NCBI GenBank assembly: GCA_002070215.1
Contig: MWCV01000011.1
Coordinates: forward strand, 1 to 64,000
Direction: 5' to 3'
DNA from: Chloroflexi bacterium ADurb.Bin180
GTDB taxonomy: Bacteria; Chloroflexota; Anaerolineae; UBA2200
Length of the DNA stretch: 64,000 nt
The notes beneath the pieces are model-generated. The model was not told the origin of the DNA. It ran no database searches and saw only the letters and a program-made list of their open reading frames with translations. Made by a program: the position numbers and the translations under genes. Within the stretch, counting starts at the first letter, position 1. Each line of letters opens with the position of its first letter. Of the stretch, positions 1 through 64,000 are shown piece by piece.

Positions 1-373
1 GGAGTGGGATCCGCACTGGGTTCAGGAGTATGCCTCGCTGGATGGGCCCGGCAAGAAGCGCATGATCTATGCCATGCTCAACGGACGCTTTGTTCGCGAC
101 AGCTCGCCACAGGAGATCGTGGCCAAACTGCGCCAGTGGATTGACATCATGGGACGCGAGGGCAAGATCGCCATCAGTGTGGGCAACATCCCCGCCGATA
201 CCCCGCCGGTCAACATCCATACCGTGGTCGCGGCGGTCCATACCATTGGTCGCCAGCCCATCGCTGCCGATGTGAACGCTATTCCATTCCAGATTCCCAC
301 TTTCCAGCCCTTTGACGAGTGGCTGAAGGGGCAGCCAGAGGAAGAGCCCATCCGCAAAGCGCGCGAGAAGTAG
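1..373 (+). CDS. Uroporphyrinogen decarboxylase-like (UROD/MtaA-type) protein, C-terminal part only
   Basis: The gene enters from the left edge; the open frame begins at base 2 and ends at 373, giving about 123 residues of the C-terminus. The segment GKIAISVGNIPADTPPVN followed by an aliphatic helix matches the end of the UROD superfamily barrel, where a Pro-Asp-Thr-Pro-Pro turn precedes the last helix. The superfamily includes heme-pathway UroD and the MtaA/MtbA-type enzymes that move methyl groups from corrinoid proteins. The next gene is an MtrH-type methyltransferase, which favours a C1/methyl-transfer role over heme synthesis. That is inference from context, because the catalytic N-terminal part lies outside the window. 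Confidence 0.7.
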   Translation, partial: EWDPHWVQEYASLDGPGKKRMIYAMLNGRFVRDSSPQEIVAKLRQWIDIMGREGKIAISVGNIPADTPPVNIHTVVAAVHTIGRQPIAADVNAIPFQIPTFQPFDEWLKGQPEEEPIRKAREK

Positions 374-455
374 GCTTCACATCACGGGGCAGGTCGCTGT
401 GGCCTGCCCCGTGCCTCCAAGCCAGCGACGGACCCTTCTCATCGGAGCAGTGACC

Positions 456-1361
456 ATGTTCAAGTTCGAGCGTGACCAGATCACCTGCCGTATTGGCAGC
501 GTCGAGCTCGGCGGGCAGCCAGGCGAAAGGCCCACGGTGCTCATCGGTAGCATCTTTTTCGCCCACCACAAGATCGTTCAGGACTCTCAGCGCGGCCTTT
601 TCGACCGGAGCAAGGCGCTGGCACTCCTGCACAGCGAGGAGGAGGCGTCCAGCTTTAGCGGCAATCCCCGTTTCATCGACCCGGTGGCTGACACCAGCGA
701 GGCCCTGATACGCTACATCGAGTTCCTGGCCGCGCAGACGACAGCGCCTATCCTGGTCGATTCGCCGCTGCCCGCCGTTCGGATGGAAACGCTGCGCCAT
801 TTCGCGGGAACAGAGGTCATGCCGCGGCTGATCTACAACTCGCTCTCCGAAGACTGTACGGCAGAAGAACTCGTCGCCATCCGCGAAAGCGGCCTCAAGA
901 ATGCCATCGTGCTGGCCTTTAGCACCAGGGCCATGCGCCCTGGTCAGCGGGTGAAACTGCTGGAGGAGCGTCTCCTGCCAGCGGCTCGGTCGGCCGGAAT
1001 CGAGAACGTCTTGGTGGACGTGGGGGTTCTGGACATCGCCAGCGCGAGCTGGTCAGCGCTGGCCATACGCGAAGTCAAAGCTGCGCTCGGCCTGCCCACT
1101 GGCTGCGCACCAGCCAACGCCTTGTGCACCTGGCACAAGATGGCGTCGCGGGGAGACCCGCCCTACACGGCAGCGATGGCCTCGACTCTGGCCATGCTGG
1201 TCTCCCAGGGCGCCGACCTGCTTCTTTACGGGCCGATGCGTTTTGCACCCTGGGTGTACCCGGCGGTCGGCGCGGCGAATGCCCTGCAGGCCTACAGCGG
1301 TCGGCTGACCGGAGTGCGGCCGGCCAGCGCCGAGCATCCGCTCTTCCGGCTGCTCCAGTAG
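456..1361 (+). CDS. MtrH-family (tetrahydromethanopterin/tetrahydrofolate S-methyltransferase subunit H-like) methyltransferase
   Basis: A 301-residue protein. Its opening, MFKFERDQITCRIG then ELGGQPGERPTVLIGSIFF, is the MtrH signature (phosphate/pterin-binding loop of a TIM barrel). MtrH in methanogens moves a methyl group between a pterin and a corrinoid. Bacterial MtrH-like proteins usually work with corrinoid proteins and MtaA/UROD-like enzymes in demethylation of methylated compounds. The preceding gene is UROD-like and lies in the same orientation 80 bp upstream, so the two probably form one methyl-transfer unit. The ATG at 456 is preferred over the in-frame ATG at 399, because it has GGAGCAG just upstream and gives the conserved N-terminus. 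The exact substrate cannot be read from the sequence. Confidence 0.8.
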   Translation: MFKFERDQITCRIGSVELGGQPGERPTVLIGSIFFAHHKIVQDSQRGLFDRSKALALLHSEEEASSFSGNPRFIDPVADTSEALIRYIEFLAAQTTAPILVDSPLPAVRMETLRHFAGTEVMPRLIYNSLSEDCTAEELVAIRESGLKNAIVLAFSTRAMRPGQRVKLLEERLLPAARSAGIENVLVDVGVLDIASASWSALAIREVKAALGLPTGCAPANALCTWHKMASRGDPPYTAAMASTLAMLVSQGADLLLYGPMRFAPWVYPAVGAANALQAYSGRLTGVRPASAEHPLFRLLQ

Positions 1362-1368
1362 CCACTCT

Positions 1369-2532
1369 CTACTTCTGCTCCATGGGCTCCCAGTGCAGGT
1401 TCGAGCCAATGTTGGGGTTAAAGTTGGGATCCTCGGTGACGATGTACTCGCCCAGGTTGTTCGCCCAGGCGTGACCATACCCCGAAGGCAGCTCCACCAC
1501 CTCTTCGCGATGCGGATCGAAATACCCGTCTACACCGCGGATGGAGCGGCTGCGGTCCGTGGCGATACGGTCCCACGCTTCCTGCTTGGCGTACCAGCCC
1601 TGCAGGTTCTGCTCGCGCATCTGCTCGCCGGTCTGAGCCAGCATCTGGCCAATCTGCCCGATGTGCTGAATGCGCTGGATCTGCCGCTGCGCCAGGTACT
1701 GGATGATCGACTGGTAGGCGGCGTACCACTGCGGATTCAACCGAAACGAGCGCATCATCGACGTGAACAGCGTCGAGCTCGCCTCCAGTCGCTCCGCCGC
1801 AGCGCGGAACGAGAATAGAAAGTCCAGGAACCAGAAGAGCAGTTCGCTCGTACCGAACATGGACTGCATGGGCGCCCGGTAGACCTCAACCATGCCATAG
1901 AGCGCTTCGTCAAAGGTCATTCCCTGCCACGTGTAGCGGATCACGATCCTGGCTCCCTCGGCCGAGCCACCGCTGATCGCCGCGTCGGATTTGGCGATTC
2001 GTGGCAGGTCGGGCTGGGGTTCCTCACCGAGAATCGAGACCCCGCTCATACTTCCGCGGTAGCGAGGCAGCAGTAGAGTGCGCAGGGCCTCCCGTACGCT
2101 CATCGGGGGGCGCACCTCGGCCCCAAAGTGGCGCGACCCAATTGGCGTGAGCATCGGCCCGCTGCTCCAGAAAAAGTTCATATTGGGAAGGATCTCAAAA
2201 GCCTCGGCTCCCTGTGGGTTCCAGAGTTGAAAGCTCACCGTTGCCGGCATGCCCGGGTTATCGAGCACCCAGTTGGCTCCCCCGCGCCAGCTCCAGCCCA
2301 CCGGTGCCAGCATGCGGAACAGCTCCAAACCGGTGCCCTGGGGGTCATTGATGACCAGTGGCTTGAATCGCACCCCCTTGACCACAGATGGCGTCTCGGT
2401 GACGGGAACGCTGGCCGCGCTGCCGGCGCGCATAACCAAGCTCGAACCACAGTGCTGACAAACGACAAAGCCCTCGGTCGGCGCCGGAAGTGAGGCTCCG
2501 CACTGAGGACAGCGCAGCGCAACTGCGTTCAT
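1369..2532 (-). CDS. Zinc-ribbon protein of unknown function
   Basis: A 387-residue protein with an N-terminal double CxxC zinc ribbon (Cys8, Cys11, Cys25, Cys28), then a roughly 300-residue soluble region I do not recognise. A Gln-rich helical stretch near residues 270-320 (QRQIQRIQHIGQIGQ) could form a coiled coil. There is no signal peptide or membrane segment. It is the last gene of a three-gene minus-strand unit, 12 bp after the biotin carrier gene, with a GGAGGAG ribosome site before its ATG. The two upstream genes form a carboxylase, but nothing here shows a catalytic link to it. The 3' end converges on the MtrH-like gene with only 7 bp between the stops. Confidence 0.7.
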   Translation of the reverse strand: MNAVALRCPQCGASLPAPTEGFVVCQHCGSSLVMRAGSAASVPVTETPSVVKGVRFKPLVINDPQGTGLELFRMLAPVGWSWRGGANWVLDNPGMPATVSFQLWNPQGAEAFEILPNMNFFWSSGPMLTPIGSRHFGAEVRPPMSVREALRTLLLPRYRGSMSGVSILGEEPQPDLPRIAKSDAAISGGSAEGARIVIRYTWQGMTFDEALYGMVEVYRAPMQSMFGTSELLFWFLDFLFSFRAAAERLEASSTLFTSMMRSFRLNPQWYAAYQSIIQYLAQRQIQRIQHIGQIGQMLAQTGEQMREQNLQGWYAKQEAWDRIATDRSRSIRGVDGYFDPHREEVVELPSGYGHAWANNLGEYIVTEDPNFNPNIGSNLHWEPMEQK

Positions 2533-2544
2533 CGGCTCCTCCTG

Positions 2545-3069
2545 TTACTTGATTCTTACCAGCACCTTCTGACCTGCCACCAACTCACCGGCCGTGACGT
2601 GAACGGCACGTACCACGCCGTCTCGGGGCGCGCAAACCTCGTTCTCCATCTTCATCGACTCGAGCACCAGCAGAACCTGGCCGGCGGCCACAGACTGGCC
2701 GGCATTCACCGCCAGGGAGACGACCAGGCCAGGCATTGGGGCCCGGATGGCCAGTTCTTCCTGAGCTGCAATGGTCGGAACCGCCAGCCGTGACAACAGG
2801 TGCCTTTCGAGGCTGTCCACTTCGACCACATAGACTTTGCCGCCCACGAGCACGCTGTAGCCGGTGATCCGCGGCCCGCCAGCCGGGTCGGTGATCGGCT
2901 CAATCAGCACTTCGTACGAGTTGTTGTCCACCAGCAGCGAAAAGAGGCGGTGGCTGCCGATGTCCTTCATCTCGATGTCGTGTATGCGGTCGCCCACCTG
3001 GACTCGCCTTCCGCCATCGAGCAGGCCCACAATGAACTCGTTCTGGTCAATCCCGGCCACGTACTTCAT
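2545..3069 (-). CDS. Biotin carboxyl carrier protein of an acyl-CoA/pyruvate-type carboxylase
   Basis: A 174-residue protein. The C-terminal 70 residues are a biotinyl domain with the motif VLESMKMENE, so Lys140 is the expected biotin site, and a Pro-Met-Pro-Gly turn opens the domain. The N-terminal 95 residues resemble the linker domain seen upstream of the biotinyl domain in propionyl-CoA/methylcrotonyl-CoA carboxylases. Its ATG overlaps the stop of the biotin carboxylase gene by 4 bp, so the two are translationally coupled. The carrier takes carboxybiotin from the upstream enzyme to a carboxyltransferase, which is not encoded nearby. Confidence 0.9.
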   Translation of the reverse strand: MKYVAGIDQNEFIVGLLDGGRRVQVGDRIHDIEMKDIGSHRLFSLLVDNNSYEVLIEPITDPAGGPRITGYSVLVGGKVYVVEVDSLERHLLSRLAVPTIAAQEELAIRAPMPGLVVSLAVNAGQSVAAGQVLLVLESMKMENEVCAPRDGVVRAVHVTAGELVAGQKVLVRIK

Positions 3070-4589
3070 GGAGCAACCCTCCAGCGGGCCGAACGTTTCC
3101 AGCCGCTCTGCCCGTTGCCCTCATCGTGCGGCTGCGAGCGGAGCGCCGCCTGGGCCTGTCGATCGAACATCCACGCCGCAGCGATTGCCGCCACTTCCGG
3201 CGCTGCCGGGTCACCCGCAATGACCGGCGGCTCGGCCTGTTCGAGAAAGCCGGTGTGCAGGTCGCCCATCATAAAACGGATGCTGTTCAGAATGCGTTGG
3301 AAGAAGGGAATGGTGGTCTTGATACCCACGATGCGATACTCCTCCAGCGCGCGCAGCATGCGCAGCAGCGCTTCCGGTCGCGACTCTCCCCAGGTCACGA
3401 GTTTGCTGATGAGCGAATCATAGAACGGCGAGACTTCGAAACCCTCGTAGATGCCGCTGTCGACCCGTATGCCTGGTCCGGACGGTTCGTAGAGGCGGCT
3501 GACGCGACCGATGGAAGGCATAAAGTCCGCCTCAGGATCCTCGGCCAGGATACGGCACTCGATGGCCCAGCCGCGTGGCCGCACGTCCGACTGCTCATAG
3601 CGCAAGCGGCGCCCCGAGGCCACGCGGAGCTGCTCTTTCACAATGTCGATGCCAGTCACCATCTCCGTGACCGGGTGCTCAACCTGCAGACGAGGGTTCA
3701 CCTCCAGGAAGTAGAACTTGGCCTCGCGGTCGAGCAAGAACTCGACCGTGCCCGCTCCCACGTAGTTGGCGGCGCGCGCCACCTCGACCGCCGCCTGGCC
3801 CATTCTTGCCCTCAGCTCGTCGTTCAAGCCGGTCGAAGGCGATTCTTCGATGAGTTTCTGGTAGCGGCGCTGGATTGAGCACTCGCGCTCTCCGAGGTGG
3901 ATCACATGGCCCTGTTGATCGGCCAGGATTTGGAACTCGATGTGCCGCACGCCCTCGATCAGCCGCTCCAGGTAGACCGTGCCGTCACCGAAGGAGGCGG
4001 CTGCCTCCCTGCTAGCGACCGACAGCGCGCCGGGCAGCTCCTCGGCCGAGCGTACAATGCGCATCCCCTTGCCGCCACCGCCCGCCGCTGCCTTCACCAG
4101 AACCGGAAAGCCGATGCGCTGCGCCGCGGCCACTAGGTCCTCACCCTGAACGGCAGTGTCGCCAGAGCCATTCTGCCCAAGCTGCCCGGAGCCGGCCACC
4201 ACCGGGATGCCTGTGCCAGCGATGAGGCGGCGGGCGGCGATCTTGTTGCCCAGCGTCTCCATCGCCTCCGGGGAGGGGCCGACAAAGATCAGACCGGCGT
4301 CGGCGCAAGCGCGGGCAAACTGCGGGTTCTCCGCCAAGAAACCATAACCCGGGTGAATGGCGCCAACCTGCGCCTTCCTGGCAACATCGAGGATGCGCTC
4401 CATACGCAGATAGCTGTCGCGAGGGGAACCGCTGCCAATGGCATAGGCTTCGTCCGCATAGCGAACATGCAGCGCGCTGCGGTCTGCCTCGGAGTAGACG
4501 GCCACCGTGCGCAGGCCCAGCTCCCGGCAAGCGCGCAAGAGCCTTACCGCTACCTCGCCTCGATTGGCGATCAGAACCTTCTTGAACAA
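3066..4589 (-). CDS. accC: Biotin carboxylase (AccC-type) subunit
   Basis: A 507-residue ATP-grasp enzyme that carboxylates biotin with ATP and bicarbonate. It opens with FKKVLIANRGEVAVR, has the Gly-rich ATP loop AAAGGGGKGMR near residues 167-177, and contains EVNPRLQVEHPVTEM with the catalytic Glu and Arg. Residues about 134-149 form a small Gly/Gln-rich insertion relative to the usual sequence. The C-terminus runs past the usual end with a helical region of about 60 residues. The start is TTG at 4589 with GGGGAGG upstream, and a promoter sits at 4633-4660. It is the first gene of the unit with the biotin carrier; the carboxyltransferase must be elsewhere, so the acyl-CoA substrate is unknown. 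Confidence 0.9.
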   Translation of the reverse strand: MFKKVLIANRGEVAVRLLRACRELGLRTVAVYSEADRSALHVRYADEAYAIGSGSPRDSYLRMERILDVARKAQVGAIHPGYGFLAENPQFARACADAGLIFVGPSPEAMETLGNKIAARRLIAGTGIPVVAGSGQLGQNGSGDTAVQGEDLVAAAQRIGFPVLVKAAAGGGGKGMRIVRSAEELPGALSVASREAAASFGDGTVYLERLIEGVRHIEFQILADQQGHVIHLGERECSIQRRYQKLIEESPSTGLNDELRARMGQAAVEVARAANYVGAGTVEFLLDREAKFYFLEVNPRLQVEHPVTEMVTGIDIVKEQLRVASGRRLRYEQSDVRPRGWAIECRILAEDPEADFMPSIGRVSRLYEPSGPGIRVDSGIYEGFEVSPFYDSLISKLVTWGESRPEALLRMLRALEEYRIVGIKTTIPFFQRILNSIRFMMGDLHTGFLEQAEPPVIAGDPAAPEVAAIAAAWMFDRQAQAALRSQPHDEGNGQSGWKRSARWRVAP

Positions 4590-4632
4590 CCGCTCTATCC
4601 TCCCCGGATCTTACATCAGCCCGAGCCAACAC

Positions 4633-4660
4633 ATTCTACCTGGAACCGCTGTGCACGCAA
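4633..4660 (-). promoter_or_regulatory. Promoter of the biotin carboxylase operon
   Basis: On the minus strand TTGCGT (4660-4655) and TAGAAT (4638-4633) are separated by 16 bp. The start codon follows about 44 bp later with a ribosome site in between. Confidence 0.55.
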
Positions 4661-4682
4661 GGGTGTAGCTCTCGTCGCCTCA

Positions 4683-4714
4683 CCTGGCGCCGGGGCCGGT
4701 ACAGAATCGCTTCG
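4683..4714. repeat. Orphan copy of the comM 3' end (direct repeat, copy A)
   Basis: This 32-bp stretch equals bases 4790-4821 except for one base. Copy B at 4790-4821 encodes the last residues of ComM (EAIQYRPRRQ). Copy A lies 75 bp past the comM stop and would encode the same residues with one change. The sequence on either side of the copies is not alike. The 4590-4784 gap otherwise holds only the accC promoter. Confidence 0.7.
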
Positions 4715-4784
4715 CCAACCCCACTCCGCTGCGCTACGGGGGTACGCCTCCCTCTCTTGCCCGTCGACCTCAGGCCAAGCCAAC

Positions 4785-6326
4785 CTACGCCTGGCGCCGG
4801 GGCCGGTACTGAATCGCTTCGGCTAGATGCTGCGAGCGGATATCGGTCGCGCCGTCGAGATCAGCGATGGTCCGCGACAGTTTGAGGATGCGGTGAAACG
4901 CCCGTGCGCTCATGCCGAGCTGCGACATCGCCGCCCGCACCAGGTTCTTTCCTGCCTCATCCAGCCGGCACACCTCTCGCACTTCTGCCGGGCCCATATC
5001 GGCATTGACTAGCACCAGAGCCCTCCTGGTCTCATCTCTCAGCCCCGCAAAACGCTCCCGCTGTACCTGCCGTGCTTTCTCAATGCGCTCCCGGATCGCC
5101 GCGCTCGGCTCGCCCAGCCGTTCATCAGTCAGCTTGTCATAGTCCACCCGCGGCACCTCGACGTGGATGTCGATGCGGTCCAGCAACGGGCCGGAGAGGC
5201 GCTTGGCGTAACGGCTGATCATCGTCGCCGAGCAGGTGCACTGCTTCACCGGGTCGCCGTAGTAGCCGCACGGACAGGGATTCATTGCGCCGACCAGCAT
5301 AAAGTTGGCCGGAAAGGTCAGCGTGCCGGAGGCCCGGCTGATCGTCACCACCTTGTCCTCCAGCGGTTGACGCAGCACCTCGAGTACGTGCAGGCCGAAC
5401 TCGGGCATTTCGTCCAGGAACAGCACTCCGCGATGGGCCAGCGATATCTCCCCGGGATGTGGCCAGACGCCTCCGCCCACCAGGCCCACGTGGCTCGTGG
5501 TGTGATGAGGAGAACGGAAGGGTCGCTCCGTGACCAGCGGCCGGTCCGACGGCAGCATGCCGCTCACCGAGTAGATCTTGGTGATCTCGAGGGCCTCATC
5601 GATGGTCAGCCGCGGCAGGATCGACGGGATCGCTCTGGCCAGCAGTGTCTTGCCAGCTCCTGGCGGGCCGCTCATCAGCACACAGTGCCCGCCGGCTGCT
5701 GCCACCTCCAGCGCGCGTTTCACGTGCTCCTGGCCCTTGATATCGCCAAAGTCGGTGGCGTAGGACACCTGCCCAAGAACCTGAGCGTCGAACCGCGATT
5801 GATAGGGAGGGATGAGGCTCAGACCCTGCAAGTGACCCACGAGTTCGTGCAGGTTCCGCACCGGAATGATCTCGATGCCGGCCACCAGACTGGCTTCGGG
5901 GGCGTCCTCGGCCGGCACAAAGGCCCGCGCATACCCCTGCTCGCGGGCTACACTGATCATCGGCAGCACACCCGTGGTGTGCCTGACACTGCCGTCCAAC
6001 GAAAGCTCACCGACAAAGACCGCTCCCTGGAGGTCAGGCCACACTTGCTGAGATGCAGCCAGCACGCCCACCGCGATGGGCAAGTCGTAGGCCGGGCCGG
6101 CCTTTCTCAGGTCCGCGGGGGCCAGATTCACCGTGATGCGCTGGTCAGGAAAGCTCGCCCCCGAGTTCTTGATCGCCGCGCGCACTCGCTCTCGCGATTC
6201 CTGTACCGCTGCGTCGGGCAATCCGACCAGGACAAAGTTGGGCAGCCCTCGCGAGATGTCCACTTCCACCTGAATGGCTGCGCCATCCAGACCGATCACC
6301 GCCAGACTGGTCACCTTGGAGAGCAT
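4785..6326 (-). CDS. comM: YifB/ComM-family Mg-chelatase-like AAA+ ATPase
   Basis: A 513-residue protein with the full YifB layout: an N-terminal Lon-like ChlI domain, a central AAA+ Mg-chelatase domain with Walker A GPPGAGKTLLARA and Walker B VLFLDEMPEF, and a C-terminal Mg_chelatase_C domain. A CPCGYYGDPVKQC zinc-like Cys cluster lies in the middle. ComM in naturally transformable bacteria is a hexameric helicase that promotes branch migration of incoming DNA. The ATG at 6326 (MLSKVTSLAVIGLDG) is preceded by CTCCAGGAGGCAAGC, a strong ribosome site; an in-frame ATG at 6401 lies upstream of the -10 box and is not used. It is divergent from the HAD phosphatase gene. Confidence 0.93.
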   Translation of the reverse strand: MLSKVTSLAVIGLDGAAIQVEVDISRGLPNFVLVGLPDAAVQESRERVRAAIKNSGASFPDQRITVNLAPADLRKAGPAYDLPIAVGVLAASQQVWPDLQGAVFVGELSLDGSVRHTTGVLPMISVAREQGYARAFVPAEDAPEASLVAGIEIIPVRNLHELVGHLQGLSLIPPYQSRFDAQVLGQVSYATDFGDIKGQEHVKRALEVAAAGGHCVLMSGPPGAGKTLLARAIPSILPRLTIDEALEITKIYSVSGMLPSDRPLVTERPFRSPHHTTSHVGLVGGGVWPHPGEISLAHRGVLFLDEMPEFGLHVLEVLRQPLEDKVVTISRASGTLTFPANFMLVGAMNPCPCGYYGDPVKQCTCSATMISRYAKRLSGPLLDRIDIHVEVPRVDYDKLTDERLGEPSAAIRERIEKARQVQRERFAGLRDETRRALVLVNADMGPAEVREVCRLDEAGKNLVRAAMSQLGMSARAFHRILKLSRTIADLDGATDIRSQHLAEAIQYRPRRQA

Positions 6327-6362
6327 GCTTGCCTCCTGGAGGGAGAGTGCGTTGCTTTTCCC

Positions 6363-6392
6363 ATTATAGCGCCTGCTCCCGTTCTGCCCCAA
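6363..6392 (-). promoter_or_regulatory. Promoter of comM
   Basis: The minus strand has TTGGGG (6392-6387), an 18-bp spacer and a perfect TATAAT (6368-6363), 37 bp before the comM start. Confidence 0.5.
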
Positions 6393-6422
6393 CGCGGTCA
6401 CACTTCGAACGGACTTGCCTCT

Positions 6423-6432
6423 GTGCTAGAAT
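6423..6432 (+). promoter_or_regulatory. Extended -10 promoter of the HAD phosphatase gene
   Basis: TGTGCTAGAAT with -10 TAGAAT at 6427-6432. The -35 is weak (TTCGAA at 6404). The start codon at 6443 is only 10 bp past the -10, so the mRNA would have a leader of a few bases. Confidence 0.5.
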
Positions 6433-6442
6433 GGAGAGCACG

Positions 6443-7315
6443 ATGGTTCAACCACTGCGAAGCATCAACCCACGGCCGAAACTGGTGGTGTGCGATTTCG
6501 ATGGCACTCTGCTCAATGGCCCTGGCCCGGTGTCGCCCGCGGTCCGTCAGGCTATGCAGGACGTGGTCGATGCCGGCCACTGGATTACGGTGTGTACGGG
6601 GCGCGGCTACCAGTTGCTCCAGCCATTCCTTGGCCAGTTTGTAGTGAATGCTCCCCTGATCTGCTGCAACGGCGCTTTGATCCTGGAGCCAGACTCGTTA
6701 CGACCTATCTTTGCTGCGCCCACGCCGCTGGACGTGGCTCATGACGCTGTGCGCCTGGCCGTGACGAGGGGCTGGCGCGTGCTGGCCTACCTGGCTGATA
6801 TGCAGACACTCCTGTACTATGGCTATTCCCCCTTTGATCCACCGCAGACCGCGAGGTCAGGCTATCAACTGGTGCGCGACGCAGAGGTGGTTGACGAAGG
6901 CCTGGACCCGCTGACGGTCATCACCGGGCCGCTGCAAAAGCTGATGGTGCTGGCCCCGCGGTCCGGGGCCACGCCAGAGTTCGTCTCGGCCATCCAGGGC
7001 GTGGTCGGAGATAGAGCCAGGGTGGTGTTGTCCAGTCCACGCGCCGCAGAGCTCCTCGTCCCCGGCGCATCCAAGGCGGAGGGCTTGAAGCGAGTTGCCA
7101 GGTGCGTCCGGGTCCGGCGCCGCGACACCATCGCCATTGGCGATGGAGACAATGACATAGACATGCTGCGCTGGGCCGGTGTGGGCATCGCCATGGGCAA
7201 CGCCATGCCGGCGGCCAAAGCTATCGCCAGATGGGTCGCACCGCCGGTGGATCAGGACGGTGTCGCCGCCGTTCTGGGGCGCTTCTTGCGGGGAGAAATC
7301 GCCTCCGCAACTTGA
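6443..7315 (+). CDS. Cof-type HAD-superfamily phosphatase
   Basis: A 290-residue HAD hydrolase of the Cof/YidA (class IIB) type. Motif I is VCDFDGTLLNG with the nucleophile Asp and acid Asp. The cap domain follows, and motif IV is IAIGDGDNDIDML near the C-terminus. Such enzymes dephosphorylate sugar phosphates, nucleotides or flavin precursors; the substrate is not predictable. The start at 6443 is chosen because GGAGA lies 5 bp upstream and the -10 box ends at 6432; the in-frame ATG at 6431 overlaps the -10 and can be excluded if that promoter is real. The stop overlaps the -35 of the next gene. Confidence 0.87.
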   Translation: MVQPLRSINPRPKLVVCDFDGTLLNGPGPVSPAVRQAMQDVVDAGHWITVCTGRGYQLLQPFLGQFVVNAPLICCNGALILEPDSLRPIFAAPTPLDVAHDAVRLAVTRGWRVLAYLADMQTLLYYGYSPFDPPQTARSGYQLVRDAEVVDEGLDPLTVITGPLQKLMVLAPRSGATPEFVSAIQGVVGDRARVVLSSPRAAELLVPGASKAEGLKRVARCVRVRRRDTIAIGDGDNDIDMLRWAGVGIAMGNAMPAAKAIARWVAPPVDQDGVAAVLGRFLRGEIASAT

Positions 7316-7339
7316 CCCCGCACTCTTGCGTACTATACT
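7312..7339 (+). promoter_or_regulatory. Promoter upstream of the small membrane protein and murE
   Basis: TTGACC at 7312-7317, 16-bp spacer, TATACT at 7334-7339. The -35 overlaps the stop codon of the HAD gene. Confidence 0.65.
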
Positions 7340-7386
7340 CAGACGGCTGGACATCAGTCTCGCGCCGTCCAGAAAGGAATTCGACG

Positions 7387-7611
7387 ATGCAAAGGCGTCC
7401 TCAGGGTTGTCTGGAAGGTTTCCTGGAACTGTTCATGCTCAACGCTCTGTTCGATTGGCTGCAGAAGCAGTTTGGCTTCGGCCGCGGAGCTTCCTGTACG
7501 GGCTGCGGCTGCGGGTTCATCCTGCTGATCATCTTTGTTTTGCTGGCCTGCAGCATCATCTTTAGCACGGACTGGTTCCGGCTCACCTCCTTCGTCCACG
7601 CATTTATGTAG
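7387..7611 (+). CDS. Small Cys-rich single-pass membrane protein, unknown
   Basis: A 74-residue protein with an amphipathic N-terminal half and one strong membrane segment, roughly residues 43-59 (FILLIIFVLLACSIIF). A CTGCGC cluster sits immediately before the membrane segment. AAAGGA precedes the ATG, and a good promoter lies 48 bp upstream. The gene is 25 bp upstream of murE, so the two are probably transcribed together. I do not recognise the family. Confidence 0.6.
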   Translation: MQRRPQGCLEGFLELFMLNALFDWLQKQFGFGRGASCTGCGCGFILLIIFVLLACSIIFSTDWFRLTSFVHAFM

Positions 7612-7636
7612 AGCGGTATCGCTTCGAGCGTGCTGC

Positions 7637-9175
7637 ATGAAGCTCTCTGAGCTGTTGGCCGGGCTGCCTCCTTCGTCGCTGGCGGGCGTGCCTTCCGGCG
7701 GCGTCGACGTTGAGGTCTCGGACATCACCAGCGATTCGCGTCGGGTCGAGCCGAGAAGTCTCTTCGTGGCCGTCCCTGGTCTTGAGCGGGACGGCCATCT
7801 TTTTGTCCCCGACGCCCTCCGGCGAGGCGCAGTTGCCATTGTTGGCCAGAGACCGGCGGCTGAAGTCGGCACAGGTGCAATCCCCTACGTCTGGGTGCGC
7901 GACTCTCGCGAGGCTCTGGCCTGGCTCTCTGCCGCGTGGCACGGCTTTCCCGCGCGCCAGATGCGCATAATCGGCGTCACCGGCACCGACGGCAAGACCA
8001 CCACGGTGAGCTTGATCGCCGCCGTCCTGCAGGCCGCAGGCAAATCGGTCGGCTGGATCAGCACCGTCGACGCCCGTATTGGCAGCGAGCTAGTCGACAC
8101 GGGTTTTCACACCACCACGCCAGATTCCCCTGAGGTGCAGCGTTTTCTGGCACAGATGGTTGCGGCTGGTACGGAGGTAGCAGTCGTGGAAGCCACATCC
8201 CACGGCCTGGCCCAGCACCGGGTGACTGGCTGCGAATTCGATGTGGCTGTGGTCACCAACATTACCCGCGAACATCTGGACTATCACCACTCCTTTGAGG
8301 AGTATCGCGACGCCAAGGCGCTGCTCTTCTCCGGCCTGGAGACCTCCTATCGCAAGGAGGAAGTGCCCAAATGGGCCATAGTCAACGCCGATGATCCTTC
8401 GGCCGAGTATCTCCTGGCACGCTCCCCCAGGAACCGTTTGACCTACGGTCTGAACCAACCTGGCGACATCACTGCCAGGGCAATTCGCCTGCCAGCCGAG
8501 GGCATCTCCTTCGAGGCTGTGGCCCCTGGCGCATGCTTTGAGGTCACCTCATCTCTCAAGGGGCGCTTTAACGTCTACAACATCCTGGCGGCCGTTGCCG
8601 TTGGTGTGTCACAGGGTGTCTCGCCCCGGGCAATACAGGAGGGCATCCGCTCCGTGAAGGGCATCCTCGGGAGGATGGAGCGGATCGACAAGGGCCAGGA
8701 TTTTGACGTGATCATCGACTTTGCGCACACACCCAATGCACTGGACAACGCGCTCAGGACGGTGCGTGAGCTGACCCGGGGCAGGGTGATCGTCGTCTTT
8801 GGCTGCGCTGGTCTGCGCGACCACAGCAAACGCCGACCGATGGGCCAGATCGCCGCCCGCCTGGCCGATTGCGTGGTCCTCACCGCTGAGGACCCGCGCA
8901 CAGAGGACGTCAACGCCATTATCGCTGAGAGCGCCGCCGGGTGCGAGGCAGAGGGCAAGCAAGAGGGCCAGGGCTACTGGCGAATTCCCGACCGCCAGGA
9001 AGCCATCGACCGCGCCGTGGCCATGGCGCGCGCCGGTGATCTGGTGATCATCACCGGCAAGGGACACGAGCGGTCAATGTGTTTTGGCTCGACCGAGTTT
9101 CCCTGGAGCGATCACGACGCAGCGCGCAAAGCATTGCAGGCACGACTGGGCCGCAGCATTCCGTTCTCCCGCTGA
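7637..9175 (+). CDS. murE: UDP-N-acetylmuramyl-tripeptide synthetase (MurE)
   Basis: A 512-residue Mur ligase that adds the third amino acid of the peptidoglycan stem. The N-terminal domain carries the ITSDSRRVEPRSLFVAVPG UDP-binding pattern. The central ATPase has GVTGTDGKTTT at residues 113-123, and the C-terminal domain carries EDPRTED. Meso-diaminopimelate enzymes usually read DNPR at that site and lysine enzymes DNPA; here the Arg is kept but Asn is Pro-shifted. Diamino-acid use is likely but not certain. No strong ribosome site precedes the ATG at 7637, so the start rests on family length and the typical MKLSELLAGL opening. Confidence 0.92.
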   Translation: MKLSELLAGLPPSSLAGVPSGGVDVEVSDITSDSRRVEPRSLFVAVPGLERDGHLFVPDALRRGAVAIVGQRPAAEVGTGAIPYVWVRDSREALAWLSAAWHGFPARQMRIIGVTGTDGKTTTVSLIAAVLQAAGKSVGWISTVDARIGSELVDTGFHTTTPDSPEVQRFLAQMVAAGTEVAVVEATSHGLAQHRVTGCEFDVAVVTNITREHLDYHHSFEEYRDAKALLFSGLETSYRKEEVPKWAIVNADDPSAEYLLARSPRNRLTYGLNQPGDITARAIRLPAEGISFEAVAPGACFEVTSSLKGRFNVYNILAAVAVGVSQGVSPRAIQEGIRSVKGILGRMERIDKGQDFDVIIDFAHTPNALDNALRTVRELTRGRVIVVFGCAGLRDHSKRRPMGQIAARLADCVVLTAEDPRTEDVNAIIAESAAGCEAEGKQEGQGYWRIPDRQEAIDRAVAMARAGDLVIITGKGHERSMCFGSTEFPWSDHDAARKALQARLGRSIPFSR

Positions 9176-9225
9176 GCCCCAGTAGACCGCCTCAGCAGCC
9201 AGACCGTTAGCCCCTGAGCCCGTGC

Positions 9226-10356
9226 TCACCCGCCGCGCAGCCGCTGCCAGTCCGCCAGGATCTGGTAGAACTGCGGTGATACTCTGGCGCCGATGACCCC
9301 CAGTCGGGTAAAGATCTCCCCACCAAAGCCCTGCGGGTACTGGCCACCATACCAGCAGACGTCAGCCATCAGATTGCCCAGTCTCAGCCCCAGCACGCAG
9401 TTGCAGTATTCCTCGAGGCCCTCGCCCTGCTGCCGCAACACCATCCCCCCTGTCAGGATGGGTTCCATCGTGTCGAGCAATAGTTGCCGTGCCGGGCCGC
9501 GATGCGTTGCCGGGAAAGAGATCGTGCCCTGCAGTCCGAGCAACTGAGTTGTGTCCGGATCATTGAAAGCATGGGGCACGACATCAGCTCCGGCCCGGAA
9601 AAGGCTGCGCAGACCATAGACCGTGTTGTCGGGAAACATTGTCGCCAGAGCCCTGGGGGGGATGGGCGTGCTAGTGGGGGTCGGAGTGTGCCACAGCACC
9701 GCCAGAGACAGGTATCCTTCCTTGAGCTCCAGGCATTGTACGCGCCCATAGGGTAACGGTACCTGCGTCCACTCCGGATCTTCCAGCAGGCGCCCAAAGG
9801 CATCCATCGCCAGTGCTCTCGTCAGTGGGTCTGGCGCGCCAACAATCTCGACCTCGCCGGGAGAGAGGTGCAGCACATCTCCTTCCGCGCGGACGGACAT
9901 GGTCGTTGTGGCGGTGAGTAGGCCTATTCCTTCGAGCTTGACCCGTGCCTCAAGGCAGATGCCCTCCGGATGGATGCTCGTGGAGAGATTCTGCAGCGTC
10001 AGCCCCTGCTGGCCGATGTTCTTGGGCAGTTGCTGCGCCAGTTCCTTGCCGGTCACTTGTACCAGGCGCACACCCGGTTGCGCGGTCAACATACTCTCGA
10101 CACGGCAGGCGGTGGGGGTTGCTGTCGGCACAGGTGTCAGGGTAACCGTCGCAGTAGGGATCAGAGTCCAGGTTGGGCTCGGTGTCAGGGTGGGAGAAGG
10201 CGTCGCCGTGCTCGTCCGAGTTGGAGACAGAGTCGCTGTGGGCGACGGCGTTGGAGTGGGGGTGGGTCTGGCACAGGCAGTGTGCAGGGCCGCGACAATG
10301 ATGCACAGAAAGCCGATCACCAACCCTGGCGGACGGACTACTCGACTTTCTCCCAT
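9226..10356 (-). CDS. Putative lipoprotein with Thr/Pro linker, unknown function
   Basis: A 376-residue secreted protein. Residues 12-28 form a hydrophobic signal ending in LHTAC, an imperfect lipobox with Cys28. A Thr/Pro repeat linker follows (about residues 31-84), then a roughly 290-residue domain I do not recognise. The first half of that domain looks beta-rich and has alternating polar strands, reminiscent of LmeA/DUF2993-type lipid-binding proteins, but only weakly. A second short TPTPTSTP linker sits near residue 226. The start overlaps the end of the formimidoyltransferase gene by 19 bp, so they are co-transcribed. Confidence 0.65.
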   Translation of the reverse strand: MGESRVVRPPGLVIGFLCIIVAALHTACARPTPTPTPSPTATLSPTRTSTATPSPTLTPSPTWTLIPTATVTLTPVPTATPTACRVESMLTAQPGVRLVQVTGKELAQQLPKNIGQQGLTLQNLSTSIHPEGICLEARVKLEGIGLLTATTTMSVRAEGDVLHLSPGEVEIVGAPDPLTRALAMDAFGRLLEDPEWTQVPLPYGRVQCLELKEGYLSLAVLWHTPTPTSTPIPPRALATMFPDNTVYGLRSLFRAGADVVPHAFNDPDTTQLLGLQGTISFPATHRGPARQLLLDTMEPILTGGMVLRQQGEGLEEYCNCVLGLRLGNLMADVCWYGGQYPQGFGGEIFTRLGVIGARVSPQFYQILADWQRLRGG

Positions 10357-11234
10357 AACCTGGCCTCCAGCACCTGGTCGTCGCGGAAACCTTCTAACTG
10401 GAGATAGTAACGCGCTGATTCCAGCAGCACGGTGAGAGGAAGCAGTCCGATGACCTCACTCCCGACCACGCTCACGCCGTACCTGGCTGCCTCCATCCGT
10501 ACCAGCTCCAGCACGCGGTACAGCGGTGTCTGAAAGGGATCGACCACGTTCATCGTCACCTGGGCGATATTCCGTTCCTGCAGCATCACGCCCAGCGCCT
10601 TGACGTTCTGCAGACCGCCCGTCTTGGCCCGCAGCGTCCGGGCAATGGTCTTGGCAATGCTGACGTCGGGCGTGGAGAGGTTCACGTTGTAGGCCACCAG
10701 AAAGATGCGCGCCCCGACGGCCACCGCGCCTGCCGTTGGGTGAGGGTGCGCCGGCCCATAGTCCGGCTTCCAGGCGGGGTCGGCCATTTTCTCAGCCAGA
10801 CCCTCGTACTCGCCGTGGCGAACGTCGGCCAGATTCCGCCGCTCCGGTCGGCTGGCGGCCGCTTCATAGAGGTACACCGGCAGTTGCAGCCTGGCGCCCA
10901 GCTCCTGCCCCACCTGCCTCGCCGTGGCCACGGCCTGCTCCATGGTTGCCTCGCCCAGGGGCACAAAGGGGATAACATCGACCGCTCCCATACGCGGGTG
11001 AGCGCCGCGATGCACGTTCATGTCGATGAGTTCGATGGCCCTGGCGCTCACCGCCAGGGCGGCGGCAGCAGCCTCCTGCGGGCTGCCCACAAAGCTGACC
11101 ACGGTGCGGTTGTGGTCGGCGTCAGACGAAACGTCCAACAGGCGCGCGCCCTGCACGGCACCCACGATAGCTTGAATCACATCCTGGCGGCGTCCTTCGG
11201 AAAAGTTGAGAGCACATTCGAGCAGCGAGGCCAT
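10338..11234 (-). CDS. Glutamate formimidoyltransferase
   Basis: A 298-residue protein whose opening, SLLECALNFSEGRR, and internal HNRTVVSFVG and NVHRGAHPRMGAVDVIPFVP motifs identify the formiminotransferase domain that passes the formimino group of N-formimino-glutamate to tetrahydrofolate (histidine breakdown). The cyclodeaminase domain of the mammalian fusion enzyme is absent, as usual in bacteria. The ATG at 11234 is preceded by GGGAGGAACT; the longer frame to 11270 overlaps the upstream gene and lacks a site. No other histidine-degradation gene is present, and it lies between a membrane protein and a lipoprotein gene. Confidence 0.9.
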   Translation of the reverse strand: MASLLECALNFSEGRRQDVIQAIVGAVQGARLLDVSSDADHNRTVVSFVGSPQEAAAAALAVSARAIELIDMNVHRGAHPRMGAVDVIPFVPLGEATMEQAVATARQVGQELGARLQLPVYLYEAAASRPERRNLADVRHGEYEGLAEKMADPAWKPDYGPAHPHPTAGAVAVGARIFLVAYNVNLSTPDVSIAKTIARTLRAKTGGLQNVKALGVMLQERNIAQVTMNVVDPFQTPLYRVLELVRMEAARYGVSVVGSEVIGLLPLTVLLESARYYLQLEGFRDDQVLEARLWEKVE

Positions 11235-11247
11235 AGTTCCTCCCGGG

Positions 11248-11607
11248 TCAGTCTGTGGTGCGAGAAGCAAGCAGGATGTCGGTCAGCACAAAGAGCAGGA
11301 CGAGCAGCAGGGCGTTAGCCCAGTTCAGGGCTCGCATCATTCTCAGCCAGGCGCAGATGCACACGTACAGCGCGGCCAGCGCGCACTGCCGCAGCGACCG
11401 GGCGCCAGCACCTTCCGGGTCATCGAGACGCCGGTGCAGCCAGAGTACACCGGGCAGCAGGGTGAACAGCACCGTCGGCCAAAGGGCGGCGACCACAACC
11501 CAGCGGTTCCAGCCCGTAGGCGGGTAGTTGTACGTATAGTAAGCCAGGCCGGCCCAACCAGCCGCGGCGAGCCCCAGACAGAGATAGTTGACCCAGTGTC
11601 GTTGCAT
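11248..11607 (-). CDS. Small multi-spanning membrane protein, unknown
   Basis: A 119-residue protein with about four hydrophobic segments (near residues 7-24, 35-54, 72-90 and 96-114). The ATG at 11607 is preceded by GGAGGCCAGGAGC and by a near-perfect promoter. It ends 13 bp before the formimidoyltransferase start and leads that operon. I see no family motif. Confidence 0.65.
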   Translation of the reverse strand: MQRHWVNYLCLGLAAAGWAGLAYYTYNYPPTGWNRWVVVAALWPTVLFTLLPGVLWLHRRLDDPEGAGARSLRQCALAALYVCICAWLRMMRALNWANALLLVLLFVLTDILLASRTTD

Positions 11608-11626
11608 GCTCCTGGCCTCCGCACCG

Positions 11627-11655
11627 AGTATAGACGGCGGGCTATGTCCTGTCAA
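11627..11655 (-). promoter_or_regulatory. Consensus promoter of the formimidoyltransferase operon
   Basis: Minus strand TTGACA (11655-11650), 17-bp spacer, TATACT (11632-11627), 20 bp before the ATG. Confidence 0.75.
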
Positions 11656-11698
11656 CCGTCGAACGCCGCCGGCAGGCGGTAGGGAATGGAACCAGCCC

Positions 11699-11709
11699 TG
11701 TGCTATAAT
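11699..11709 (+). promoter_or_regulatory. Extended -10 promoter of the ABC-F gene
   Basis: TGTGCTATAAT with -10 TATAAT at 11704-11709. There is no clear -35, but the TG extension can compensate. The start codon is 17 bp downstream. Confidence 0.55.
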
Positions 11710-11725
11710 CCGTCCAGGCAGCCCA

Positions 11726-13633
11726 ATGTCAATCGCCACGGGAGACAGTCTAGCAAAGCAATACGGACCGCAGGACGTCTTTGCCAACGTCTCTTTCCAA
11801 TTGGCCCACGGTGACCACGTCGCCCTCGTCGGCGCTAATGGCACTGGCAAGACGACCCTGTTGCGCATCCTGGCCGGCCTGGAAACGCCTTCGGCAGGAC
11901 GGGTCAGCATCGCACGCTCGGTGCGCATCGGCTATCTCAGCCAAAAGCCCGACTGGTCGACCCCCTCAGCCTCCGGGGACGCGAACCAGCGCACGGTGCT
12001 GGAGGAGATGAATACCGTCTTTGCCGACTTGCACGCCACTGAGGCGCGCTTGCGACAAATGGAACAGGAGATGGCCGGCCTCCATCACAGCCCGCAGCTT
12101 CTCGAGCGCTATGGTGAGCTCATGCACCAGTTTGAGCTGGCCGGTGGGTACACCTATGAGCAGGTTATCCGTCAGGTTCTGCTTGGCCTGGGCCTTACCG
12201 ATGTGGATATGCTCAAGCCCCTCCTGCAGCTCAGCGGCGGGCAACGCACCCGCGCCCAACTGGCGCAGCTCCTCCTGACCAAACCGGATCTACTCCTCCT
12301 CGACGAGCCCATCAATCACCTGGACTTGGCGGCCACGCAGTGGCTGGAGGAGTATCTCAAGGCCTGGCGCGGCAGTTTTGTGGTGGTAGCTCACGACCGC
12401 TACTTCCTGGACCAGGTCGCCAACCGGGTCTGGGAGATGAACGCTGGCACGCTCGAGCAATACAGCGGCAACTACAGCAACTATCTACTGCTCAGCGCAG
12501 AGCGCCGCGCGCGCCAGTTGAGCGAGTATGAGGCCCAGCAGGAGCAGATCGCGCGCACGGAAGAGTTCATCCGCCGCTACAAAGCCGGCCAGCGCAGCAA
12601 AGAGGCACGCGGCAGAGAGACGCGCCTGGCGAGACTGGAGCGCCTCGAGCGGCCTCAGGAACAGCAGGTGATGAAGCTCGCCTTAGCCAGCAAGGTCCGT
12701 GGCGGCAACAACGTGCTAGTGCTCCACAAGATGACTGTGGGCTACGACCGGCCCCTGTTGCGCTTTCCCGACCTCGTTCTGCGGCGACGAGAAAGGGCGG
12801 CGCTGCTGGGGCCCAATGGCTGCGGCAAGACTACCTTTCTCAAGACCGTTCTGGGCCAGGTGCCGCCGCTCCAGGGCGAGTCCAGACTCGGTCCGAGCGT
12901 CCACGTCGCCTATCTGTCGCAGGGACACGAGAGCCTCGACCTCAATTCGACTATCCTGGACGAAATCCTCAAGGCCAAGAACATGCCCGTGGAGCAGGCT
13001 CGTGGATTTCTGGGTCGCTATCTCTTCTCCGGCGATGACGTATTCAAGCCGGTCGGCGTGCTCAGCGGCGGCGAGAGAGGACGCGTGGCCCTCGCCATCC
13101 TCGCTCTGCAGGGAGCCAACTTGCTTCTGCTCGACGAGCCGACCAACCAGCTCGATATCCAGTCTCAGGAAATGCTGGAACAGGTATTGCAGGCCTACGA
13201 CGGGACGATTCTCTTTGTTTCCCATGACCGCTTTTTCATCGATGCCCTGGCGACACAGGTCTGGGCCGTTGATAAGGGTCAGGTTCGGGCCTTTGAGGGC
13301 AACTACTCCCTGTATCTCCAGGCCATCCGCCAGCAGCAGGAGGTGGCCCGCAGCACAACGCCCGCCCGGCAACGTGATGAAGCCAGACGGCAGGCCGAAG
13401 CCGAGCAGCAGCGCGCTCTGAGGGAGCAGCGCCGCAAGGAGCAGCGGCGCGCCGAACTGGAGACGCTCATTCACCAGCTCGAATCACGCGTGGCGGCCAT
13501 TAGCAGCGGACTGGAAGAAGCCAGCAAAGCGCAGCGCATCACCGACCTGTACGACCTCGGGCGCGAGTACGCCGACGTACAGGAAGAACTGCAGCAACGC
13601 CTCGAGGAGTGGGCCTCCATCGATGGTGCATGA
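11726..13633 (+). CDS. ABC-F family ATPase (Uup/EttA/ribosome-associated type)
   Basis: A 635-residue soluble protein with two ABC ATPase domains and no membrane segments. Domain 1 has Walker A GANGTGKTTLLRI, signature LSGGQRTRAQLAQ and LLLDEPINHLD. Domain 2 has GPNGCGKTTFLKT, LSGGERGRVALAI and LLLDEPTNQLD. The roughly 80-residue interdomain linker (residues about 250-330, charged and helical) is the P-site tRNA-interacting motif of ABC-F proteins. The last 90 residues form a charged coiled coil, as in Uup. ABC-F proteins act on the ribosome in translation or antibiotic resistance. The stop overlaps coaE by 11 bp. Confidence 0.92.
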   Translation: MSIATGDSLAKQYGPQDVFANVSFQLAHGDHVALVGANGTGKTTLLRILAGLETPSAGRVSIARSVRIGYLSQKPDWSTPSASGDANQRTVLEEMNTVFADLHATEARLRQMEQEMAGLHHSPQLLERYGELMHQFELAGGYTYEQVIRQVLLGLGLTDVDMLKPLLQLSGGQRTRAQLAQLLLTKPDLLLLDEPINHLDLAATQWLEEYLKAWRGSFVVVAHDRYFLDQVANRVWEMNAGTLEQYSGNYSNYLLLSAERRARQLSEYEAQQEQIARTEEFIRRYKAGQRSKEARGRETRLARLERLERPQEQQVMKLALASKVRGGNNVLVLHKMTVGYDRPLLRFPDLVLRRRERAALLGPNGCGKTTFLKTVLGQVPPLQGESRLGPSVHVAYLSQGHESLDLNSTILDEILKAKNMPVEQARGFLGRYLFSGDDVFKPVGVLSGGERGRVALAILALQGANLLLLDEPTNQLDIQSQEMLEQVLQAYDGTILFVSHDRFFIDALATQVWAVDKGQVRAFEGNYSLYLQAIRQQQEVARSTTPARQRDEARRQAEAEQQRALREQRRKEQRRAELETLIHQLESRVAAISSGLEEASKAQRITDLYDLGREYADVQEELQQRLEEWASIDGA

Positions 13634-14471
13634 CCAAACCCAGGCAGCGAACCGAGGCACAATCGTCATCGGACTGACCGGCGCCATCGCCACCGGCAAG
13701 AGCACCGTGGCCGCGATGCTGGCCAATCTGGGAGCCTGCATAATCGACGCCGATGCCCTGTCTCGCCTGGTGATGCAGCCTGGGGCGCCAACCTTCGACC
13801 AGGTGGTGCAAGAGTTCGGCCCCGAGATTCTGACCGAGGACGGCAAGATCGACCGGGCCAAGCTCGGCGCCCGGGTCTTTGCCGATGCAGCAGCCCTGTC
13901 GAGGCTGGAGGCCATCGTCCACCCCGCCATACTGGCCGAAGCGGAGACGCAGCTGCGTGCCGGCGTGGCCCGTGGATGCCAGGTAGTCGTACTGGAAGCG
14001 ATCAAGCTCCTCGAATCGGGCCTGCATCGGCGGTGTAGTGAGGTCTGGGTGGTCACCGCCCCCCGCGAACAGCAAGTGCAGCGGTTGATCGAGACCCGTT
14101 CGCTCCCCCGCGCCGAGGCCGAGCTCAGGGTCGATGCCCAGCCTGCTCCGGAGAGCCGGTTCCCTCTGGCCACGGTGATCATCGACAACTCGGGCCGTCC
14201 GGAGCAGACACGGGAAGCAGTCGAACGCGAGTGGCGCCGCATCTCGGTGAGCTTGCCCCCTAGCCCAACTGATGGAGGTCAAATGAACCTGCGCAAGTGG
14301 ATAGACACTCATCCCGGATTCACCATGTGGGCCGCTCTCGCGGTGGGCATGGTGCTCATCTTCTGGTTCACCTCGGGAGACGCTGGCATGCGTCTCTCAC
14401 AGCGCCTGTTCGTCGCCCTGGTCTGCGTCCTCTTGGCCGGCCTGTGCACCTGGATCGTCAACTGGGAGTAA
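13623..14471 (+). CDS. coaE: Dephospho-CoA kinase with an in-frame C-terminal two-helix membrane extension
   Basis: A 282-residue frame. Residues 1-205 are a normal CoaE (last step of CoA synthesis): P-loop GLTGAIATGKST at 17-28, DADALSRLV, and the CoA-domain helix. Family members end near residue 200. Here the frame continues without a stop into about 62 residues with two membrane segments (MWAALAVGMVLIFWF and RLFVALVCVLLAGLC). An ATG at 14283 inside this frame is preceded by GATGGAGGTCAA, a strong ribosome site, so the tail may be made as a separate protein, as a fusion, or as both. The start overlaps the ABC-F gene; glgA follows after 4 bp. Confidence 0.85.
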   Translation: MVHDQTQAANRGTIVIGLTGAIATGKSTVAAMLANLGACIIDADALSRLVMQPGAPTFDQVVQEFGPEILTEDGKIDRAKLGARVFADAAALSRLEAIVHPAILAEAETQLRAGVARGCQVVVLEAIKLLESGLHRRCSEVWVVTAPREQQVQRLIETRSLPRAEAELRVDAQPAPESRFPLATVIIDNSGRPEQTREAVEREWRRISVSLPPSPTDGGQMNLRKWIDTHPGFTMWAALAVGMVLIFWFTSGDAGMRLSQRLFVALVCVLLAGLCTWIVNWE

Positions 14472-14475
14472 CAAA

Positions 14476-15978
14476 ATGACTAACGGTCGTCCGCTCAAGG
14501 TCCTGTTTCTGTCCGCAGAGGTCGTACCTTTCGCCAAGACCGGCGGTCTGGCAGACGTAGCCGGCTCGTTGCCCAAGGCCATTCATTCGCTGGGCCATGA
14601 CATCCGGCTGGTTATGCCCCGTTACGGCCGCATCGACCCGGGCAAGTTTGAGCTCAAACAAATCCTCCCCGCTTTTCCTATCCCGATGGACAAGCAGACC
14701 GAAGAAGTATCAATCCTGGAGGGCCAGCTCGCTGCTGACATCCCGGTCTACTTTGTCGAAAATGCCAAGTACTTTGACCGCGACGGTATCTATATGTACC
14801 CGGACGACGCGGAGCGATTCATCCTCTTCTGCCGCAGCGCGTTGGAGACAACCCAGCGCCTGGGTTGGTGCCCTGACGTAATCCACTGCAACGACTGGCA
14901 CACCGCCATCGTACCGAACTGGCTCAAGACCCTCTATCACGATGATCCCTTCTTTGCCCATACGGCTTCGGTCTACACCATTCACAACCTGGCCTACCAG
15001 GGCGTGTTCGGCTACCGGGTCCTGGAGATCGCCGGCATCGCCGAGTACGGGTTTATGTACCATCCCGAGATGGCCGACCTGGCCGAAGTGGTCGACTTTA
15101 TGGCGCGGGGCATCTACTTTGCCGACGCTATCAGCACTGTCTCCGAAACCTACGCCAAAGAGATCCTGACCCCGCAGTTCGGTGAGAAACTCGATCCGGT
15201 TCTGCGCGCGCGGAGCGACCGTTTGTTCGGCATCCTGAACGGCATCGATTATGAGGTGAACAACCCGGCCACTGACCCGCTTATCGCTCAGACCTTTGAC
15301 GTCGACCACCTCGACCAGCGGGCCAAGAACAAGGCGGCCCTGCAGCAGGAAGCCGGGCTGCAGCTCGACGCGGCGGCACCTCTGCTGGGGATCATCTCTC
15401 GGCTGACCGATCAGAAGGGCTTTGACATCCTGGGCAACGTGATCGATCACCTGCTGGACCTGGGCGTGCAGATCATCGTGCTCGGCACGGGAGACCCACA
15501 TTATCACGAGATGTTCTCTCGCCTGCCGCAGACCTATCCGGGGAGGGCCGCCGTGTTCCTGACCTTCAATGCTCCCCTTGCCCAAAAGATCTACGCCGGA
15601 AGCGATGTGTTCCTGATGCCCTCGCGGTTTGAGCCGTGCGGCCTGGGACAGATGTTGGCCATGCGTTACGGCAGTGTGCCCGTGGTTCGCGCTACGGGGG
15701 GACTGGCTGACACGGTCAAGGACTGGGATCCCAACACCAGTATGGGCAACGGCTTCTCCTTTGAACGGTACGATCGTTGGGCCCTCTTTGGCGCCATCGT
15801 CCGTGCCCTGGAGAACTATCGCTACCACGACAGTTGGAAAAAGCTGCAGATCAATGGCATGACGTCCGACTTTTCCTGGCAGGCCTCGGCGAAAAAGTAC
15901 ATCGACCTCTACGAGCGGGCCAGGATCAACCAGGCTGCCGAACGAGCAGCAACTGAGCAGAAGGCTGCCGAAGGATAG
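14476..15978 (+). CDS. glgA: Glycogen (starch) synthase, ADP-glucose type
   Basis: A 500-residue GT5 glycosyltransferase that extends alpha-1,4-glucan from ADP-glucose. The N-terminal motif FAKTGGLADVAGSLPKA is the KTGGL nucleotide-sugar site. The C-terminal half carries GIISRLTDQKGFD, PSRFEPCGLGQMLAMRYG and ATGGLADTV, the catalytic E-x7-E region and Gly-rich loop. Length is typical of the family. The ATG has GGGAGTAACAAA upstream and the gene is the last of the ABC-F/coaE unit. No glgB or glgC is nearby. Confidence 0.93.
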   Translation: MTNGRPLKVLFLSAEVVPFAKTGGLADVAGSLPKAIHSLGHDIRLVMPRYGRIDPGKFELKQILPAFPIPMDKQTEEVSILEGQLAADIPVYFVENAKYFDRDGIYMYPDDAERFILFCRSALETTQRLGWCPDVIHCNDWHTAIVPNWLKTLYHDDPFFAHTASVYTIHNLAYQGVFGYRVLEIAGIAEYGFMYHPEMADLAEVVDFMARGIYFADAISTVSETYAKEILTPQFGEKLDPVLRARSDRLFGILNGIDYEVNNPATDPLIAQTFDVDHLDQRAKNKAALQQEAGLQLDAAAPLLGIISRLTDQKGFDILGNVIDHLLDLGVQIIVLGTGDPHYHEMFSRLPQTYPGRAAVFLTFNAPLAQKIYAGSDVFLMPSRFEPCGLGQMLAMRYGSVPVVRATGGLADTVKDWDPNTSMGNGFSFERYDRWALFGAIVRALENYRYHDSWKKLQINGMTSDFSWQASAKKYIDLYERARINQAAERAATEQKAAEG

Positions 15979-15987
15979 GGAGCGGCT

Positions 15988-17736
15988 CTAGTCGCGCGGC
16001 ACCAGGCCGACGATGACGTGCCGATCAAGGAGCCCGATTCCCGGGACGGGCGACCAGCCCTCAAAGCGCGTTTCGCTGTAGAGGCTCAGCACATTGGGGC
16101 TGAACAGGGGCAGCCAGGGGGCATCCTCTGCCAGCGTGCGCTGCGCCTGCCGCGTCAGGTCGAGCCGCTCCCGGTCGTTCCTGGCCTCCAGCAGCAGTTC
16201 GACGGTGCGGTCAAAGGCTGCGCTGGCATACCCGGCATAGTTCCGCCCTACGACCCGGCCGCCCCGCAACTCGCCCTGTGAAGTGTGAAAACAATCGTAG
16301 AGCGCGCTCTGCTCGACCAGGTCAAGCTCGGTCAGGACCGCTTCAAAAGATCCACCCATTAGGGCCGGCAGAACCTGCTCTGGTGCCACTGGCACAGCTT
16401 GGGCAGCGATGCCCACCGCCTTCCATCCGGCCACGATCAGCGAGGCGATCTTTTGCTCTGTCTCCACCTTGGCGCAGAGGATAGGAATGAGCAGGGCACT
16501 GCCATCAGGCCGTTCGCGAATACCGTCCCCATTTGTATCGCGGTAGCCGGCGGCCTCGAGCGCTTCCACCGCCGCCTGCGTGTTGTACGCCGGAGCAGCC
16601 CGGCTCGCGTCGTGCCATTGCGACGAGGGCGCAAAGGGGTCACTGGTTGCTGGCTCAGCCAGGCTGAACGCAGCCTGCCTGATGATGCCGGCCACATCCA
16701 CCGCTTTGGCCAGTGCTGTTCGCAACCGGGCATCGTCGTACGGTGCCAGCCGCAGGTTGAACAAGACCACCCGCTGCTTTGCCCCGGCAGCCTGATTCCA
16801 GTGTAGGCCAGGATACTTGTCGGCATGATCGCGCACGTCGGCGACCATCGCCGGCTGTGCGTCCCAGCCCAGGGCGTCCACCCGGCCCTCGTTGAGCTCT
16901 TGCAGCGCCCTGGTCTCGTCGCGCACGATGTCAATGACCAGCGTCGCCACGGTCGGAGCTCTGGTCGGGTGCCTCTGGCTGTTGCGCAGCACCAGCCGCT
17001 CTGCATCGGTATAGAACTCAAGAACCAAGGGTCCGCATCCGACCGGGTGCTCCAGGTTGGCATAGGTCGCCGGTTCCGGGACCGCCTGCCACAGTGCCGC
17101 CGGCACGATGGGTACACGGGTGCAGACCTGCCGCAGGATCTCCTCCCTCGTGTCCAGCAGCGTGAGCTGGACCTCTTGGGGGCTGATCGCTTCGACCCGG
17201 TCCACTGCTGCGGCAATGTCCGCCCACCCGGGCAAGGTGCCTCGTCGTATCAAACCAAAGGTAAAGACCACATCCGCAGCCGAGACCACTGCCCCATCAT
17301 GCCACCTGGCCGCGGGATTCAACCAGACGGTCAGCCTGCTGCCCTCGCCGCGCAAGTCCCAGCGCTCGGCCAGGTTGGGCAGGAATCCCCTGGCCGGCTG
17401 GTAGTCCAGGAGGCTGTCATAGATCAGCCGCGTTACAAATGCTTCGCTGTCGTTGGTGGTTGCGAACGGGTTCAGCGAGCGGATGTTTTCCCTCACCGCC
17501 AGGTGTAGCTCACCGCTCACGGCATAGGCCTCCGGGACTGGCGTTGGCGCCGGGGTGACCGGTGCAGGGCTAGACTCGGCCAGAGTCGGGCGCGGTGCTG
17601 GCACGCTGACGGTAGGAGTCGCGGTCCTGCGCCGGGGAGGGGCGGCGCAGCCAAAGAGGGCGCAGACACACAGGGCCAGCGACAGCCAGAATCTGGAGGA
17701 CCGCGCGAGGTTAGGGGCTAGGTGCTTGATCAACAT
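15988..17736 (-). CDS. Family 5 (peptide/opine/nickel type) solute-binding lipoprotein
   Basis: A 582-residue extracellular binding protein. The N-terminal hydrophobic stretch ends in CALFGC, a lipobox with the Cys near residue 30, followed by a short Pro/Thr linker. The mature protein has the SBP_bac_5 pattern: EAFVTRLIYDSLLDY, LAERWDL, RWHDGAVVSAADVVFTFGLI, a cluster near KYPGLHWNQAAGAKQRVVLFNL and a C-terminal LALIGDRHV-like end. It would deliver oligopeptides or similar solutes to an ABC importer, but no permease or ATPase gene is adjacent, so it may be an orphan. Its 3' end converges on glgA with 9 bp between stops and no hairpin. Confidence 0.85.
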   Translation of the reverse strand: MLIKHLAPNLARSSRFWLSLALCVCALFGCAAPPRRRTATPTVSVPAPRPTLAESSPAPVTPAPTPVPEAYAVSGELHLAVRENIRSLNPFATTNDSEAFVTRLIYDSLLDYQPARGFLPNLAERWDLRGEGSRLTVWLNPAARWHDGAVVSAADVVFTFGLIRRGTLPGWADIAAAVDRVEAISPQEVQLTLLDTREEILRQVCTRVPIVPAALWQAVPEPATYANLEHPVGCGPLVLEFYTDAERLVLRNSQRHPTRAPTVATLVIDIVRDETRALQELNEGRVDALGWDAQPAMVADVRDHADKYPGLHWNQAAGAKQRVVLFNLRLAPYDDARLRTALAKAVDVAGIIRQAAFSLAEPATSDPFAPSSQWHDASRAAPAYNTQAAVEALEAAGYRDTNGDGIRERPDGSALLIPILCAKVETEQKIASLIVAGWKAVGIAAQAVPVAPEQVLPALMGGSFEAVLTELDLVEQSALYDCFHTSQGELRGGRVVGRNYAGYASAAFDRTVELLLEARNDRERLDLTRQAQRTLAEDAPWLPLFSPNVLSLYSETRFEGWSPVPGIGLLDRHVIVGLVPRD

Positions 17737-17754
17737 GCAGCTATGCTCGACTCG

Positions 17755-17784
17755 ATGTTAGCATAGGCGAGGTGACGCTGTCAA
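17755..17784 (-). promoter_or_regulatory. Promoter of the solute-binding lipoprotein gene
   Basis: Minus strand TTGACA (17784-17779), 18-bp spacer, TAACAT (17760-17755), 18 bp before the ATG. Confidence 0.55.
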
Positions 17785-17855
17785 AGCCCCGGCCTTTTGC
17801 CGATTGCCCGAGGGCGTGCTACCATACCGGCCAACCTGACGCTAACAGAGGACCT

Positions 17856-18962
17856 ATGACCGACAAGTCAATCGCCAATCTCGACGCCCTGGTTCAGGCT
17901 TTGCCCGAAGCCAGCCGGGAGCGGGTATCCCGCATCTATCGCATCGATACTTCCACCGGCGAGATCAAGCCGCCCCCGTCAATGCGGGACTGGATTCGCC
18001 GCCAGTTCGGCTCATTGGAGACCGTGCAAAAGCAGCGCATCGTCAAGGTGACCAACCTGATCACCCTCGAGGGATCCCTGTTCAACGAGCTGCGCGCCAG
18101 CCGCCCGATGGAGGCCGGCAGCAACGACGAGTCCCTGCTGGAGGGGATCAACCAGCCAGGTGACTTGTTCTGCAGCCCGCTGGATAACACGCCAGAGGAC
18201 GTCTTTGGACGAGTGAGAGGCAAGCATTGCGTGACGGCGTCGAACGTTGCCAAGTGCGACGGCTTTCACGGGCTCGTGATCTTTGACGAGCACAATCCGC
18301 TGCGCTTTTCCGCCGAACAGGTGGCTGACTATTTCGACACCGCCCTCCAATGGGCCAGGATGGCCCACTGCGCGGACGCGGAAGCGCGTTACTTCTTCCT
18401 GCTGTGGAACTGCCTGTGGCGCAGCGGGGCATCCATTCTGCACGGCCACATCCAAATGACGCTGACCCGAGGCATACACTACGCCAGGGTCGAACACCTG
18501 CGCCGGGCTGCTCTGCTCTACCGTATCGCCCACGCATCGGACTATTTCGACGACCTCTTTGCCATTCACGAGGACCTGGGACTGACCGCGAGACACGGAC
18601 AGACGCGCATCCTCAGCCACCTTACCCCAACCAAAGAGAAGGAAGTCTTGCTGCTGTCCAAATGCCTGGATGACGACCTGAAGATGGCGGTCTACCGCAT
18701 CCTCTCCTGCTTTGTTCAGCAGTTGGGGGTACGTTCGTTCAACTTGGCGCTCTACATGCGCCCGATTGATAGTGTGCCAGAGGACTGGCAGGATTTCCCG
18801 ATGGTAGTGCGGATCGTGGATCGCGGCGACCTCAGAAGCAAGACGGCAGACATTGGCGCGATGGAGCTCTACGCCAGCAGCGTCATCAGCAGTGACCCCT
18901 TTGCCGTCGCCAGAGCCGTGCAGGCGGCCGTGGCACCCGCCGCCCCACCCACCGCAGGCTGA
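17856..18962 (+). CDS. GalT/Ap4A-phosphorylase-like HIT-superfamily protein
   Basis: A 368-residue protein. The centre carries SILHGHIQMTL, an HxHxQ pair like the nucleotidyl-transfer His of galactose-1-phosphate uridylyltransferases and Ap4A phosphorylases. Upstream segments HCVTASNVAKCDGFHGLVIF and FFLLWNCLWRSGASIL resemble the second half of that fold. A GalT-type zinc site is not obvious in the N-terminus. It could transfer a nucleotidyl group to a sugar phosphate or cleave dinucleoside polyphosphates. No sugar-catabolism gene flanks it. The ATG at 17856 has AGAGGACCT upstream. The ending (VAPAAPPTAG) is low-complexity. Confidence 0.65.
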   Translation: MTDKSIANLDALVQALPEASRERVSRIYRIDTSTGEIKPPPSMRDWIRRQFGSLETVQKQRIVKVTNLITLEGSLFNELRASRPMEAGSNDESLLEGINQPGDLFCSPLDNTPEDVFGRVRGKHCVTASNVAKCDGFHGLVIFDEHNPLRFSAEQVADYFDTALQWARMAHCADAEARYFFLLWNCLWRSGASILHGHIQMTLTRGIHYARVEHLRRAALLYRIAHASDYFDDLFAIHEDLGLTARHGQTRILSHLTPTKEKEVLLLSKCLDDDLKMAVYRILSCFVQQLGVRSFNLALYMRPIDSVPEDWQDFPMVVRIVDRGDLRSKTADIGAMELYASSVISSDPFAVARAVQAAVAPAAPPTAG

Positions 18963-18988
18963 CAGCCCGGCAAGGTGGAACAGACGGC

Positions 18989-20533
18989 CTATCGCCTGAC
19001 AAGCGGCAGAAAGAGCGCAGTGGTTGGCATGACCGTGGTCGGAGTAGCGGTTGGCGTTGCTGTCACTATGTAAGTAGCAGTCAACGTTGGCGTGTGGCTG
19101 GAGGTAGCCGTGGGCGTGTATGTCTCGGTAGCGGTAGGCGTGCACGTCTGAGTAGCGCTGACGGTGGGCAGAGTTGTGGTCCATTCGCCGGCCAGTTCGG
19201 CCACGGTGGCCACGCTGACCCGGGTGAACTCGACCATCATGTAGGTCTGCATGTTCGATAGCGTGTCGCTCGTCGAATGGTAGTAGGGGTTGAAATCGTC
19301 GAAATCCTCAATGCCCAGCACCGCCGGGTAGCCCACGTTCCAGAACGAGGCGTGGTCGCTGCGATTGGTAGCGCCTGAGGTAAGCTTCTGCACCTGCAGT
19401 TGTACCCCGTATTCCGCCACATTGGCAATCAGCGCGTCGGCCAGGGCAATGGATGCCGGGTCGAGGCCAGCATGCACTTCGACGATATGGTCGCCTGGCG
19501 GCACTGACTCGTAGCCGATCATATCGAGGTTGATGACCCCATCGATCACGTCGCCGCGTGCCGCAGCCGCGCTGGCGTAGTGAGCGCTGCCAATCAAGCC
19601 CTGTTCCTCGCCGGAAAACAGCACAAAGCGTATGGTGCGGTCGAAGGTGCGCTGGCTGAGGATGCGCGCGGCCTCCAGCACCCCGGCCGAGCCGCTGGCG
19701 TTGTCGTCGGCCCCCGGGGCAGCGATGAATGGCGTCCGCGATGTCGAGTCAAAATGCGCGCAGAGGACCACAATGTGATTACTATTCGGGCCTGTGCCAG
19801 GCAGTTCGGCCACGACGTTGACCATCGGGTACCCATTGAAGCTAAAGGGATCGCTGCTCACCGTGAGGCCATAGCCCGACAATTGACCCCGGATATAGTC
19901 AGCGGCTTCGGTCAGGCCGGCTGTGGCGTAGGAGTAGCGCGTGCCCAGCGCATTGCAGTAGGCCTGCTGGTCATCGTCCTGCAGCTTGCACACATGGCCA
20001 ACCAGAGAGGCAGACGACACGGCATCGACCATAGTCTGGATGCTGCCGCTGTAACCGAGCCTGCTCTGTTCGACCATCTGCCGGGCCCGGTCGCCGCGGG
20101 GGATCTTCATGGCCCGTGGCAGCTTGACCAGGCCGATTCCAAGCGTTGGCAGTCTCTCCAGATCCAAGGCGCTGGCGCGCACGATCTCTATGCCAGCCTG
20201 GTATGGATAGTGAACCAGCCCATCAAGCGCCTCGTCCCCCATCCCTGCCGGCACGTAGGCCAGATAGTAGCTGTCGGTATCGGGCTCTGCGTCGAGCAGA
20301 CGCACCACCCCGCCCTCCGAACGCAGCCTGGAGACCTGTTCGTCCGAGGCCAATGCCGCCAGGACCCCATCCTGATAGTTCAGGATCTGCAGCCCTCGCG
20401 AGGCCAGACCCTGAAGTTGCTCCCAGCCAGTGAACTCTACCGTGACCAAACGGCGCGGTGTCTGCGCACTGGCCAGGGTTGCCAGCAAGGCCATCAACAG
20501 CAAGGCGGTTATGACCGTTCTGAACCAGCGCAT
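18989..20533 (-). CDS. Secreted M28-family zinc aminopeptidase with Thr/Pro tail
   Basis: A 514-residue protein with a signal peptide (residues 1-23, cleavage after ASA), an N-terminal 150-residue domain, and an M28 catalytic domain. Zinc ligands are visible: CAHFDST (His), GADDNASGSAG (bridging Asp), FSGEEQGL (catalytic Glu plus ligand Glu), NLDMIGY (Asp) and YYHSTSD (His). A Thr-rich linker of about 50 residues leads to the terminal TALFLPLVRR, an Ile/Phe-Leu-Pro-Leu-Val-x-Arg end also seen in the Kelch protein at 57.4 kb. It probably trims peptides outside the cell. The promoter at 20563-20590 and the site AGAGGGGACG support the ATG at 20533. Confidence 0.9.
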   Translation of the reverse strand: MRWFRTVITALLLMALLATLASAQTPRRLVTVEFTGWEQLQGLASRGLQILNYQDGVLAALASDEQVSRLRSEGGVVRLLDAEPDTDSYYLAYVPAGMGDEALDGLVHYPYQAGIEIVRASALDLERLPTLGIGLVKLPRAMKIPRGDRARQMVEQSRLGYSGSIQTMVDAVSSASLVGHVCKLQDDDQQAYCNALGTRYSYATAGLTEAADYIRGQLSGYGLTVSSDPFSFNGYPMVNVVAELPGTGPNSNHIVVLCAHFDSTSRTPFIAAPGADDNASGSAGVLEAARILSQRTFDRTIRFVLFSGEEQGLIGSAHYASAAAARGDVIDGVINLDMIGYESVPPGDHIVEVHAGLDPASIALADALIANVAEYGVQLQVQKLTSGATNRSDHASFWNVGYPAVLGIEDFDDFNPYYHSTSDTLSNMQTYMMVEFTRVSVATVAELAGEWTTTLPTVSATQTCTPTATETYTPTATSSHTPTLTATYIVTATPTATPTTVMPTTALFLPLVRR

Positions 20534-20562
20534 CGTCCCCTCTTTGCAGTCAGGATGGGTTC

Positions 20563-20590
20563 ATTTTATCGTCCACGCGGGGCAGGTCAA
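20563..20590 (-). promoter_or_regulatory. Promoter of the M28 peptidase gene
   Basis: Minus strand TTGACC (20590-20585), 16-bp spacer, TAAAAT (20568-20563), 30 bp before the ATG. It is divergent from the thioredoxin operon promoter. Confidence 0.65.
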
Positions 20591-20618
20591 GAGATCAGTC
20601 TGGTGAGACATTGGTCAC

Positions 20619-20647
20619 TTGACAAACTGGCAAATCGGCTATACACT
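20619..20647 (+). promoter_or_regulatory. Promoter of the thioredoxin-FmdB-CsoR operon
   Basis: TTGACA at 20619-20624, 17-bp spacer, TACACT at 20642-20647. TATACA at 20640-20645 is an alternative -10 with a 15-bp spacer. The -10 sits inside a near-palindrome. Confidence 0.7.
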
Positions 20648-20673
20648 AGTGCATAGGGTAGGGGGGTATTCTA
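20639..20673. promoter_or_regulatory. Operator-like sequence at the thioredoxin-CsoR promoter
   Basis: Two overlapping signals follow the -35. An 18-bp palindrome with one mismatch, CTATACACTAGTGCATAG (20639-20656), covers the -10. Next comes TAGGGTAGGGGGGTATTCTA (20654-20673), a G-tract with A/T-rich flanks like CsoR/FrmR-family operators. Since the third gene encodes a CsoR-family repressor, autoregulation is likely. Confidence 0.6.
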
Positions 20674-20693
20674 CACATTCTGAGGAGATAATG

Positions 20694-21023
20694 ATGAAGA
20701 AAGAACCGCTGCATGTAACTGACGCAACCTTCCAGAAGGAAGTACTCGAGGCGACTTTGCCAGTCCTGGTTGATTTCTGGGCTCCCTGGTGCGGGCCCTG
20801 CCGCATGCTCGCCCCGGTCATCGACGAGCTGGCCGGTGACTATGACGGTAAGGTGCTCATCGCCAAGGTCAACACCGACGAGAATCACGCCGTCCCCGGC
20901 AAGTTTAGCATCATGGGCATTCCCACCGTCATTCTGTTCAAGGGCGGCAAGGAAGTGGAGCGCCTGGTTGGTGCTCGGCCAAAGCAGGCCCTTGCTGAGC
21001 GTCTCGACGCTTTGCTCAAGTAG
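20694..21023 (+). CDS. trxA: Thioredoxin
   Basis: A 109-residue single-domain thioredoxin with active site WCGPC (Cys33, Cys36), preceded by VLVDFWAPW, and the conserved cis-Pro segment MGIPTVILFKGG. It reduces disulfides or persulfides in the cytosol with electrons from thioredoxin reductase. GAGGAG precedes two adjacent ATGs at 20691 and 20694; the second has the better spacing. It is the first gene of an operon with an FmdB-like protein and a CsoR-family repressor, which points to stress-responsive rather than purely housekeeping expression. Confidence 0.93.
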   Translation: MKKEPLHVTDATFQKEVLEATLPVLVDFWAPWCGPCRMLAPVIDELAGDYDGKVLIAKVNTDENHAVPGKFSIMGIPTVILFKGGKEVERLVGARPKQALAERLDALLK

Positions 21024-21080
21024 CCATCCACTGGCCCGCGAGCAGCGTTGCGCTTGACTTTCGGGTAATGGAGTGAAATC

Positions 21081-21284
21081 GTGCCGATCTACGAGTACCA
21101 GTGCGATACCTGCCACGCCAAATTCGAAAAGTGGCTGAGGAGCTTCTCCAGCGAGGAACCGGTTCGCTGCCCCAAGTGCAAGAGCGAACACGTCAGCAAG
21201 GCCATCTCGTTGTGCGGCAAGAGCGGCGCTGCCGGAGACTATGGCAGCGCCGGCGACTCTTGTGCGCCAGCGGGTGGTGGCTGA
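21081..21284 (+). CDS. FmdB-family zinc-ribbon protein
   Basis: A 67-residue protein with the FmdB/CxxC regulatory-type zinc ribbon: MPIYEYQCDTC and, 20 residues later, RCPKCKS. The tail is Gly/Ala/Ser-rich with two further Cys. It starts at GTG (21081) with GGAG upstream. The function of this family is unsettled. It lies between trx and csoR, 57 bp after trx and 48 bp before csoR. A small hairpin (GAGAGC/GCTCTC, 21298-21314) lies in the second gap. Confidence 0.82.
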   Translation: MPIYEYQCDTCHAKFEKWLRSFSSEEPVRCPKCKSEHVSKAISLCGKSGAAGDYGSAGDSCAPAGGG

Positions 21285-21332
21285 GGAATCCGGCCCTGAG
21301 AGCCGTGCGCTCTCACACCAGAGGATTGCCGA

Positions 21333-21602
21333 ATGGCTGTGCCTGAGGACGTTCAACAGCAACTGTTGTCGCGCCTGAAGCGCATTGAAGGTCAGGCTCG
21401 CGGCGTACAGCGCATGGTCGAGGAGCGCCGGGAGTGCAGTGAAATCATCCGGCAGCTCGCTTCCATTCGCGCCGCGACCCACAGTGCGAGCCTGTTCCTG
21501 CTCAAGCACTATGCCAAGGAATGCGCCAACATTCCGCCTGACACCGCTGAGGGGCGGCAACCGCTGGAGGATCTGATCGAGCTCCTGCTGAGCGCTTCCT
21601 GA
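21333..21602 (+). CDS. CsoR/FrmR-family transcriptional repressor, possible persulfide sensor
   Basis: An 89-residue all-helical DUF156 protein. It has the family core RLKRIEGQARGVQRMVEE with the DNA-facing Arg residues, Cys35 on helix 2 and Cys64 on helix 3, 29 residues apart as in CsoR and CstR. The Cu-CsoR His (three residues between it and the second Cys) is missing: Tyr60 occupies that place and His59 lies one residue earlier. This weakens a Cu(I) reading and fits a persulfide/sulfide sensor such as CstR, consistent with the linked thioredoxin. The ATG has GAGGA upstream. It probably represses its own operon via 20639-20673. Confidence 0.88.
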   Translation: MAVPEDVQQQLLSRLKRIEGQARGVQRMVEERRECSEIIRQLASIRAATHSASLFLLKHYAKECANIPPDTAEGRQPLEDLIELLLSAS

Positions 21603-21623
21603 GCCGTCAGTCTGGCTCTTGCC

Positions 21624-21660
21624 AACACCGGGTCGTCACGATTGCCCGGTGTTTCCTTTT
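21624..21660 (+). terminator. Terminator of the thioredoxin-CsoR operon
   Basis: Stem AACACCGGG (21624-21632) pairs with CCCGGTGTT (21645-21653), with a 12-base loop and then TCCTTTT. It lies over the last codons of the convergent helicase gene. Confidence 0.65.
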
Positions 21661-23945
21661 CCCTGGGCCAACAGGGTCTGCAAGATCAGGATCGCGGCCT
21701 GCTTGTCAAGGGGCTGGTTGTTGTTGCCGCACTTGGGTGACTGAATGCAGCTCGGGCAGCCCTCCTGGCAAGGACACTCCTGGATGGCCGTCAGCGTCGC
21801 CGACCACAGCTCGCGCAAGAGCTCATAACCCTTCTCGGCGATGCCGATTCCGTCCGGCAGCCCATCGTAGATAAACACCTGCGCCCGGCCCGTGTCGGGA
21901 TGCAGCGGCGTGGACAGCCCGGCGATGTCCTGTCGGTCGCACATCGCAAAGAGCGGCAGGATGCCGATGGCCGCGTGCTCCAGCGCGTGCAGCCCACCGG
22001 CGATATCCAGCCCCCGGGCGGTCACCCTCGCCAAAACATCGACGGGCACATCAAACCAGACTCCCGTCGTCACGTAGGATTGTTCCGGCAAGTCCAGGGG
22101 CTCATCCAGCAGCACCTCGCCGGTCAATTGCTGCAACCGTCTGTATCCCACCACCTGCTGTGTCACCAGCAGTTCACCAAAGCATACCTCACTCGGACCG
22201 ATCCGCTTGGACTGCCGGGTGTCATTCACCCGTACCGAGTTGATCTCCCTCGGCTCTGTGTAGTAATCCAGCTCGGCTGGAGTCGCATAGGCCAGCCCAT
22301 GCTCGAGATCCAACCGCTCAATCAGATACGACTCACCCTGATGCAAGTACACCGCCCCGGGATAGACGCGCCCCAATGCGGTGGTCTCTTCGAGTTCTTC
22401 CATCATGGTCATATCGCTAGACGTATCGAGCACGGCGATTCTGTGAGCCGATACGGAACGCAGGCTCACTGTCTCGGCAGGATACCCTCTGCCCGCAAAG
22501 AACCAGCGTTCGCCGCGGTAGACCAGCACCCCCTCGCGTTCCAGCTCAGCCACTGTTCCTGAATAGCCCGCGCCGAACAGGGCCTCATCCTCGCTGGTCA
22601 GAGGCTGCTCGTAGGCGGCGCAGGGCAGATGCCGGGCCAGAATATGCCTGTTGTCTGGGGCAATCAGTGCGTGTTCCGGTGCCCGGCCAAAGAGCGCCTC
22701 CGGGTGATGCATCAGGTACTGGTCCAGCGGATCATCCAGGCCAATGAGCACGTTCAGCGCCTGGCGCCGACCTCGCCCGGCGCGACCGGCCTGCTGCCAG
22801 GTGCTGGCGATGGTGCCCGGATAGCCAACCATAATGGTCGCGTCGAGGTGGCCCACGTCCACGCCCAGTTCCAGGGCCGACGTGGCCGTGACTGCCAGCA
22901 ACTCGCCCGAAAAGAGTCCGGCTTCGATCTCGCGCCTGAGTTCCGGCCTGTAGCCCCCGCGATACGACCGCACCAGGGGCGCTAGCTCCGGTGCATCCTT
23001 CTCCAGCCGCTCGCGGGCATACTGCAGGATGAGTTCTGCCGTCCGACGCGCCCTGACAAAGGTGATGTTGCGCAGGCCACTCATCACCATCTCTACCAGC
23101 AGGTTCGTCGCCTCGATGTTGATGCTGCGGCGTTCCATCAGCAGCGCATCGGTGATGGGCGGGTTCCACAGGGCAAACTCACGCTCGCCGCGCGGCGAGC
23201 CGTCGTCATCCACCAGCACTGGCGCCCTGCTGGTGAGCCGCTCGACGTGCTCCCTAGGGTTGGCAATGGTGGCCGAGCAGCAGATGAACTGGGGGTTCGA
23301 GCCGTAAAAGTGGCACATACGCAGCAGCCGGCGCAGCACACAGGCTACCTGTGACCCAAAGACGCCGCGGTAGGCATGGGCCTCGTCGATCACGATGTAC
23401 CGCAGGTTGGCCAGGAACTTGGACCACAACGAATGATTGGGCAAGATGCCCACGTGCAGCATGTCCGGGTTCGTGAGCAGGATTGAGGCTGATTGCCTCA
23501 GCCTGCGCCGCGTTCCCTGAGGCGTGTCCCCGTCGTAGGTGCCATAGAGCACCTTACCCAGCGTATCCTGAGCAGTAAGGTCTCCCAGCACGCGCAGTTG
23601 GTCCTGGGCCAGGGCCTTGGTCGGGAAGAGATACAGGGCCCGCGCCCGGGGATCGGCCAGTAAGGATTCGAGCACCGCAACGTTGTAGATCAGCGTTTTG
23701 CCGCTGGAGGCAGCGGTCGAAATGACCACATCCTGGCCCGCCGCCACGGCATTGATCGCCTTGGCCTGGTGTACATAGAGCTCTCTGATGCCGATGCCTT
23801 GCAGTGCCTGCTGCAGCGCCAGCGGCAGTTGATGCTCCAGGCGGCCAAACCGCGCCTCGCGAGCGGGGAGATGCTGCAGGTGCTCCATCTGCCCGCGATA
23901 GTCCTTGTTCGATTGCAGCCGCTCGATGAACTCCAGAGGAGTCAC
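21636..23945 (-). CDS. YprA/MrfA-like DEAD/DEAH helicase with DUF1998 zinc domain
   Basis: A superfamily 2 helicase of about 769 residues. Motifs in order: HQAKAINAVAAGQDVVISTAASSGKT (Walker A), YLFPTKALAQDQL, TNPDML, VIDEAHAYRG, CCSATIANP, then FVRARRTAEL, ALELGVDVGHLD and QQAGRAGR. The C-terminal DUF1998 region ends in a four-Cys cluster, CPCQEGCPSCIQSPKCG, the zinc site of MrfA-type 3'-5' helicases implicated in repair of DNA damage such as mitomycin lesions. The GTG at 23945 (TPLEFIERL) is chosen for family length and GGGAG upstream. The frame stays open to 24059, overlapping the mannosidase gene; an ATG at 24008 is the alternative. Confidence 0.88.
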   Translation of the reverse strand: MTPLEFIERLQSNKDYRGQMEHLQHLPAREARFGRLEHQLPLALQQALQGIGIRELYVHQAKAINAVAAGQDVVISTAASSGKTLIYNVAVLESLLADPRARALYLFPTKALAQDQLRVLGDLTAQDTLGKVLYGTYDGDTPQGTRRRLRQSASILLTNPDMLHVGILPNHSLWSKFLANLRYIVIDEAHAYRGVFGSQVACVLRRLLRMCHFYGSNPQFICCSATIANPREHVERLTSRAPVLVDDDGSPRGEREFALWNPPITDALLMERRSINIEATNLLVEMVMSGLRNITFVRARRTAELILQYARERLEKDAPELAPLVRSYRGGYRPELRREIEAGLFSGELLAVTATSALELGVDVGHLDATIMVGYPGTIASTWQQAGRAGRGRRQALNVLIGLDDPLDQYLMHHPEALFGRAPEHALIAPDNRHILARHLPCAAYEQPLTSEDEALFGAGYSGTVAELEREGVLVYRGERWFFAGRGYPAETVSLRSVSAHRIAVLDTSSDMTMMEELEETTALGRVYPGAVYLHQGESYLIERLDLEHGLAYATPAELDYYTEPREINSVRVNDTRQSKRIGPSEVCFGELLVTQQVVGYRRLQQLTGEVLLDEPLDLPEQSYVTTGVWFDVPVDVLARVTARGLDIAGGLHALEHAAIGILPLFAMCDRQDIAGLSTPLHPDTGRAQVFIYDGLPDGIGIAEKGYELLRELWSATLTAIQECPCQEGCPSCIQSPKCGNNNQPLDKQAAILILQTLLAQGKGNTGQS

Positions 23946-23991
23946 CCTGTTGCACTCCCACAGCGCGGCCGTCGCTCGGCGCGCCCCAACC

Positions 23992-26868
23992 TCACGAGCC
24001 GGGGCCATCCAGATGCAACCTGACTCGGACAGTGCCAATCTCCTTGCCTTTGAGAACAAATCTCAGCACGTGCGCATCCGCACTATCCAGGGCCAACTCA
24101 CGTACGTTGTCCTCTTTGAGATCCACCAGCGAGGCTGACTCCACGGGCCACAGGAAGCTCAGCCGGGCGGCGACAGGCCTGACCAGTGGGTTGTACACCC
24201 GAATGACCAGGCCAGACCCATCCTCAGCCGCCTTGACGGCAGAAAGAACCAGCCCCTCGCCTTCCAGGGTCAGGAAACCGCCGGACGCAGGCAGTGCACC
24301 AGCGTGCACCGTGGTCTGCACCGCCCGGAGCGGCAGGTTGAACGCCAACGCCTCACTGTGGCAGGTCTGCCAGTTGCCCTGGTGTGGAATCAGTGCATAC
24401 TCGAACACGTGACGCCCGGGGCACTGTGCTTCGGGGGTCTCCAGGGCTGGCCCGGCGTGGCCCTGGCGGCAGGACATATCGTCGCGCGACAGCCAGCCCA
24501 CGCAGCGCAGCAGGGTCACGGCGAGAGTCGCCCGGCCCTGATCATCGAGCTGCGCACCGAACTCTGGAAGCCCGCGGTTGGCTACCATCAACCCGCTCAG
24601 ACCGTCGCTGGCATCGACAAAGGTCCCCTGCGGGTGCGTGTTCACCGGCTGCTCAACCCAGTCCGCGGTATCGGCCGGCAGCGCAATGGGACGCCGCACC
24701 ACGTCAAACGTGCTCTCTGCCTCGGTCCAGGCTGTGCGCACCGGCGTGGGGAACACTGCGCTCAAGCGGTGATCCTGTACCCGGTTCTCGACCTCCGTTC
24801 GCACGTCTAGTCGGCGCGCTCCCGGGCTGAGGCTATACTCAGTTTGGATTGGGACAAGTATCGTTTCCTCGCTGCGTGACGCCCGGTCTGCGCTCAGCGA
24901 GACCGGCACCTGGTACTCCTGTGTAACACGGATGCACCAGCGCGCTGGCCCTTGCTCGATCCACTCGAGGCGCGGAGGCCGGACGGAAGCGCTGACCAGC
25001 AGGTCGGCCTCGGGCGCGCAGTAGTTGTATTCGTCGCCGCGGTCGCCTCCATCGACAAAGCGATTCAGCCCGGCAAAGACAACGCCAGTCGTCTTGTCCC
25101 GCAGGCACACCGTACCATCCTCCGGGTCGATCGTAGCCGCGACGAACTCGTTCTCGAGCTGCCAGACCTTGTCGCTGTGGTCCGGTACCGGCGAACCGTG
25201 CTGCGACTGCGCTGGCCGAAGGTAGTAGGTCGAGTAGCCGCAGCCGGGCACGTCTCTGGCCAGAAAGTGCACCGTGGCCGTAGCGGTGAGGTGGGCTCGG
25301 GCTGAAAAGGCCTGCAAGGTCGAATCTGCCAGCAGCCCGGCCAGCTCCACCTTCACCTGGTCGAGCAGCTCCGGTTCAGTAACGCCGCCTTTCATCAGGG
25401 TCACATCAATGTCCGCGCCACCCTGGCGCTTTCTGACCTCGACCTCCTGCAGGGACAGGCCCAGCCCGGCCAACATCGTCACCATATCGGGCAGGGCAAC
25501 CAGCTCATCCCGTCCGAACTGCATCGAGGCGTACTCTGTGCCCGGATGGATCTCCGCCTGATGTGGAACGACCTGCCCGTCGGCCGAGAGAACGACGAAC
25601 TCCTGCAGGCTTCCAGGAAGCTGCACGTCCACCGTCACCACCTCAGTGCGACTGGCCGGCAGCGGGTTGAAGACCACCACCGCCAGGGCCCGCGACGCAG
25701 CACCAGACACGGTAGTGTCCACCTCTTCGGCCAGGGTGGCCAGGCTGCTGGCAGAGACCTGCTCCGCGATCTGCTCAGCCCAGTCAAAGCGCGTTGCCAT
25801 CTCGCGGTGGACCTGGTCAATGCCGCAGCCACAGATCGAGTCGTGCGGATGGTTCTCGAGCAGATAGCGCCAGGCCTGCCACACCGCCTGGCCCCGGAGC
25901 CAACCAGCGGACACGTCTCCCCCCGCCACTGCGGCCCAGGCAGAGAAGGGTTCCGCCCAGTACGACAGCAGGTTCTGCACATGGCCGTTGCGTTGCTTAA
26001 TCCACATACGAGTAGAGAGAACGCCCGGCAGCAGGTGATGCCTCCTGGGCGAGCGCAGCTCGCCCTTGACCGTGGTCAGAGTGCTGAGGTCCCCTCCCCG
26101 GTCCCGCGTCACCGCGTCGACATAGGCCGGCAGGGTGCTGTGCAACAGCCTCAGGTCAGGCGCCGCCTGGCCCGCATAGGCCATCATCGCCGGCAGTTCT
26201 GGCACTGGCTCCATGTGGTCCACACCGTTCATCAGCAACACGTTGTCGGTCGTACAGAATGGGGCCAGTCGTTCGGCCAGACGACGCACCTCGCGCACAA
26301 AAGCATCCCCATCCTGAACCGGCAGGCGCGCCGCATTGTCATAGCCGTCGCGCAGATAGCAGAGGAGCACCGAGCTGCCATCTGGTGACTGCCACAGCAG
26401 CTCGGTAGGGTGGTCGTCCAGGCCGCGGCGCAGGGCAGCGCTGGCCAGGCCAAAGCCACGCAGGATCTGCGGCATCTGCGAGATATGTCCGAACGGGTCG
26501 GGGATGTAGCCCACCCGCATTTCACCACCGAACCGCGCACAGGTTCGATGCCCCAGCAGCAGGTTGCGCACGAGGGCTTCGCCGCTGACCAGGAACTCGT
26601 CAGGCAGCACGTGCCACGGCCCGATGAGCAGACGGCCGCTCTGAATGTGCCGACGGAGATCGTTCTCTCGCTGGGGGCGGATCTGCAGGTAGTCTTCCAG
26701 GACGATCGTCTGGCCATCAAGCATGAAAAAGCGGTAGGCGGCGTCGGTCTCGAGGATGTGCAGCAGCTTGTCCATCAGGCGCACCAACCGCAGACGGAAC
26801 TGCTGGTACGTCTCATACCACTCGCGATCCCAGTGGGTGTGCGAGACGACAAAGGCGGTTCTGGTCAT
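23992..26868 (-). CDS. Glycoside hydrolase family 38 alpha-mannosidase
   Basis: A 958-residue GH38 enzyme. The N-terminus has SHTHWDREWYETYQ, the zinc-binding His/Asp motif, and YIPDPFGHISQMPQIL carries the nucleophile region (DxFGH). CGCGIDQVH and later beta-sandwich domains match the rest of the family, including a final domain with TVRVRLHLDG. There is no signal peptide, so it acts on mannosides or mannoglycerate-type substrates inside the cell. It follows the M42 peptidase genes on the same strand, suggesting glycopeptide or oligosaccharide breakdown. Length is typical of bacterial GH38 proteins. Confidence 0.92.
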   Translation of the reverse strand: MTRTAFVVSHTHWDREWYETYQQFRLRLVRLMDKLLHILETDAAYRFFMLDGQTIVLEDYLQIRPQRENDLRRHIQSGRLLIGPWHVLPDEFLVSGEALVRNLLLGHRTCARFGGEMRVGYIPDPFGHISQMPQILRGFGLASAALRRGLDDHPTELLWQSPDGSSVLLCYLRDGYDNAARLPVQDGDAFVREVRRLAERLAPFCTTDNVLLMNGVDHMEPVPELPAMMAYAGQAAPDLRLLHSTLPAYVDAVTRDRGGDLSTLTTVKGELRSPRRHHLLPGVLSTRMWIKQRNGHVQNLLSYWAEPFSAWAAVAGGDVSAGWLRGQAVWQAWRYLLENHPHDSICGCGIDQVHREMATRFDWAEQIAEQVSASSLATLAEEVDTTVSGAASRALAVVVFNPLPASRTEVVTVDVQLPGSLQEFVVLSADGQVVPHQAEIHPGTEYASMQFGRDELVALPDMVTMLAGLGLSLQEVEVRKRQGGADIDVTLMKGGVTEPELLDQVKVELAGLLADSTLQAFSARAHLTATATVHFLARDVPGCGYSTYYLRPAQSQHGSPVPDHSDKVWQLENEFVAATIDPEDGTVCLRDKTTGVVFAGLNRFVDGGDRGDEYNYCAPEADLLVSASVRPPRLEWIEQGPARWCIRVTQEYQVPVSLSADRASRSEETILVPIQTEYSLSPGARRLDVRTEVENRVQDHRLSAVFPTPVRTAWTEAESTFDVVRRPIALPADTADWVEQPVNTHPQGTFVDASDGLSGLMVANRGLPEFGAQLDDQGRATLAVTLLRCVGWLSRDDMSCRQGHAGPALETPEAQCPGRHVFEYALIPHQGNWQTCHSEALAFNLPLRAVQTTVHAGALPASGGFLTLEGEGLVLSAVKAAEDGSGLVIRVYNPLVRPVAARLSFLWPVESASLVDLKEDNVRELALDSADAHVLRFVLKGKEIGTVRVRLHLDGPGS

Positions 26869-26977
26869 GGTTCCCTCCTGCCCGCAGTGCGCCGGCTTTC
26901 ACCGCCCTCGACCGTGGCGCGGGCCAGGTGCCCACTCCATGGTCAGGGGGATAGCTACATCCGCTGCTCGGTGCTGC

Positions 26978-28051
26978 TCAGTGGTCCGAGAGCCCGTCTA
27001 CCGTCTCTTTGTCCAGGCGCCTGGCAAGCTGCACCAGCAGTTCCAGGGCATGGTCATAGTCTTCCCGGTGGAGGATGCCGGCGTGGCAGTGGATGTGGCG
27101 TGTGGGCACGCCGATGACCACCGTGGGGACACCCTCGTTGTGCACGTGAATCATCCGGCCATCGGTCGCCCCGCCGCGCATGGTGGAGAACTGCAACGGA
27201 ATCTTGTTCTTCTCCGCCACCGCGATCACCAGGTCGCGCAGGCGCAGGTTGGGGATCATACCGGCATCGTACAGCAGCAGGCTGGGGCCTTTGCCCAGCT
27301 TGATGGCCGATTCCTCAGGCTTGATGCCGGGCACGTCACCAGCGATGTCGACCTCGAGGATGATGGCCACGTCGGGATTGATGTTGTGCACGCTGGTCTT
27401 GGCACCTCGGGTGCCGACTTCCTCCTGCACCGTTCCGATACCATAGATTGTATTGGGGTGATCGCCTTTGGCCAGCCGCTCAAAAAGCTGAATGAACAAC
27501 GCACAACCCACCCGGTCGTCCCAGGCCTTGGCCATGTAGGTTTTGCCGGGGGACAGCATGGTGAAGGGGCTCACTGGCAGTATCGGGTCGCCAGAGCGCA
27601 CGCCGCTGCTCTTGACCTGTTCGGCGCTGCTCGCGCCGATATCGATGTACATATCCTTCTTCTCGACCAGCTTCTTGGCTTCTTCGGCTTCCATCAGGTG
27701 CGGCGGCTTGGCTCCAATGAGACCTGGCACGTCGCCAGAGTAGGTCTTGATCGTCACGCGCTGCCCGAGCATGACCTGGTTCCACCACCCACCCAGCGGC
27801 ACGAAGCGAATGAAGCCATCGTCGGTGATCATGCTCACCATAAAGCCGACCTCGTCCATGTGTCCGGCCACCACCACGCGCGGCGAATCGGCTCCGCCCT
27901 TCTTCACCCCGATGATGCTGCCCAGACGGTCGTGTTCGATCCTGGCCACGGGTTCGAGGTGCTTGCGAATCACCGCCCGTGCCTCGCTCTCATAGCCGGG
28001 AACTCCCGAAACCTCGGTCAGTTCCTTGAACAGCTTTTCCGTAGCATCCAC
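26978..28051 (-). CDS. M42-family aminopeptidase, paralogue 1
   Basis: A 357-residue dinuclear metallo-aminopeptidase. Visible motifs are VAGHMDEVGFMV (first ligand His and Asp), AKAWDDRVGC (bridging Asp), TVQEEVGTRGA (catalytic and ligand Glu) and VPTRHIHCHAG near the C-terminus, where most relatives read RYIHS or RYVHT. Members form tetrahedral dodecamers (TET) that trim small peptides. It is the last of four adjacent paralogues and is separated from the others by 268 bp and a terminator. The ATG has AGGAGG upstream. Confidence 0.92.
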   Translation of the reverse strand: MDATEKLFKELTEVSGVPGYESEARAVIRKHLEPVARIEHDRLGSIIGVKKGGADSPRVVVAGHMDEVGFMVSMITDDGFIRFVPLGGWWNQVMLGQRVTIKTYSGDVPGLIGAKPPHLMEAEEAKKLVEKKDMYIDIGASSAEQVKSSGVRSGDPILPVSPFTMLSPGKTYMAKAWDDRVGCALFIQLFERLAKGDHPNTIYGIGTVQEEVGTRGAKTSVHNINPDVAIILEVDIAGDVPGIKPEESAIKLGKGPSLLLYDAGMIPNLRLRDLVIAVAEKNKIPLQFSTMRGGATDGRMIHVHNEGVPTVVIGVPTRHIHCHAGILHREDYDHALELLVQLARRLDKETVDGLSDH

Positions 28052-28319
28052 TCTTGCCTCCTTGACAACAAAGGTTGTTCCCTGAAACGCCTCACGGGGT
28101 CACGAGCAGAGACATGCCCCTGCCACGTCCAGCCCGATAACAGAAACGCACCAGAGTCCTGACGAATTCCTGCAGGCAGGTATTTCTTCCATCGGGCCGG
28201 ATGCCGACGCTGCGAGGACGCGACCATCTTAACCCGGCGCCTAAGCCAGGTCAAAAGCAAGAGGCCGTCGCACCATGGTGCGGCGGCCTCGGCAGGGCTA
28301 TGTGATGCTACGTTAACAC
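28052..28319. other. Intergenic region between M42 paralogues 1 and 2
   Basis: This 268-bp gap is the largest in the M42 cluster. It holds the terminator at 28261-28290. On the minus strand a possible -10 TTAAGAT occurs near 28230, but I see no convincing -35. I found no open frame or known riboswitch pattern in the rest. Confidence 0.5.
28254..28290 (-). terminator. Intrinsic terminator after M42 paralogue 2
   Basis: A 30-bp near-perfect palindrome at 28261-28290 (15-bp arms, one G-U pair in RNA) is followed on the minus strand by TTGCTTTT. It separates paralogues 4-2 from paralogue 1. Confidence 0.75.
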
Positions 28320-29324
28320 CTAGAGCTTGACCGCAGCCGTGACCATCCCTAGCAGCAGCTTGACCGAGTTCTGAACGTCGTCATAGTCCACCATCTCGGA
28401 GGGGGTATGCACATAGCGGGTCGGAACGGACAGTACGCCCGAGGCGACGCCGGCGCGAGAGGTCTGTATGGCCATAGCGTCCGTCGAGCCAGCCTCGAGG
28501 ACCTCGAACTGGTAGGGCAACTTGAGCCGCTCTGCGGTGTCCGCCATCCAGTTCTTGACGCCCACGTGCGCCAGCATGCCGCGGTCCTTCACCTTGATCG
28601 CCGGACCAGCGCCCAGCTCCACCGCCATTGGTGCCGCTTCTGGTGTATCGCCAGTCGGCGTCACGTCCACCGCCACAGCAATCTCCGGCTCGACGCCAAA
28701 CGCCGAGGTGGTCGCTCCGCGGCAGCCCACCTCCTCCTGCGCAGTAAAGACAAAGTACACGTCGTGAGGAGTCGTCTTGAGTTCCTGCAGAACCTGCACC
28801 AGGATGGCGCAGCCGATACGGTCATCCATCGCCTTGGCGACCAGACGCTGGCCGACGTCGACGAACGGGCGGGTGAATGAAGCAACGTCGCCTACCTTTC
28901 GCCCCGACCGCTTCTTGTCCGCCGCCCCCGCGTCGATGAACATCTTGTCCATCCGTGGCGCCTCATCCGGCCTCTCCACGCGCTCACGCCCAATCACGCC
29001 GATGGCACCGTCAGCGAACACCACCCGGCTGCCGAGCAAGGTCGGGGGGAACACTCCGCCGACCGGCGCGAAACGCATAAAGCCCTTCTCGTCAATATGG
29101 CTGACGATGACGCCGATCTCATCCATATGCGCCGCCAGCATGATGCGACGCTTCTCGATGCCCTTCTTGGGCTTGCCCTGCTTCAAGGCGATGAGGTTGC
29201 CCAGGGCGTCCGTGCGGACATCATCGGCATAGCCGGCGATGTGCTTGGCAATGATCTTGCGTACCGCGTCTTCATAACCAGAGGGCCCCCATGCTTCAGT
29301 CAGCTCGGCGATCAGTTCCTTCAC
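28320..29324 (-). CDS. M42-family aminopeptidase, paralogue 2
   Basis: A 334-residue protein with LAAHMDEIGVIV, AKAMDDRIGC, TAQEEVGCRGATTS, VDVTPTGDTPE and VPTRYVHTPSEM, the complete M42 ligand and catalytic set. The start is GTG at 29324 with AGGAGG upstream. It follows paralogue 3 by 35 bp. It is shorter than its neighbours because of a tighter inserted domain (around residues 90-130). Confidence 0.92.
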   Translation of the reverse strand: MKELIAELTEAWGPSGYEDAVRKIIAKHIAGYADDVRTDALGNLIALKQGKPKKGIEKRRIMLAAHMDEIGVIVSHIDEKGFMRFAPVGGVFPPTLLGSRVVFADGAIGVIGRERVERPDEAPRMDKMFIDAGAADKKRSGRKVGDVASFTRPFVDVGQRLVAKAMDDRIGCAILVQVLQELKTTPHDVYFVFTAQEEVGCRGATTSAFGVEPEIAVAVDVTPTGDTPEAAPMAVELGAGPAIKVKDRGMLAHVGVKNWMADTAERLKLPYQFEVLEAGSTDAMAIQTSRAGVASGVLSVPTRYVHTPSEMVDYDDVQNSVKLLLGMVTAAVKL

Positions 29325-29359
29325 GGATTATGCCTCCTGCGAGTCAAGATTGCGCCAGA

Positions 29360-30394
29360 TCAGCGACTCAGGTCTACCTTGTCAAGCCCGGCCAGGGAAC
29401 GCTGCATCAACTGCACCGTGTTCTCCAGGTCGTTGAGGCTGAGCAGGCAGACTGGCGAGTGAATGTAACGCGATGGCACGGCTACCACCACCGATGGAAC
29501 CCCTTCCCGCGACAGATGGATCGCTCCGGCGTCGGTTGCACCGATGCCAGGCTGCTTGAATTGGTACGGGATCTTGTTCGCTTCCGCCGTGCGGACCAGC
29601 AAGTCAACCAGCCTCTGGTCAGAGATGACCGAGCGGTCCATCAGCGTGATTGCCGGCCCTTGGCCGACCACGGTAGTCGGGCTTACGTCCTTCTGCTTGG
29701 GCATGTCATCGCAGATGGTACCCTCCAGTACAAAGGCCGCGTCCGGAGCCACTGAGTAGGCCGCCACTCTGGCTCCCCTCAGCCCAACCTCTTCCTGGGT
29801 CGTGAACACGGCGTAGAGATCAAAGGGATAGCTGCCCTTGAGCAGTTCGATCAGCACCGCGCAGCCGGCCCGGTCGTCAAAGGCCTTGCCCGTCACCGCT
29901 CGCAGCTCGCCACCGAGGTCGCGGTAGGGCACATCAAAGCTGGCATAGTCGCCCACCTTGACCAGCTTGCCCGCTTCTTCCTGGCTCGAAGCCCCGATGT
30001 CGATGCTCATATCCTCTACCTTGACCACCTGCTGACGCTGGCGCGGGTCGAGCAAATGCACCGGCTTGGAGCCAATGACGCCGGGCACTTTCTTGTCACC
30101 GATGAGCACCTTCTTGGCCAGGAGAACGCGGTCGTCGATGCCGCCCACCGGGCGGAAGCGCAGCGAGCCCTCTTTCTCAATGCGGACGATCATCAGCCCG
30201 ATTTCGTCCATATGGGCAGCGACCATCACCTTGCGCTTCTGGCCCCCTCTGCCCTTCTTGAGGGTGATGAGGTTGCCTAGAGCGTCGACCCGGTGCTCAT
30301 CGATGTTCGCCTTGATGGCATCGAGGACGAGCTGGCGCACAGCACCTTCGCCACCGGAGACACCCACCGCTTCGGAGAGTTCTTTCAGCAACAA
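29360..30394 (-). CDS. M42-family aminopeptidase, paralogue 3
   Basis: A 344-residue protein with VAAHMDEIGLMI, GKAFDDRAGC, TTQEEVGLRGARVA, VLEGTICDDMPK and VPSRYIHSPV. The metal-site segment LEGTICDD carries Glu where paralogue 2 has Asp. The start is TTG at 30394 with AGGAGGAAATCC upstream. It follows paralogue 4 by 55 bp. Confidence 0.92.
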   Translation of the reverse strand: MLLKELSEAVGVSGGEGAVRQLVLDAIKANIDEHRVDALGNLITLKKGRGGQKRKVMVAAHMDEIGLMIVRIEKEGSLRFRPVGGIDDRVLLAKKVLIGDKKVPGVIGSKPVHLLDPRQRQQVVKVEDMSIDIGASSQEEAGKLVKVGDYASFDVPYRDLGGELRAVTGKAFDDRAGCAVLIELLKGSYPFDLYAVFTTQEEVGLRGARVAAYSVAPDAAFVLEGTICDDMPKQKDVSPTTVVGQGPAITLMDRSVISDQRLVDLLVRTAEANKIPYQFKQPGIGATDAGAIHLSREGVPSVVVAVPSRYIHSPVCLLSLNDLENTVQLMQRSLAGLDKVDLSR

Positions 30395-30449
30395 GGATTT
30401 CCTCCTCGGATCTCACATAGCGTCTCAACGCCCACAGCGGACGCAGAGA

Positions 30450-31526
30450 TCACTTGTCCCTGGCTGCCGGCGGCAGCCCCAGCTCCCTGGCCGATTCCTC
30501 GGTCAGGCCGGCAATGAACAGTGCCAGCAGTCGACCGATCCGCTCCAGGTCTTTGAGCGAGAGCGTCTCGACGGTCGTGTGCATGTACCGCAGCGGAATG
30601 GAAATCAGAGCTGTCGGAATGCCTTCGCGAACAACCTGCATCGCCCAGGCATCGGTTCCACTTGGACCCGGGATGGGGTCCATCTGCTGGGCGATCTCGT
30701 ACTTGGCCGCCGCCGCCGTTAGCTGCTCGTAAAGCACGGGGTGGATGTTGGGCCCAAAGCCAATGGCCGGGCCCCCGCCTACGTTCACCGTGTCCACCTC
30801 CGGCACACCCAGCATGTTGCCGTGGCCAACGTCAAGGGCCACGCCAGCGTCGGGGTTGATGCCAAAAGTGCTGGTGAGAGCTCCCTTCACGCCCACTTCC
30901 TCTTGCACCGTGGCCACGGCATACACGTCCCAGGTGTGTTTCAGCCCGGCCAGGTACTGCAGACACAGGTCGATGCAGGCCACCGCCGCACGGTCATCAA
31001 AGGCCTTGCCCGCCACCAGACCACCGGCGAGCTCGGTGAACTCGCGCCGCAGCGTCACGATATCGCCAACGCGAACGTTTGCGCCCAGTTCCGCCTCCGT
31101 GAGGCCCACGTCGATGAACAGGCGGTCCAGAGGCACCACCTGCTCTCGCTCCTCCGGCGACAGCACGTGCGGAGGCCTGGTGCCGATGATTCCAGGCAGG
31201 TCGCGCCGCCCGTGGACCACCACTTCCTGGCCGAGCAGGACCCGCAGGTCAAAGCCACCCACAGTTGAAAAGCGCAGGTAGCCCTTTTCCAGTTTGGTGA
31301 CCACAAGGCCAATCTCATCCATGTGCCCCGCCAGCATAATGCTGCGCCGTGGCGTACCGGTGGGCCGGTTGCCCTTCTTCAGAGCAATCAGGCTGCCCAT
31401 GGTATCGGTGCGCACCTCGTCGGCATAGGCTGCGAATTCAGCCCGCACCAGCTCACGAACCGGCGCCTCATAACCAGAGACTCCACTGGCCTCGGTGATC
31501 TGCTTCAGGAACTCCTTGATTTGCAC
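30450..31526 (-). CDS. M42-family aminopeptidase, paralogue 4 (first of the cluster)
   Basis: A 358-residue protein with LAGHMDEIGLVV, AGKAFDDRAAVAC, TVQEEVGVKGALTS, ALDVGHGNMLGVP and IPLRYMHTTVET. The spacing and DVGHGN segment resemble YsdC/FrvX-type members more than the other three. The start is GTG at 31526 with AGGAGGCTGCAGA upstream; the promoter at 31572-31600 drives it and probably paralogues 3 and 2. Confidence 0.92.
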   Translation of the reverse strand: MQIKEFLKQITEASGVSGYEAPVRELVRAEFAAYADEVRTDTMGSLIALKKGNRPTGTPRRSIMLAGHMDEIGLVVTKLEKGYLRFSTVGGFDLRVLLGQEVVVHGRRDLPGIIGTRPPHVLSPEEREQVVPLDRLFIDVGLTEAELGANVRVGDIVTLRREFTELAGGLVAGKAFDDRAAVACIDLCLQYLAGLKHTWDVYAVATVQEEVGVKGALTSTFGINPDAGVALDVGHGNMLGVPEVDTVNVGGGPAIGFGPNIHPVLYEQLTAAAAKYEIAQQMDPIPGPSGTDAWAMQVVREGIPTALISIPLRYMHTTVETLSLKDLERIGRLLALFIAGLTEESARELGLPPAARDK

Positions 31527-31571
31527 TCTGCAGCCTCCTAGCGCGGCTCTCTGGGATTCAAACGATGGGTG

Positions 31572-31600
31572 ATTCTAGCGCAGCACGAGCGGATATCCAA
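31572..31600 (-). promoter_or_regulatory. Promoter of the M42 aminopeptidase operon
   Basis: Minus strand TTGGAT (31600-31595), 17-bp spacer, TAGAAT (31577-31572) with a TGCGC extension. Confidence 0.6.
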
Positions 31601-31602
31601 CC

Positions 31603-32295
31603 TCACCGCGGTACCCGGCGCTGCTCCGAGCGGCCGCTTTCGCCAGCCGGCGGTGTCGCCGCGGACGCTTCAGCGGTGACCGTGATTGACTGCTGTTCGG
31701 CTGTCGTCGCTGAGGGTTCGGGAGTTGGCGAGGCTGGCACCTCAGTTGGCGCCAGAGTCGCGGTGGGCGGCGGTTCTGTCGGCGAAGGTCCAGCCGTCGC
31801 GACAGGCGTATCGGTCAGTGGCTCGGTCGGCACTGCCGTACGGGTAGGAGTTGGCGATTCGGTGTTCGTGGGCGTGGCCGTCCAGGTAGTAATAGGCACT
31901 GCACTGGTTTCAGTTGGCGCCAGCAGAGTTGCTGTTGGCCAAGCCAAGACGGTTGCAGTACTCGTAAGAGTCGGCGAGCGCGGGGTGCGCGGCGTGGCAC
32001 TGGCCGTTGGTGAGGCCAGGGAAGTCTCAGTGACCGACGGGCGAGGGGTGAAAGTAGCCGACCTCAGCGGAACGAGGGTTGGCGCCACGAAAGGCGTCGC
32101 ACTAGCGGTGGCTGTCGGTTCGGGCGTGGGGGTCACGGAGGCGAATTCGCGGCGCCACATTAGGGCAGCAAAAGCCAGCGAATAGCTGCAACACGAGGTA
32201 AAGATGGCCAGTAGCACAAGCAGTGCCAGCGCCTTTCGGCCAGCACTCAGACCCTCGTATTGGTCCAGAAGCCTCCCCAGTCGGCTTTGCTTCAA
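31603..32295 (-). CDS. Membrane-anchored Thr/Pro-rich protein, unknown
   Basis: A 230-residue protein: a short charged N-terminus, one membrane segment (about residues 20-45, containing two adjacent Cys), then some 180 residues of Thr/Pro/Ser/Ala low-complexity sequence to the end. No folded domain is visible. It could be a wall-spanning stalk, or its true partner domain may be lost. It starts at TTG (32295) with GGAGACAGGGGT upstream and is divergent from the transglutaminase gene. The opposite strand shows a Val/Gly-rich frame that is only its shadow. Confidence 0.65.
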   Translation of the reverse strand: MKQSRLGRLLDQYEGLSAGRKALALLVLLAIFTSCCSYSLAFAALMWRREFASVTPTPEPTATASATPFVAPTLVPLRSATFTPRPSVTETSLASPTASATPRTPRSPTLTSTATVLAWPTATLLAPTETSAVPITTWTATPTNTESPTPTRTAVPTEPLTDTPVATAGPSPTEPPPTATLAPTEVPASPTPEPSATTAEQQSITVTAEASAATPPAGESGRSEQRRVPR

Positions 32296-32353
32296 ACCCC
32301 TGTCTCCAGATGCGCCGACAGCCGAATGCCGGCCGGCCTGTCAAACGGTGCGT

Positions 32354-32383
32354 ATGATAGCACCCGGCACGGGTCCGTGTCAA
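32354..32383 (-). promoter_or_regulatory. Promoter of the Thr/Pro-rich protein gene
   Basis: Minus strand TTGACA (32383-32378), 18-bp spacer, TATCAT (32359-32354) with TGC before it. Its -35 lies 5 bp from the -35 of the divergent promoter. Confidence 0.6.
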
Positions 32384-32388
32384 ACAAC

Positions 32389-32416
32389 TTGACCGGCCTC
32401 TGGCAGCTGCTACAAT
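32389..32416 (+). promoter_or_regulatory. Promoter of the transglutaminase gene
   Basis: TTGACC at 32389-32394, 16-bp spacer, TACAAT at 32411-32416 preceded by CTGC. Confidence 0.65.
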
Positions 32417-32495
32417 GCCACCGCACACCTCATTGAACCGGCTCCGAGGCAACGGTGTATGAGGAGAGACACAGTCTGCAGAGGGAAACTGGACG

Positions 32496-34910
32496 ATGAC
32501 GCGCAAGTGGAGAATTGAAGAGGGTTGGGCCACCCTGCTTCTCCTCACAGCGATGCTCTTGTCCGTGGTCTGGGCGGTCCGCGCCGCCGAGTGGACCGAC
32601 GGCCTGGGCATCCTGCAATGGGTCGCGCTGATGGCACTGTTGGTCAGCCTGGTCGTGACTCAGTTGCGTCGCTTCCCTGCGCTGCTCGCCTGGCCGCTGC
32701 TGCTCGTCGCGGGGGTGCTCTGGATCGTGCTGATGCTGAGCCTGGTTTTTCGAACGCCGCTTGTCCCGGAAGGGCTCGTGGCTCCGTCGGCCGCCCTGGC
32801 TCTGCGCGTGCGCGTGATGCTGCAACAGATGTGGCTCTGGGTGCTTGCTCCCGCCGAGGTAGAGACCTGGCTCTCCAACTTTATGTTCATCTCGCTCCTG
32901 TCGGCCCTCACCTGGCTGCTCACCATCTGGAGCACCTGGGCGCTGTTGCGATGGCACTGGGTGTGGGGCGCCATCATCCCCGCCGGCGCTGCCTGTCTGG
33001 TCAACATCTACTACGGCCCCCCGCGCTTGCTCATCTACCTGGTGGTCTACCTGCTTAGCGCTCTGCTCCTGGTGGTGCGCATGCACGTCTACCTCCGGCA
33101 GCGCTTTTGGCGCATGCAGTCCATCAACTATAACCTCGACGTTGACCTCGAGTTCCTCCGCGATGGGTTGATCGTTTCGTCTCTGGTGCTAGCCCTCGCC
33201 TGGACCTTGCCCGTGGCAGCAAGAAGCCCGGGCCTGGCCAGCTTCTGGGCCAGGTTTCAGGATCCCTGGAATCAGGTGCAAGAGCGGTGGAATCGCATCT
33301 TTACCTCACTCAACTACCAGGGCTCTTCAACGCTGGTGCAGTTTGGCAAGGCAATGACCCTGGGCGGAGCGGTGAACCTGGGCAACACACCGGTGATGGA
33401 AGTGGAGTGCGTCGAACCCTCATACTGGCAGGCGGTCTCTTATGACCACTATACCGGCTCCGGCTGGGTCAACTCGGACCAGGTTCAGTTGACTCTCCAA
33501 CCGGCGGGGCAGGCCATCTGGCGCACCGCTGACGGTCAGGAGGCAACTGGCCCAGGGGTGGTCGTTTCCAGCCGCGTGGGAAAGATCAAGGTGGTCGAAC
33601 CACCGGCGACCCTTGCCTTGCCCTTTGACGCCCAGCGACTGATGACCTACACCGTCCATATGGTCGAGTCCGGAGAGAACTTGCTCTTTGTTCCTGGCCA
33701 GATCCTTGCCGTGAGTCAGCCGTCAACTGTTCTTGTGGCCGGCCAGGGTATTGCCGGGGGTTTGTCTGACCTCGATGTGTCAATGGTCCAGAGCAACGGG
33801 GTTCTCCGGCACGCTCAGAGCTACAGTGGCGTCGCCCTGGTATCCACTGCCACCGCTGCACAGTTGAGGAATGCCGGCAGCTCCTACCCCCGTGACATTC
33901 GTGAGCGCTATCTGACGCTTCCTCGCACTCTGCCGGAACGCGTGAGAACCCTGGCGCGCGAGATTACTGCCGGCGCGACCAATCCCTACGACCGCGCCCT
34001 GGCCATTCAGACCTACCTCCGCGGCATTCAGTACGACCAGTACATCGCTGCACCGCCGGCGGGCAGCGACGTGGTCGACTGGTTCCTGTTCGAGAACCGT
34101 CGTGGTTACTGCGACTATTACGCTTCGGCTATGGCAATTCTGTGTCGGGCGATTGGCATACCGGCCAGGGTCGCCCAGGGTTACTCTCCTGGCGAGTTCG
34201 ACAGCGCCGTGCGTCGGTATATCGTGCGGCAGCTCGATGCGCACGCCTGGCCTCTGGTGTACTTTCCTGACTATGGCTGGATCAAGTTCGAACCTACGGC
34301 TTCGGAGCCCACGCCAGGACTGGCTGATAATCAGCAGGGCAGCTCGCCCGGGTCGGTTGTGCCCTTGCCTGGTACCACGAACGACCGCAGCGAAGACCGG
34401 TACGGTCCGGACGAAGCCGCTGGCACGCCGGACGGTGCCAGAGAGGTTGCGCTGGTATCAGGCGAAACACTCTACCGACGCCTGCTTGGCTACGCTCTCG
34501 CCCTGGCCGGGGTCCTGCTTGCCGGCATCTTCATTGCCGCCTTGTGGTGGTGTTGGCAGCTCCGCGGCTTGAGCCTGGCTGCCAGAGCCTACGAGCAGAT
34601 GAGGCGCCTGTCGAGCCTGGCTGGCGCCCGCCACCAGCTCTGCCAGACGCCCGCCGAGTTTGGCGAGTCGCTGGGCAGTCTGATGCATCGCTATCAGGAC
34701 GACATTCGCTTTGTCGTCAGTAGATACATCCAGCAGCGCTTTAGCAGAGCAGGTCTTTCTGAGGACGAGAACCGGGAGCTGGCCGTGCGCTGGCAGCGGC
34801 TGCGCTGGCGTGTCTGGGCTCAGGCGCTGACACCGCGCTTTAGATCCCGCCGGCGCTCACAGGTGTGGATTTCGCCCAGCTCACTCCGGCCGCCGACATC
34901 GCCTGGCTGA
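32496..34910 (+). CDS. TgpA-like membrane transglutaminase-family protein
   Basis: An 804-residue protein. The N-terminal 245 residues hold about six membrane segments and a long extracytoplasmic domain follows. The transglutaminase core has a full triad: Cys539 in RRGYCDYYASAM, His583 in DAHAWPLVYF and Asp592 in PDYGWIKFEP. A Ser/Pro-rich linker, another membrane segment (residues about 660-690) and a cytoplasmic DUF4129-like tail follow, the standard TgpA layout. Such proteins often sit beside DUF58 and MoxR genes, which are absent here. Substrates of the family are mostly unknown; protein cross-linking or peptide-bond cleavage at the cell surface is possible. Confidence 0.88.
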   Translation: MTRKWRIEEGWATLLLLTAMLLSVVWAVRAAEWTDGLGILQWVALMALLVSLVVTQLRRFPALLAWPLLLVAGVLWIVLMLSLVFRTPLVPEGLVAPSAALALRVRVMLQQMWLWVLAPAEVETWLSNFMFISLLSALTWLLTIWSTWALLRWHWVWGAIIPAGAACLVNIYYGPPRLLIYLVVYLLSALLLVVRMHVYLRQRFWRMQSINYNLDVDLEFLRDGLIVSSLVLALAWTLPVAARSPGLASFWARFQDPWNQVQERWNRIFTSLNYQGSSTLVQFGKAMTLGGAVNLGNTPVMEVECVEPSYWQAVSYDHYTGSGWVNSDQVQLTLQPAGQAIWRTADGQEATGPGVVVSSRVGKIKVVEPPATLALPFDAQRLMTYTVHMVESGENLLFVPGQILAVSQPSTVLVAGQGIAGGLSDLDVSMVQSNGVLRHAQSYSGVALVSTATAAQLRNAGSSYPRDIRERYLTLPRTLPERVRTLAREITAGATNPYDRALAIQTYLRGIQYDQYIAAPPAGSDVVDWFLFENRRGYCDYYASAMAILCRAIGIPARVAQGYSPGEFDSAVRRYIVRQLDAHAWPLVYFPDYGWIKFEPTASEPTPGLADNQQGSSPGSVVPLPGTTNDRSEDRYGPDEAAGTPDGAREVALVSGETLYRRLLGYALALAGVLLAGIFIAALWWCWQLRGLSLAARAYEQMRRLSSLAGARHQLCQTPAEFGESLGSLMHRYQDDIRFVVSRYIQQRFSRAGLSEDENRELAVRWQRLRWRVWAQALTPRFRSRRRSQVWISPSSLRPPTSPG

Positions 34911-34969
34911 TCCGGACCTGGAGGCGTGACTGCCGCCATAGCGTACGGCTCTTCAATACGGCAAAACAA

Positions 34970-35006
34970 GAACAAGGCGTTGCTGGTAACCAGCAACGCC
35001 TTGTTC
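34970..35006. terminator. Bidirectional terminator between convergent genes
   Basis: Perfect 17-bp inverted repeat (34970-34986 with 34990-35006, loop TAA). On the minus strand it is followed by CTTGTTTTGC, so it ends the DNRLRE operon well; on the plus strand the T-run is poor. Confidence 0.85.
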
Positions 35007-35025
35007 CATCAAGCGAGACTCAGGC

Positions 35026-36501
35026 TCAAGGTGCGACGAAAGTCACCGCCAGGAACGGCCTTTGGTCCGCCACGATCCACTCCGCCGAGCGGAAGCGCAG
35101 CTCCTGGTCCACTCCGAGGCCAAAGAGGAGCACCCCGTCGTTGGCCCCGGGGTTATCGACCCAGCGCTGCACCAACGGGGTCAGATCCCATTCGTAGAAG
35201 CGGTTGGTAAAGTACACAAAGCGCGAGGTTACCCAGTCCTCCAGCCTGTCGCCGCCAATGCCAGCGCAGCCGGCTACGTCCCAGGGATTGTGCTCGCTGG
35301 CCTGATTCCACGTGGCGGAATGCTCGCCCCAGCCGCGCACCACAGGGTAGGCGGCCACGCGCATGCCAAACAGCGTTCGCCGCGACCAGGCATAGAGCGA
35401 CAGCTTGGCGCTCAGAACATGCGCCCCTGTCGGTATGTCGTCTGCCAGGTCGAATCGCAGCAACGCGCGTTCCGAACCGCCATTGCGGCCATTGATCAGC
35501 AGGGTATCCTGGCTGCCCCAATTCGCGTCGGGTCGATATAGGCTGATGTAAGTGTCACTCGCTCCCTGGTACTCTTCTGTCGGGAACCGGCCCTGCTGGA
35601 AGAGGCGCCGCTCGGGAGGCGGAATGGGGGTCGATGTCGGCACCCGTGTCGCTGTGGGCGTCACAGTGGCGGTGCGAGTGGGGGTAGGCGAGTACTGCGA
35701 CGTGGCCGTCGCGGTGGGGCTGGAGGTCCGAGTCGGCGTTGCACTGCGCGTAGCAGTCCGCGTGGGAGTGGGGGTCTGCACCTCGGCGATGTACGTTACT
35801 ACGAGGTAGGGCCGGACTGAGTAGGAGCTGATCTCAGACGGACGGAACTGGTATTGTACGCTGAGCCCATCGGCGATCAGCACCACACCCTCGTTCGACG
35901 TCGGACTGCTCACCCACTGCTGCACCATACTCGTCAGGTTCCACTCAAAGAAATCACGGTTGTTCCCCACCACTCTGGTCACGCCGGACGACCCATCGTA
36001 ATCAAAGGTTGGGTCACCACAACCGGGGGCGTTCCAGAACTCGCTCGCGGTTGCCCTGTTCCAGGTAGCAGTGAATTCGTTCCAGTGGGTCTTGACCCGG
36101 TAGGCAGTGATGTTCAGCGAAAAGGGCTGGCTCCAATACCAGGCGTAGAGGTGCATCGTCGCGTCCAGCACGGTGGCGTTGGTGGGAATCCTGGAGATGT
36201 CGAACTTGATCAGCCCTCGCTCGCGTCCGCCCACGTTTGGATTGATACGCATGGTGGCGGCCGTTCCGTAGGCGGTGTTCGGTTCGTACAGCGACAGATA
36301 GGTATCCGCAACACCCTGGTAGGCTGCATCAGGTGAGACGTTGTCCTGAAACACCAGGGTCGTCGGCGCGGCCGCTGCGGCTGCCCCTGCCTGTCCGGTG
36401 GCGCTGGCAATCAACGAGAGCAGCAGGAGCAGAGCCAGACCGAGTATCGCAACACGCCTCCACAGAGCCACACGGTGATTCGTTGTGAGCTTGTCTTTCA
36501 T
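35026..36501 (-). CDS. Secreted protein with two DNRLRE modules
   Basis: A 491-residue protein. A signal peptide occupies residues 1-38 or so, ending near ASATGQAGA. Two DNRLRE (CBM96-like) beta-sandwich modules lie at about 45-240 and 300-490, separated by a 55-residue Thr/Pro linker. Each has the family pattern: DTYLSLY, a charged strand ending RGLIKFDIS or RALLRFDLA, TATWN or SATWNQAS, a WNLTSMVQQWV helix and a final RPYLVVTY or RPFLAVTF strand. No enzyme domain is present, so it probably has a structural or carbohydrate-binding role. The ATG at 36501 has AGGAGGTACGTAACG upstream. It follows the metallophosphatase gene by 102 bp and ends at the strong terminator. Confidence 0.88.
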   Translation of the reverse strand: MKDKLTTNHRVALWRRVAILGLALLLLLSLIASATGQAGAAAAAAPTTLVFQDNVSPDAAYQGVADTYLSLYEPNTAYGTAATMRINPNVGGRERGLIKFDISRIPTNATVLDATMHLYAWYWSQPFSLNITAYRVKTHWNEFTATWNRATASEFWNAPGCGDPTFDYDGSSGVTRVVGNNRDFFEWNLTSMVQQWVSSPTSNEGVVLIADGLSVQYQFRPSEISSYSVRPYLVVTYIAEVQTPTPTRTATRSATPTRTSSPTATATSQYSPTPTRTATVTPTATRVPTSTPIPPPERRLFQQGRFPTEEYQGASDTYISLYRPDANWGSQDTLLINGRNGGSERALLRFDLADDIPTGAHVLSAKLSLYAWSRRTLFGMRVAAYPVVRGWGEHSATWNQASEHNPWDVAGCAGIGGDRLEDWVTSRFVYFTNRFYEWDLTPLVQRWVDNPGANDGVLLFGLGVDQELRFRSAEWIVADQRPFLAVTFVAP

Positions 36502-36603
36502 CGTTACGTACCTCCTGTGTCCGACCCTCGCAGCAGGGCTTGAATCCCCCCGTGATCCGCCTGATTGACCAGAGGCGCAAGACACCAGACGCTCCCGGTT
36601 TCC

Positions 36604-39132
36604 TCAGGGGAGGTCCGCCAGAGCAAGCTGGTTCTCCGTCCTCACTATCCAAGACGTGTTTTCCCCGTCCTCAGATACGCCACAGGCTTCGAGGCCGACC
36701 CCTCCCAACTGGTACAGCTCAACTTGCACAGTGTTGCCCACCAGACGAATCAGCCGGTAGTGTCCACCGCAGGCCCAGTGGCCTACCAGCAACCTGGTTC
36801 CCGTGCTGGGATCAATAGTGAACGAGTTGGTGTGCCAGTGCCCCGCCACATACAACACCACCCGATAGGCAGCAAAGCGGTCCCTGAGCCTCCGACTGGT
36901 CTCGGGGCTGTACCCATCCGAATCGAGAGGAAAATGGCCAAAGACGATGCAGGGCTTGTCCAGTGTAAGCGCGGCATCCAGCGCGTTCATCGCCCCGGGG
37001 TCGTATGGATAGCGGTTGATAGCTTCGCTGTCAATGCCAATCAGGCGATAGCCACCTGCGTCCCGCCACCAGTTCAGCGGTCCAACGTACCTCTGGAATG
37101 TATCGGGGGTGTCGTGGTTTCCCGGCGTTACCAGCCAGGGGATGGTCATGTTGGCCTGCATGTGCTCGCGGTAGGCCAATGTCTCCGCTTCTGAGCCATT
37201 CTCGGTGCAGTCGCCTGTATCAATAAGCACATCGGCCTGCTGGCTAATGAGACCAGTAACGCTTTGCAGTTGCACGGTGCAGGCGTCGTTGCGTCCGATA
37301 TGCACGTCGGTGATGTGTCCGATCACGAGATTCGGCTCCGCGCGCGGCGTTGGCGTCGGAACGCCTGTCACGTAGGACACAACCAGTCTGGGCCGCAGAG
37401 CGGTGTTGCCGTATTGAGAACTAGCCAGGCGCAGCGTACCGACGAAGGAAGGATAGCTCGTCACCAGCAGCAAACCGTTGTTGTCCACCTCGCCGGAAAC
37501 CCACTTCCTCACCGCCCTGGTGATATCCATATCATACCAGCGGCTCACGCCGCTGGTTCTGACTGCGGCGGTGAGGAGCTGCTCCCGATCAGACCAGGTA
37601 TCTGAGCAGCCTGGAGCGCCCCAGGGCCGGCCGGCACTTGATTCCTCCCACGTTGCCTCGCACAAGTTGACCGTGCGGGAAATGACGTAGGTGCCCAGGG
37701 TGGTGTCTTGCCCGCTCCAGCCAATGGCATAGACCTGCAGCCTCGCCCGGGTGATCGTCGCTCCCTTGGGAATGGGCGAAAGGTCAAAACGAAGCGCTGA
37801 CACATACTGCTGCCGAAAACCGACCACCAGCGTGTCGGTCATACAGTAATTGGTGCTGGGTGCGTACTTGTAGAGATAGGTATCTTCGCAGCTCTGGCCC
37901 GGCCCCTGCTGGATAGTGATGGTGTTCTCGACGCCCGGTGCCGGCGTAGGCGTGATCGTGGCGGTTGGGCTGGCCACGGGTGTGGCAGTAGGCCGCCGTG
38001 TTCCTACCTCAGTCGGACCGGGCTGTGGCACGGGACCAAAGCCATAGTCGACCAGCAGTCGAGGCCGCAACGTTCTGTCCCGGTGCTCTGCACTGGCAAA
38101 GAAAAAGATCTGGATATTGAGCGCATCCTGAGGTGCGCGCAGCAGCAGACCGTTGTTGGGCAGAGAACGCTCTGTCCAGCTCTGAACGAGCGACGTAAGG
38201 TTGAGCCTGTACCAGCGGCCGATCTCCTTCACCAGCACAGTGGCTTCGGGCAGGGGGCGACGGTCCGTGGTGGTGCTGTTGCACCCGGGCAATCCCCAGG
38301 GCTCACCCACCTGCGCCGTGAGCCAGGTAGCTTCGTCCAGGACGGTAGTACGAGTGATGGCGTAGGCACCCACGGTGACTCCCTCGCCGGGAGCACTCCA
38401 GCCAACGGTATAGAGCTCGAGAACGGCCGAGGTGATGCGCGCATCGGGTGGAATAGAACTGAGATCAAAGCGCAAGAGGGATGCCAGGCGCTGCTTCTCG
38501 CCTACCTTGAGCGGGTCGACTGTGTACAGGTAGGTGTTGTCAGCATCGAACTGGTAGAGCGTGGTGTCCTGCGCGCCCTGATAACCATTCACGTCCTGCT
38601 GATATGCTTGCTTTTCCGGTGAGCGCGTCGGCTCGGAAGTGGGTGTGGCCGTCTCGGTGCTGGTCACGCTCGGGGTTGCAGTTGGCGTCCACGTGCTGGT
38701 CGAGGTTGGGCTTGGAGTTGAAGTCAGCGTTGCCGAGGCAGTGCTGGTCATGCTGGGCGTCGGCGGCAGGGTGGCCGTCGGCGAGCTCGTGGCGCTGGGT
38801 GTGCTCGAGGGAGTAGGCGTCGCCGTAGGCGTACAGGTGGCGCTTGCCGTAGGTGTTGGCGTAGCGGTCGCGGTAGTGGTGGCTGTAGGGGTTGCCGTCG
38901 CGGTCGGTTCAGACGGACGGTCGGGCAGGGATTCGATTGCGCCGTGCCGCATGGCCAGAGCCACGTAAGCCGCATGCTTCTGGGTGCCCTGGCTCTGCCC
39001 ACTGGCTGGCGAAGCGGCACCGGCCGGGCTCCACAGCAGTGACAGAGACACCAGCATCACCCAGAACGACAGCAACAGAAAGCACAGCCGGAGTGACGAC
39101 TGCTTGCCCTTCATCGAGAGACTCGAGCTCAT
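36604..39132 (-). CDS. Secreted DNRLRE-DNRLRE-metallophosphatase protein
   Basis: An 842-residue protein: signal peptide (about 15-40), 100-residue Thr/Pro linker, DNRLRE module 1 (about 190-365), linker, module 2 (about 410-595) and a calcineurin-like phosphoesterase domain (about 605-815). Phosphoesterase ligands are visible: [37 protein letters not shown] and VAGHWHTNSF. It would hydrolyse phosphomonoesters or diesters outside the cell. Module 2 plus the phosphatase is closely similar to the C-terminal third of the giant subtilisin gene. Its ATG overlaps the stop of the preceding gene (ATGA), so they are coupled. Confidence 0.88.
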   Translation of the reverse strand: MSSSLSMKGKQSSLRLCFLLLSFWVMLVSLSLLWSPAGAASPASGQSQGTQKHAAYVALAMRHGAIESLPDRPSEPTATATPTATTTATATPTPTASATCTPTATPTPSSTPSATSSPTATLPPTPSMTSTASATLTSTPSPTSTSTWTPTATPSVTSTETATPTSEPTRSPEKQAYQQDVNGYQGAQDTTLYQFDADNTYLYTVDPLKVGEKQRLASLLRFDLSSIPPDARITSAVLELYTVGWSAPGEGVTVGAYAITRTTVLDEATWLTAQVGEPWGLPGCNSTTTDRRPLPEATVLVKEIGRWYRLNLTSLVQSWTERSLPNNGLLLRAPQDALNIQIFFFASAEHRDRTLRPRLLVDYGFGPVPQPGPTEVGTRRPTATPVASPTATITPTPAPGVENTITIQQGPGQSCEDTYLYKYAPSTNYCMTDTLVVGFRQQYVSALRFDLSPIPKGATITRARLQVYAIGWSGQDTTLGTYVISRTVNLCEATWEESSAGRPWGAPGCSDTWSDREQLLTAAVRTSGVSRWYDMDITRAVRKWVSGEVDNNGLLLVTSYPSFVGTLRLASSQYGNTALRPRLVVSYVTGVPTPTPRAEPNLVIGHITDVHIGRNDACTVQLQSVTGLISQQADVLIDTGDCTENGSEAETLAYREHMQANMTIPWLVTPGNHDTPDTFQRYVGPLNWWRDAGGYRLIGIDSEAINRYPYDPGAMNALDAALTLDKPCIVFGHFPLDSDGYSPETSRRLRDRFAAYRVVLYVAGHWHTNSFTIDPSTGTRLLVGHWACGGHYRLIRLVGNTVQVELYQLGGVGLEACGVSEDGENTSWIVRTENQLALADLP

Positions 39133-40859
39133 TGGGGCGAGCCGCCGCTGACCGTGTCAGGGGAGGGTGTCGACACCTGCCCTGATACCGGAAGGTGATA
39201 GTTGATCACCAGACGAGGCCGAAGGTTGGCGTCTTCGGCCTGAGCGGCCGAGAAGAGCAGACTGCCGTCATAGTCAACAGCCGTGGCAAACAGAAGAACG
39301 CCATTGTTGGAGATACTTCCGTTGATCCACTTTTGAACAGCGTTGGTCAGGGCGAATTCGTACCAGCGCCTCGCACCATTCGTAGCAACGGTGCTCTCTA
39401 TGACCGCCAGGCGGTCCGTTGAGGTGTTGTTGCACCCGGGGAGCGCCCAGGGATTGTTCGCCTGCGCATTGTTCCAGGTGGCCTCGCAGGGAGTGGTAGA
39501 GCGCACGATAATGCTAACACCAAGCGTCGAATCCGTGCCACCCCATCCCTCGAGGAAAAGCTGCAACACCGCGCTGGTCACTATGGCGTTATCCGGAATC
39601 ATGCTCAGACCGAATTTGACTATGCCTGCGAGCGACTGTTTGCCGCCCACCTTGATCTGCCCGTCGGCGCAGTAGTTGCTGTTGGGCACATACTGGTAGA
39701 TGTACGTGTCGTCGCAGCCGGCATATCCGCCCACACCATGCTGCAAGCTCAGGGTCGTCTCGCCAGCCCGAGTGGCTGTGGCCGTTGGAGCGAGCGTCGG
39801 GCTGGTGGTTAGAGTCGGGGTCCGTGTCCTGGTCGGCGTAGGGCCGCTCGTAGCGCTCGCACCCGGAGTGGTGGTGGGGATGACCGCAGTCGGTGTGCGC
39901 GTTGCTCCGGCCGGGGTCAGAGTCGGACTCGCCGGTGGTGCGCTTACAGTAGCCCGCGCCAGGGGAGCGAAATCCGCCAGCGCAATGAGCAGCCGGTCAA
40001 TCTCGCCTTCCAGCTTGGCAATCCGCGACTCGAGTGCCAAGAGCCGGTCCTGATCGCGCTCGATGAACAGCAGATTGCCAAACTCCTCGGGAGCGCTGCT
40101 GGTATTCGTTCCCTGCCAGATCAAGTAGCCATCCCAGTTTCCGCCGTCGTCATCGTCGTGCAGACCCAAGTTCAGGCCGACTACCGTACCCGAGACCGGG
40201 GTGCCGGGGATCAGTTGAGCAATGGGAATGGCTACCTCGATGTTGTATCCGCCCTGAACCTGCAAGACGGCAGCGTTGAGCTGGATCGTCGGCGCGCCCC
40301 GGTCTGTCTTGCGGCCATCGGCCACAATCGTGTACTGGTGGTCATCCCAGCCCCAGGCAACCTGGTCGTGCAGCCCGTCGAGGCCGATCTCAATACCGTC
40401 GTCGCGCCAGACATCGGCGCTGTCGGTCACGATGACGTCGTCCTTCACCTCGATCATGAAGTAGAGCCACTGCTCGTCCCAACCGCTGCGGATAACGGCG
40501 CTGAGGTCGGCCGGGCTGTCGATCTTGCCCGAGTAGGAGTAGGCCGTCGCCCTGTTGAGTTCGATTTCATTGCCCGGAGGCCAGTCGCCGGTGAGGCCGT
40601 CGATCATCGGCTTGCTCAACAGGCGAATGCTGACAGCGCTGGCGCCAACATCGGCGGCAGAGACGGCCAGGTCGCTCCGTTGCTGCACCGAGAGTGGCTC
40701 AACGGCTCCTGCCACGGGTCCACCAGGCTCCCCAGACGAACTGGCTCCTGTCTGCCGGGAGGATTTCACCAGTTCGGCCAGCCGCCCGGACCGGGCCAGC
40801 CACACCCCGATCACGACGAGGCACACCAAGACAAACAGGGTCAGAAGCGCTCTTCTCAT
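39129..40859 (-). CDS. Secreted CBM9-like and DNRLRE two-domain protein
   Basis: A 576-residue protein. A signal anchor occupies residues 1-23. Residues about 80-265 look like a family 9 carbohydrate-binding module: PMIDGLTGDWP, WDEQWLYFMIEVKDD, DGIEIGLDG and YNIEVAIPIAQL. A short heptad-like stretch (270-295), a Thr/Pro linker and one DNRLRE module (about 380-560) follow. The module keeps three Cys in the AGCDDTY, SNYC and PCEATW positions plus PGCNN. It has no catalytic domain and may tether the complex to glycans. It is coupled by ATGA overlaps on both sides, with GGAGG before its ATG. Confidence 0.85.
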   Translation of the reverse strand: MRRALLTLFVLVCLVVIGVWLARSGRLAELVKSSRQTGASSSGEPGGPVAGAVEPLSVQQRSDLAVSAADVGASAVSIRLLSKPMIDGLTGDWPPGNEIELNRATAYSYSGKIDSPADLSAVIRSGWDEQWLYFMIEVKDDVIVTDSADVWRDDGIEIGLDGLHDQVAWGWDDHQYTIVADGRKTDRGAPTIQLNAAVLQVQGGYNIEVAIPIAQLIPGTPVSGTVVGLNLGLHDDDDGGNWDGYLIWQGTNTSSAPEEFGNLLFIERDQDRLLALESRIAKLEGEIDRLLIALADFAPLARATVSAPPASPTLTPAGATRTPTAVIPTTTPGASATSGPTPTRTRTPTLTTSPTLAPTATATRAGETTLSLQHGVGGYAGCDDTYIYQYVPNSNYCADGQIKVGGKQSLAGIVKFGLSMIPDNAIVTSAVLQLFLEGWGGTDSTLGVSIIVRSTTPCEATWNNAQANNPWALPGCNNTSTDRLAVIESTVATNGARRWYEFALTNAVQKWINGSISNNGVLLFATAVDYDGSLLFSAAQAEDANLRPRLVINYHLPVSGQVSTPSPDTVSGGSPQ

Positions 40860-43800
40860 CGGACCGTTCCTCCGGATTGCCTCAGTTGAGAACGATCAGC
40901 ATAACCGGACCCGGTGACGAGCTCGACCAGTGCGGGCCTCACCTCCCACAACCGCGTACCTGGGGCAGCGTGGCTCATAAGAGGACCTGATTGGCCAGGT
41001 ATCACTGAGGTCATCAGAAAAGGCGTCACAGGAGTTATCTCGCCCTGCGCCAGAGCTCGGCCTGGCGCAGCGACCGTCGAAGCATCACAGTTGGCCTGAC
41101 CAACCCCTTCCACCTGGTACTGTTCCACCTGAACCGAAGTGCCGTCAAGACGGATAATGCGATAGTGCCCCCCGCACGCCCAGTGGCCGACCAGAAGCTT
41201 GGTTCCAGTGGCCGGATCAGTAGTGAACGAGTACGCATGCCAGTGTCCTGCCACGTACAGCAGAACATTGTGAGCGGCAAATCGTGCCCGAAGCTGTTGG
41301 CTGGTTTCGCTACTGTACCCATCCGAGTCAAGGGGAAAATGGCCAAAGACGATACAGGGCTTCTCTGTAGTCAAAGCCGCATCCAGGGCGAGCATTGCCT
41401 CTGGCCACACCGGATAGAGGTTGATGGCTTCGCTGTCAATACCTATCAATCGGTAGCCACCGACATCCCACCACCAGTTCAGCGCGCCAATGTGCCGTTG
41501 GAACACGTCAGGGGTATCATGGTTTCCGGGTACGGCTTGCCAGGGGATGGTCATACTGCCCCTCATATGCTCGCGATAGTCCAGCGTTTCCTGGTCGGAA
41601 CCGTTTTCCGTGCAGTCGCCCGTGTCGACCAGCACGTCGGCCTGCTGATTGATCAGGCCGGCGATGGTTTGGAGCTGGATGGCACAAGCATCATTGCGCC
41701 CTACGTGGTCGTCGGTGATGTGCCCGATCACCAGATGTGGCTGTGGCCAGGGAGTTGGTGTCGGGTCGTACAACACGTAAGAGATGACCAGCTTGGGGCG
41801 GAGGCCCACATCGCTGTGCTCCGAGCTGGCAAATCGGAAGGTGCCGGTGAACGAAGTATAGCTCGTAACAAGCAGCAGGCCGTTGTTCGGCACCCTGCCC
41901 TGAACCCAGTCTCGAGCGGCTCGGGTGACGTCCAGCTCGTACCAGCGCGAAACTCCGCTCGTCCTGACAGCGCCCGCCAGCAGACCTGGCCTGTCGGACA
42001 GCGTATCAGCCACGCCGGGAGCACCCCATGCCTGCCCTGCCTGCGAGCTGTTCCACGTGGCTTCGCACATGCTGACCGTGCGAGAGATGACGTAAGTGCC
42101 CAGGGTAGTGTCCTGGCCAGCCCAGCCATTGGCATAGAGTTGAAGTCGAGCGCGGGTGACCGAGACGCCGGCAGGGACAGCAGAAAGGTCGAAACGCACC
42201 AATGAAACGTACTGTTGCTTCACACCGGCAATCAGCGCATCGCTCAGGCAGTAGCTGGTAGAAGGCGCGTACTTGAAGAGATAAGTATCGTCGCAGCTCT
42301 GGTTCATGCCCTGCTGGATGGTGACGGTGTATTCGACCCCGGGCACCAGAGTGGACGTGGGTGTGGCTGTTGGCAGGGCAGTCGCCACCAGGGTCGGAGT
42401 TGGCTGCAATGTCCCGATGTGATAGCTCACGCGCAGGCGGGGCCGCAGGTTCCTGTCGCCGTATTCTGCACTGCCAAAGTAATAGAGCTGCTTCTTCTCC
42501 GGATCAGCAGCCCCCCGTAGAAGCAGACCATTGTTGGCCACGGAGCCATTGCTCCAGGCCTGGACGAGCTGCGTCAGGTTCAGTGTGTACCACCGGTTGA
42601 CCCCCGTTGTCAACACCGTGCTCTCTGGCAACGCCCGCCGGTCCGTGAGCGCATCGTTGCACCCAGGAAGGGCCCATGATACGCCCGTCCTGGCCAGATT
42701 CCACGTGGCCTCACTCATAGCTATGGTGCGGGTGATCGCGAAGGCTCCCAAAGTCAGGCTGGTGTAAGGCTTGTCCCAGCCTGCGGCGTAGATATCCAGG
42801 AAGGCGGACGTGATCTCGGCATCGGGTGGAAGAGAGGACAGGTCAAAGCGCAACAGAGACCCGTACTGCTGGTTATAGCCCACCATAAGCGTGGCGTCGG
42901 TCGAATAGTTCTGCGCAGGCAGGTACTGATAGATGTAGCTATCAGAGGCGCCGGAATAGCCATCCAGCCCCTGTTGCAGGGTCAGAGTCAGTTCAACGCC
43001 AGCAGCCACGGTTGGGGTGGCCGTCGCGGTGGGTGTAGCCAGCGGAGTCGCAGTCCTCGTCGGAGTACTGGTCGGCACAGCAGTCAGAGTAATCGTGGGG
43101 CTCACCGTAGGCGTCAGCGTGGGCGTCGCCGTACGGGTAGGAGTCGCCGTGGCCGACGGCGTCTGCGACTGGACAGGGGTCACAGTATGTATTGGTATGG
43201 CTGTCGAGGTTGGGGAAGCAGTTGGCCCGCCTTCGCCGCCGCTGTAGTAGACCACCAGCCTTGGACGCCAGCCTAGGTTGAGATGGTTGGCACTGGCAAA
43301 ACTCATCGTTCCGGTCAGCACAGGCGAAACATCCCGCAGCAGCACTCCATTGTTCGCCAGCGACCCACTCACCCAGCCCTGCACCACATCAGTGAGGGCC
43401 CAAACATACCACCGGCGGAGCCCCTCCGTGGTCACAACACTTTCCGGCGGTCCCCGCCGGTCCGTCGCTTCATTGTTGCACCCAGCGGTGCCCCACCGGT
43501 TGCCGCTGCTGGCCTCCTTCCAGGTCGCCTGACACACAGATACGGTGCGTGTGATGTAATGAGCGCCAATCGTCAGGTCCTTGGCATTCCAGCCCAGCCC
43601 CCACAACTGCATCGTAGCGCTGATCACTGTGACATCCGCCGGTATGGCACTCAGATCAAAGCGCACTAGGCCGCTGTGCCACTGCTTGAAGCCGACGGTG
43701 ATGAGGTCTTCAGAGCAATAGTTGTTGGTCTCGCCATAGATGTAGAGACGGGTGTCCTCAGCGTCCGTGAGCGTCACCATTGTTGGCACTGCCGTCGGAC

Positions 43801-46800
43801 TCGATACTGTGCCCGTTGGCGTTACAGTGGCTGTCGGTGTGCTCGTCGCTGCGGTCGTCCCGGTCGGTGTCGCGGTACCTGTTGCTGTCCGTGTCGGTCC
43901 CGGCGTCAGGGTGGGTGTCATCGTTGGTGTCGTGCTCGCCGTCGGAGTCAGTGTGAGGCTCACCACGGACGTCGCCGTAGGCGTTCGGCTTGGCACAGTG
44001 GTAGGCGTGCTGGTAGGCGTGGCGGTTGGTGCGCCATCGCCTCCGGTATAGTACACGACTAGCCTTGGCCGTAAGCCTACACTCCCGTACTCGGCGCTCG
44101 CCAGATAGAACGAAGCCGCATTTGTGATGGACATTCCACGCAGCAGCAGGCCGCTGTTCGCCAGCGATCCGCTCACCCAGCCCTGAACTACCTGCGTCAC
44201 CGGCCACGAGTACCACACAAAAGGCCCGCTTGTCGTTAGTTGACTCTCTGGCACAGCACGGCGGTCGGTGATCGTGTTGTTGCAGCCAGCCGAGCCCCAC
44301 AGGTTGCCGGTGCTTGCCACATTCCAGGTAGCCTGGCAATATGACAGTGTTCGGCTGATGTAGTACGCTCCAATCTCGAGATTGGCGCCACCCCAGGCCG
44401 CCGCGTAGAGCTGTAGCGATGCGCCCGTCACCACCGCATCCGCCGGTATGCTGCTCACGTCAAACCGTATCAGCCCGGCATACTGCTGTTTGTAGCCCAC
44501 TCTCAACTGGTCTGCACCACAGTAGTTCGACGTTGGCGCGTACAGATACACGTAGGTGTCTTCGGCACCGCTCAGCGTCACCACCGTCGGCCCCACTGTC
44601 GGCGTTGGCACTATTCCTGTCGGTGTAGCAGTAGCCGTCTCGGTCGGCAGCGCGGTCACTGTCGCTGTCTGGGTCCAGGTAGGGGTCACGGCGGACGTTG
44701 GCGTCGGTGTCGGCGTGCACGTCGCACTCGTCGTCGCTGCCGGTGTCGCTGTTCTTGTCCCCGTAGGCGTTACCGTGGAGGTTGCTGTGGGCGTTGTGGT
44801 CCGGGTTGCACTGGCCGTCGCCGTAGGAGTGGCCGCAGGCGCACTGGTCGGTGTCGCCGTCCCGGTCGCCGTTGCTGTCGGTGCCCCGTCGCCATACGTG
44901 AAGTACACCACCAGCCTGGGTCGAATGCTGCTGTCCGCCTCCTGCACACTGGCGAATTGTAGAATGTCGATTTGCAGGTTCGAAGCGCCCCGCAGCAATA
45001 CTCCGTTGTTCGCCAGCGACCCGTCCACCCAACCCTGAACCACCTGCGTCAGAGGCCACAGGTACCACCGGGAAATGCCCTGCGTGGTTACAGCGCTCTC
45101 CGCTGTAGCCCGCCGGTCTGTTGTTGTGCTGTTGCCTCCGGCGGCGCCCCAGGCATTCCCGGTGCTCGCAGACACCCACGTCGCCTGGCAGGCCTGCACC
45201 GTCCGCGTAATGTAGAACGCTTCAATGGTAATATCAACCCCGCCCCATCCTTTGGCCCACAACTGCAGCGTCGCGCTGACCACCTGGGCGTCGGCCGGGA
45301 TGATGCCTACGTCAAATCGCACCAAGCCGTTGTACCGTTGCTTCTCCCCAACTTTGACCAGCGTCTGGCCGCAGCAGTTGAGCGCAGGCTCATACTGGTA
45401 GATGTACGTGTCCTCTGCCCCGCCCAGCGTTACCATCTGCAGCCCTGTGCCCGCTGTGGGTGAAGGGGTCGGCGTTACCGTGGGCTGAGGCGGCACGCTC
45501 CCCATCGATACGCGCCCGTAGCCGGTCAGGTAATCCGGGCCAGGCGTTTGCAGGTCCACAGCCCGCCCCGCCAGATACGCCACGGTGTCCGTGACACTGA
45601 AAGCAGGATAGACACTCCGTACCAGTGCCGCGGCCCCCGCCAGATGAGGTGCAGCAGCCGAGGTACCGAAGAAGGAGCCACCGTAGGCCACTGAGGTCAC
45701 GCCATCCGGCGCAGCGAACTCGGGTTTGAGCCGGCCATCGTTGGTCGGCCCCCGCGAACTGAAGGACTCGACGCCATCGGTCGGCCAGTAGGTCGCTCCC
45801 GCGGCCACCGCGCCGTGCGCGTCGGCCGGCGTCATAAGGCTGCTTTCGGCCACCGTGTACTCAAAGCTCTGCCGAAACGAGTAGATGTCCAGCCGCGGAG
45901 TGGTAGGGGCCGAGACATTGCGCACAGCCAGATGATAGGTTCCTCCTGCTCCGGAGGGCACCTGATAGCCAATGAACTCGCTGGGATAGTCATTCCCATT
46001 CTGGGTGTCGGTGGAACTGGCTACCGGCTTGGCGACACCATCTTTGTACAGGTAAAAGTCATAGTCGTTGGCGGCGGCACCCCACGGTTCGTCCCAGATC
46101 AGGTTAGCGTAGATGGTTGTGCCACTCGAGGCGGCAAAGCTGAGCAGCTCGTCGCTGCCGCTAAAGTTGAGCCAGCCATTGCTGTCGGGGTCGTACCAGT
46201 CGCCTTCCCAGTGCTTGTTCGCTGCATTGCCCGCTGACTGCGCCCAGAAGATGCCCTTGTTGCGGGCGCTGTTCACAGTGTCGCAAATGGGGCCATCACC
46301 CTTCATCGTGCCAGCGCCAAGCCAGGCCAGCGAGCACGAAGCCACCCGCACACCCTGTGCAGCAGCCCAGTCCACTGCATTCGCGAACTCGACGTCAGTC
46401 TCAAAGTTGAGCAGGTAAAGCTGGGCGCCAGGGGCCATATCGTAGATGATCTCTGCGCAGGCCGAGCCGTGCACCTCCCCGGCAGCAATATCGCCGTCAG
46501 AGCGGAAACTGCGCACCGTAGTGCCCGGCGGCAGCTCGCCGCTGGCGATCAGACCCGAATAGCCCGAGAACCCCAGGTCAAAGACAGCCACCTTGATCCC
46601 CGCCCCGACAAAGCCAGCCGCCTGCCAGTTGTTGGCCTGCGTAACGGTGACTCCCTGTCCGGTCGACAGGGGCATTGGTCGGTAAGGCAGGCGGACCAGG
46701 GTGACCCCCGGCAGTGCCGCCAGTTCGGCCAGATGGGCCAGAGGCACCATAACCTGCAGCCGGTTGTCGTGTGAGGTCTGCAGCTCGAAGGATTGGTCAC

Positions 46801-47092
46801 CGAGGCGGGCCAGCGCCTGACCAACTCGGTCGGCCCTCCCCTCCACGACCACCTGGACAGATTGGCCAACCAGGTGAGCCCCGCGGGCGTCGGCCAGCGC
46901 GGCGGCTTCCTTCTCCTTGCCTGCCGAATGGAGTCTCGCCAGCTCCGCCAGAACAGAGGTGAGCTGGCCCTGGTTTATGGTATTGCCGCCCAAGCCCTGA
47001 GGCAAAGTGCCTGGCGCAGGCGAGGCCTGAGCCCGCACGATTGCCAGGGCAAAGACAAGCGCAACGAACGCCAAAGACGCGATTCGCCTCAA
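40856..47092 (-). CDS. Giant secreted subtilisin with five DNRLRE modules and a C-terminal metallophosphatase
   Basis: A 2078-residue protein. A signal peptide (about 1-25) and propeptide-like region (to about 150) precede an S8 protease domain (about 150-540) with full triad Asp172 (AVFDLGFSG), His208 ([10 protein letters not shown]) and Ser478 ([12 protein letters not shown]). Five DNRLRE modules follow (about 549-733, 834-1017, 1102-1289, 1366-1561, 1584-1779) with Thr/Pro linkers between most. A calcineurin-like phosphatase domain (about 1781-1997) has [18 protein letters not shown] and [10 protein letters not shown], and an 80-residue tail ends the protein. The start is TTG at 47092 with GGAGGATTCG upstream; the ATG at 47158 lies upstream of the -10. 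It leads a four-gene operon. Confidence 0.88.
41755..45444 (-). repeat. Array of five DNRLRE-coding repeats
   Basis: Five copies of about 550-590 bp (approximately 45444-44892, 44590-44040, 43785-43225, 42995-42410 and 42340-41755) encode the DNRLRE modules. Thr/Pro-coding spacers of 100-300 bp separate most of them; the last two are nearly adjacent. Copies 2 and 3 are most alike (both NYC, CQATW, AGCNN), while copy 4 lacks the first two of these Cys. Confidence 0.85.
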
Positions 47093-47129
47093 CGAATCCT
47101 CCGGTCTGGAATACTGAATCGGCAAGCTG

Positions 47130-47158
47130 ATTCTAGCACAGGTGCCGCCTCCCGCCAA
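47130..47158 (-). promoter_or_regulatory. Promoter of the subtilisin-DNRLRE operon
   Basis: Minus strand TTGGCG (47158-47153), 17-bp spacer, TAGAAT (47135-47130) with TGTGC before it. The true start must lie downstream. Confidence 0.7.
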
Positions 47159-47285
47159 CCCATTACCCGTTTGAGACCCGACATAGTAGAGACGGACCAG
47201 CGCTCTGCCCTGTACGCGGGGGAGCCATCGAGACGGGGACGCCAGGGCGTGTTGCCGGAACGGGCCAGAGTTCAGGCCAGAGCCA

Positions 47286-48008
47286 CTAGCGGATCACAAC
47301 GCGCAGGTCGTACGGAGGCGGAAAGTTGCCACTCACATCTACTACCGTCAACCGCAGCCACGCCGGGCCGGCCGGGAAGCCAGCCAGATTCCACACGCCC
47401 AGCACGCCGTCCACCACAGCCGAACGGCTGATCTCACCGATGCTGTTCCATTGCTGCGGTGTTTCGCCCAGCCCGTACTCCAGCTTGAAGAACTGGAACT
47501 GATCGATGCGTGCTGTGCCCCGGATGACCACCTCGCCCGAGAGCCCCTGATTTGCACCCGGCGCTGTGATGCAGACGCCGGGGTTGCGGCATGAGGGTGC
47601 CGGCGGACTGGTTGGCACAGAAGTGGGAGTCGGCGGAAGGGCGGTAGCCCTAGGGCGCGTAGGAATGTGTGTCCGTGTTGGTGTCGGTGTAACCGGGGTA
47701 CTCGTCGGAACCTCGATTACCATCAGCGTTGCCGTAGGTTGAGGAGTGGGGGGTTCGGCCTCGGTTGGTAGCTGTGCCAAGGTGACATAGCTCACCAGTG
47801 CCAGGTAGACCAGCGCGGCGATAGCCGAGCCTATCCCGCGTCTCGTCCTGGTGTGGGCCAGCTCCTTCTCCAGGGCAAAGATGGTTTCCTGCCTGAGCTT
47901 GTGCGCCTCTCTGATCTCGTTCAGGCTCAGCAGCAGAGCCAGAAAACCAGCGACGTACAGGTAGAGTGAGTATGCCCGGAGGAGGGACAGGACCCTGGCC
48001 ACAACCAT
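47286..48008 (-). CDS. Membrane protein with Thr/Pro linker and beta-sandwich domain
   Basis: A 240-residue protein with two membrane segments (about 15-30 and 60-80) separated by a charged helical stretch, a Thr/Pro linker (about 85-140), and a C-terminal domain of some 100 residues (GVCITAPGANQGLSGEVVIR and onward) that resembles an Ig-like or FN3-type sandwich. The ATG at 48008 has GGAG nine bases upstream; an in-frame TTG at 48023 is less likely. It lies 124 bp upstream of the protease operon promoter on the same strand. Function is unknown; it may anchor or bind a surface partner. Confidence 0.65.
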   Translation of the reverse strand: MVVARVLSLLRAYSLYLYVAGFLALLLSLNEIREAHKLRQETIFALEKELAHTRTRRGIGSAIAALVYLALVSYVTLAQLPTEAEPPTPQPTATLMVIEVPTSTPVTPTPTRTHIPTRPRATALPPTPTSVPTSPPAPSCRNPGVCITAPGANQGLSGEVVIRGTARIDQFQFFKLEYGLGETPQQWNSIGEISRSAVVDGVLGVWNLAGFPAGPAWLRLTVVDVSGNFPPPYDLRVVIR

Positions 48009-48089
48009 CAGACGTTGCTCCAATGTCGACTGAGCGCGCCATTCAGCGGGCGCTCGACTGGTACGTTGCTCAAACCGCTACAAGGAAGA

Positions 48090-48950
48090 CTACTTGTTCC
48101 CGGCCGACAGATCCACGGTGCGCAGGATCTCTTTTACCAGCGGGGCGAGGCTGGCCACGATTCTTTGGCCTGCTGCCAGCACTTCTTCATGACTCAGAGG
48201 AGTGGCTCCCGGTTCCATCGGTGCGGCGTTGCTGATGCCCGAAATGCCCAGCACTCGGATTCCAGCGTGATGCGCGACCGTCACCTCAGGCACGGTCGAC
48301 ATGCCCACCGCATCTGCGCCGATCAGGCGCAGGAAGCGCAGGTCGGCCGGAGTCTCAAAGCTGGGGCCGGACAGCATGATGTAGACGCCCTGATGAAGGT
48401 GAAGGCCCAGCTTTGTCGCGGCGGCGAGCGCCGCTTTCCTCAACCCGGGATCGTAGGCCTGGGACATATCCGGGAACCGCGGGCCGATCTCGGGATCATT
48501 GGGACCGCGCAGCGGATTCAGGCCAACCATGTTGACCAGTCCAATGTGATCCGTGATCAGCATCAGGTCGCCAGCCCGAAAGGCGGGATTCAGCGCGCCA
48601 GCCGCATTGGTAACAATGAGGGCCCTGACGCCCAGCGCCCGCATCACGCGGATTGGGAAGGTCACCCGGTCCATCGGGTAGCCCTCGTAGTAGTGGGCAC
48701 GGCCGCGCATCATCATCACCGGGCAGCCGGCCAGGGAGCCGAGCACCAGCTCCCCGGGGTGCCCTTCCACGGTTGCCACGGCAAAGTGCGGAATCTCGCC
48801 GTAGGGAATGACAACGGGCTGCTTGATCTCCTCGGCCAGCGAGCCGAGGCCCGAGCCAAGGATCAGGCCAACTAACGGCTTGTGCCTGGCGCGCTGGAGA
48901 ATGACGTCAGCGGCTTCACGAACCTGCGCGCGGGCGGTTTCCAGACTCAT
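48090..48950 (-). CDS. Purine nucleoside phosphorylase (trimeric PNP type)
   Basis: A 286-residue enzyme that splits purine nucleosides with phosphate to base and ribose-1-phosphate. Motifs are LILGSGLGSLAEEI (phosphate loop), GRAHYYEGYP (His for phosphate), TNAAGALNPAFRAGDLMLITDHI and GPSFETPADLRFLRLIGADAVGMSTVPE, the PNP/MTAP class. The His-Asn base-binding region is SGISNAA, typical for inosine/guanosine enzymes. The ATG at 48950 is used because a longer start at 48980 would overlap the recombinase; AGGTAGCGCT is upstream. It is co-transcribed with the recombinase gene. Confidence 0.9.
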   Translation of the reverse strand: MSLETARAQVREAADVILQRARHKPLVGLILGSGLGSLAEEIKQPVVIPYGEIPHFAVATVEGHPGELVLGSLAGCPVMMMRGRAHYYEGYPMDRVTFPIRVMRALGVRALIVTNAAGALNPAFRAGDLMLITDHIGLVNMVGLNPLRGPNDPEIGPRFPDMSQAYDPGLRKAALAAATKLGLHLHQGVYIMLSGPSFETPADLRFLRLIGADAVGMSTVPEVTVAHHAGIRVLGISGISNAAPMEPGATPLSHEEVLAAGQRIVASLAPLVKEILRTVDLSAGNK

Positions 48951-48954
48951 AGCG

Positions 48955-49860
48955 CTACCTGGCCCTGGGGTGAGCTTCATCGTAGACCTCGCGCAGCCGC
49001 TCGTTGCTCACCTGGGTATACACCTGAGTGGTAGCGATATTGGCATGGCCCAGTAGTTCCTGAACGTTGCGCAGATCCGCTCCGCCGCGCAGCATGTGTG
49101 TGGCAAAAGAATGCCGCAGGGTGTGCGGGGTGACAGCAACCTTGATGCCCGCCTGCCGAACATAGCCCTTGACGATGAGCCACAATCCCTGGCGGGTGAG
49201 GCGTTCGCCGCGCTGGTTGAGGAACAGCGCCTTCTCGTCGGATTGGCGCAGCAGGCGCACCCGCCCTTTGGTGACATAGCCCTCCACAGCCTGCACTGCC
49301 CGCGGATAGACCGGGATGACGCGCTCCTTGCCGCCCTTGCCAAAACAGCGCACGCTGGCCGAGGCCAGGTCAACATCGCCTTCATTGAGTGCCACCAGCT
49401 CGCTGACCCGCATTCCCGTCGCATAGAGCAGCTCGAGAATGGCCCGGTCACGCACTGTCCGGGGTTCATCACTCTTGCCCGGGGCATCCAGCAGGCGCTC
49501 TACATCCTCCTGCGAGATCGCTCTGGGCAGGTACTTTTTCACGCGAGGCGAGTCGAGGGTAGCGGTCGGGTCGTCCTTGACGAATCCCTCTGCCACCAGA
49601 AAGTGGAAGAACGACTTGATGGCGGCCACTTTGCGTGCCACGGTGGTCGAGGCGTACTCGCGCTCACCTTTCAGGCTGAGAATGTAGGCCACCAGGTGGT
49701 CCTTGGTGACACTGCCCCAGTCCTGCACTGGAGGCACGGCGTTCTTTTTCACATAGGCCAGGAACTGACCCAGGTCATTCTTGTAGGCAACGCGGGTGTT
49801 CTCAGAATAGCCTTTTTCCACTTCGAGGGAGGTCAGAAACTCTTCAACTTTGTTCTGCAT
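48955..49860 (-). CDS. Tyrosine recombinase of XerC/XerD type
   Basis: A 301-residue protein with an N-terminal SAM-like core-binding domain (residues 1-90) and a complete catalytic set: Arg151 (ATGMRVSELV), Lys175 (FGKGGKER), His246 and Arg249 (PHTLRHSFATH), His272 (LLGHANIATTQ) and Tyr281. Xer proteins resolve chromosome dimers at dif; a sole copy in a genome often serves alone. The ATG at 49860 has GGAGTGCACT upstream. No attachment site or mobile element flanks it, so a housekeeping role is more likely than an integron or phage one. Confidence 0.88.
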   Translation of the reverse strand: MQNKVEEFLTSLEVEKGYSENTRVAYKNDLGQFLAYVKKNAVPPVQDWGSVTKDHLVAYILSLKGEREYASTTVARKVAAIKSFFHFLVAEGFVKDDPTATLDSPRVKKYLPRAISQEDVERLLDAPGKSDEPRTVRDRAILELLYATGMRVSELVALNEGDVDLASASVRCFGKGGKERVIPVYPRAVQAVEGYVTKGRVRLLRQSDEKALFLNQRGERLTRQGLWLIVKGYVRQAGIKVAVTPHTLRHSFATHMLRGGADLRNVQELLGHANIATTQVYTQVSNERLREVYDEAHPRAR

Positions 49861-49925
49861 AGTGCACTCCTTCGCCGGTGCGCGGTCTTGGCTGCTGCAG
49901 CCGATGCCCCAGTTGTCGGGCCGAC

Positions 49926-49954
49926 ATTCTACCACTGCTTTTCATAAGATGCAA
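49926..49954 (-). promoter_or_regulatory. Promoter of the recombinase-PNP operon
   Basis: Minus strand TTGCAT (49954-49949), 17-bp spacer, TAGAAT (49931-49926). Confidence 0.55.
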
Positions 49955-49965
49955 ATCAAACGGCT

Positions 49966-50625
49966 TCACTGGCCTTCCGCACCGGCCTGAAGCGAGACTT
50001 CTTCCTTGCCGCGAAGCCGATCCAGGACCCGGTTGGTGATGATGGTCAGGTGCGCGTCGTGGTTGACAAAATCCAGCTCATCGCTGGGGATCGTGAGCAC
50101 GGGGCAGAGGTCGAATCGCTCCATCCACTCGTCGTAAAATGAGCCAAGCAGGGTCAGGTATTCGGCGGTGATGCCTGTTTCGATGTCGCGGCTGCGCTGG
50201 CGTATCCGCTCCATCAACGTTGGCACTGTGGCGCGCAGGTAGACCAGCAGGCTGGGGGAGGGAAGCTGCCGCACTACCTCGTCGTACACGCCGCGGTAGG
50301 CCCGCAGGTCTCGTTCGTCGAGGTGGTCGAGTCGGTGCAGGGCACGGGCAAAGATCTCGGCATCCTCGTAGATGCTGCGGTCGAGAATGCTCGAGTTCGC
50401 GTGTTCCTTGCACAGGTAGCGATGGATCTTGGCTCTGTGACCGAGGAAAAAGACCTGCAGATGAAAGCTCCATTTGGTCATATCGCGATAAAAGTCGGCC
50501 AGGTAGGGGTTATCATCCACCGACTCGTGGAAGCTATCCCACCCGAGCCGCGCGGCCATCAGCCTGGCCAGAGAGGTCTTTCCCGCACCGATGTTGCCCG
50601 CAACAACGACAAAATACCTGGGCAT
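49966..50625 (-). CDS. Deoxynucleoside kinase
   Basis: A 219-residue dNK-family kinase. It has the P-loop VVAGNIGAGKTSLARLMA, the ERS-like segment SILDRSIYEDAEIFA, and the lid region MERIRQRSRDIETG. The WSFHLQVFFLGHR helix matches the deoxyadenosine/deoxyguanosine kinase branch. It phosphorylates salvaged deoxynucleosides. The ATG at 50625 (MPRYFVVVAGNIG) has CAGGAGCAGGGAT upstream. PNP and cytidine deaminase genes lie within 3 kb, making a loose salvage neighbourhood. Confidence 0.88.
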   Translation of the reverse strand: MPRYFVVVAGNIGAGKTSLARLMAARLGWDSFHESVDDNPYLADFYRDMTKWSFHLQVFFLGHRAKIHRYLCKEHANSSILDRSIYEDAEIFARALHRLDHLDERDLRAYRGVYDEVVRQLPSPSLLVYLRATVPTLMERIRQRSRDIETGITAEYLTLLGSFYDEWMERFDLCPVLTIPSDELDFVNHDAHLTIITNRVLDRLRGKEEVSLQAGAEGQ

Positions 50626-50724
50626 ATCCCTGCTCCTGAACCTTTGATGACAGGCACGGACTAGATCAAAGAACAACCCATTGGCAAGACGTTACGCAAA
50701 CCGAATTGGGTATGCGGCCAGGGT

Positions 50725-51198
50725 CTACTCTTCGTCGGCAGCGGCCAGCTTGCGGCGCTTTTGCTTGAGCTGGCCCCGGCGCCTCTTGCCATCGACCCTT
50801 CTGGCGATAGACACTGCTGAAGGTTCGGTTGGCACGCGCCGCCTGGTCCGGCGCAGTGCCGTCTGAAGGAGCACCGTGAATCGCGCCAGCGCCTCCTGCC
50901 TGTTGCGGAGCTGGCTGCGCTCCGACTCGACCACCAGCCGCAAAACTCCTTCGCTGTCCATCTGCCCCGCCAGGCGCTCGAGGAGGCGGCTTTTCTGCTG
51001 CGGGGTCAGGCTGGGCGAGTTCGGGACGTCGAACAACAGTTCGACACGCGTCTCGCGGCAGTTGACGTTCTGCCCGCCTGGTCCGCTGCTGCGTGAGTAA
51101 CGAAACGAGAGCTCCGACACCGGGATCTTGAGACGGTGATGGATCACAATGCTCTGGTTGGTTGGTGCGTCAGTTCGCATCTGCTGCATCTCGGTCAT
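50725..51198 (-). CDS. arfB: ArfB-like release factor domain protein (ribosome rescue)
   Basis: A 157-residue protein with the RF-1 domain: SRSSGPGGQNVNCRETRVEL contains the GGQ peptidyl-hydrolysis motif. The last 40 residues are a Lys/Arg-rich tail, SIARRVDGKRRRGQLKQKRRKL, that enters the mRNA channel of stalled ribosomes in ArfB (YaeJ). The stop-codon-recognition domain of RF1/RF2 is missing, as expected. The start is ambiguous: ATGs at 51207, 51198 and 51189 are in frame, and the -10 at 51214-51209 excludes the first. The gene is divergent from tRNA-Gln. Confidence 0.88.
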   Translation of the reverse strand: MTEMQQMRTDAPTNQSIVIHHRLKIPVSELSFRYSRSSGPGGQNVNCRETRVELLFDVPNSPSLTPQQKSRLLERLAGQMDSEGVLRLVVESERSQLRNRQEALARFTVLLQTALRRTRRRVPTEPSAVSIARRVDGKRRRGQLKQKRRKLAAADEE

Positions 51199-51208
51199 CC
51201 TCTTCATT

Positions 51209-51217
51209 ATAGCAGCT
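51209..51217 (-). promoter_or_regulatory. Extended -10 of the arfB gene
   Basis: TGCTATAAT on the minus strand (TATAAT at 51214-51209), with no clear -35; the mRNA leader would be very short. Confidence 0.5.
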
Positions 51218-51248
51218 CGGCGACCAATTCCTCCAGCAAGTGCGCGTT

Positions 51249-51276
51249 TTGCGAGCCAGTCGCGTGGCTCTATAAT
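51249..51276 (+). promoter_or_regulatory. Promoter of tRNA-Gln
   Basis: TTGCGA at 51249-51254, 16-bp spacer, TATAAT at 51271-51276. The tRNA begins 19 bp later. Confidence 0.65.
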
Positions 51277-51294
51277 AACGGTTCGTTCGGTCCC

Positions 51295-51368
51295 TGGGGC
51301 GTGGTGCAGCGGTAGCACACCGGACTTTGGATCCGTGAACGGAGGTTCGAATCCTCCCGCCCCAGCCA
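51295..51368 (+). tRNA. tRNA-Gln (anticodon TTG), with encoded CCA
   Basis: The acceptor arm TGGGGCG (51295-51301) pairs with CGCCCCA (51358-51364), followed by discriminator G and CCA. The anticodon loop is CTTTGGA, with anticodon TTG reading CAA. The T arm is GGAGG-TTCGAAT-CCTCC. The anticodon stem has one weak outer pair. glmU follows after 82 bp and may be co-transcribed. Confidence 0.93.
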
Positions 51369-51450
51369 GTTGCTTCGTAACCCGCCTTTCTGCTGCTTCA
51401 ACTGCGTGGGCTGAGCGAGGCGAGTCTCTGAACGCCGTGCGGGAGGAAGT

Positions 51451-52827
51451 ATGCCCGAGCAACCAATTGGTGCATCGGGGCGCCTCGGCATAGTCATACT
51501 GGCCGCCGGGCAGGGCACACGGATGAAATCCAGGCTGCCCAAGGTGCTCCACCCTGTCGCTGGCCGGCCGATGGTGCTGTACGCACTCGACGCAGTGAGC
51601 GGCTGGGAGGAGAGCACCCCTGTTCTGGTCGTCGGCCACGGCGCTGACCAGGTGCGCGCCCTGCTTGGCGACCGCGTGGTCTACGCCATCCAGGAGCCTC
51701 AATTGGGCACCGCTCATGCCGTCCTGCAGGCGCGCCAGGCGCTCGAAGGTCGCTGTGACACCGTCCTGGTGCTCTACGCCGATATGCCGCTCCTTCGCGG
51801 AGCTACTCTGCGCTCTCTGGTAACCGCCCACGCCGGGCAGCACGATCCAGTGACCATGCTCACCTGCGTACGCGGTGACAGTATGGGCTTTGGCCGCGTG
51901 CTGCGCGACTCGGCTGGTTCTGTGGCTGCCATTGTGGAAGAGGCTCACGCCACGCCGGAGCAACTGGCGGTCAAGGAACTGAACCCGGGAGTCTACTGTT
52001 TCGACGCTGCCTGGCTGTGGAAACACCTGTCACAGCTTGCGCCCAGTCCCAAAGGCGAGTATTACCTGACCGACCTGGTGGCCGTGGCCGTCAGTGAGGA
52101 CTACCGCGTTCGCGGTATCCTGATGCCCGATTCTGTGGAAGCCTTCGGCATCAACACCAGGGTGCACCTGAGCTATGCCGAAGCGGTCGCGCGCCAGCGC
52201 ATTCGCGAAGCGCTGATGCTGTCCGGGGTGACCATTGTGGATCCCGCCAGCACTTACATCGACGCCGGGGTTGCTGTCGGGCAAGACACAGTGCTCTACC
52301 CTAACACACACTTGCTCGGCTCTACTCACATCGGTGAGGATTGCCATATCGGTCCCAACTCGCTCCTGCGCGATACGATTGTCGGCGACCGCTGTCACCT
52401 TCTCGCCACGGTAGCCGAAGAGGCGCAGTTGGAGAACGATGTTTCGGTGGGTCCATTCGCCCACCTGCGCAAGGGCGCCTACCTCGCCAGCGGCGTGCAT
52501 ATGGGCAACTTTGGCGAAGTCAAGAACTCGCGCCTGGGCCCCGGCACCAAGATGGGGCACTTTAGCTACCTGGGCGATGCCCAGGTAGGCCCCGACGTCA
52601 ATATCGGCGCGGGGACCATCACCTGCAATTTTGACGGCGTGCAGAAACAGGCCACCATCATCGATGAGGGTGCCTTCATTGGCAGCGACACCATGCTGGT
52701 TGCCCCGGTCAAGGTGGGCAAGGGAGCCAAGACCGGCGCCGGCTCGGTGGTCACTCATGACGTCGAACCGGGAAGTGTCGTCTACGGAGTGCCGGCCCGA
52801 CCCCGGAAGCGAAGCGGCAAAGAATGA
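51451..52827 (+). CDS. glmU: Bifunctional GlmU (UDP-GlcNAc pyrophosphorylase / GlcN-1-P acetyltransferase)
   Basis: A 458-residue protein. The N-terminal half is a nucleotidyltransferase with LAAGQGTRMKSRLPKVLHPV and QLGTAHAVLQA. The C-terminal half is a left-handed beta-helix of hexapeptide repeats ending in KVGKGAKTGAGSVVTHDVEPGS, with the acetyl-CoA site region HFSYLGDAQVGPDVNIGAGT. It makes UDP-N-acetylglucosamine for peptidoglycan in two steps. The ATG has GGGAGGAAGT upstream. Length is typical of the full bifunctional enzyme. Confidence 0.93.
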   Translation: MPEQPIGASGRLGIVILAAGQGTRMKSRLPKVLHPVAGRPMVLYALDAVSGWEESTPVLVVGHGADQVRALLGDRVVYAIQEPQLGTAHAVLQARQALEGRCDTVLVLYADMPLLRGATLRSLVTAHAGQHDPVTMLTCVRGDSMGFGRVLRDSAGSVAAIVEEAHATPEQLAVKELNPGVYCFDAAWLWKHLSQLAPSPKGEYYLTDLVAVAVSEDYRVRGILMPDSVEAFGINTRVHLSYAEAVARQRIREALMLSGVTIVDPASTYIDAGVAVGQDTVLYPNTHLLGSTHIGEDCHIGPNSLLRDTIVGDRCHLLATVAEEAQLENDVSVGPFAHLRKGAYLASGVHMGNFGEVKNSRLGPGTKMGHFSYLGDAQVGPDVNIGAGTITCNFDGVQKQATIIDEGAFIGSDTMLVAPVKVGKGAKTGAGSVVTHDVEPGSVVYGVPARPRKRSGKE

Positions 52828-52855
52828 CCGCCGGATTGGACGAGTGGAGGAAACA

Positions 52856-53248
52856 GTGAAGGACAAGGAGCTGATTACCCTGGCCAACGACGCCCGGGCA
52901 AAGGCCTATGTACCGTACTCGAATTACCGCGTGGGAGCAGCGCTCCTCACCGGCTCAGGTCAAGTGTACACGGGCGTCAACGTGGAGAACGCTTCCTACG
53001 GTCTGGCCATCTGTGCCGAGCGCACCGCCGCGGTCAAAGCGGTCAGTGCGGGGGAGAGAGAGTTCGTGGCCATCGCTGTCGTCACCGACAATGGCGGTTC
53101 GCCCTGCGGCGCATGCCGTCAGGTCCTGGCCGAGTTTGGCCCGCAGATGCGCATCATTGTGGCCGACTCTGCCGGAAACAGCCGCGTCCACACAATGTCC
53201 GAGTTGCTCCCCGACTCGTTCGGCCCGGCCAATTTGCCCAGGAAGTAA
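52856..53248 (+). CDS. cdd: Cytidine deaminase
   Basis: A 130-residue tetrameric-type enzyme with zinc ligands Cys53 (ICAERTAAV, catalytic Glu55), Cys84 and Cys87 (PCGACRQVL). It has the N-terminal YVPYSNYRVGAAL and VNVENASYG substrate segments. It converts cytidine and deoxycytidine to uridine forms. The GTG at 52856 has TGGAGGAAACA upstream. It is close behind glmU and before proS. Confidence 0.93.
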   Translation: MKDKELITLANDARAKAYVPYSNYRVGAALLTGSGQVYTGVNVENASYGLAICAERTAAVKAVSAGEREFVAIAVVTDNGGSPCGACRQVLAEFGPQMRIIVADSAGNSRVHTMSELLPDSFGPANLPRK

Positions 53249-53266
53249 GACCTGTCTGACACGTCA

Positions 53267-53290
53267 AGCCAGGATTGGGCCTTCCTGGCT
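53267..53290. other. Hairpin in the leader upstream of proS
   Basis: AGCCAGGA (53267-53274) pairs with TCCTGGCT (53283-53290) with an 8-base loop. There is no T-run after it, so a terminator is doubtful; it may be a leader structure of proS. Confidence 0.35.
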
Positions 53291-53323
53291 GGTGCACCTA
53301 TTCTCGTAACAGGATAAGGATTC

Positions 53324-54757
53324 ATGGTTCAGAAAATCACTCCCCGCAGCGTTGACGATTCGACTTGGTACACGGACATTGTGCAAGCAGCCGACCTGGC
53401 TGACTACTCTCCTGTTCGCGGCTGCATGGTTATCAAACCCTATGGCTATGCCATCTGGGAGAATATGCAGCAGTATCTGGACCAGCGTTTCAAGGCCACC
53501 GGCCATCAGCCAGCCTACTTCCCGCTCTTTATCCCGCAGAGCTTTATCCAGAAGGAAGCGGACCACATCGAGGGTTTTGCCCCGCAGCTCGCCGTCGTGA
53601 CCCACGGTGGCGGGGAAAAGCTCGAGGAGCCACTGATTGTCCGCCCCACCTCCGAGACCATCATCAACGCGATGTACGCCAAGTGGATTCGCTCCTACCG
53701 CGATCTGCCCATCCTGTACTACCAGTGGGGCAATGTGGTCCGCTGGGAGATGCGCACCCGGCTCTTTCTGCGCACCACCGAGTTTCTCTGGCACGAGGGC
53801 CATACCGCGCATGCGACAGCCGGGCAGGCTATGGAAGAGGTCATGGCCATCCTCAACATCTACCGCGAACTGGCGCAGAACGAAATGGCCATGCCCGTGA
53901 TCCCGGGGCGCAAGAGCGACAGCGAAAAGTTCGCCGGCGCTGATGCCACCTGGACCATCGAGGCGATGATGGGCAACAAGTGGGCCCTGCAGGCCGGTAC
54001 CTCGCATTTCCTCGGCCAGCACTTTGCCAAGGTGTTCAACATCCAGTTCCTGGATGAAGCCAATCAGCTTCAGATGGTATGGCAGACGAGCTGGGCGGTC
54101 ACCACGCGCCTGGTCGGTGCCCTGGTAATGGTCCATGGCGACGATCAGGGCCTTCGGCTGCCCCCGCGTATGGCGCCAATTCAAGTTGTGCTGGTACCGA
54201 TCTGGAAGACCGACCAGGAGCGCAGCCAGGTGATGGCTGTGGCCGACAAGATCAAGACCGACCTAGGAAGCTATTTCCGCCTGCACGTCGACAACCGCGA
54301 GGACCTTTCTCCCGGCTATAAATTCAACGACTGGGAGATGCGCGGCGTACCCCTGCGCATCGAGCTCGGCCCGAAGGACGTGGAGAAGAACCAGGCTGTG
54401 CTCGCGCGGCGCGATGTTCCAGCCAGGCAGAACAAGTGCTTTGTGTCCCTTGACTCGCTGGTGCCTGAGGTGCGCCGCCTCCTCGACGACATCCAGCGCA
54501 ATCTGTATGCACAGGCCCTGCGCTTCCGCGAGGAGAACACCTTCTACCCTGACGATCTCGAGGGGCTGGTCGAGGCCGTAGGCAAGGGATTCGGCGTGGC
54601 CTACTGGTGCGGTTCTGCCGAGTGCGAAGACAAGATCAAGGAAGCCACCAAAGGCACCATCCGCTGCATCCCGATGGATCAGGAGAAAAAGCCAGGCCGA
54701 TGCGTGATCTGCGGCCAGAGTGCCGAGGAGAAGGCCGTCATTGCCCGCTCATTCTAA
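53324..54757 (+). CDS. proS: Prolyl-tRNA synthetase, archaeal/eukaryotic type (ProS type 3)
   Basis: A 477-residue class II synthetase without the bacterial INS editing insert. Motif 2 is QWGNVVRWEMRTRLFLRTTEFLW and motif 1 lies around PVRGCMVIKPYG. The last 70 residues form the type 3 C-terminal zinc-binding domain (AYWCGSAECEDKI, then PGRCVICG). The enzyme charges tRNA-Pro. The ATG has AGGATAAGGATTC upstream. The overlapping next gene suggests an operon. Confidence 0.92.
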   Translation: MVQKITPRSVDDSTWYTDIVQAADLADYSPVRGCMVIKPYGYAIWENMQQYLDQRFKATGHQPAYFPLFIPQSFIQKEADHIEGFAPQLAVVTHGGGEKLEEPLIVRPTSETIINAMYAKWIRSYRDLPILYYQWGNVVRWEMRTRLFLRTTEFLWHEGHTAHATAGQAMEEVMAILNIYRELAQNEMAMPVIPGRKSDSEKFAGADATWTIEAMMGNKWALQAGTSHFLGQHFAKVFNIQFLDEANQLQMVWQTSWAVTTRLVGALVMVHGDDQGLRLPPRMAPIQVVLVPIWKTDQERSQVMAVADKIKTDLGSYFRLHVDNREDLSPGYKFNDWEMRGVPLRIELGPKDVEKNQAVLARRDVPARQNKCFVSLDSLVPEVRRLLDDIQRNLYAQALRFREENTFYPDDLEGLVEAVGKGFGVAYWCGSAECEDKIKEATKGTIRCIPMDQEKKPGRCVICGQSAEEKAVIARSF

Positions 54758-55085
54758 CCCGGAGAACACGAGCCTGAGCCAGCCTCAGGGCCTGAACGCC
54801 AGAATGAAGGCCGTCCGCGAAATGGCTGATGCCAAGGGCTTTTCGTCGGATCCGGCGCGCATCTGGGAAATGCTGGCCCTGATTCACACCGAGGTTTCTG
54901 AGGCCACCGACGCGTACAAAAAGGGCCAGCCGCTGGAGAAGGTGGGCGAAGAGCTGACCGACGCGATCATCCGCATCCTGCACCTGCTCTCAGCGTTGGA
55001 TCTGGACGCCGACCAGCTCTTTGAGGCCAAAATGGCGGTCAACTGGGAGCGTCCGATCAAGTTCAACACGGTCAGGGGCGGCTGA
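54720..55085 (+). CDS. MazG-like nucleotide pyrophosphohydrolase
   Basis: An all-helical protein of at most 121 residues. Residues around WEMLALIHTEVSEATDAYKKG and KVGEELTDAIIRILHLLSALDLD show the ExxEx...EExxD metal-binding pattern of MazG/dUTPase-like enzymes. It hydrolyses NTPs, likely damaged or mutagenic ones. The start is uncertain: ATG 54720 overlaps proS by 38 bp, TTG 54741 overlaps by 17, and ATG 54803 gives a 94-residue version that still contains all motifs. Confidence 0.8.
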   Translation: MPRRRPSLPAHSNPENTSLSQPQGLNARMKAVREMADAKGFSSDPARIWEMLALIHTEVSEATDAYKKGQPLEKVGEELTDAIIRILHLLSALDLDADQLFEAKMAVNWERPIKFNTVRGG

Positions 55086-55088
55086 GTC

Positions 55089-55916
55089 GTGCATCCCTTC
55101 ACCGCCGGCGAGTCGGTTCTGGTCCTGCTGGGCAGCAAGCGCTTCCTCATGCCATTGCAGCCAGGGATCCTGCAACATACGCATCAAGGTCTCATTCGCC
55201 ACGACGACATCATCGGCCAGGCGCCCGGAACCAAACTGGTCACCCACATCGGTTTTCCCGTTGTTGCATTGCGTCCCTCGCTCTATGACGTAATTATGAA
55301 TCTGGAGCGGATCTCCCAGATTGTCTATCCGAAGGAGATCGGCTACATCCTGATGAAACTGAGCGTCGGCCCGGGCAGCCACATTGTCGAAGCAGGCACC
55401 GGCAGCGGGGCCCTGACGGCCGCACTGGCCCACGCTGTGCGACCGAGCGGCCGTGTCCACTCCTACGATGTCCGCGACGATATGCTGCGCGTGGCTACGC
55501 GCAACCTCACCAATGCCGCCCTGATAGAGTGGGTAGAGCTGAAGCAGAGGGACATCGCCGATGGATTTGACGAACAGGACGCCGACGCGCTGTTCCTTGA
55601 CGTCAGAGAGCCCTGGCGCTACCTGCAACAATCCTGGAACGCGCTGACCGAGGGTGGTTTCTTTGGTGCCATCGTTCCTACCACCAACCAGGTATCGGAT
55701 CTGATTGCAGGGCTGAACCTGGCTCATTTCACCGACATCGAAGTCTGCGAGATCCTCTTCCGGGCATACAAACCGGTCCCGGCACGCCTCAGGCCGGTCG
55801 ACCGCATGACCGCTCACACCGGCTATTTGGTGTTTGCTCGCAAGCTGGAAAAGCCGGTAGCGCCTGTCGCCACGGACAAGGCCGAGATAGAAAACACGAC
55901 ACAGGAGGTGCTCTAG
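55089..55916 (+). CDS. trmI: TrmI-like tRNA (adenine-N1-)-methyltransferase
   Basis: A 275-residue protein. A small N-terminal beta domain precedes a Rossmann methyltransferase with VEAGTGSGALTAALAHAV (SAM loop) and HSYDVRDDMLRVATRN. PWRYLQQSWNALTEGGFFG contains the catalytic region. TrmI makes m1A58 in the T loop of tRNA. The start is GTG at 55089, 3 bp after the MazG-like gene. DUF211 follows without a gap; AGGAGGT inside the trmI end serves it. Confidence 0.87.
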   Translation: MHPFTAGESVLVLLGSKRFLMPLQPGILQHTHQGLIRHDDIIGQAPGTKLVTHIGFPVVALRPSLYDVIMNLERISQIVYPKEIGYILMKLSVGPGSHIVEAGTGSGALTAALAHAVRPSGRVHSYDVRDDMLRVATRNLTNAALIEWVELKQRDIADGFDEQDADALFLDVREPWRYLQQSWNALTEGGFFGAIVPTTNQVSDLIAGLNLAHFTDIEVCEILFRAYKPVPARLRPVDRMTAHTGYLVFARKLEKPVAPVATDKAEIENTTQEVL

Positions 55917-56213
55917 ATGGGCAAGATTCTCCGCCTTGTACTCGACGTACTCAAACCGCACAACCCTTCGATTATTCAGATGGCCGATGAGCTCAGCGAA
56001 CTGGCTGGCATCGAGGCGGTGAACATCAGCATCTATGAGATGGACACGCGCGTTGAGAATGCCAAGATCACCCTCGAAGGCAGCGATATCAGCTATGACA
56101 CGGTGCAGAAGGTGATTGGGGAGTTCGGCGGGGCAGTACACTCGATTGACGAGGTCGTGGCTGGCCATATGATCATCGAAGACGCCAAGACTCCTCAAGA
56201 TCCGCTCGCCTAG
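55917..56213 (+). CDS. DUF211 protein
   Basis: A 98-residue alpha/beta protein matching DUF211: ILRLVLDVLKPHNPSIIQMA at the start and GGAVHSIDEVVAG at the end. This family is known mainly from archaea and its role is unknown; the fold is ferredoxin-like. It begins immediately after the trmI stop and is followed by a CCC1/VIT1-like gene at 24 bp, a pairing also seen in archaea. Confidence 0.88.
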   Translation: MGKILRLVLDVLKPHNPSIIQMADELSELAGIEAVNISIYEMDTRVENAKITLEGSDISYDTVQKVIGEFGGAVHSIDEVVAGHMIIEDAKTPQDPLA

Positions 56214-56237
56214 CCTTCGCTTCCCCTCTATCCGGCC

Positions 56238-56840
56238 ATGACCCACCTGCGGCGCGAGCTGGCTCGCCTCAAAGAATACCACCAGGTAGCAGAAATCGGT
56301 GAGATCGCCCGCCGCTACTTTGCGATGAACTCGTTCGATGGCATCTTGACCATCCTCGGGGTCCTCACCGGCAACTTCCTGGCTCGAGTCAGCGACCCGA
56401 CGGTCATTGTGCTGACCGGATTGACCACCAGCGTCTCGATGGCCGTGTCCGGCCTGTGGGGCGCCTATCTGACCGAATCGGCCGAGCGCCAGCGCGGGCT
56501 CGATGACCTGGAGGAGCACACCCTCTCCGACCTGTCGGGGACGCGGATCGGCCGGGCGGCACGGGTCGCGGTTGCCGTTGTGGCCCTGGTCGATGGTCTG
56601 GCTCCGCTCCTGGCCTCTGTGCTGGTGTTGTTGCCATTCTTCCTCACATCGCTCTGGGGCTCTATCACCATCAGCTACTACCTGGCCGGTGGCATTGCCC
56701 TGCTGGCCCTCTTCGTTCTGGGCGCGTTTCTGGGTCGCATCTCGCGGCAGAACATCCTCGTGGCCGGAGTCAAGATGATTCTCGCCGGACTTGCCGCGGT
56801 TGTTCTGAGTTATCTGATGGAACATCTGGTCCACCCGTAG
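56238..56840 (+). CDS. CCC1/VIT1-like (TIGR00267 family) membrane protein
   Basis: A 200-residue protein with about five membrane segments. It opens with a helical cytoplasmic stretch and a first segment containing FAMNSFDGILTILGVLTGNFL, the SxDG motif of the VIT1/CCC1 iron/manganese transporter fold. The middle cytoplasmic segment is charged (ESAERQRGLDDLEEHTL). It may move divalent metals, but the short family has no proven substrate. It ends the trmI-DUF211 unit. Confidence 0.78.
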   Translation: MTHLRRELARLKEYHQVAEIGEIARRYFAMNSFDGILTILGVLTGNFLARVSDPTVIVLTGLTTSVSMAVSGLWGAYLTESAERQRGLDDLEEHTLSDLSGTRIGRAARVAVAVVALVDGLAPLLASVLVLLPFFLTSLWGSITISYYLAGGIALLALFVLGAFLGRISRQNILVAGVKMILAGLAAVVLSYLMEHLVHP

Positions 56841-57007
56841 GCCCTTCCTCAGGATATGCCCAGGATGCTGACACAATGTGTTTCGGCCACAGCCAGCTCT
56901 GGGTCAACACCAAGACCATTGGCGGCCGTGCCAAAACGGCGCGGCGAGCCTTAGGTCGGTCCGCTGACACTCTCTTCCACAGTGTGCTAGGCGTGGAGTG
57001 CGCCCAT

Positions 57008-57035
57008 TTGACAGAGTGCGCGGCTACACTACAAT
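57008..57035 (+). promoter_or_regulatory. Consensus promoter of the Kelch gene
   Basis: TTGACA at 57008-57013, 16-bp spacer, TACAAT at 57030-57035. Confidence 0.7.
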
Positions 57036-57215
57036 AGCACCGGGTGCCCTCTTAACGATGGCCTCTTGAGCGGGCTCTGGATGCCGGCGCCTGGTAGTTA
57101 GTGGCAGTCTGCCGGATTCGGCCAGTGTTTTCGGCTCCAAGCAGCAATGCCGCCTAGATCAAAGCGTCCCTGCGGTAGCAGATGCCGCTCCTCGCACCAA
57201 GGTACAGTAGTCAGT

Positions 57216-57232
57216 GCGTGGTCAAACCACGC
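57216..57232 (+). other. Perfect hairpin in the Kelch leader
   Basis: GCGTGGT (57216-57222), loop CAA, ACCACGC (57226-57232), followed by CTTTAGG. The T-run is too short for a clear terminator. Confidence 0.4.
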
Positions 57233-57396
57233 CTTTAGGAACAATTGGACAAAGGGCGCAATGCTGCAGCCAATGTCCGGCATCGGAATCGTGCTGGAGA
57301 CAGGCACCCTGAGGCCCAGTTCTCGGTGCGCTCCGCCATTCCGGTGTCCTCCACTCCAAGGCCGCAACGTTGCACCGAAGGAAAGGAGAAGACAAC

Positions 57397-59574
57397 GTGA
57401 ACACCTCCCCTCGGCCTACTCCGCACTCACGCCTCCTGCGCCTTTTGATTCTGTCGCTGCTCGTCGCTTTGGCTGCCGTGCCAAGTACGGCTCTCGCCGC
57501 ACCAGATTCCTGGATCTCGTTGCCCCCTCTCTCACGAGCACGAAGCGGTCACTCAGTTACGCTGCTCGCCAACGGTCTGATCCTCGCGGCTGGCGGCCGC
57601 GATGGCGGCCCGCTCAACACGGCTGAGCTATTCAACCCCGTCACGAATACCTGGAGTGCTACTGGATCACTGAACGCTGGCCGCTCGAACCACACCGCCA
57701 CGCTGCTGGGCAACGGTAAGGTACTCGTCGCCGGCGGCGAAGGCACGGGTGCACTGAACTCGGCCGAACTATATGACCCAGCCACTGGGCTCTGGATGAC
57801 TACCGCTGCGATGAGTGCTGCCCGCTCCGGCCATACGGCCACGCTGCTGCCCAATGGGCGCCTCCTGGTCGTCGGGGGACAGGGTGCATCCCCGGCCTTG
57901 GCCAGCGCCGAGCTCTACGATCCGGCCACTGGCCAATGGAGCGGTACCGGTTCGCTCGCAGGGGCGCGCAAGATGCACACAGCCACGCTGCTGCCCAATG
58001 GTCAGGTGCTGGTGGCGGGCGGATGGAACAGCAGTACGCTGCAGAGTGCCGAGCTGTACGACCCCGCAACCGGCCAGTGGCGCAACGTGTCCGCCATGGG
58101 CAACAAGCGTCAGGGCCACACAGCTTTGCTGCTTAGCAATGGCCGGGTGATGGTGACCGGCGGACTGAGTGGTACGTCGGCCCTCAAGAGCGTCGAGCTC
58201 TTTGACCCGGCAACCGGCAACTGGACGGCCGGCGCAGCAATGGGCACAGCGCGGGCGTTCCATGCAGCGGCCTTGCTGAGAGACGGCCGAGTGCTCATCT
58301 GCGGTGGCACGGACAACGTCAGCGCAGTGGCGCTGAACTCGTCTGAAATCTACAATCCGGCGACTGGCACCTGGACCAACGCAAAGAACATGTTGGCGGC
58401 GCGGCGTGACCACGTGGCTCAGCGCTTGCTGGACGGCCGCGTGCTGGTGGCCGGGGGTGAGGATAACAGCGTCAGGCCAATGATCTCCGCCGAGTACTAC
58501 GATATGACCCAGGCGGATTGTTGGAAGTTGGCCGGCAACCTGCAAACCGCCCGCGCAGCACACGCGGCGGAACGGCTGGCAGACGGACGCGTACTCGTCG
58601 CCGGTGGCATGGGTGGTTCGGGGGCTGCATTGAGGAGTGCCGAGCTATTCAACCCAGTGACAGACACATGGATTGCGACCTCGCCTATGGCCACAGACCG
58701 CGCTAGCTGCACTGGCACCCTGCTACTCAACGGAGGTGTCCTGGTCGCGGGCGGAATGAACGCTTCTGGCGCCCACAAGAGCGCCGAAATCTATGATTCT
58801 GTTACGGGAAAATGGACGGCTACCGGCGCAATGGGCACGGCGCGCTACAACCATACGGCAACACGGCTGGCCGATGGCCGCGTTCTGGTGGTCGGAGGGA
58901 GTTACAATCTCCAGGCAAACGTTACTAACACTGCTGAAATCTTTGACCCGTCCACCGGCACCTGGACTGTTACTGGCTCACTGAAGGCGGGGCGCCACAT
59001 ACACGCTGCCGTTTTGCTGAATGATGGACGCGTACTCGTCTGTGGCGGCAGCGACAGCTCCAGCAACCCGATGGCCAGTGTTGAGGTCTTTGACCCCGCC
59101 ACAGGCCAGTGGGCTGCATCCGCGGCCATGTCGACCGCTCGCGCTCGCCACAGCCTAACCGTCCTGCCCAACGGCAAGGTGCTTGCCGTGGGTGGCTTTA
59201 GCACCAGCCAGGCGGGCGCACTTACCAGCTCCGAGCTCTACGACCCGGCCACAGGCAACTGGACCGGCCTGGTGCGTACGTGCTATGGCCACGATAATCA
59301 TTCTGCCACCCTTCTGCCCAACGGCCGCGTGCTCGTAGCGGGCGGCGGCGGCCGGTTGGGTGGCATTAGCGGGGTTGAGCTCTACCACCCCGAAATCAAC
59401 ACCTGGCGAGCGCTCGGCTCGATGCTCTATGCTCACTGGCTGCACACAGCAACGCTCCTGGTCGACGGTCGGGTGCTGGTAGCCGGTGGAGTTCGAGGCA
59501 CCAACAGTGTCTACCCAACGTCAGAGTTGTATGTGCTGCACCAGGTGCGCATACCGCTAGTGTTGCGACCCTAG
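57397..59574 (+). CDS. Secreted Kelch-repeat protein with 13-14 blades
   Basis: A 725-residue protein with a signal peptide (about 10-34, ending STALAA). The rest consists of Kelch repeats of about 48-50 residues: a VLVAGG turn, a SAELYDPATGQW strand and an (A/S)AR.HTATLLPNG strand. I count 13 full repeats plus a terminal partial one, enough for two seven-blade propellers. Repeat 7 is divergent (EYYDMTQADCW). The end, HQVRIPLVLRP, resembles the end of the M28 peptidase. No galactose-oxidase copper residues were recognised. The start is GTG (57397) with AAGGAGAAGACAAC upstream. It is upstream of polysaccharide genes and may bind surface glycans. Confidence 0.88.
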   Translation: MNTSPRPTPHSRLLRLLILSLLVALAAVPSTALAAPDSWISLPPLSRARSGHSVTLLANGLILAAGGRDGGPLNTAELFNPVTNTWSATGSLNAGRSNHTATLLGNGKVLVAGGEGTGALNSAELYDPATGLWMTTAAMSAARSGHTATLLPNGRLLVVGGQGASPALASAELYDPATGQWSGTGSLAGARKMHTATLLPNGQVLVAGGWNSSTLQSAELYDPATGQWRNVSAMGNKRQGHTALLLSNGRVMVTGGLSGTSALKSVELFDPATGNWTAGAAMGTARAFHAAALLRDGRVLICGGTDNVSAVALNSSEIYNPATGTWTNAKNMLAARRDHVAQRLLDGRVLVAGGEDNSVRPMISAEYYDMTQADCWKLAGNLQTARAAHAAERLADGRVLVAGGMGGSGAALRSAELFNPVTDTWIATSPMATDRASCTGTLLLNGGVLVAGGMNASGAHKSAEIYDSVTGKWTATGAMGTARYNHTATRLADGRVLVVGGSYNLQANVTNTAEIFDPSTGTWTVTGSLKAGRHIHAAVLLNDGRVLVCGGSDSSSNPMASVEVFDPATGQWAASAAMSTARARHSLTVLPNGKVLAVGGFSTSQAGALTSSELYDPATGNWTGLVRTCYGHDNHSATLLPNGRVLVAGGGGRLGGISGVELYHPEINTWRALGSMLYAHWLHTATLLVDGRVLVAGGVRGTNSVYPTSELYVLHQVRIPLVLRP

Positions 59575-59676
59575 CGCCGAACAGATCTCTTACGAGTGCC
59601 AGTTGGCGCTTTTGACCGCGCCAGCGAACCCCGAACAGACCGCCTGGCAGCATCCATCGGCAGCGCGTCGTGCTGT

Positions 59677-59704
59677 TTGCGTCTCGGGGGTTGTTGACTA
59701 GAAT
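59677..59704 (+). promoter_or_regulatory. Promoter of the sugar transferase gene
   Basis: TTGCGT at 59677-59682, 16-bp spacer, TAGAAT at 59699-59704. It overlaps an in-frame ATG at 59703, which therefore cannot be the start. Confidence 0.55.
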
Positions 59705-59729
59705 GGAATCCGCTTTCTGGTCAACCCTG

Positions 59730-60485
59730 ATGGTGCAACCCGGAGACTTGGTGGTAACGATCACGAATAGCCCGGCGCAGCTACGAACCGAGGCCGAACG
59801 CGTGCGGACACTCTACCTTCAGAGTCCGTCACACGCCCGTGCGGAACGCAGCGCCACGTTTCACGACGTTGCCAAGCGGACAATCGATATCCTGGGCGCT
59901 CTGCTGTTGCTTATCCTGCTGTCGCCCTTGCTCATCGCCATCGCGGCCATCATTCGGCTGACCTCCTCCGGTCCGGCCATTCTGATCCAGGAGCGTGTGG
60001 GCAAAGGCGGGCGTATCTTTCCCTTCTTCAAGTTTCGTTCGATGTACAACGACACAGACCGCTCCGCCGACATTCGCTTTGCCCGGGAGTATATCAACGG
60101 CAACCATACCGCTATCGCAGCGAGTGGCGGTGTGTTCAAGCCGGCCAACGACAAGCGCATCACCCCCATCGGCCGGATCATCCGCAAGGCCAGCATCGAT
60201 GAGCTGCCGCAGTTGTTCAACGTGCTCCGTGGGGAGATGAGCCTGGTTGGCCCGCGGCCCTCCATGGCCTATGAGATCGATGTCTACAAGCCCTGGCACT
60301 TTCGCCGCCTCGAGGTCCTGCCCGGGATGACCGGGCTCGCCCAGGTTCGAGGGCGCAGCAGCCTGACCTTTCAACAGATCGTGTCCTACGACATCGAGTA
60401 CATCGAGCGTCGGTCGCTGCTGCTGGACCTCCAGATTCTGCTCCAGACCCCAATGGTTGTCTTCTCGGGTCGCGGCGCCAGGTAG
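59730..60485 (+). CDS. Undecaprenyl-phosphate sugar phosphotransferase (bacterial sugar transferase)
   Basis: A protein of about 251 residues of the WbaP/WcaJ small-domain type. One re-entrant membrane helix (KRTIDILGALLLLILLSPLL) is followed by the catalytic core: QERVGKGGRIFPFFKFRSMY, the family helix with Lys/Arg, ASIDELPQLFNVLRGEMSLV and GPRPSM. It loads the first sugar phosphate onto undecaprenyl phosphate for exopolysaccharide or glycan assembly. The start is uncertain: ATG 59730 (MVQPGD) or GTG 59751 with GGAGA upstream. It lies between the Kelch gene and a secreted barrel protein, pointing to a surface-glycan locus. Confidence 0.87.
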   Translation: MVQPGDLVVTITNSPAQLRTEAERVRTLYLQSPSHARAERSATFHDVAKRTIDILGALLLLILLSPLLIAIAAIIRLTSSGPAILIQERVGKGGRIFPFFKFRSMYNDTDRSADIRFAREYINGNHTAIAASGGVFKPANDKRITPIGRIIRKASIDELPQLFNVLRGEMSLVGPRPSMAYEIDVYKPWHFRRLEVLPGMTGLAQVRGRSSLTFQQIVSYDIEYIERRSLLLDLQILLQTPMVVFSGRGAR

Positions 60486-60534
60486 CAGCGGCGTCAAATC
60501 GCCTGTCCAATCCGCCAGCCAGGAAGAGTATTGC

Positions 60535-62175
60535 ATGTCCCATCACTTCCCCCGTTCGCCCCTGAGAGGCACCACGCCACACCTGGCTCGCCTTGCGGCG
60601 CTGCTACTGGTTCTGGTGCTTGGTTGCTTCCCTGGTCTTTCCGTTCAGGCCGGGGCGCCGCTAGCGCCATTCGTCCTCGACCCGGCGCTGCCAACGGATG
60701 TCGTCGTGAACCCCGGCCAGGGTCTCGGACAGTGTCACTGGGTCGAAGTCAGCGTCCTGTCTCAGCCGGTGGCGAGCTGGGGCTATGACGCAACGGAAAC
60801 GAATAGCTCGTGGGCAGTACTGGAACCACGGCCGGGCGAGTTCGACTGGTCACCGTTGGATGCCCAGGTTCACAAAGCAAGCGATCTGGAAAAACGCATC
60901 TGGCTCGAGCTGCTCACCACCGAAGGTCAGACGCCCTCCTGGGCCCGCGATGCGGGGGTAAGGCTCATCGGCTCACGGGGCGGGACTCCGGTGCCCTGGG
61001 ACCCGGCGTATCAGGCGCTTTTGCGCCGCGCCGTGCACGCCATGGCTGCCCGCTACGACGACGACCCTACGGTAGACGCCGTGAACCTCATGGCCGGCGG
61101 ATGCTACGGCGAGATGGCCATCTGTGCCCGGGAGACCGACACAGCGCTCTGGGAACAGGTCGGCTACACCGATGACCTGTTCATCAGCGCGGTGAAGCAG
61201 ATCATCGACATCTACCTCGAAGACGAGTACACCTGGCCCGATGGCACTACGACCCACGGCTTTCGACACACGCCGGTGGTCCTCCAGCTCGGCGGCGGCC
61301 TGTACGGACACACTGCTGCCGTGATCCAGCCCGTGGTCGCCTACGCAATGGAGACCTACGGCATGAGGGTGTGGCTCAAGTACAACGGCCTCGGGGGCAG
61401 CTTTGACATGCAGTGGATCTTTGACAAATACAGTGATGTCACCCGGGTTGGCTACGAACCGGCCGGCACAACACCCGAATTCGACCAGAACCCCGAGCAG
61501 TACGTCATGGCCGCGTTGAAACAACACTCGAGCTTTCTTTGCCTGCAGAAGCGTTACTTTGCCCTGTCCGACCCTGGCTGGTCGAGGGCCAGAGACCTGG
61601 CGGCGCGCTATCTGGGTTCGCAGATTCTGCTGCAGGTCGAGGCGCCGCAGCGAGCTGCTGCTGGCGACAAGCTTGTCGTGAACATGCAATGGGTCAATCG
61701 GGGGACTGTGCCCCTGATGCGCCCCTTGCGGCAGGGCAGGGCCGACGTCCCGGCTTCGTACGATATCTGGCTGGGCCTGGTAGACCCGGCTTCAGGCACA
61801 GTCGTAGCAGCGAGTTCCTTCACGCCCGCTCCGCCGACAACTCGCTGGTATTCGGCACAAAAGATCGCTCTTGAAGGGCACCTGGCCATTCCATCCTCGC
61901 TCCAGTCAGGTACCTACGAGCTACGCGTCGGCTTGTTGAATCCGGACCTCCCCCGAGACAGTCCAGAACGCTACTTTCGCCTGGTCGACGGTGCCTCCAG
62001 CGACGAGGCGGGCCGCTATCAGGCTGGCTCGCTTCAGGTTACAGAGGCGGTCCCGGCGGTCTCGGCAACGCCTGCGGTCACACCGGTGCCTCCTTCGCCG
62101 CCGGTACCGCAGGAGAATGCCCTAGTCCGTCTTGTCCGGGCCCTGTTAGACTGGCTCAAGCACCTCTTCCGCTAA
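60535..62175 (+). CDS. Secreted TIM-barrel (glycosidase-like) protein
   Basis: A 546-residue protein with a signal sequence (about 12-38) ending near LSVQAGA. The mature protein reads like a beta/alpha barrel of the GH42/DUF4832 kind: SSWAVLEPRPGEFDWSPLD, RIWLELLTTEG, VNLMAGGCYGEM and TRVGYEPAG. Two Glu residues at plausible acid/base and nucleophile positions can be seen but not assigned. A C-terminal beta domain and a Pro-rich tail ending LDWLKHLFR (an amphipathic helix) follow. The ATG has AGGAAGAG upstream. I would call it a putative glycoside hydrolase of unknown specificity, in the neighbourhood of a sugar transferase. Confidence 0.7.
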   Translation: MSHHFPRSPLRGTTPHLARLAALLLVLVLGCFPGLSVQAGAPLAPFVLDPALPTDVVVNPGQGLGQCHWVEVSVLSQPVASWGYDATETNSSWAVLEPRPGEFDWSPLDAQVHKASDLEKRIWLELLTTEGQTPSWARDAGVRLIGSRGGTPVPWDPAYQALLRRAVHAMAARYDDDPTVDAVNLMAGGCYGEMAICARETDTALWEQVGYTDDLFISAVKQIIDIYLEDEYTWPDGTTTHGFRHTPVVLQLGGGLYGHTAAVIQPVVAYAMETYGMRVWLKYNGLGGSFDMQWIFDKYSDVTRVGYEPAGTTPEFDQNPEQYVMAALKQHSSFLCLQKRYFALSDPGWSRARDLAARYLGSQILLQVEAPQRAAAGDKLVVNMQWVNRGTVPLMRPLRQGRADVPASYDIWLGLVDPASGTVVAASSFTPAPPTTRWYSAQKIALEGHLAIPSSLQSGTYELRVGLLNPDLPRDSPERYFRLVDGASSDEAGRYQAGSLQVTEAVPAVSATPAVTPVPPSPPVPQENALVRLVRALLDWLKHLFR

Positions 62176-62302
62176 CCCGCCGCACCGCTTTCGTGGCCTG
62201 GATCACTCCCGTTTCCAGAAGGCCATCACCCCGGCATAGAGCTGCGCAGCATGCGGCGGAGGTTCTGCCGACCCGCACTGTAGCCTCCCGCCCTGCGTCT
62301 CT

Positions 62303-62331
62303 TTGACCCCCTTCCGAGCGCGACCTATAAT
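62303..62331 (+). promoter_or_regulatory. Promoter of the cysteine desulfurase-selD operon
   Basis: TTGACC at 62303-62308, exactly 17 bp, TATAAT at 62326-62331. It is among the best promoters in the window and lies 40 bp before the ATG. Confidence 0.75.
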
Positions 62332-62370
62332 GGCACTCTGCTCGTCTCTGGAAGGGACATCTCGTAGACA

Positions 62371-63546
62371 ATGCGCAAGATCTATCTCGATAACGCGGCT
62401 ACCTCCTGGCCCAAACCCGGGCAGGTGACCGACGCGGTACTGCACTTTATGCGCGACGTTGGGGGAAGCGCCGGCCGCTCCGGCCACAGCCTGGCCGTCG
62501 AGGCGGGCCGCATCGTCTATGATACACGTGAAGCGCTGGCCACACTATTCAACGTCCCGGACCCGCTGTCCATTATCCTGACCAGCAACGCCACCGCAGC
62601 GATCAACCAGGCCTTGTTCGGACTGCTGCAGCCGGGAGACCACGTTGTAACCACCTCCATGGAGCACAACGCCGTAATGCGCCCACTGCGCTATCTGGAG
62701 TCGAAAGGCGTTCTGCTCACCGTCGTCCCCTGCTCACCTGACGGTCGCCTAGACGTCACCGACCTGGAAGCAGCGCTCCGGCCCGACACCAGACTGGTTG
62801 TGCTCAACCATGCCTCCAACGTCGTTGGCACAGTTCTGCCTGTCGCCGACGTAGGGCGGCTTACCGCCAGCAGAGGCATTCCCCTGCTGGTAGATGCTGC
62901 CCAGACCGCTGGTGCCAGGACGATTGACGTGCAGGAGATGCATATCGACCTGCTGGCTTTCACCGGACACAAAGCCCTGCTGGGCCCTCAGGGTACAGGC
63001 GGACTGGTCATTGGCAGTCGCATCGACCCCGCCGGGCTGGTGCCGCTGATTCGCGGCGGCACGGGCAGCCGTTCCGAGTTCGAGGAGCAGCCCGAGTTCC
63101 TTCCCGACCGCTACGAGTCCGGCACGGCCAATGGCCCCGGCATTGCCGGGCTGGGAGCTGGTGTCAAATACGTGCTTGAGCGCGGCATAGCGGACATTCG
63201 TGAACACGAGAGCAGGCTAACGGAGCAACTCATCCAGGGGCTGCAGGGCATTTCGGCTGTACGAGTCTACGGCTCGGGCGACGCATCGCAGCAGACGGCC
63301 ACGGTGTCGTTCAACATCCATGGACTGGAATCGTCGGAGGTTGCCCAGAGGTTGGATGACGAGTTCGGGGTGCTCTGTCGCCCGGGGCTGCACTGCGCAC
63401 CGTCGGCCCATCGTACTATCGGCACCTTCCCGCGGGGCACGGTTCGTTTCGGTCTGAGCGTGCTCAACACCGCCGAGGAGGTCGAGGCGGCCATCAGAGC
63501 CGTGAAGCACATCGCACGGGGCGCCCGCCAACAGGAGGGCCATTGA
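62371..63546 (+). CDS. Cysteine desulfurase (class V aminotransferase, SufS/Csd type)
   Basis: A 391-residue PLP enzyme. It opens MRKIYLDNAATSWPKP, has the PLP Lys in TGHKALLGPQGTGG, the Asp in VDAAQTAG and the reactive Cys in LCRPGLHCAP. It removes S or Se from cysteine or selenocysteine. The gene is followed with 4-bp overlap by DUF3343 and then selD, so I infer that it serves selenium (or sulfur) delivery to selenophosphate synthetase rather than general Fe-S assembly. No SufE/IscU gene is adjacent. Confidence 0.92.
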   Translation: MRKIYLDNAATSWPKPGQVTDAVLHFMRDVGGSAGRSGHSLAVEAGRIVYDTREALATLFNVPDPLSIILTSNATAAINQALFGLLQPGDHVVTTSMEHNAVMRPLRYLESKGVLLTVVPCSPDGRLDVTDLEAALRPDTRLVVLNHASNVVGTVLPVADVGRLTASRGIPLLVDAAQTAGARTIDVQEMHIDLLAFTGHKALLGPQGTGGLVIGSRIDPAGLVPLIRGGTGSRSEFEEQPEFLPDRYESGTANGPGIAGLGAGVKYVLERGIADIREHESRLTEQLIQGLQGISAVRVYGSGDASQQTATVSFNIHGLESSEVAQRLDDEFGVLCRPGLHCAPSAHRTIGTFPRGTVRFGLSVLNTAEEVEAAIRAVKHIARGARQQEGH

Positions 63547-63842
63547 ACGGTATCCGGGCCAGACTCAGGTCCGGCCGCCGCAAGGCCACCACGGGCGCAG
63601 CTTCGCCCCGAGTTGAGTACGCCGTGTTTCTGTTCGAATCCACGCAGGGCGCGATCAAGGCCGAGCGAGCGCTGTTGCGCGCCGGTTTGAGCATCAAGCT
63701 GATACCGACGCCTCGCCAGCTCAGCTCTGACTGCGGCACAGCCCTGCGCTGCGACTGGTCCGACGTGGATAGGGCAACGGAGGCCCTCCGGCTGGCCAGG
63801 GTGTCCTTTGCCAGCGTACACCAGATCAAGGATCAACTCTAG
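63543..63842 (+). CDS. DUF3343 (Se/S carrier-like) protein
   Basis: A 99-residue protein. Residues 25-99 match DUF3343: YAVFLFESTQGAIKAERALL, then PTPRQLSSDCGTALRC with the paired Cys. The family is regarded as a putative Se/S carrier and is often found near YedF/SelD. The N-terminal 22 residues are basic and Arg-rich. It overlaps the desulfurase stop and lies 15 bp before selD. The likely role is to pass selenium or sulfur from the desulfurase. Confidence 0.85.
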   Translation: MNGIRARLRSGRRKATTGAASPRVEYAVFLFESTQGAIKAERALLRAGLSIKLIPTPRQLSSDCGTALRCDWSDVDRATEALRLARVSFASVHQIKDQL

Positions 63843-63857
63843 AAGGAGGATTACGGC

Positions 63858-64000
63858 ATGGGCGACAAGTGCCAAGTCAAGCGCCTTACGGCCATGACCA
63901 CCGCCGCTGGCTGAGCGGCCAAGCGCGGCCCAGCCGCACTGGCGCAGGTTCTGCGCCCATTGAACAACCTGTTTCCGCCAGCGGATTACCCCGACCTCCT
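63858..64000 (+). CDS. selD: Selenophosphate synthetase with in-frame UGA (Sec), 5' part
   Basis: Runs off the right edge. From ATG 63858, with AAGGAGGATTACGGC upstream, the frame reads KRLTAMTTAAG, then TGA at 63912-63914, then AAKRGPAALAQVLRPL to the edge. This is the SelD N-terminus, where the catalytic Cys or Sec is followed three residues later by a Lys; here Sec19 and Lys22 take those places. The UGA thus encodes selenocysteine rather than ending an 18-codon peptide. SelD makes selenophosphate from selenide and ATP. A SECIS-like hairpin lies downstream. Confidence 0.93.
63941..63957 (+). promoter_or_regulatory. Bacterial SECIS-like hairpin in selD
   Basis: GGCGCAG (63941-63947) pairs perfectly with CTGCGCC (63951-63957), with loop GTT beginning 34 nt after the UGA. 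The loop contains the GU seen in E. coli fdhF SECIS, whose top is GCAGGUCUGC. An alternative longer stem (GCGGC 63915-63919 with GCCGC 63933-63937) sits between the UGA and this hairpin. Confidence 0.7.

Follow-up and report, generated by a model that had tools for sequence, protein, structure and literature searches.

Does the TGA at positions 63912-63914 end a short frame, or does it lie inside a longer gene as a selenocysteine (Sec) codon? The window, that is, the whole stretch of 64,000 nt that was analysed, corresponds to C11:1-64000 of a contig of 71,579 nt in total, in a genome of 3.13 Mb and 170 contigs. The initial annotation had read the frame from 63858 as encoding SelD on both sides of this TGA, at a site where Cys or Sec is required and with Lys three codons later. 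The features of the locus were as follows.

63844-63849, plus strand: AGGAGG ribosome-binding site, 8 nt 5′ of the selD ATG, predicted from the sequence
63858-64000, plus strand: 5′ part of selD, 47 codons; the full gene ends at C11:64910 on the same contig and encodes 350 residues
63912-63914, plus strand: in-frame UGA, codon 19, putative selenocysteine codon at the catalytic position, placed by the alignment of relatives
63921-63923, plus strand: Lys22 codon, three past the UGA; AA invariant in 80/80 sequences, third base G or A

Translation of the full contig gave a 350-residue SelD frame that starts at 63858, contains one internal TGA (codon 19), and ends at a terminal TGA (C11:64908-64910). 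In the window, the frame from 63858 to 64000 reads MGDKCQVKRLTAMTTAAG-U-AAKRGPAALAQVLRPLNN..., where U is TGA 63912-63914; up to the window end, the flanking residues are MGDKCQVKRLTAMTTAAG before this codon and AAKRGPAALAQVLRPLNNLFPPADYPDL after it. A frameshift or early stop after 64000 was sought on the contig and none was found, the frame being open to C11:64908. The full-length protein matched TIGR00476 with 378.9 bits (cut-off 125, E = 1.8e-113, residues 9-318) and NF002098 with 346.6 bits, above the cut-off of 299. Together with the continuous frame, the TIGR00476 match bore out the reading of SelD on both sides of the TGA. The catalytic pair was present as U19 and K22. Among named organisms, those closest to the protein were Chloroflexota MAGs (Anaerolineales UBA2200, 71% identity), and the genome is itself a MAG, probably of an uncultured Anaerolineae. 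A reading of the terminal TGA as a second Sec codon in selD was also considered and was rejected because the homologues end at the same point.

Table-11 ORF calling returned a 316-residue ORF from TTG 63960, without the catalytic N-terminus. The claim that ordinary calling stops at codon 18 and misses the gene was therefore correct for the N-terminus but not for the remainder, which is still called. The annotation of selD would be truncated, not absent, and N-terminal truncation by ordinary ORF callers is to be expected in selD of these Chloroflexota. The annotated selD of Terrisporobacter had already been called across its UGA. Exactly the same 316-residue ORF is what would be obtained if the UGA were a true stop or a sequencing or frameshift artefact, with a working SelD made from TTG 63960 and lacking the catalytic residue, or with a pseudogene. 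We consider this very improbable: the flanking residues of the UGA are conserved, dozens of families share the TGA, the upstream ATG is preceded by a strong AGGAGG, the RNA hairpins 3′ of the UGA are under selection, and the Sec machinery is complete (see below for the last two).

Most of the 100 nearest genomes carried a SelD of full length that was interrupted by a single in-frame TGA (E down to 1e-167). Column 19 was TGA in 87 of 89 aligned loci, some of which overlap, and the remainder were TGT (L098) and N (L092). The TGA loci were reduced to an alignment of 80 distinct 60-nt contexts (A1), in all 80 of which the third codon after the UGA was AAG or AAA. A second collection of 80 loci, partly overlapping the first, had 75 TGA, four Cys, and one N. 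The recurrence of SelD with TGA in the same column is far beyond chance. A Cys codon (TGT or TGC) occupied the site in five loci (L098, L132, L179, L180, and L186). The placement of the UGA at a Cys/Sec site with Lys three codons on was thus upheld by the TGA column, the few Cys homologues, and the invariant AAR codon.

Several loci in these collections were unusual. L098 (G054:C515) is a NifS-SelD fusion with Cys (TGT), and the same genome has a UGA-containing selD and is without a SelB match; NifS-SelD fusions are known (PMC4561486). L106 (G007:C278) carries a tandem pair of distinct selD genes, each with a UGA, approximately 1.2 kb apart, the second being cut by the contig end. Six SelD contigs (L127, L132, L136, L138, L139, and L145), with labels of Chitinispirillaceae, Armatimonadetes, Fermentibacteria, Eisenbacteria, and Acidobacteria, were approximately 60% identical to Anaerolineae SelD and may reflect either binning errors or gene transfer.

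The genome encodes a tRNA-Sec with anticodon UCA (C1:87963-88057, 71.9 bits), SelA (C3:5057-6133, 453.8 bits), and SelB (C1:106100-107992, 347.1 bits). The search for selA, selB, and selC therefore found all three, in agreement with the earlier expectation that the full Sec machinery was probable. A second candidate selenoprotein was the alpha subunit of formate dehydrogenase (FdhA; G000:C58:2042-4078, L113), with one in-frame TGA in the motif CARLUH. Its RNA has U17, G23, and U24, the same bases as E. coli fdhF, for which the SECIS base positions, including G23 and U24, have been described (PMC8659212). In a MAG, Sec genes that lie on other contigs might have been binned wrongly; the presence of SelB in 83 and of SelA in 88 of the 100 relatives speaks otherwise. 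SelB was found in 79 of 84 relatives with a strong SelD match versus 4 of 16 without one (Fisher test, P = 9e-9; 100 nearest genomes, residue 19 being resolved in part of the 84), and many of the exceptions to this co-occurrence were incomplete MAGs. Sec decoding thus occurs across a class of Chloroflexota (Anaerolineae) whose members are mostly uncultured.

The same genes bear on whether an amino acid other than Sec is inserted at the UGA, by Trp decoding or near-cognate readthrough. UGA=Trp codes exist, and the UGA of insect SPS1 is read without Sec (PMC4561486), but here TGA is the normal stop of genes, selD included, homologues have Cys (TGT or TGC) at this codon, the SECIS fits, and the genome encodes tRNA-Sec(UCA), SelA, and SelB. 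We regard such decoding as highly unlikely and retain Sec as the preferred reading of codon 19.

Two hairpins were recognized downstream of the UGA.

63922-63940, plus strand: hairpin H1, a second hairpin between the UGA and the SECIS, with the core GCGGC-CCA-GCCGC at 63925-63937, identified by conservation
63941-63957, plus strand: hairpin H2, candidate bacterial SECIS, GGCGCAG-GUU-CUGCGCC, MFE −12.1 kcal/mol, apical G/U at 63948-63949

When the U of the UGA is numbered nt 1, the H1 core of the window lies at nt 14-26 and H2 at nt 30-46. The bSECISearch model (PMC13188914) specifies a loop of 3-9 nt with G in the first two positions, a stem of 4-16 bp, a spacing of 16-37 nt, and an MFE of −7.5 or lower; H2, with its GUU loop, 7 bp, spacing of 33 nt, and −12.1 kcal/mol, conforms to it. 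Pairing of H2 was preserved in 90% of cells (80 sequences), versus 65 ± 1.6% in 1000 synonymous recodings (maximum, 70%), and slid registers of the hairpin paired in 27-59% of cells in the same 80 sequences. Compensatory changes were two-sided in 5 of 7 pairs, and the covariation score was reached by 0 of 500 shuffles. RNAalifold returned no consensus structure for the whole 80-sequence set, probably because some lineages have lost or shifted H2, and was replaced by counts of named structures with a synonymous-codon null. No Rfam family matched the SECIS region, and the fold of the window sequence alone was unexceptional (z about −1). An extended stem around H1, pairing nt 4-9 with nt 28-34, was rejected: it is unsupported because nt 6-9 vary while the opposite side is constant.

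Taken together, the gene is almost certainly selD, encoding selenophosphate synthetase, and the product is read as a selenoprotein with H2 as its SECIS; from the sequence evidence, we infer that Sec is actually inserted at codon 19. The initial annotation was supported in its selenoprotein reading, but it overstated the surprise, since the family has long been known: among prokaryotic selenoprotein families, that of Sec-containing SelD ranks second in size (PMC13188914), and the Sec-SelD described here is ordinary in kind. It shares with known Sec-SelD (PMC1794560, PMC13188914) the family, the Sec position, the Lys at +3, a SECIS just downstream, and the co-occurrence with SelA, SelB, selC, and Sec-FdhA. 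The protein shows no difference; what differs is a conserved two-hairpin arrangement 3′ of the UGA, which is unmentioned in the literature searched.

Some SelD genes were without the far H2 (L052, L071, L077, L079, L091, and L102), most of them having a G-bearing hairpin closer to the UGA, in several genes at a spacing of 16-20 nt; L091, for example, has a single hairpin with a GGU loop at a spacing of 20 nt. In these genes the SECIS may have moved. Among loci with Cys at the site, the usual H2 was absent from L179, L180, and L186. In L132, a Cys-SelD (TGT), both hairpins are still in place and are likely a relic, a fossil SECIS left by a recent replacement of Sec with Cys. Such conversions in SelD are already known, as are Cys genes that retain SECIS remnants (PMC1794560).

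Compared with the bacterial SECIS of the bSECISearch model and of E. coli fdhF, H2 is alike in its apical loop (G then U), its stem of at least 4 bp, its spacing of 33 nt, and its MFE under −7.5. It is unlike the fdhF type in two respects: the distance from UGA to loop is 14 nt greater in SelD than in FdhA, with an extra hairpin between, and the invariant U of SelD stands between two hairpins, not in a bulge inside the stem. The extra hairpin, H1, was found in 131 of 138 distinct UGA contexts, with a median footprint of 14 nt. Its sequences were replaced wholesale among relatives and the hairpin was kept (GUCGGC/GCCGAC, GUCAGC/GCUGAC, CUCCC/GGGAG, GACC/GGUC, and GCGAU/AUCGC); its register varies, and column-wise pairing reached only 63% of cells. 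When 136 SelD genes were scanned in sliding 18-nt windows against synonymous recoding, only two strong peaks were observed, at starts 12-14 (H1, z −12) and 29-30 (H2, z −21) relative to 51 downstream windows; many of these genes are related, and the depth of a peak is not readable as a probability. H1 is, judging from these comparisons, present in almost all these SelD genes and under selection at the RNA level.

The same scan of FdhA from the same genome group gave one peak, and a GGUCU loop was found at nt 22-26 in 26 of 26 sequences, the location of G23/U24 in E. coli fdhF (PMC8659212). The GGU loop of SelD starts at nt 36, versus nt 22 in FdhA. This offset of 14 nt equals the median H1 footprint, and H1 was therefore inferred to fold out the extra spacer; the G-bearing hairpin at a spacing of 16-20 nt in several genes lacking H2 fits the same idea. 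We tentatively propose that H1 may be a spacer hairpin that brings H2 to the standard effective distance, so that one SelB could read both SelD and FdhA, in an arrangement common to Chloroflexota and at least some Gammaproteobacteria and Clostridia; the idea is plausible and still somewhat short of an even chance. The comparison with other phyla consisted of two outgroup UGA-SelD genes from plasmid records, together with MAG contigs. The UGA-SelD of Terrisporobacter (Clostridia) has both hairpins, with an H2 unrelated in sequence (UUGCCCAA-GUU-UUGGGUAA), and that of Photobacterium has both with a shortened H2.

A competing role for H1 is that of a hairpin that slows the ribosome and thereby favours Sec insertion over release factor 2. 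H1 starts approximately 11 nt past the UGA, which is near the point of mRNA entry into the ribosome. Helper stem-loops are also found at the UGA of SPS genes and in eukaryotic selenoproteins (PMC4561486). The agreement between the 14-nt footprint and the 14 nt by which the SECIS loop is displaced from its FdhA position argues against this role, as do those genes lacking H2 in which a single G-bearing hairpin lies at the near position (GGU at a spacing of 20 nt in L091). We consider ribosome slowing a possible account of H1, and the less probable of the two. The spacer role, if true, would help to explain the variable UGA distance (16-37 nt) of published bacterial SECIS elements and would allow better selenoprotein prediction. 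No description of the two-hairpin arrangement in Sec-selD was found in the literature searched (mostly open papers without supplements); if anything here is new, it is the two-hairpin SECIS alone.

In the mechanism that we propose, SelB carrying Sec-tRNA(Sec) would be recruited by the SECIS hairpin H2 (nt 30-46) and would decode the UGA of codon 19 as selenocysteine. H1 (approximately 14 nt) would fold out the spacer, so that the effective distance between UGA and SECIS loop would match that in the FdhA of the same cell. Sec19 and Lys22 would lie in the N-terminal selenium-binding loop of SelD, and production of the selenium donor for Sec would therefore itself require a Sec-containing enzyme. 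Selenium would be supplied to SelD by the products of two upstream genes.

62371-63546, plus strand: NifS-like class V aminotransferase (TIGR01977 cysteine desulfurase family), co-directional with selD
63543-63842, plus strand: small DUF3343/Se_S_carrier protein (PF11823, profile match), overlapping the end of the nifS-like gene

The NifS-like enzyme and the DUF3343 protein probably release selenium and pass it to SelD. DUF3343 genes adjoining Sec lyase genes have been described (PMC5322559), and the locus resembles that cluster and the SclA cluster of Enterococcus (PMC13188914) in having a Sec-lyase/desulfurase gene and DUF3343 beside selD. It is unlike the SclA cluster in that the desulfurase scored 396.5 bits against the SclA model NF040779, under the cut-off of 525, and it was filed as TIGR01977 only. 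Where flanks were fetched, several of the closest relatives retained the order nifS-like/DUF3343/selD, which was lost or moved in distant ones. An antisense open frame lies opposite nifS-DUF3343-selD (window 63267-63998, minus strand; 447 codons on the full contig, L004:1267-2610) and is probably a shadow ORF arising from GC-rich coding sequence.
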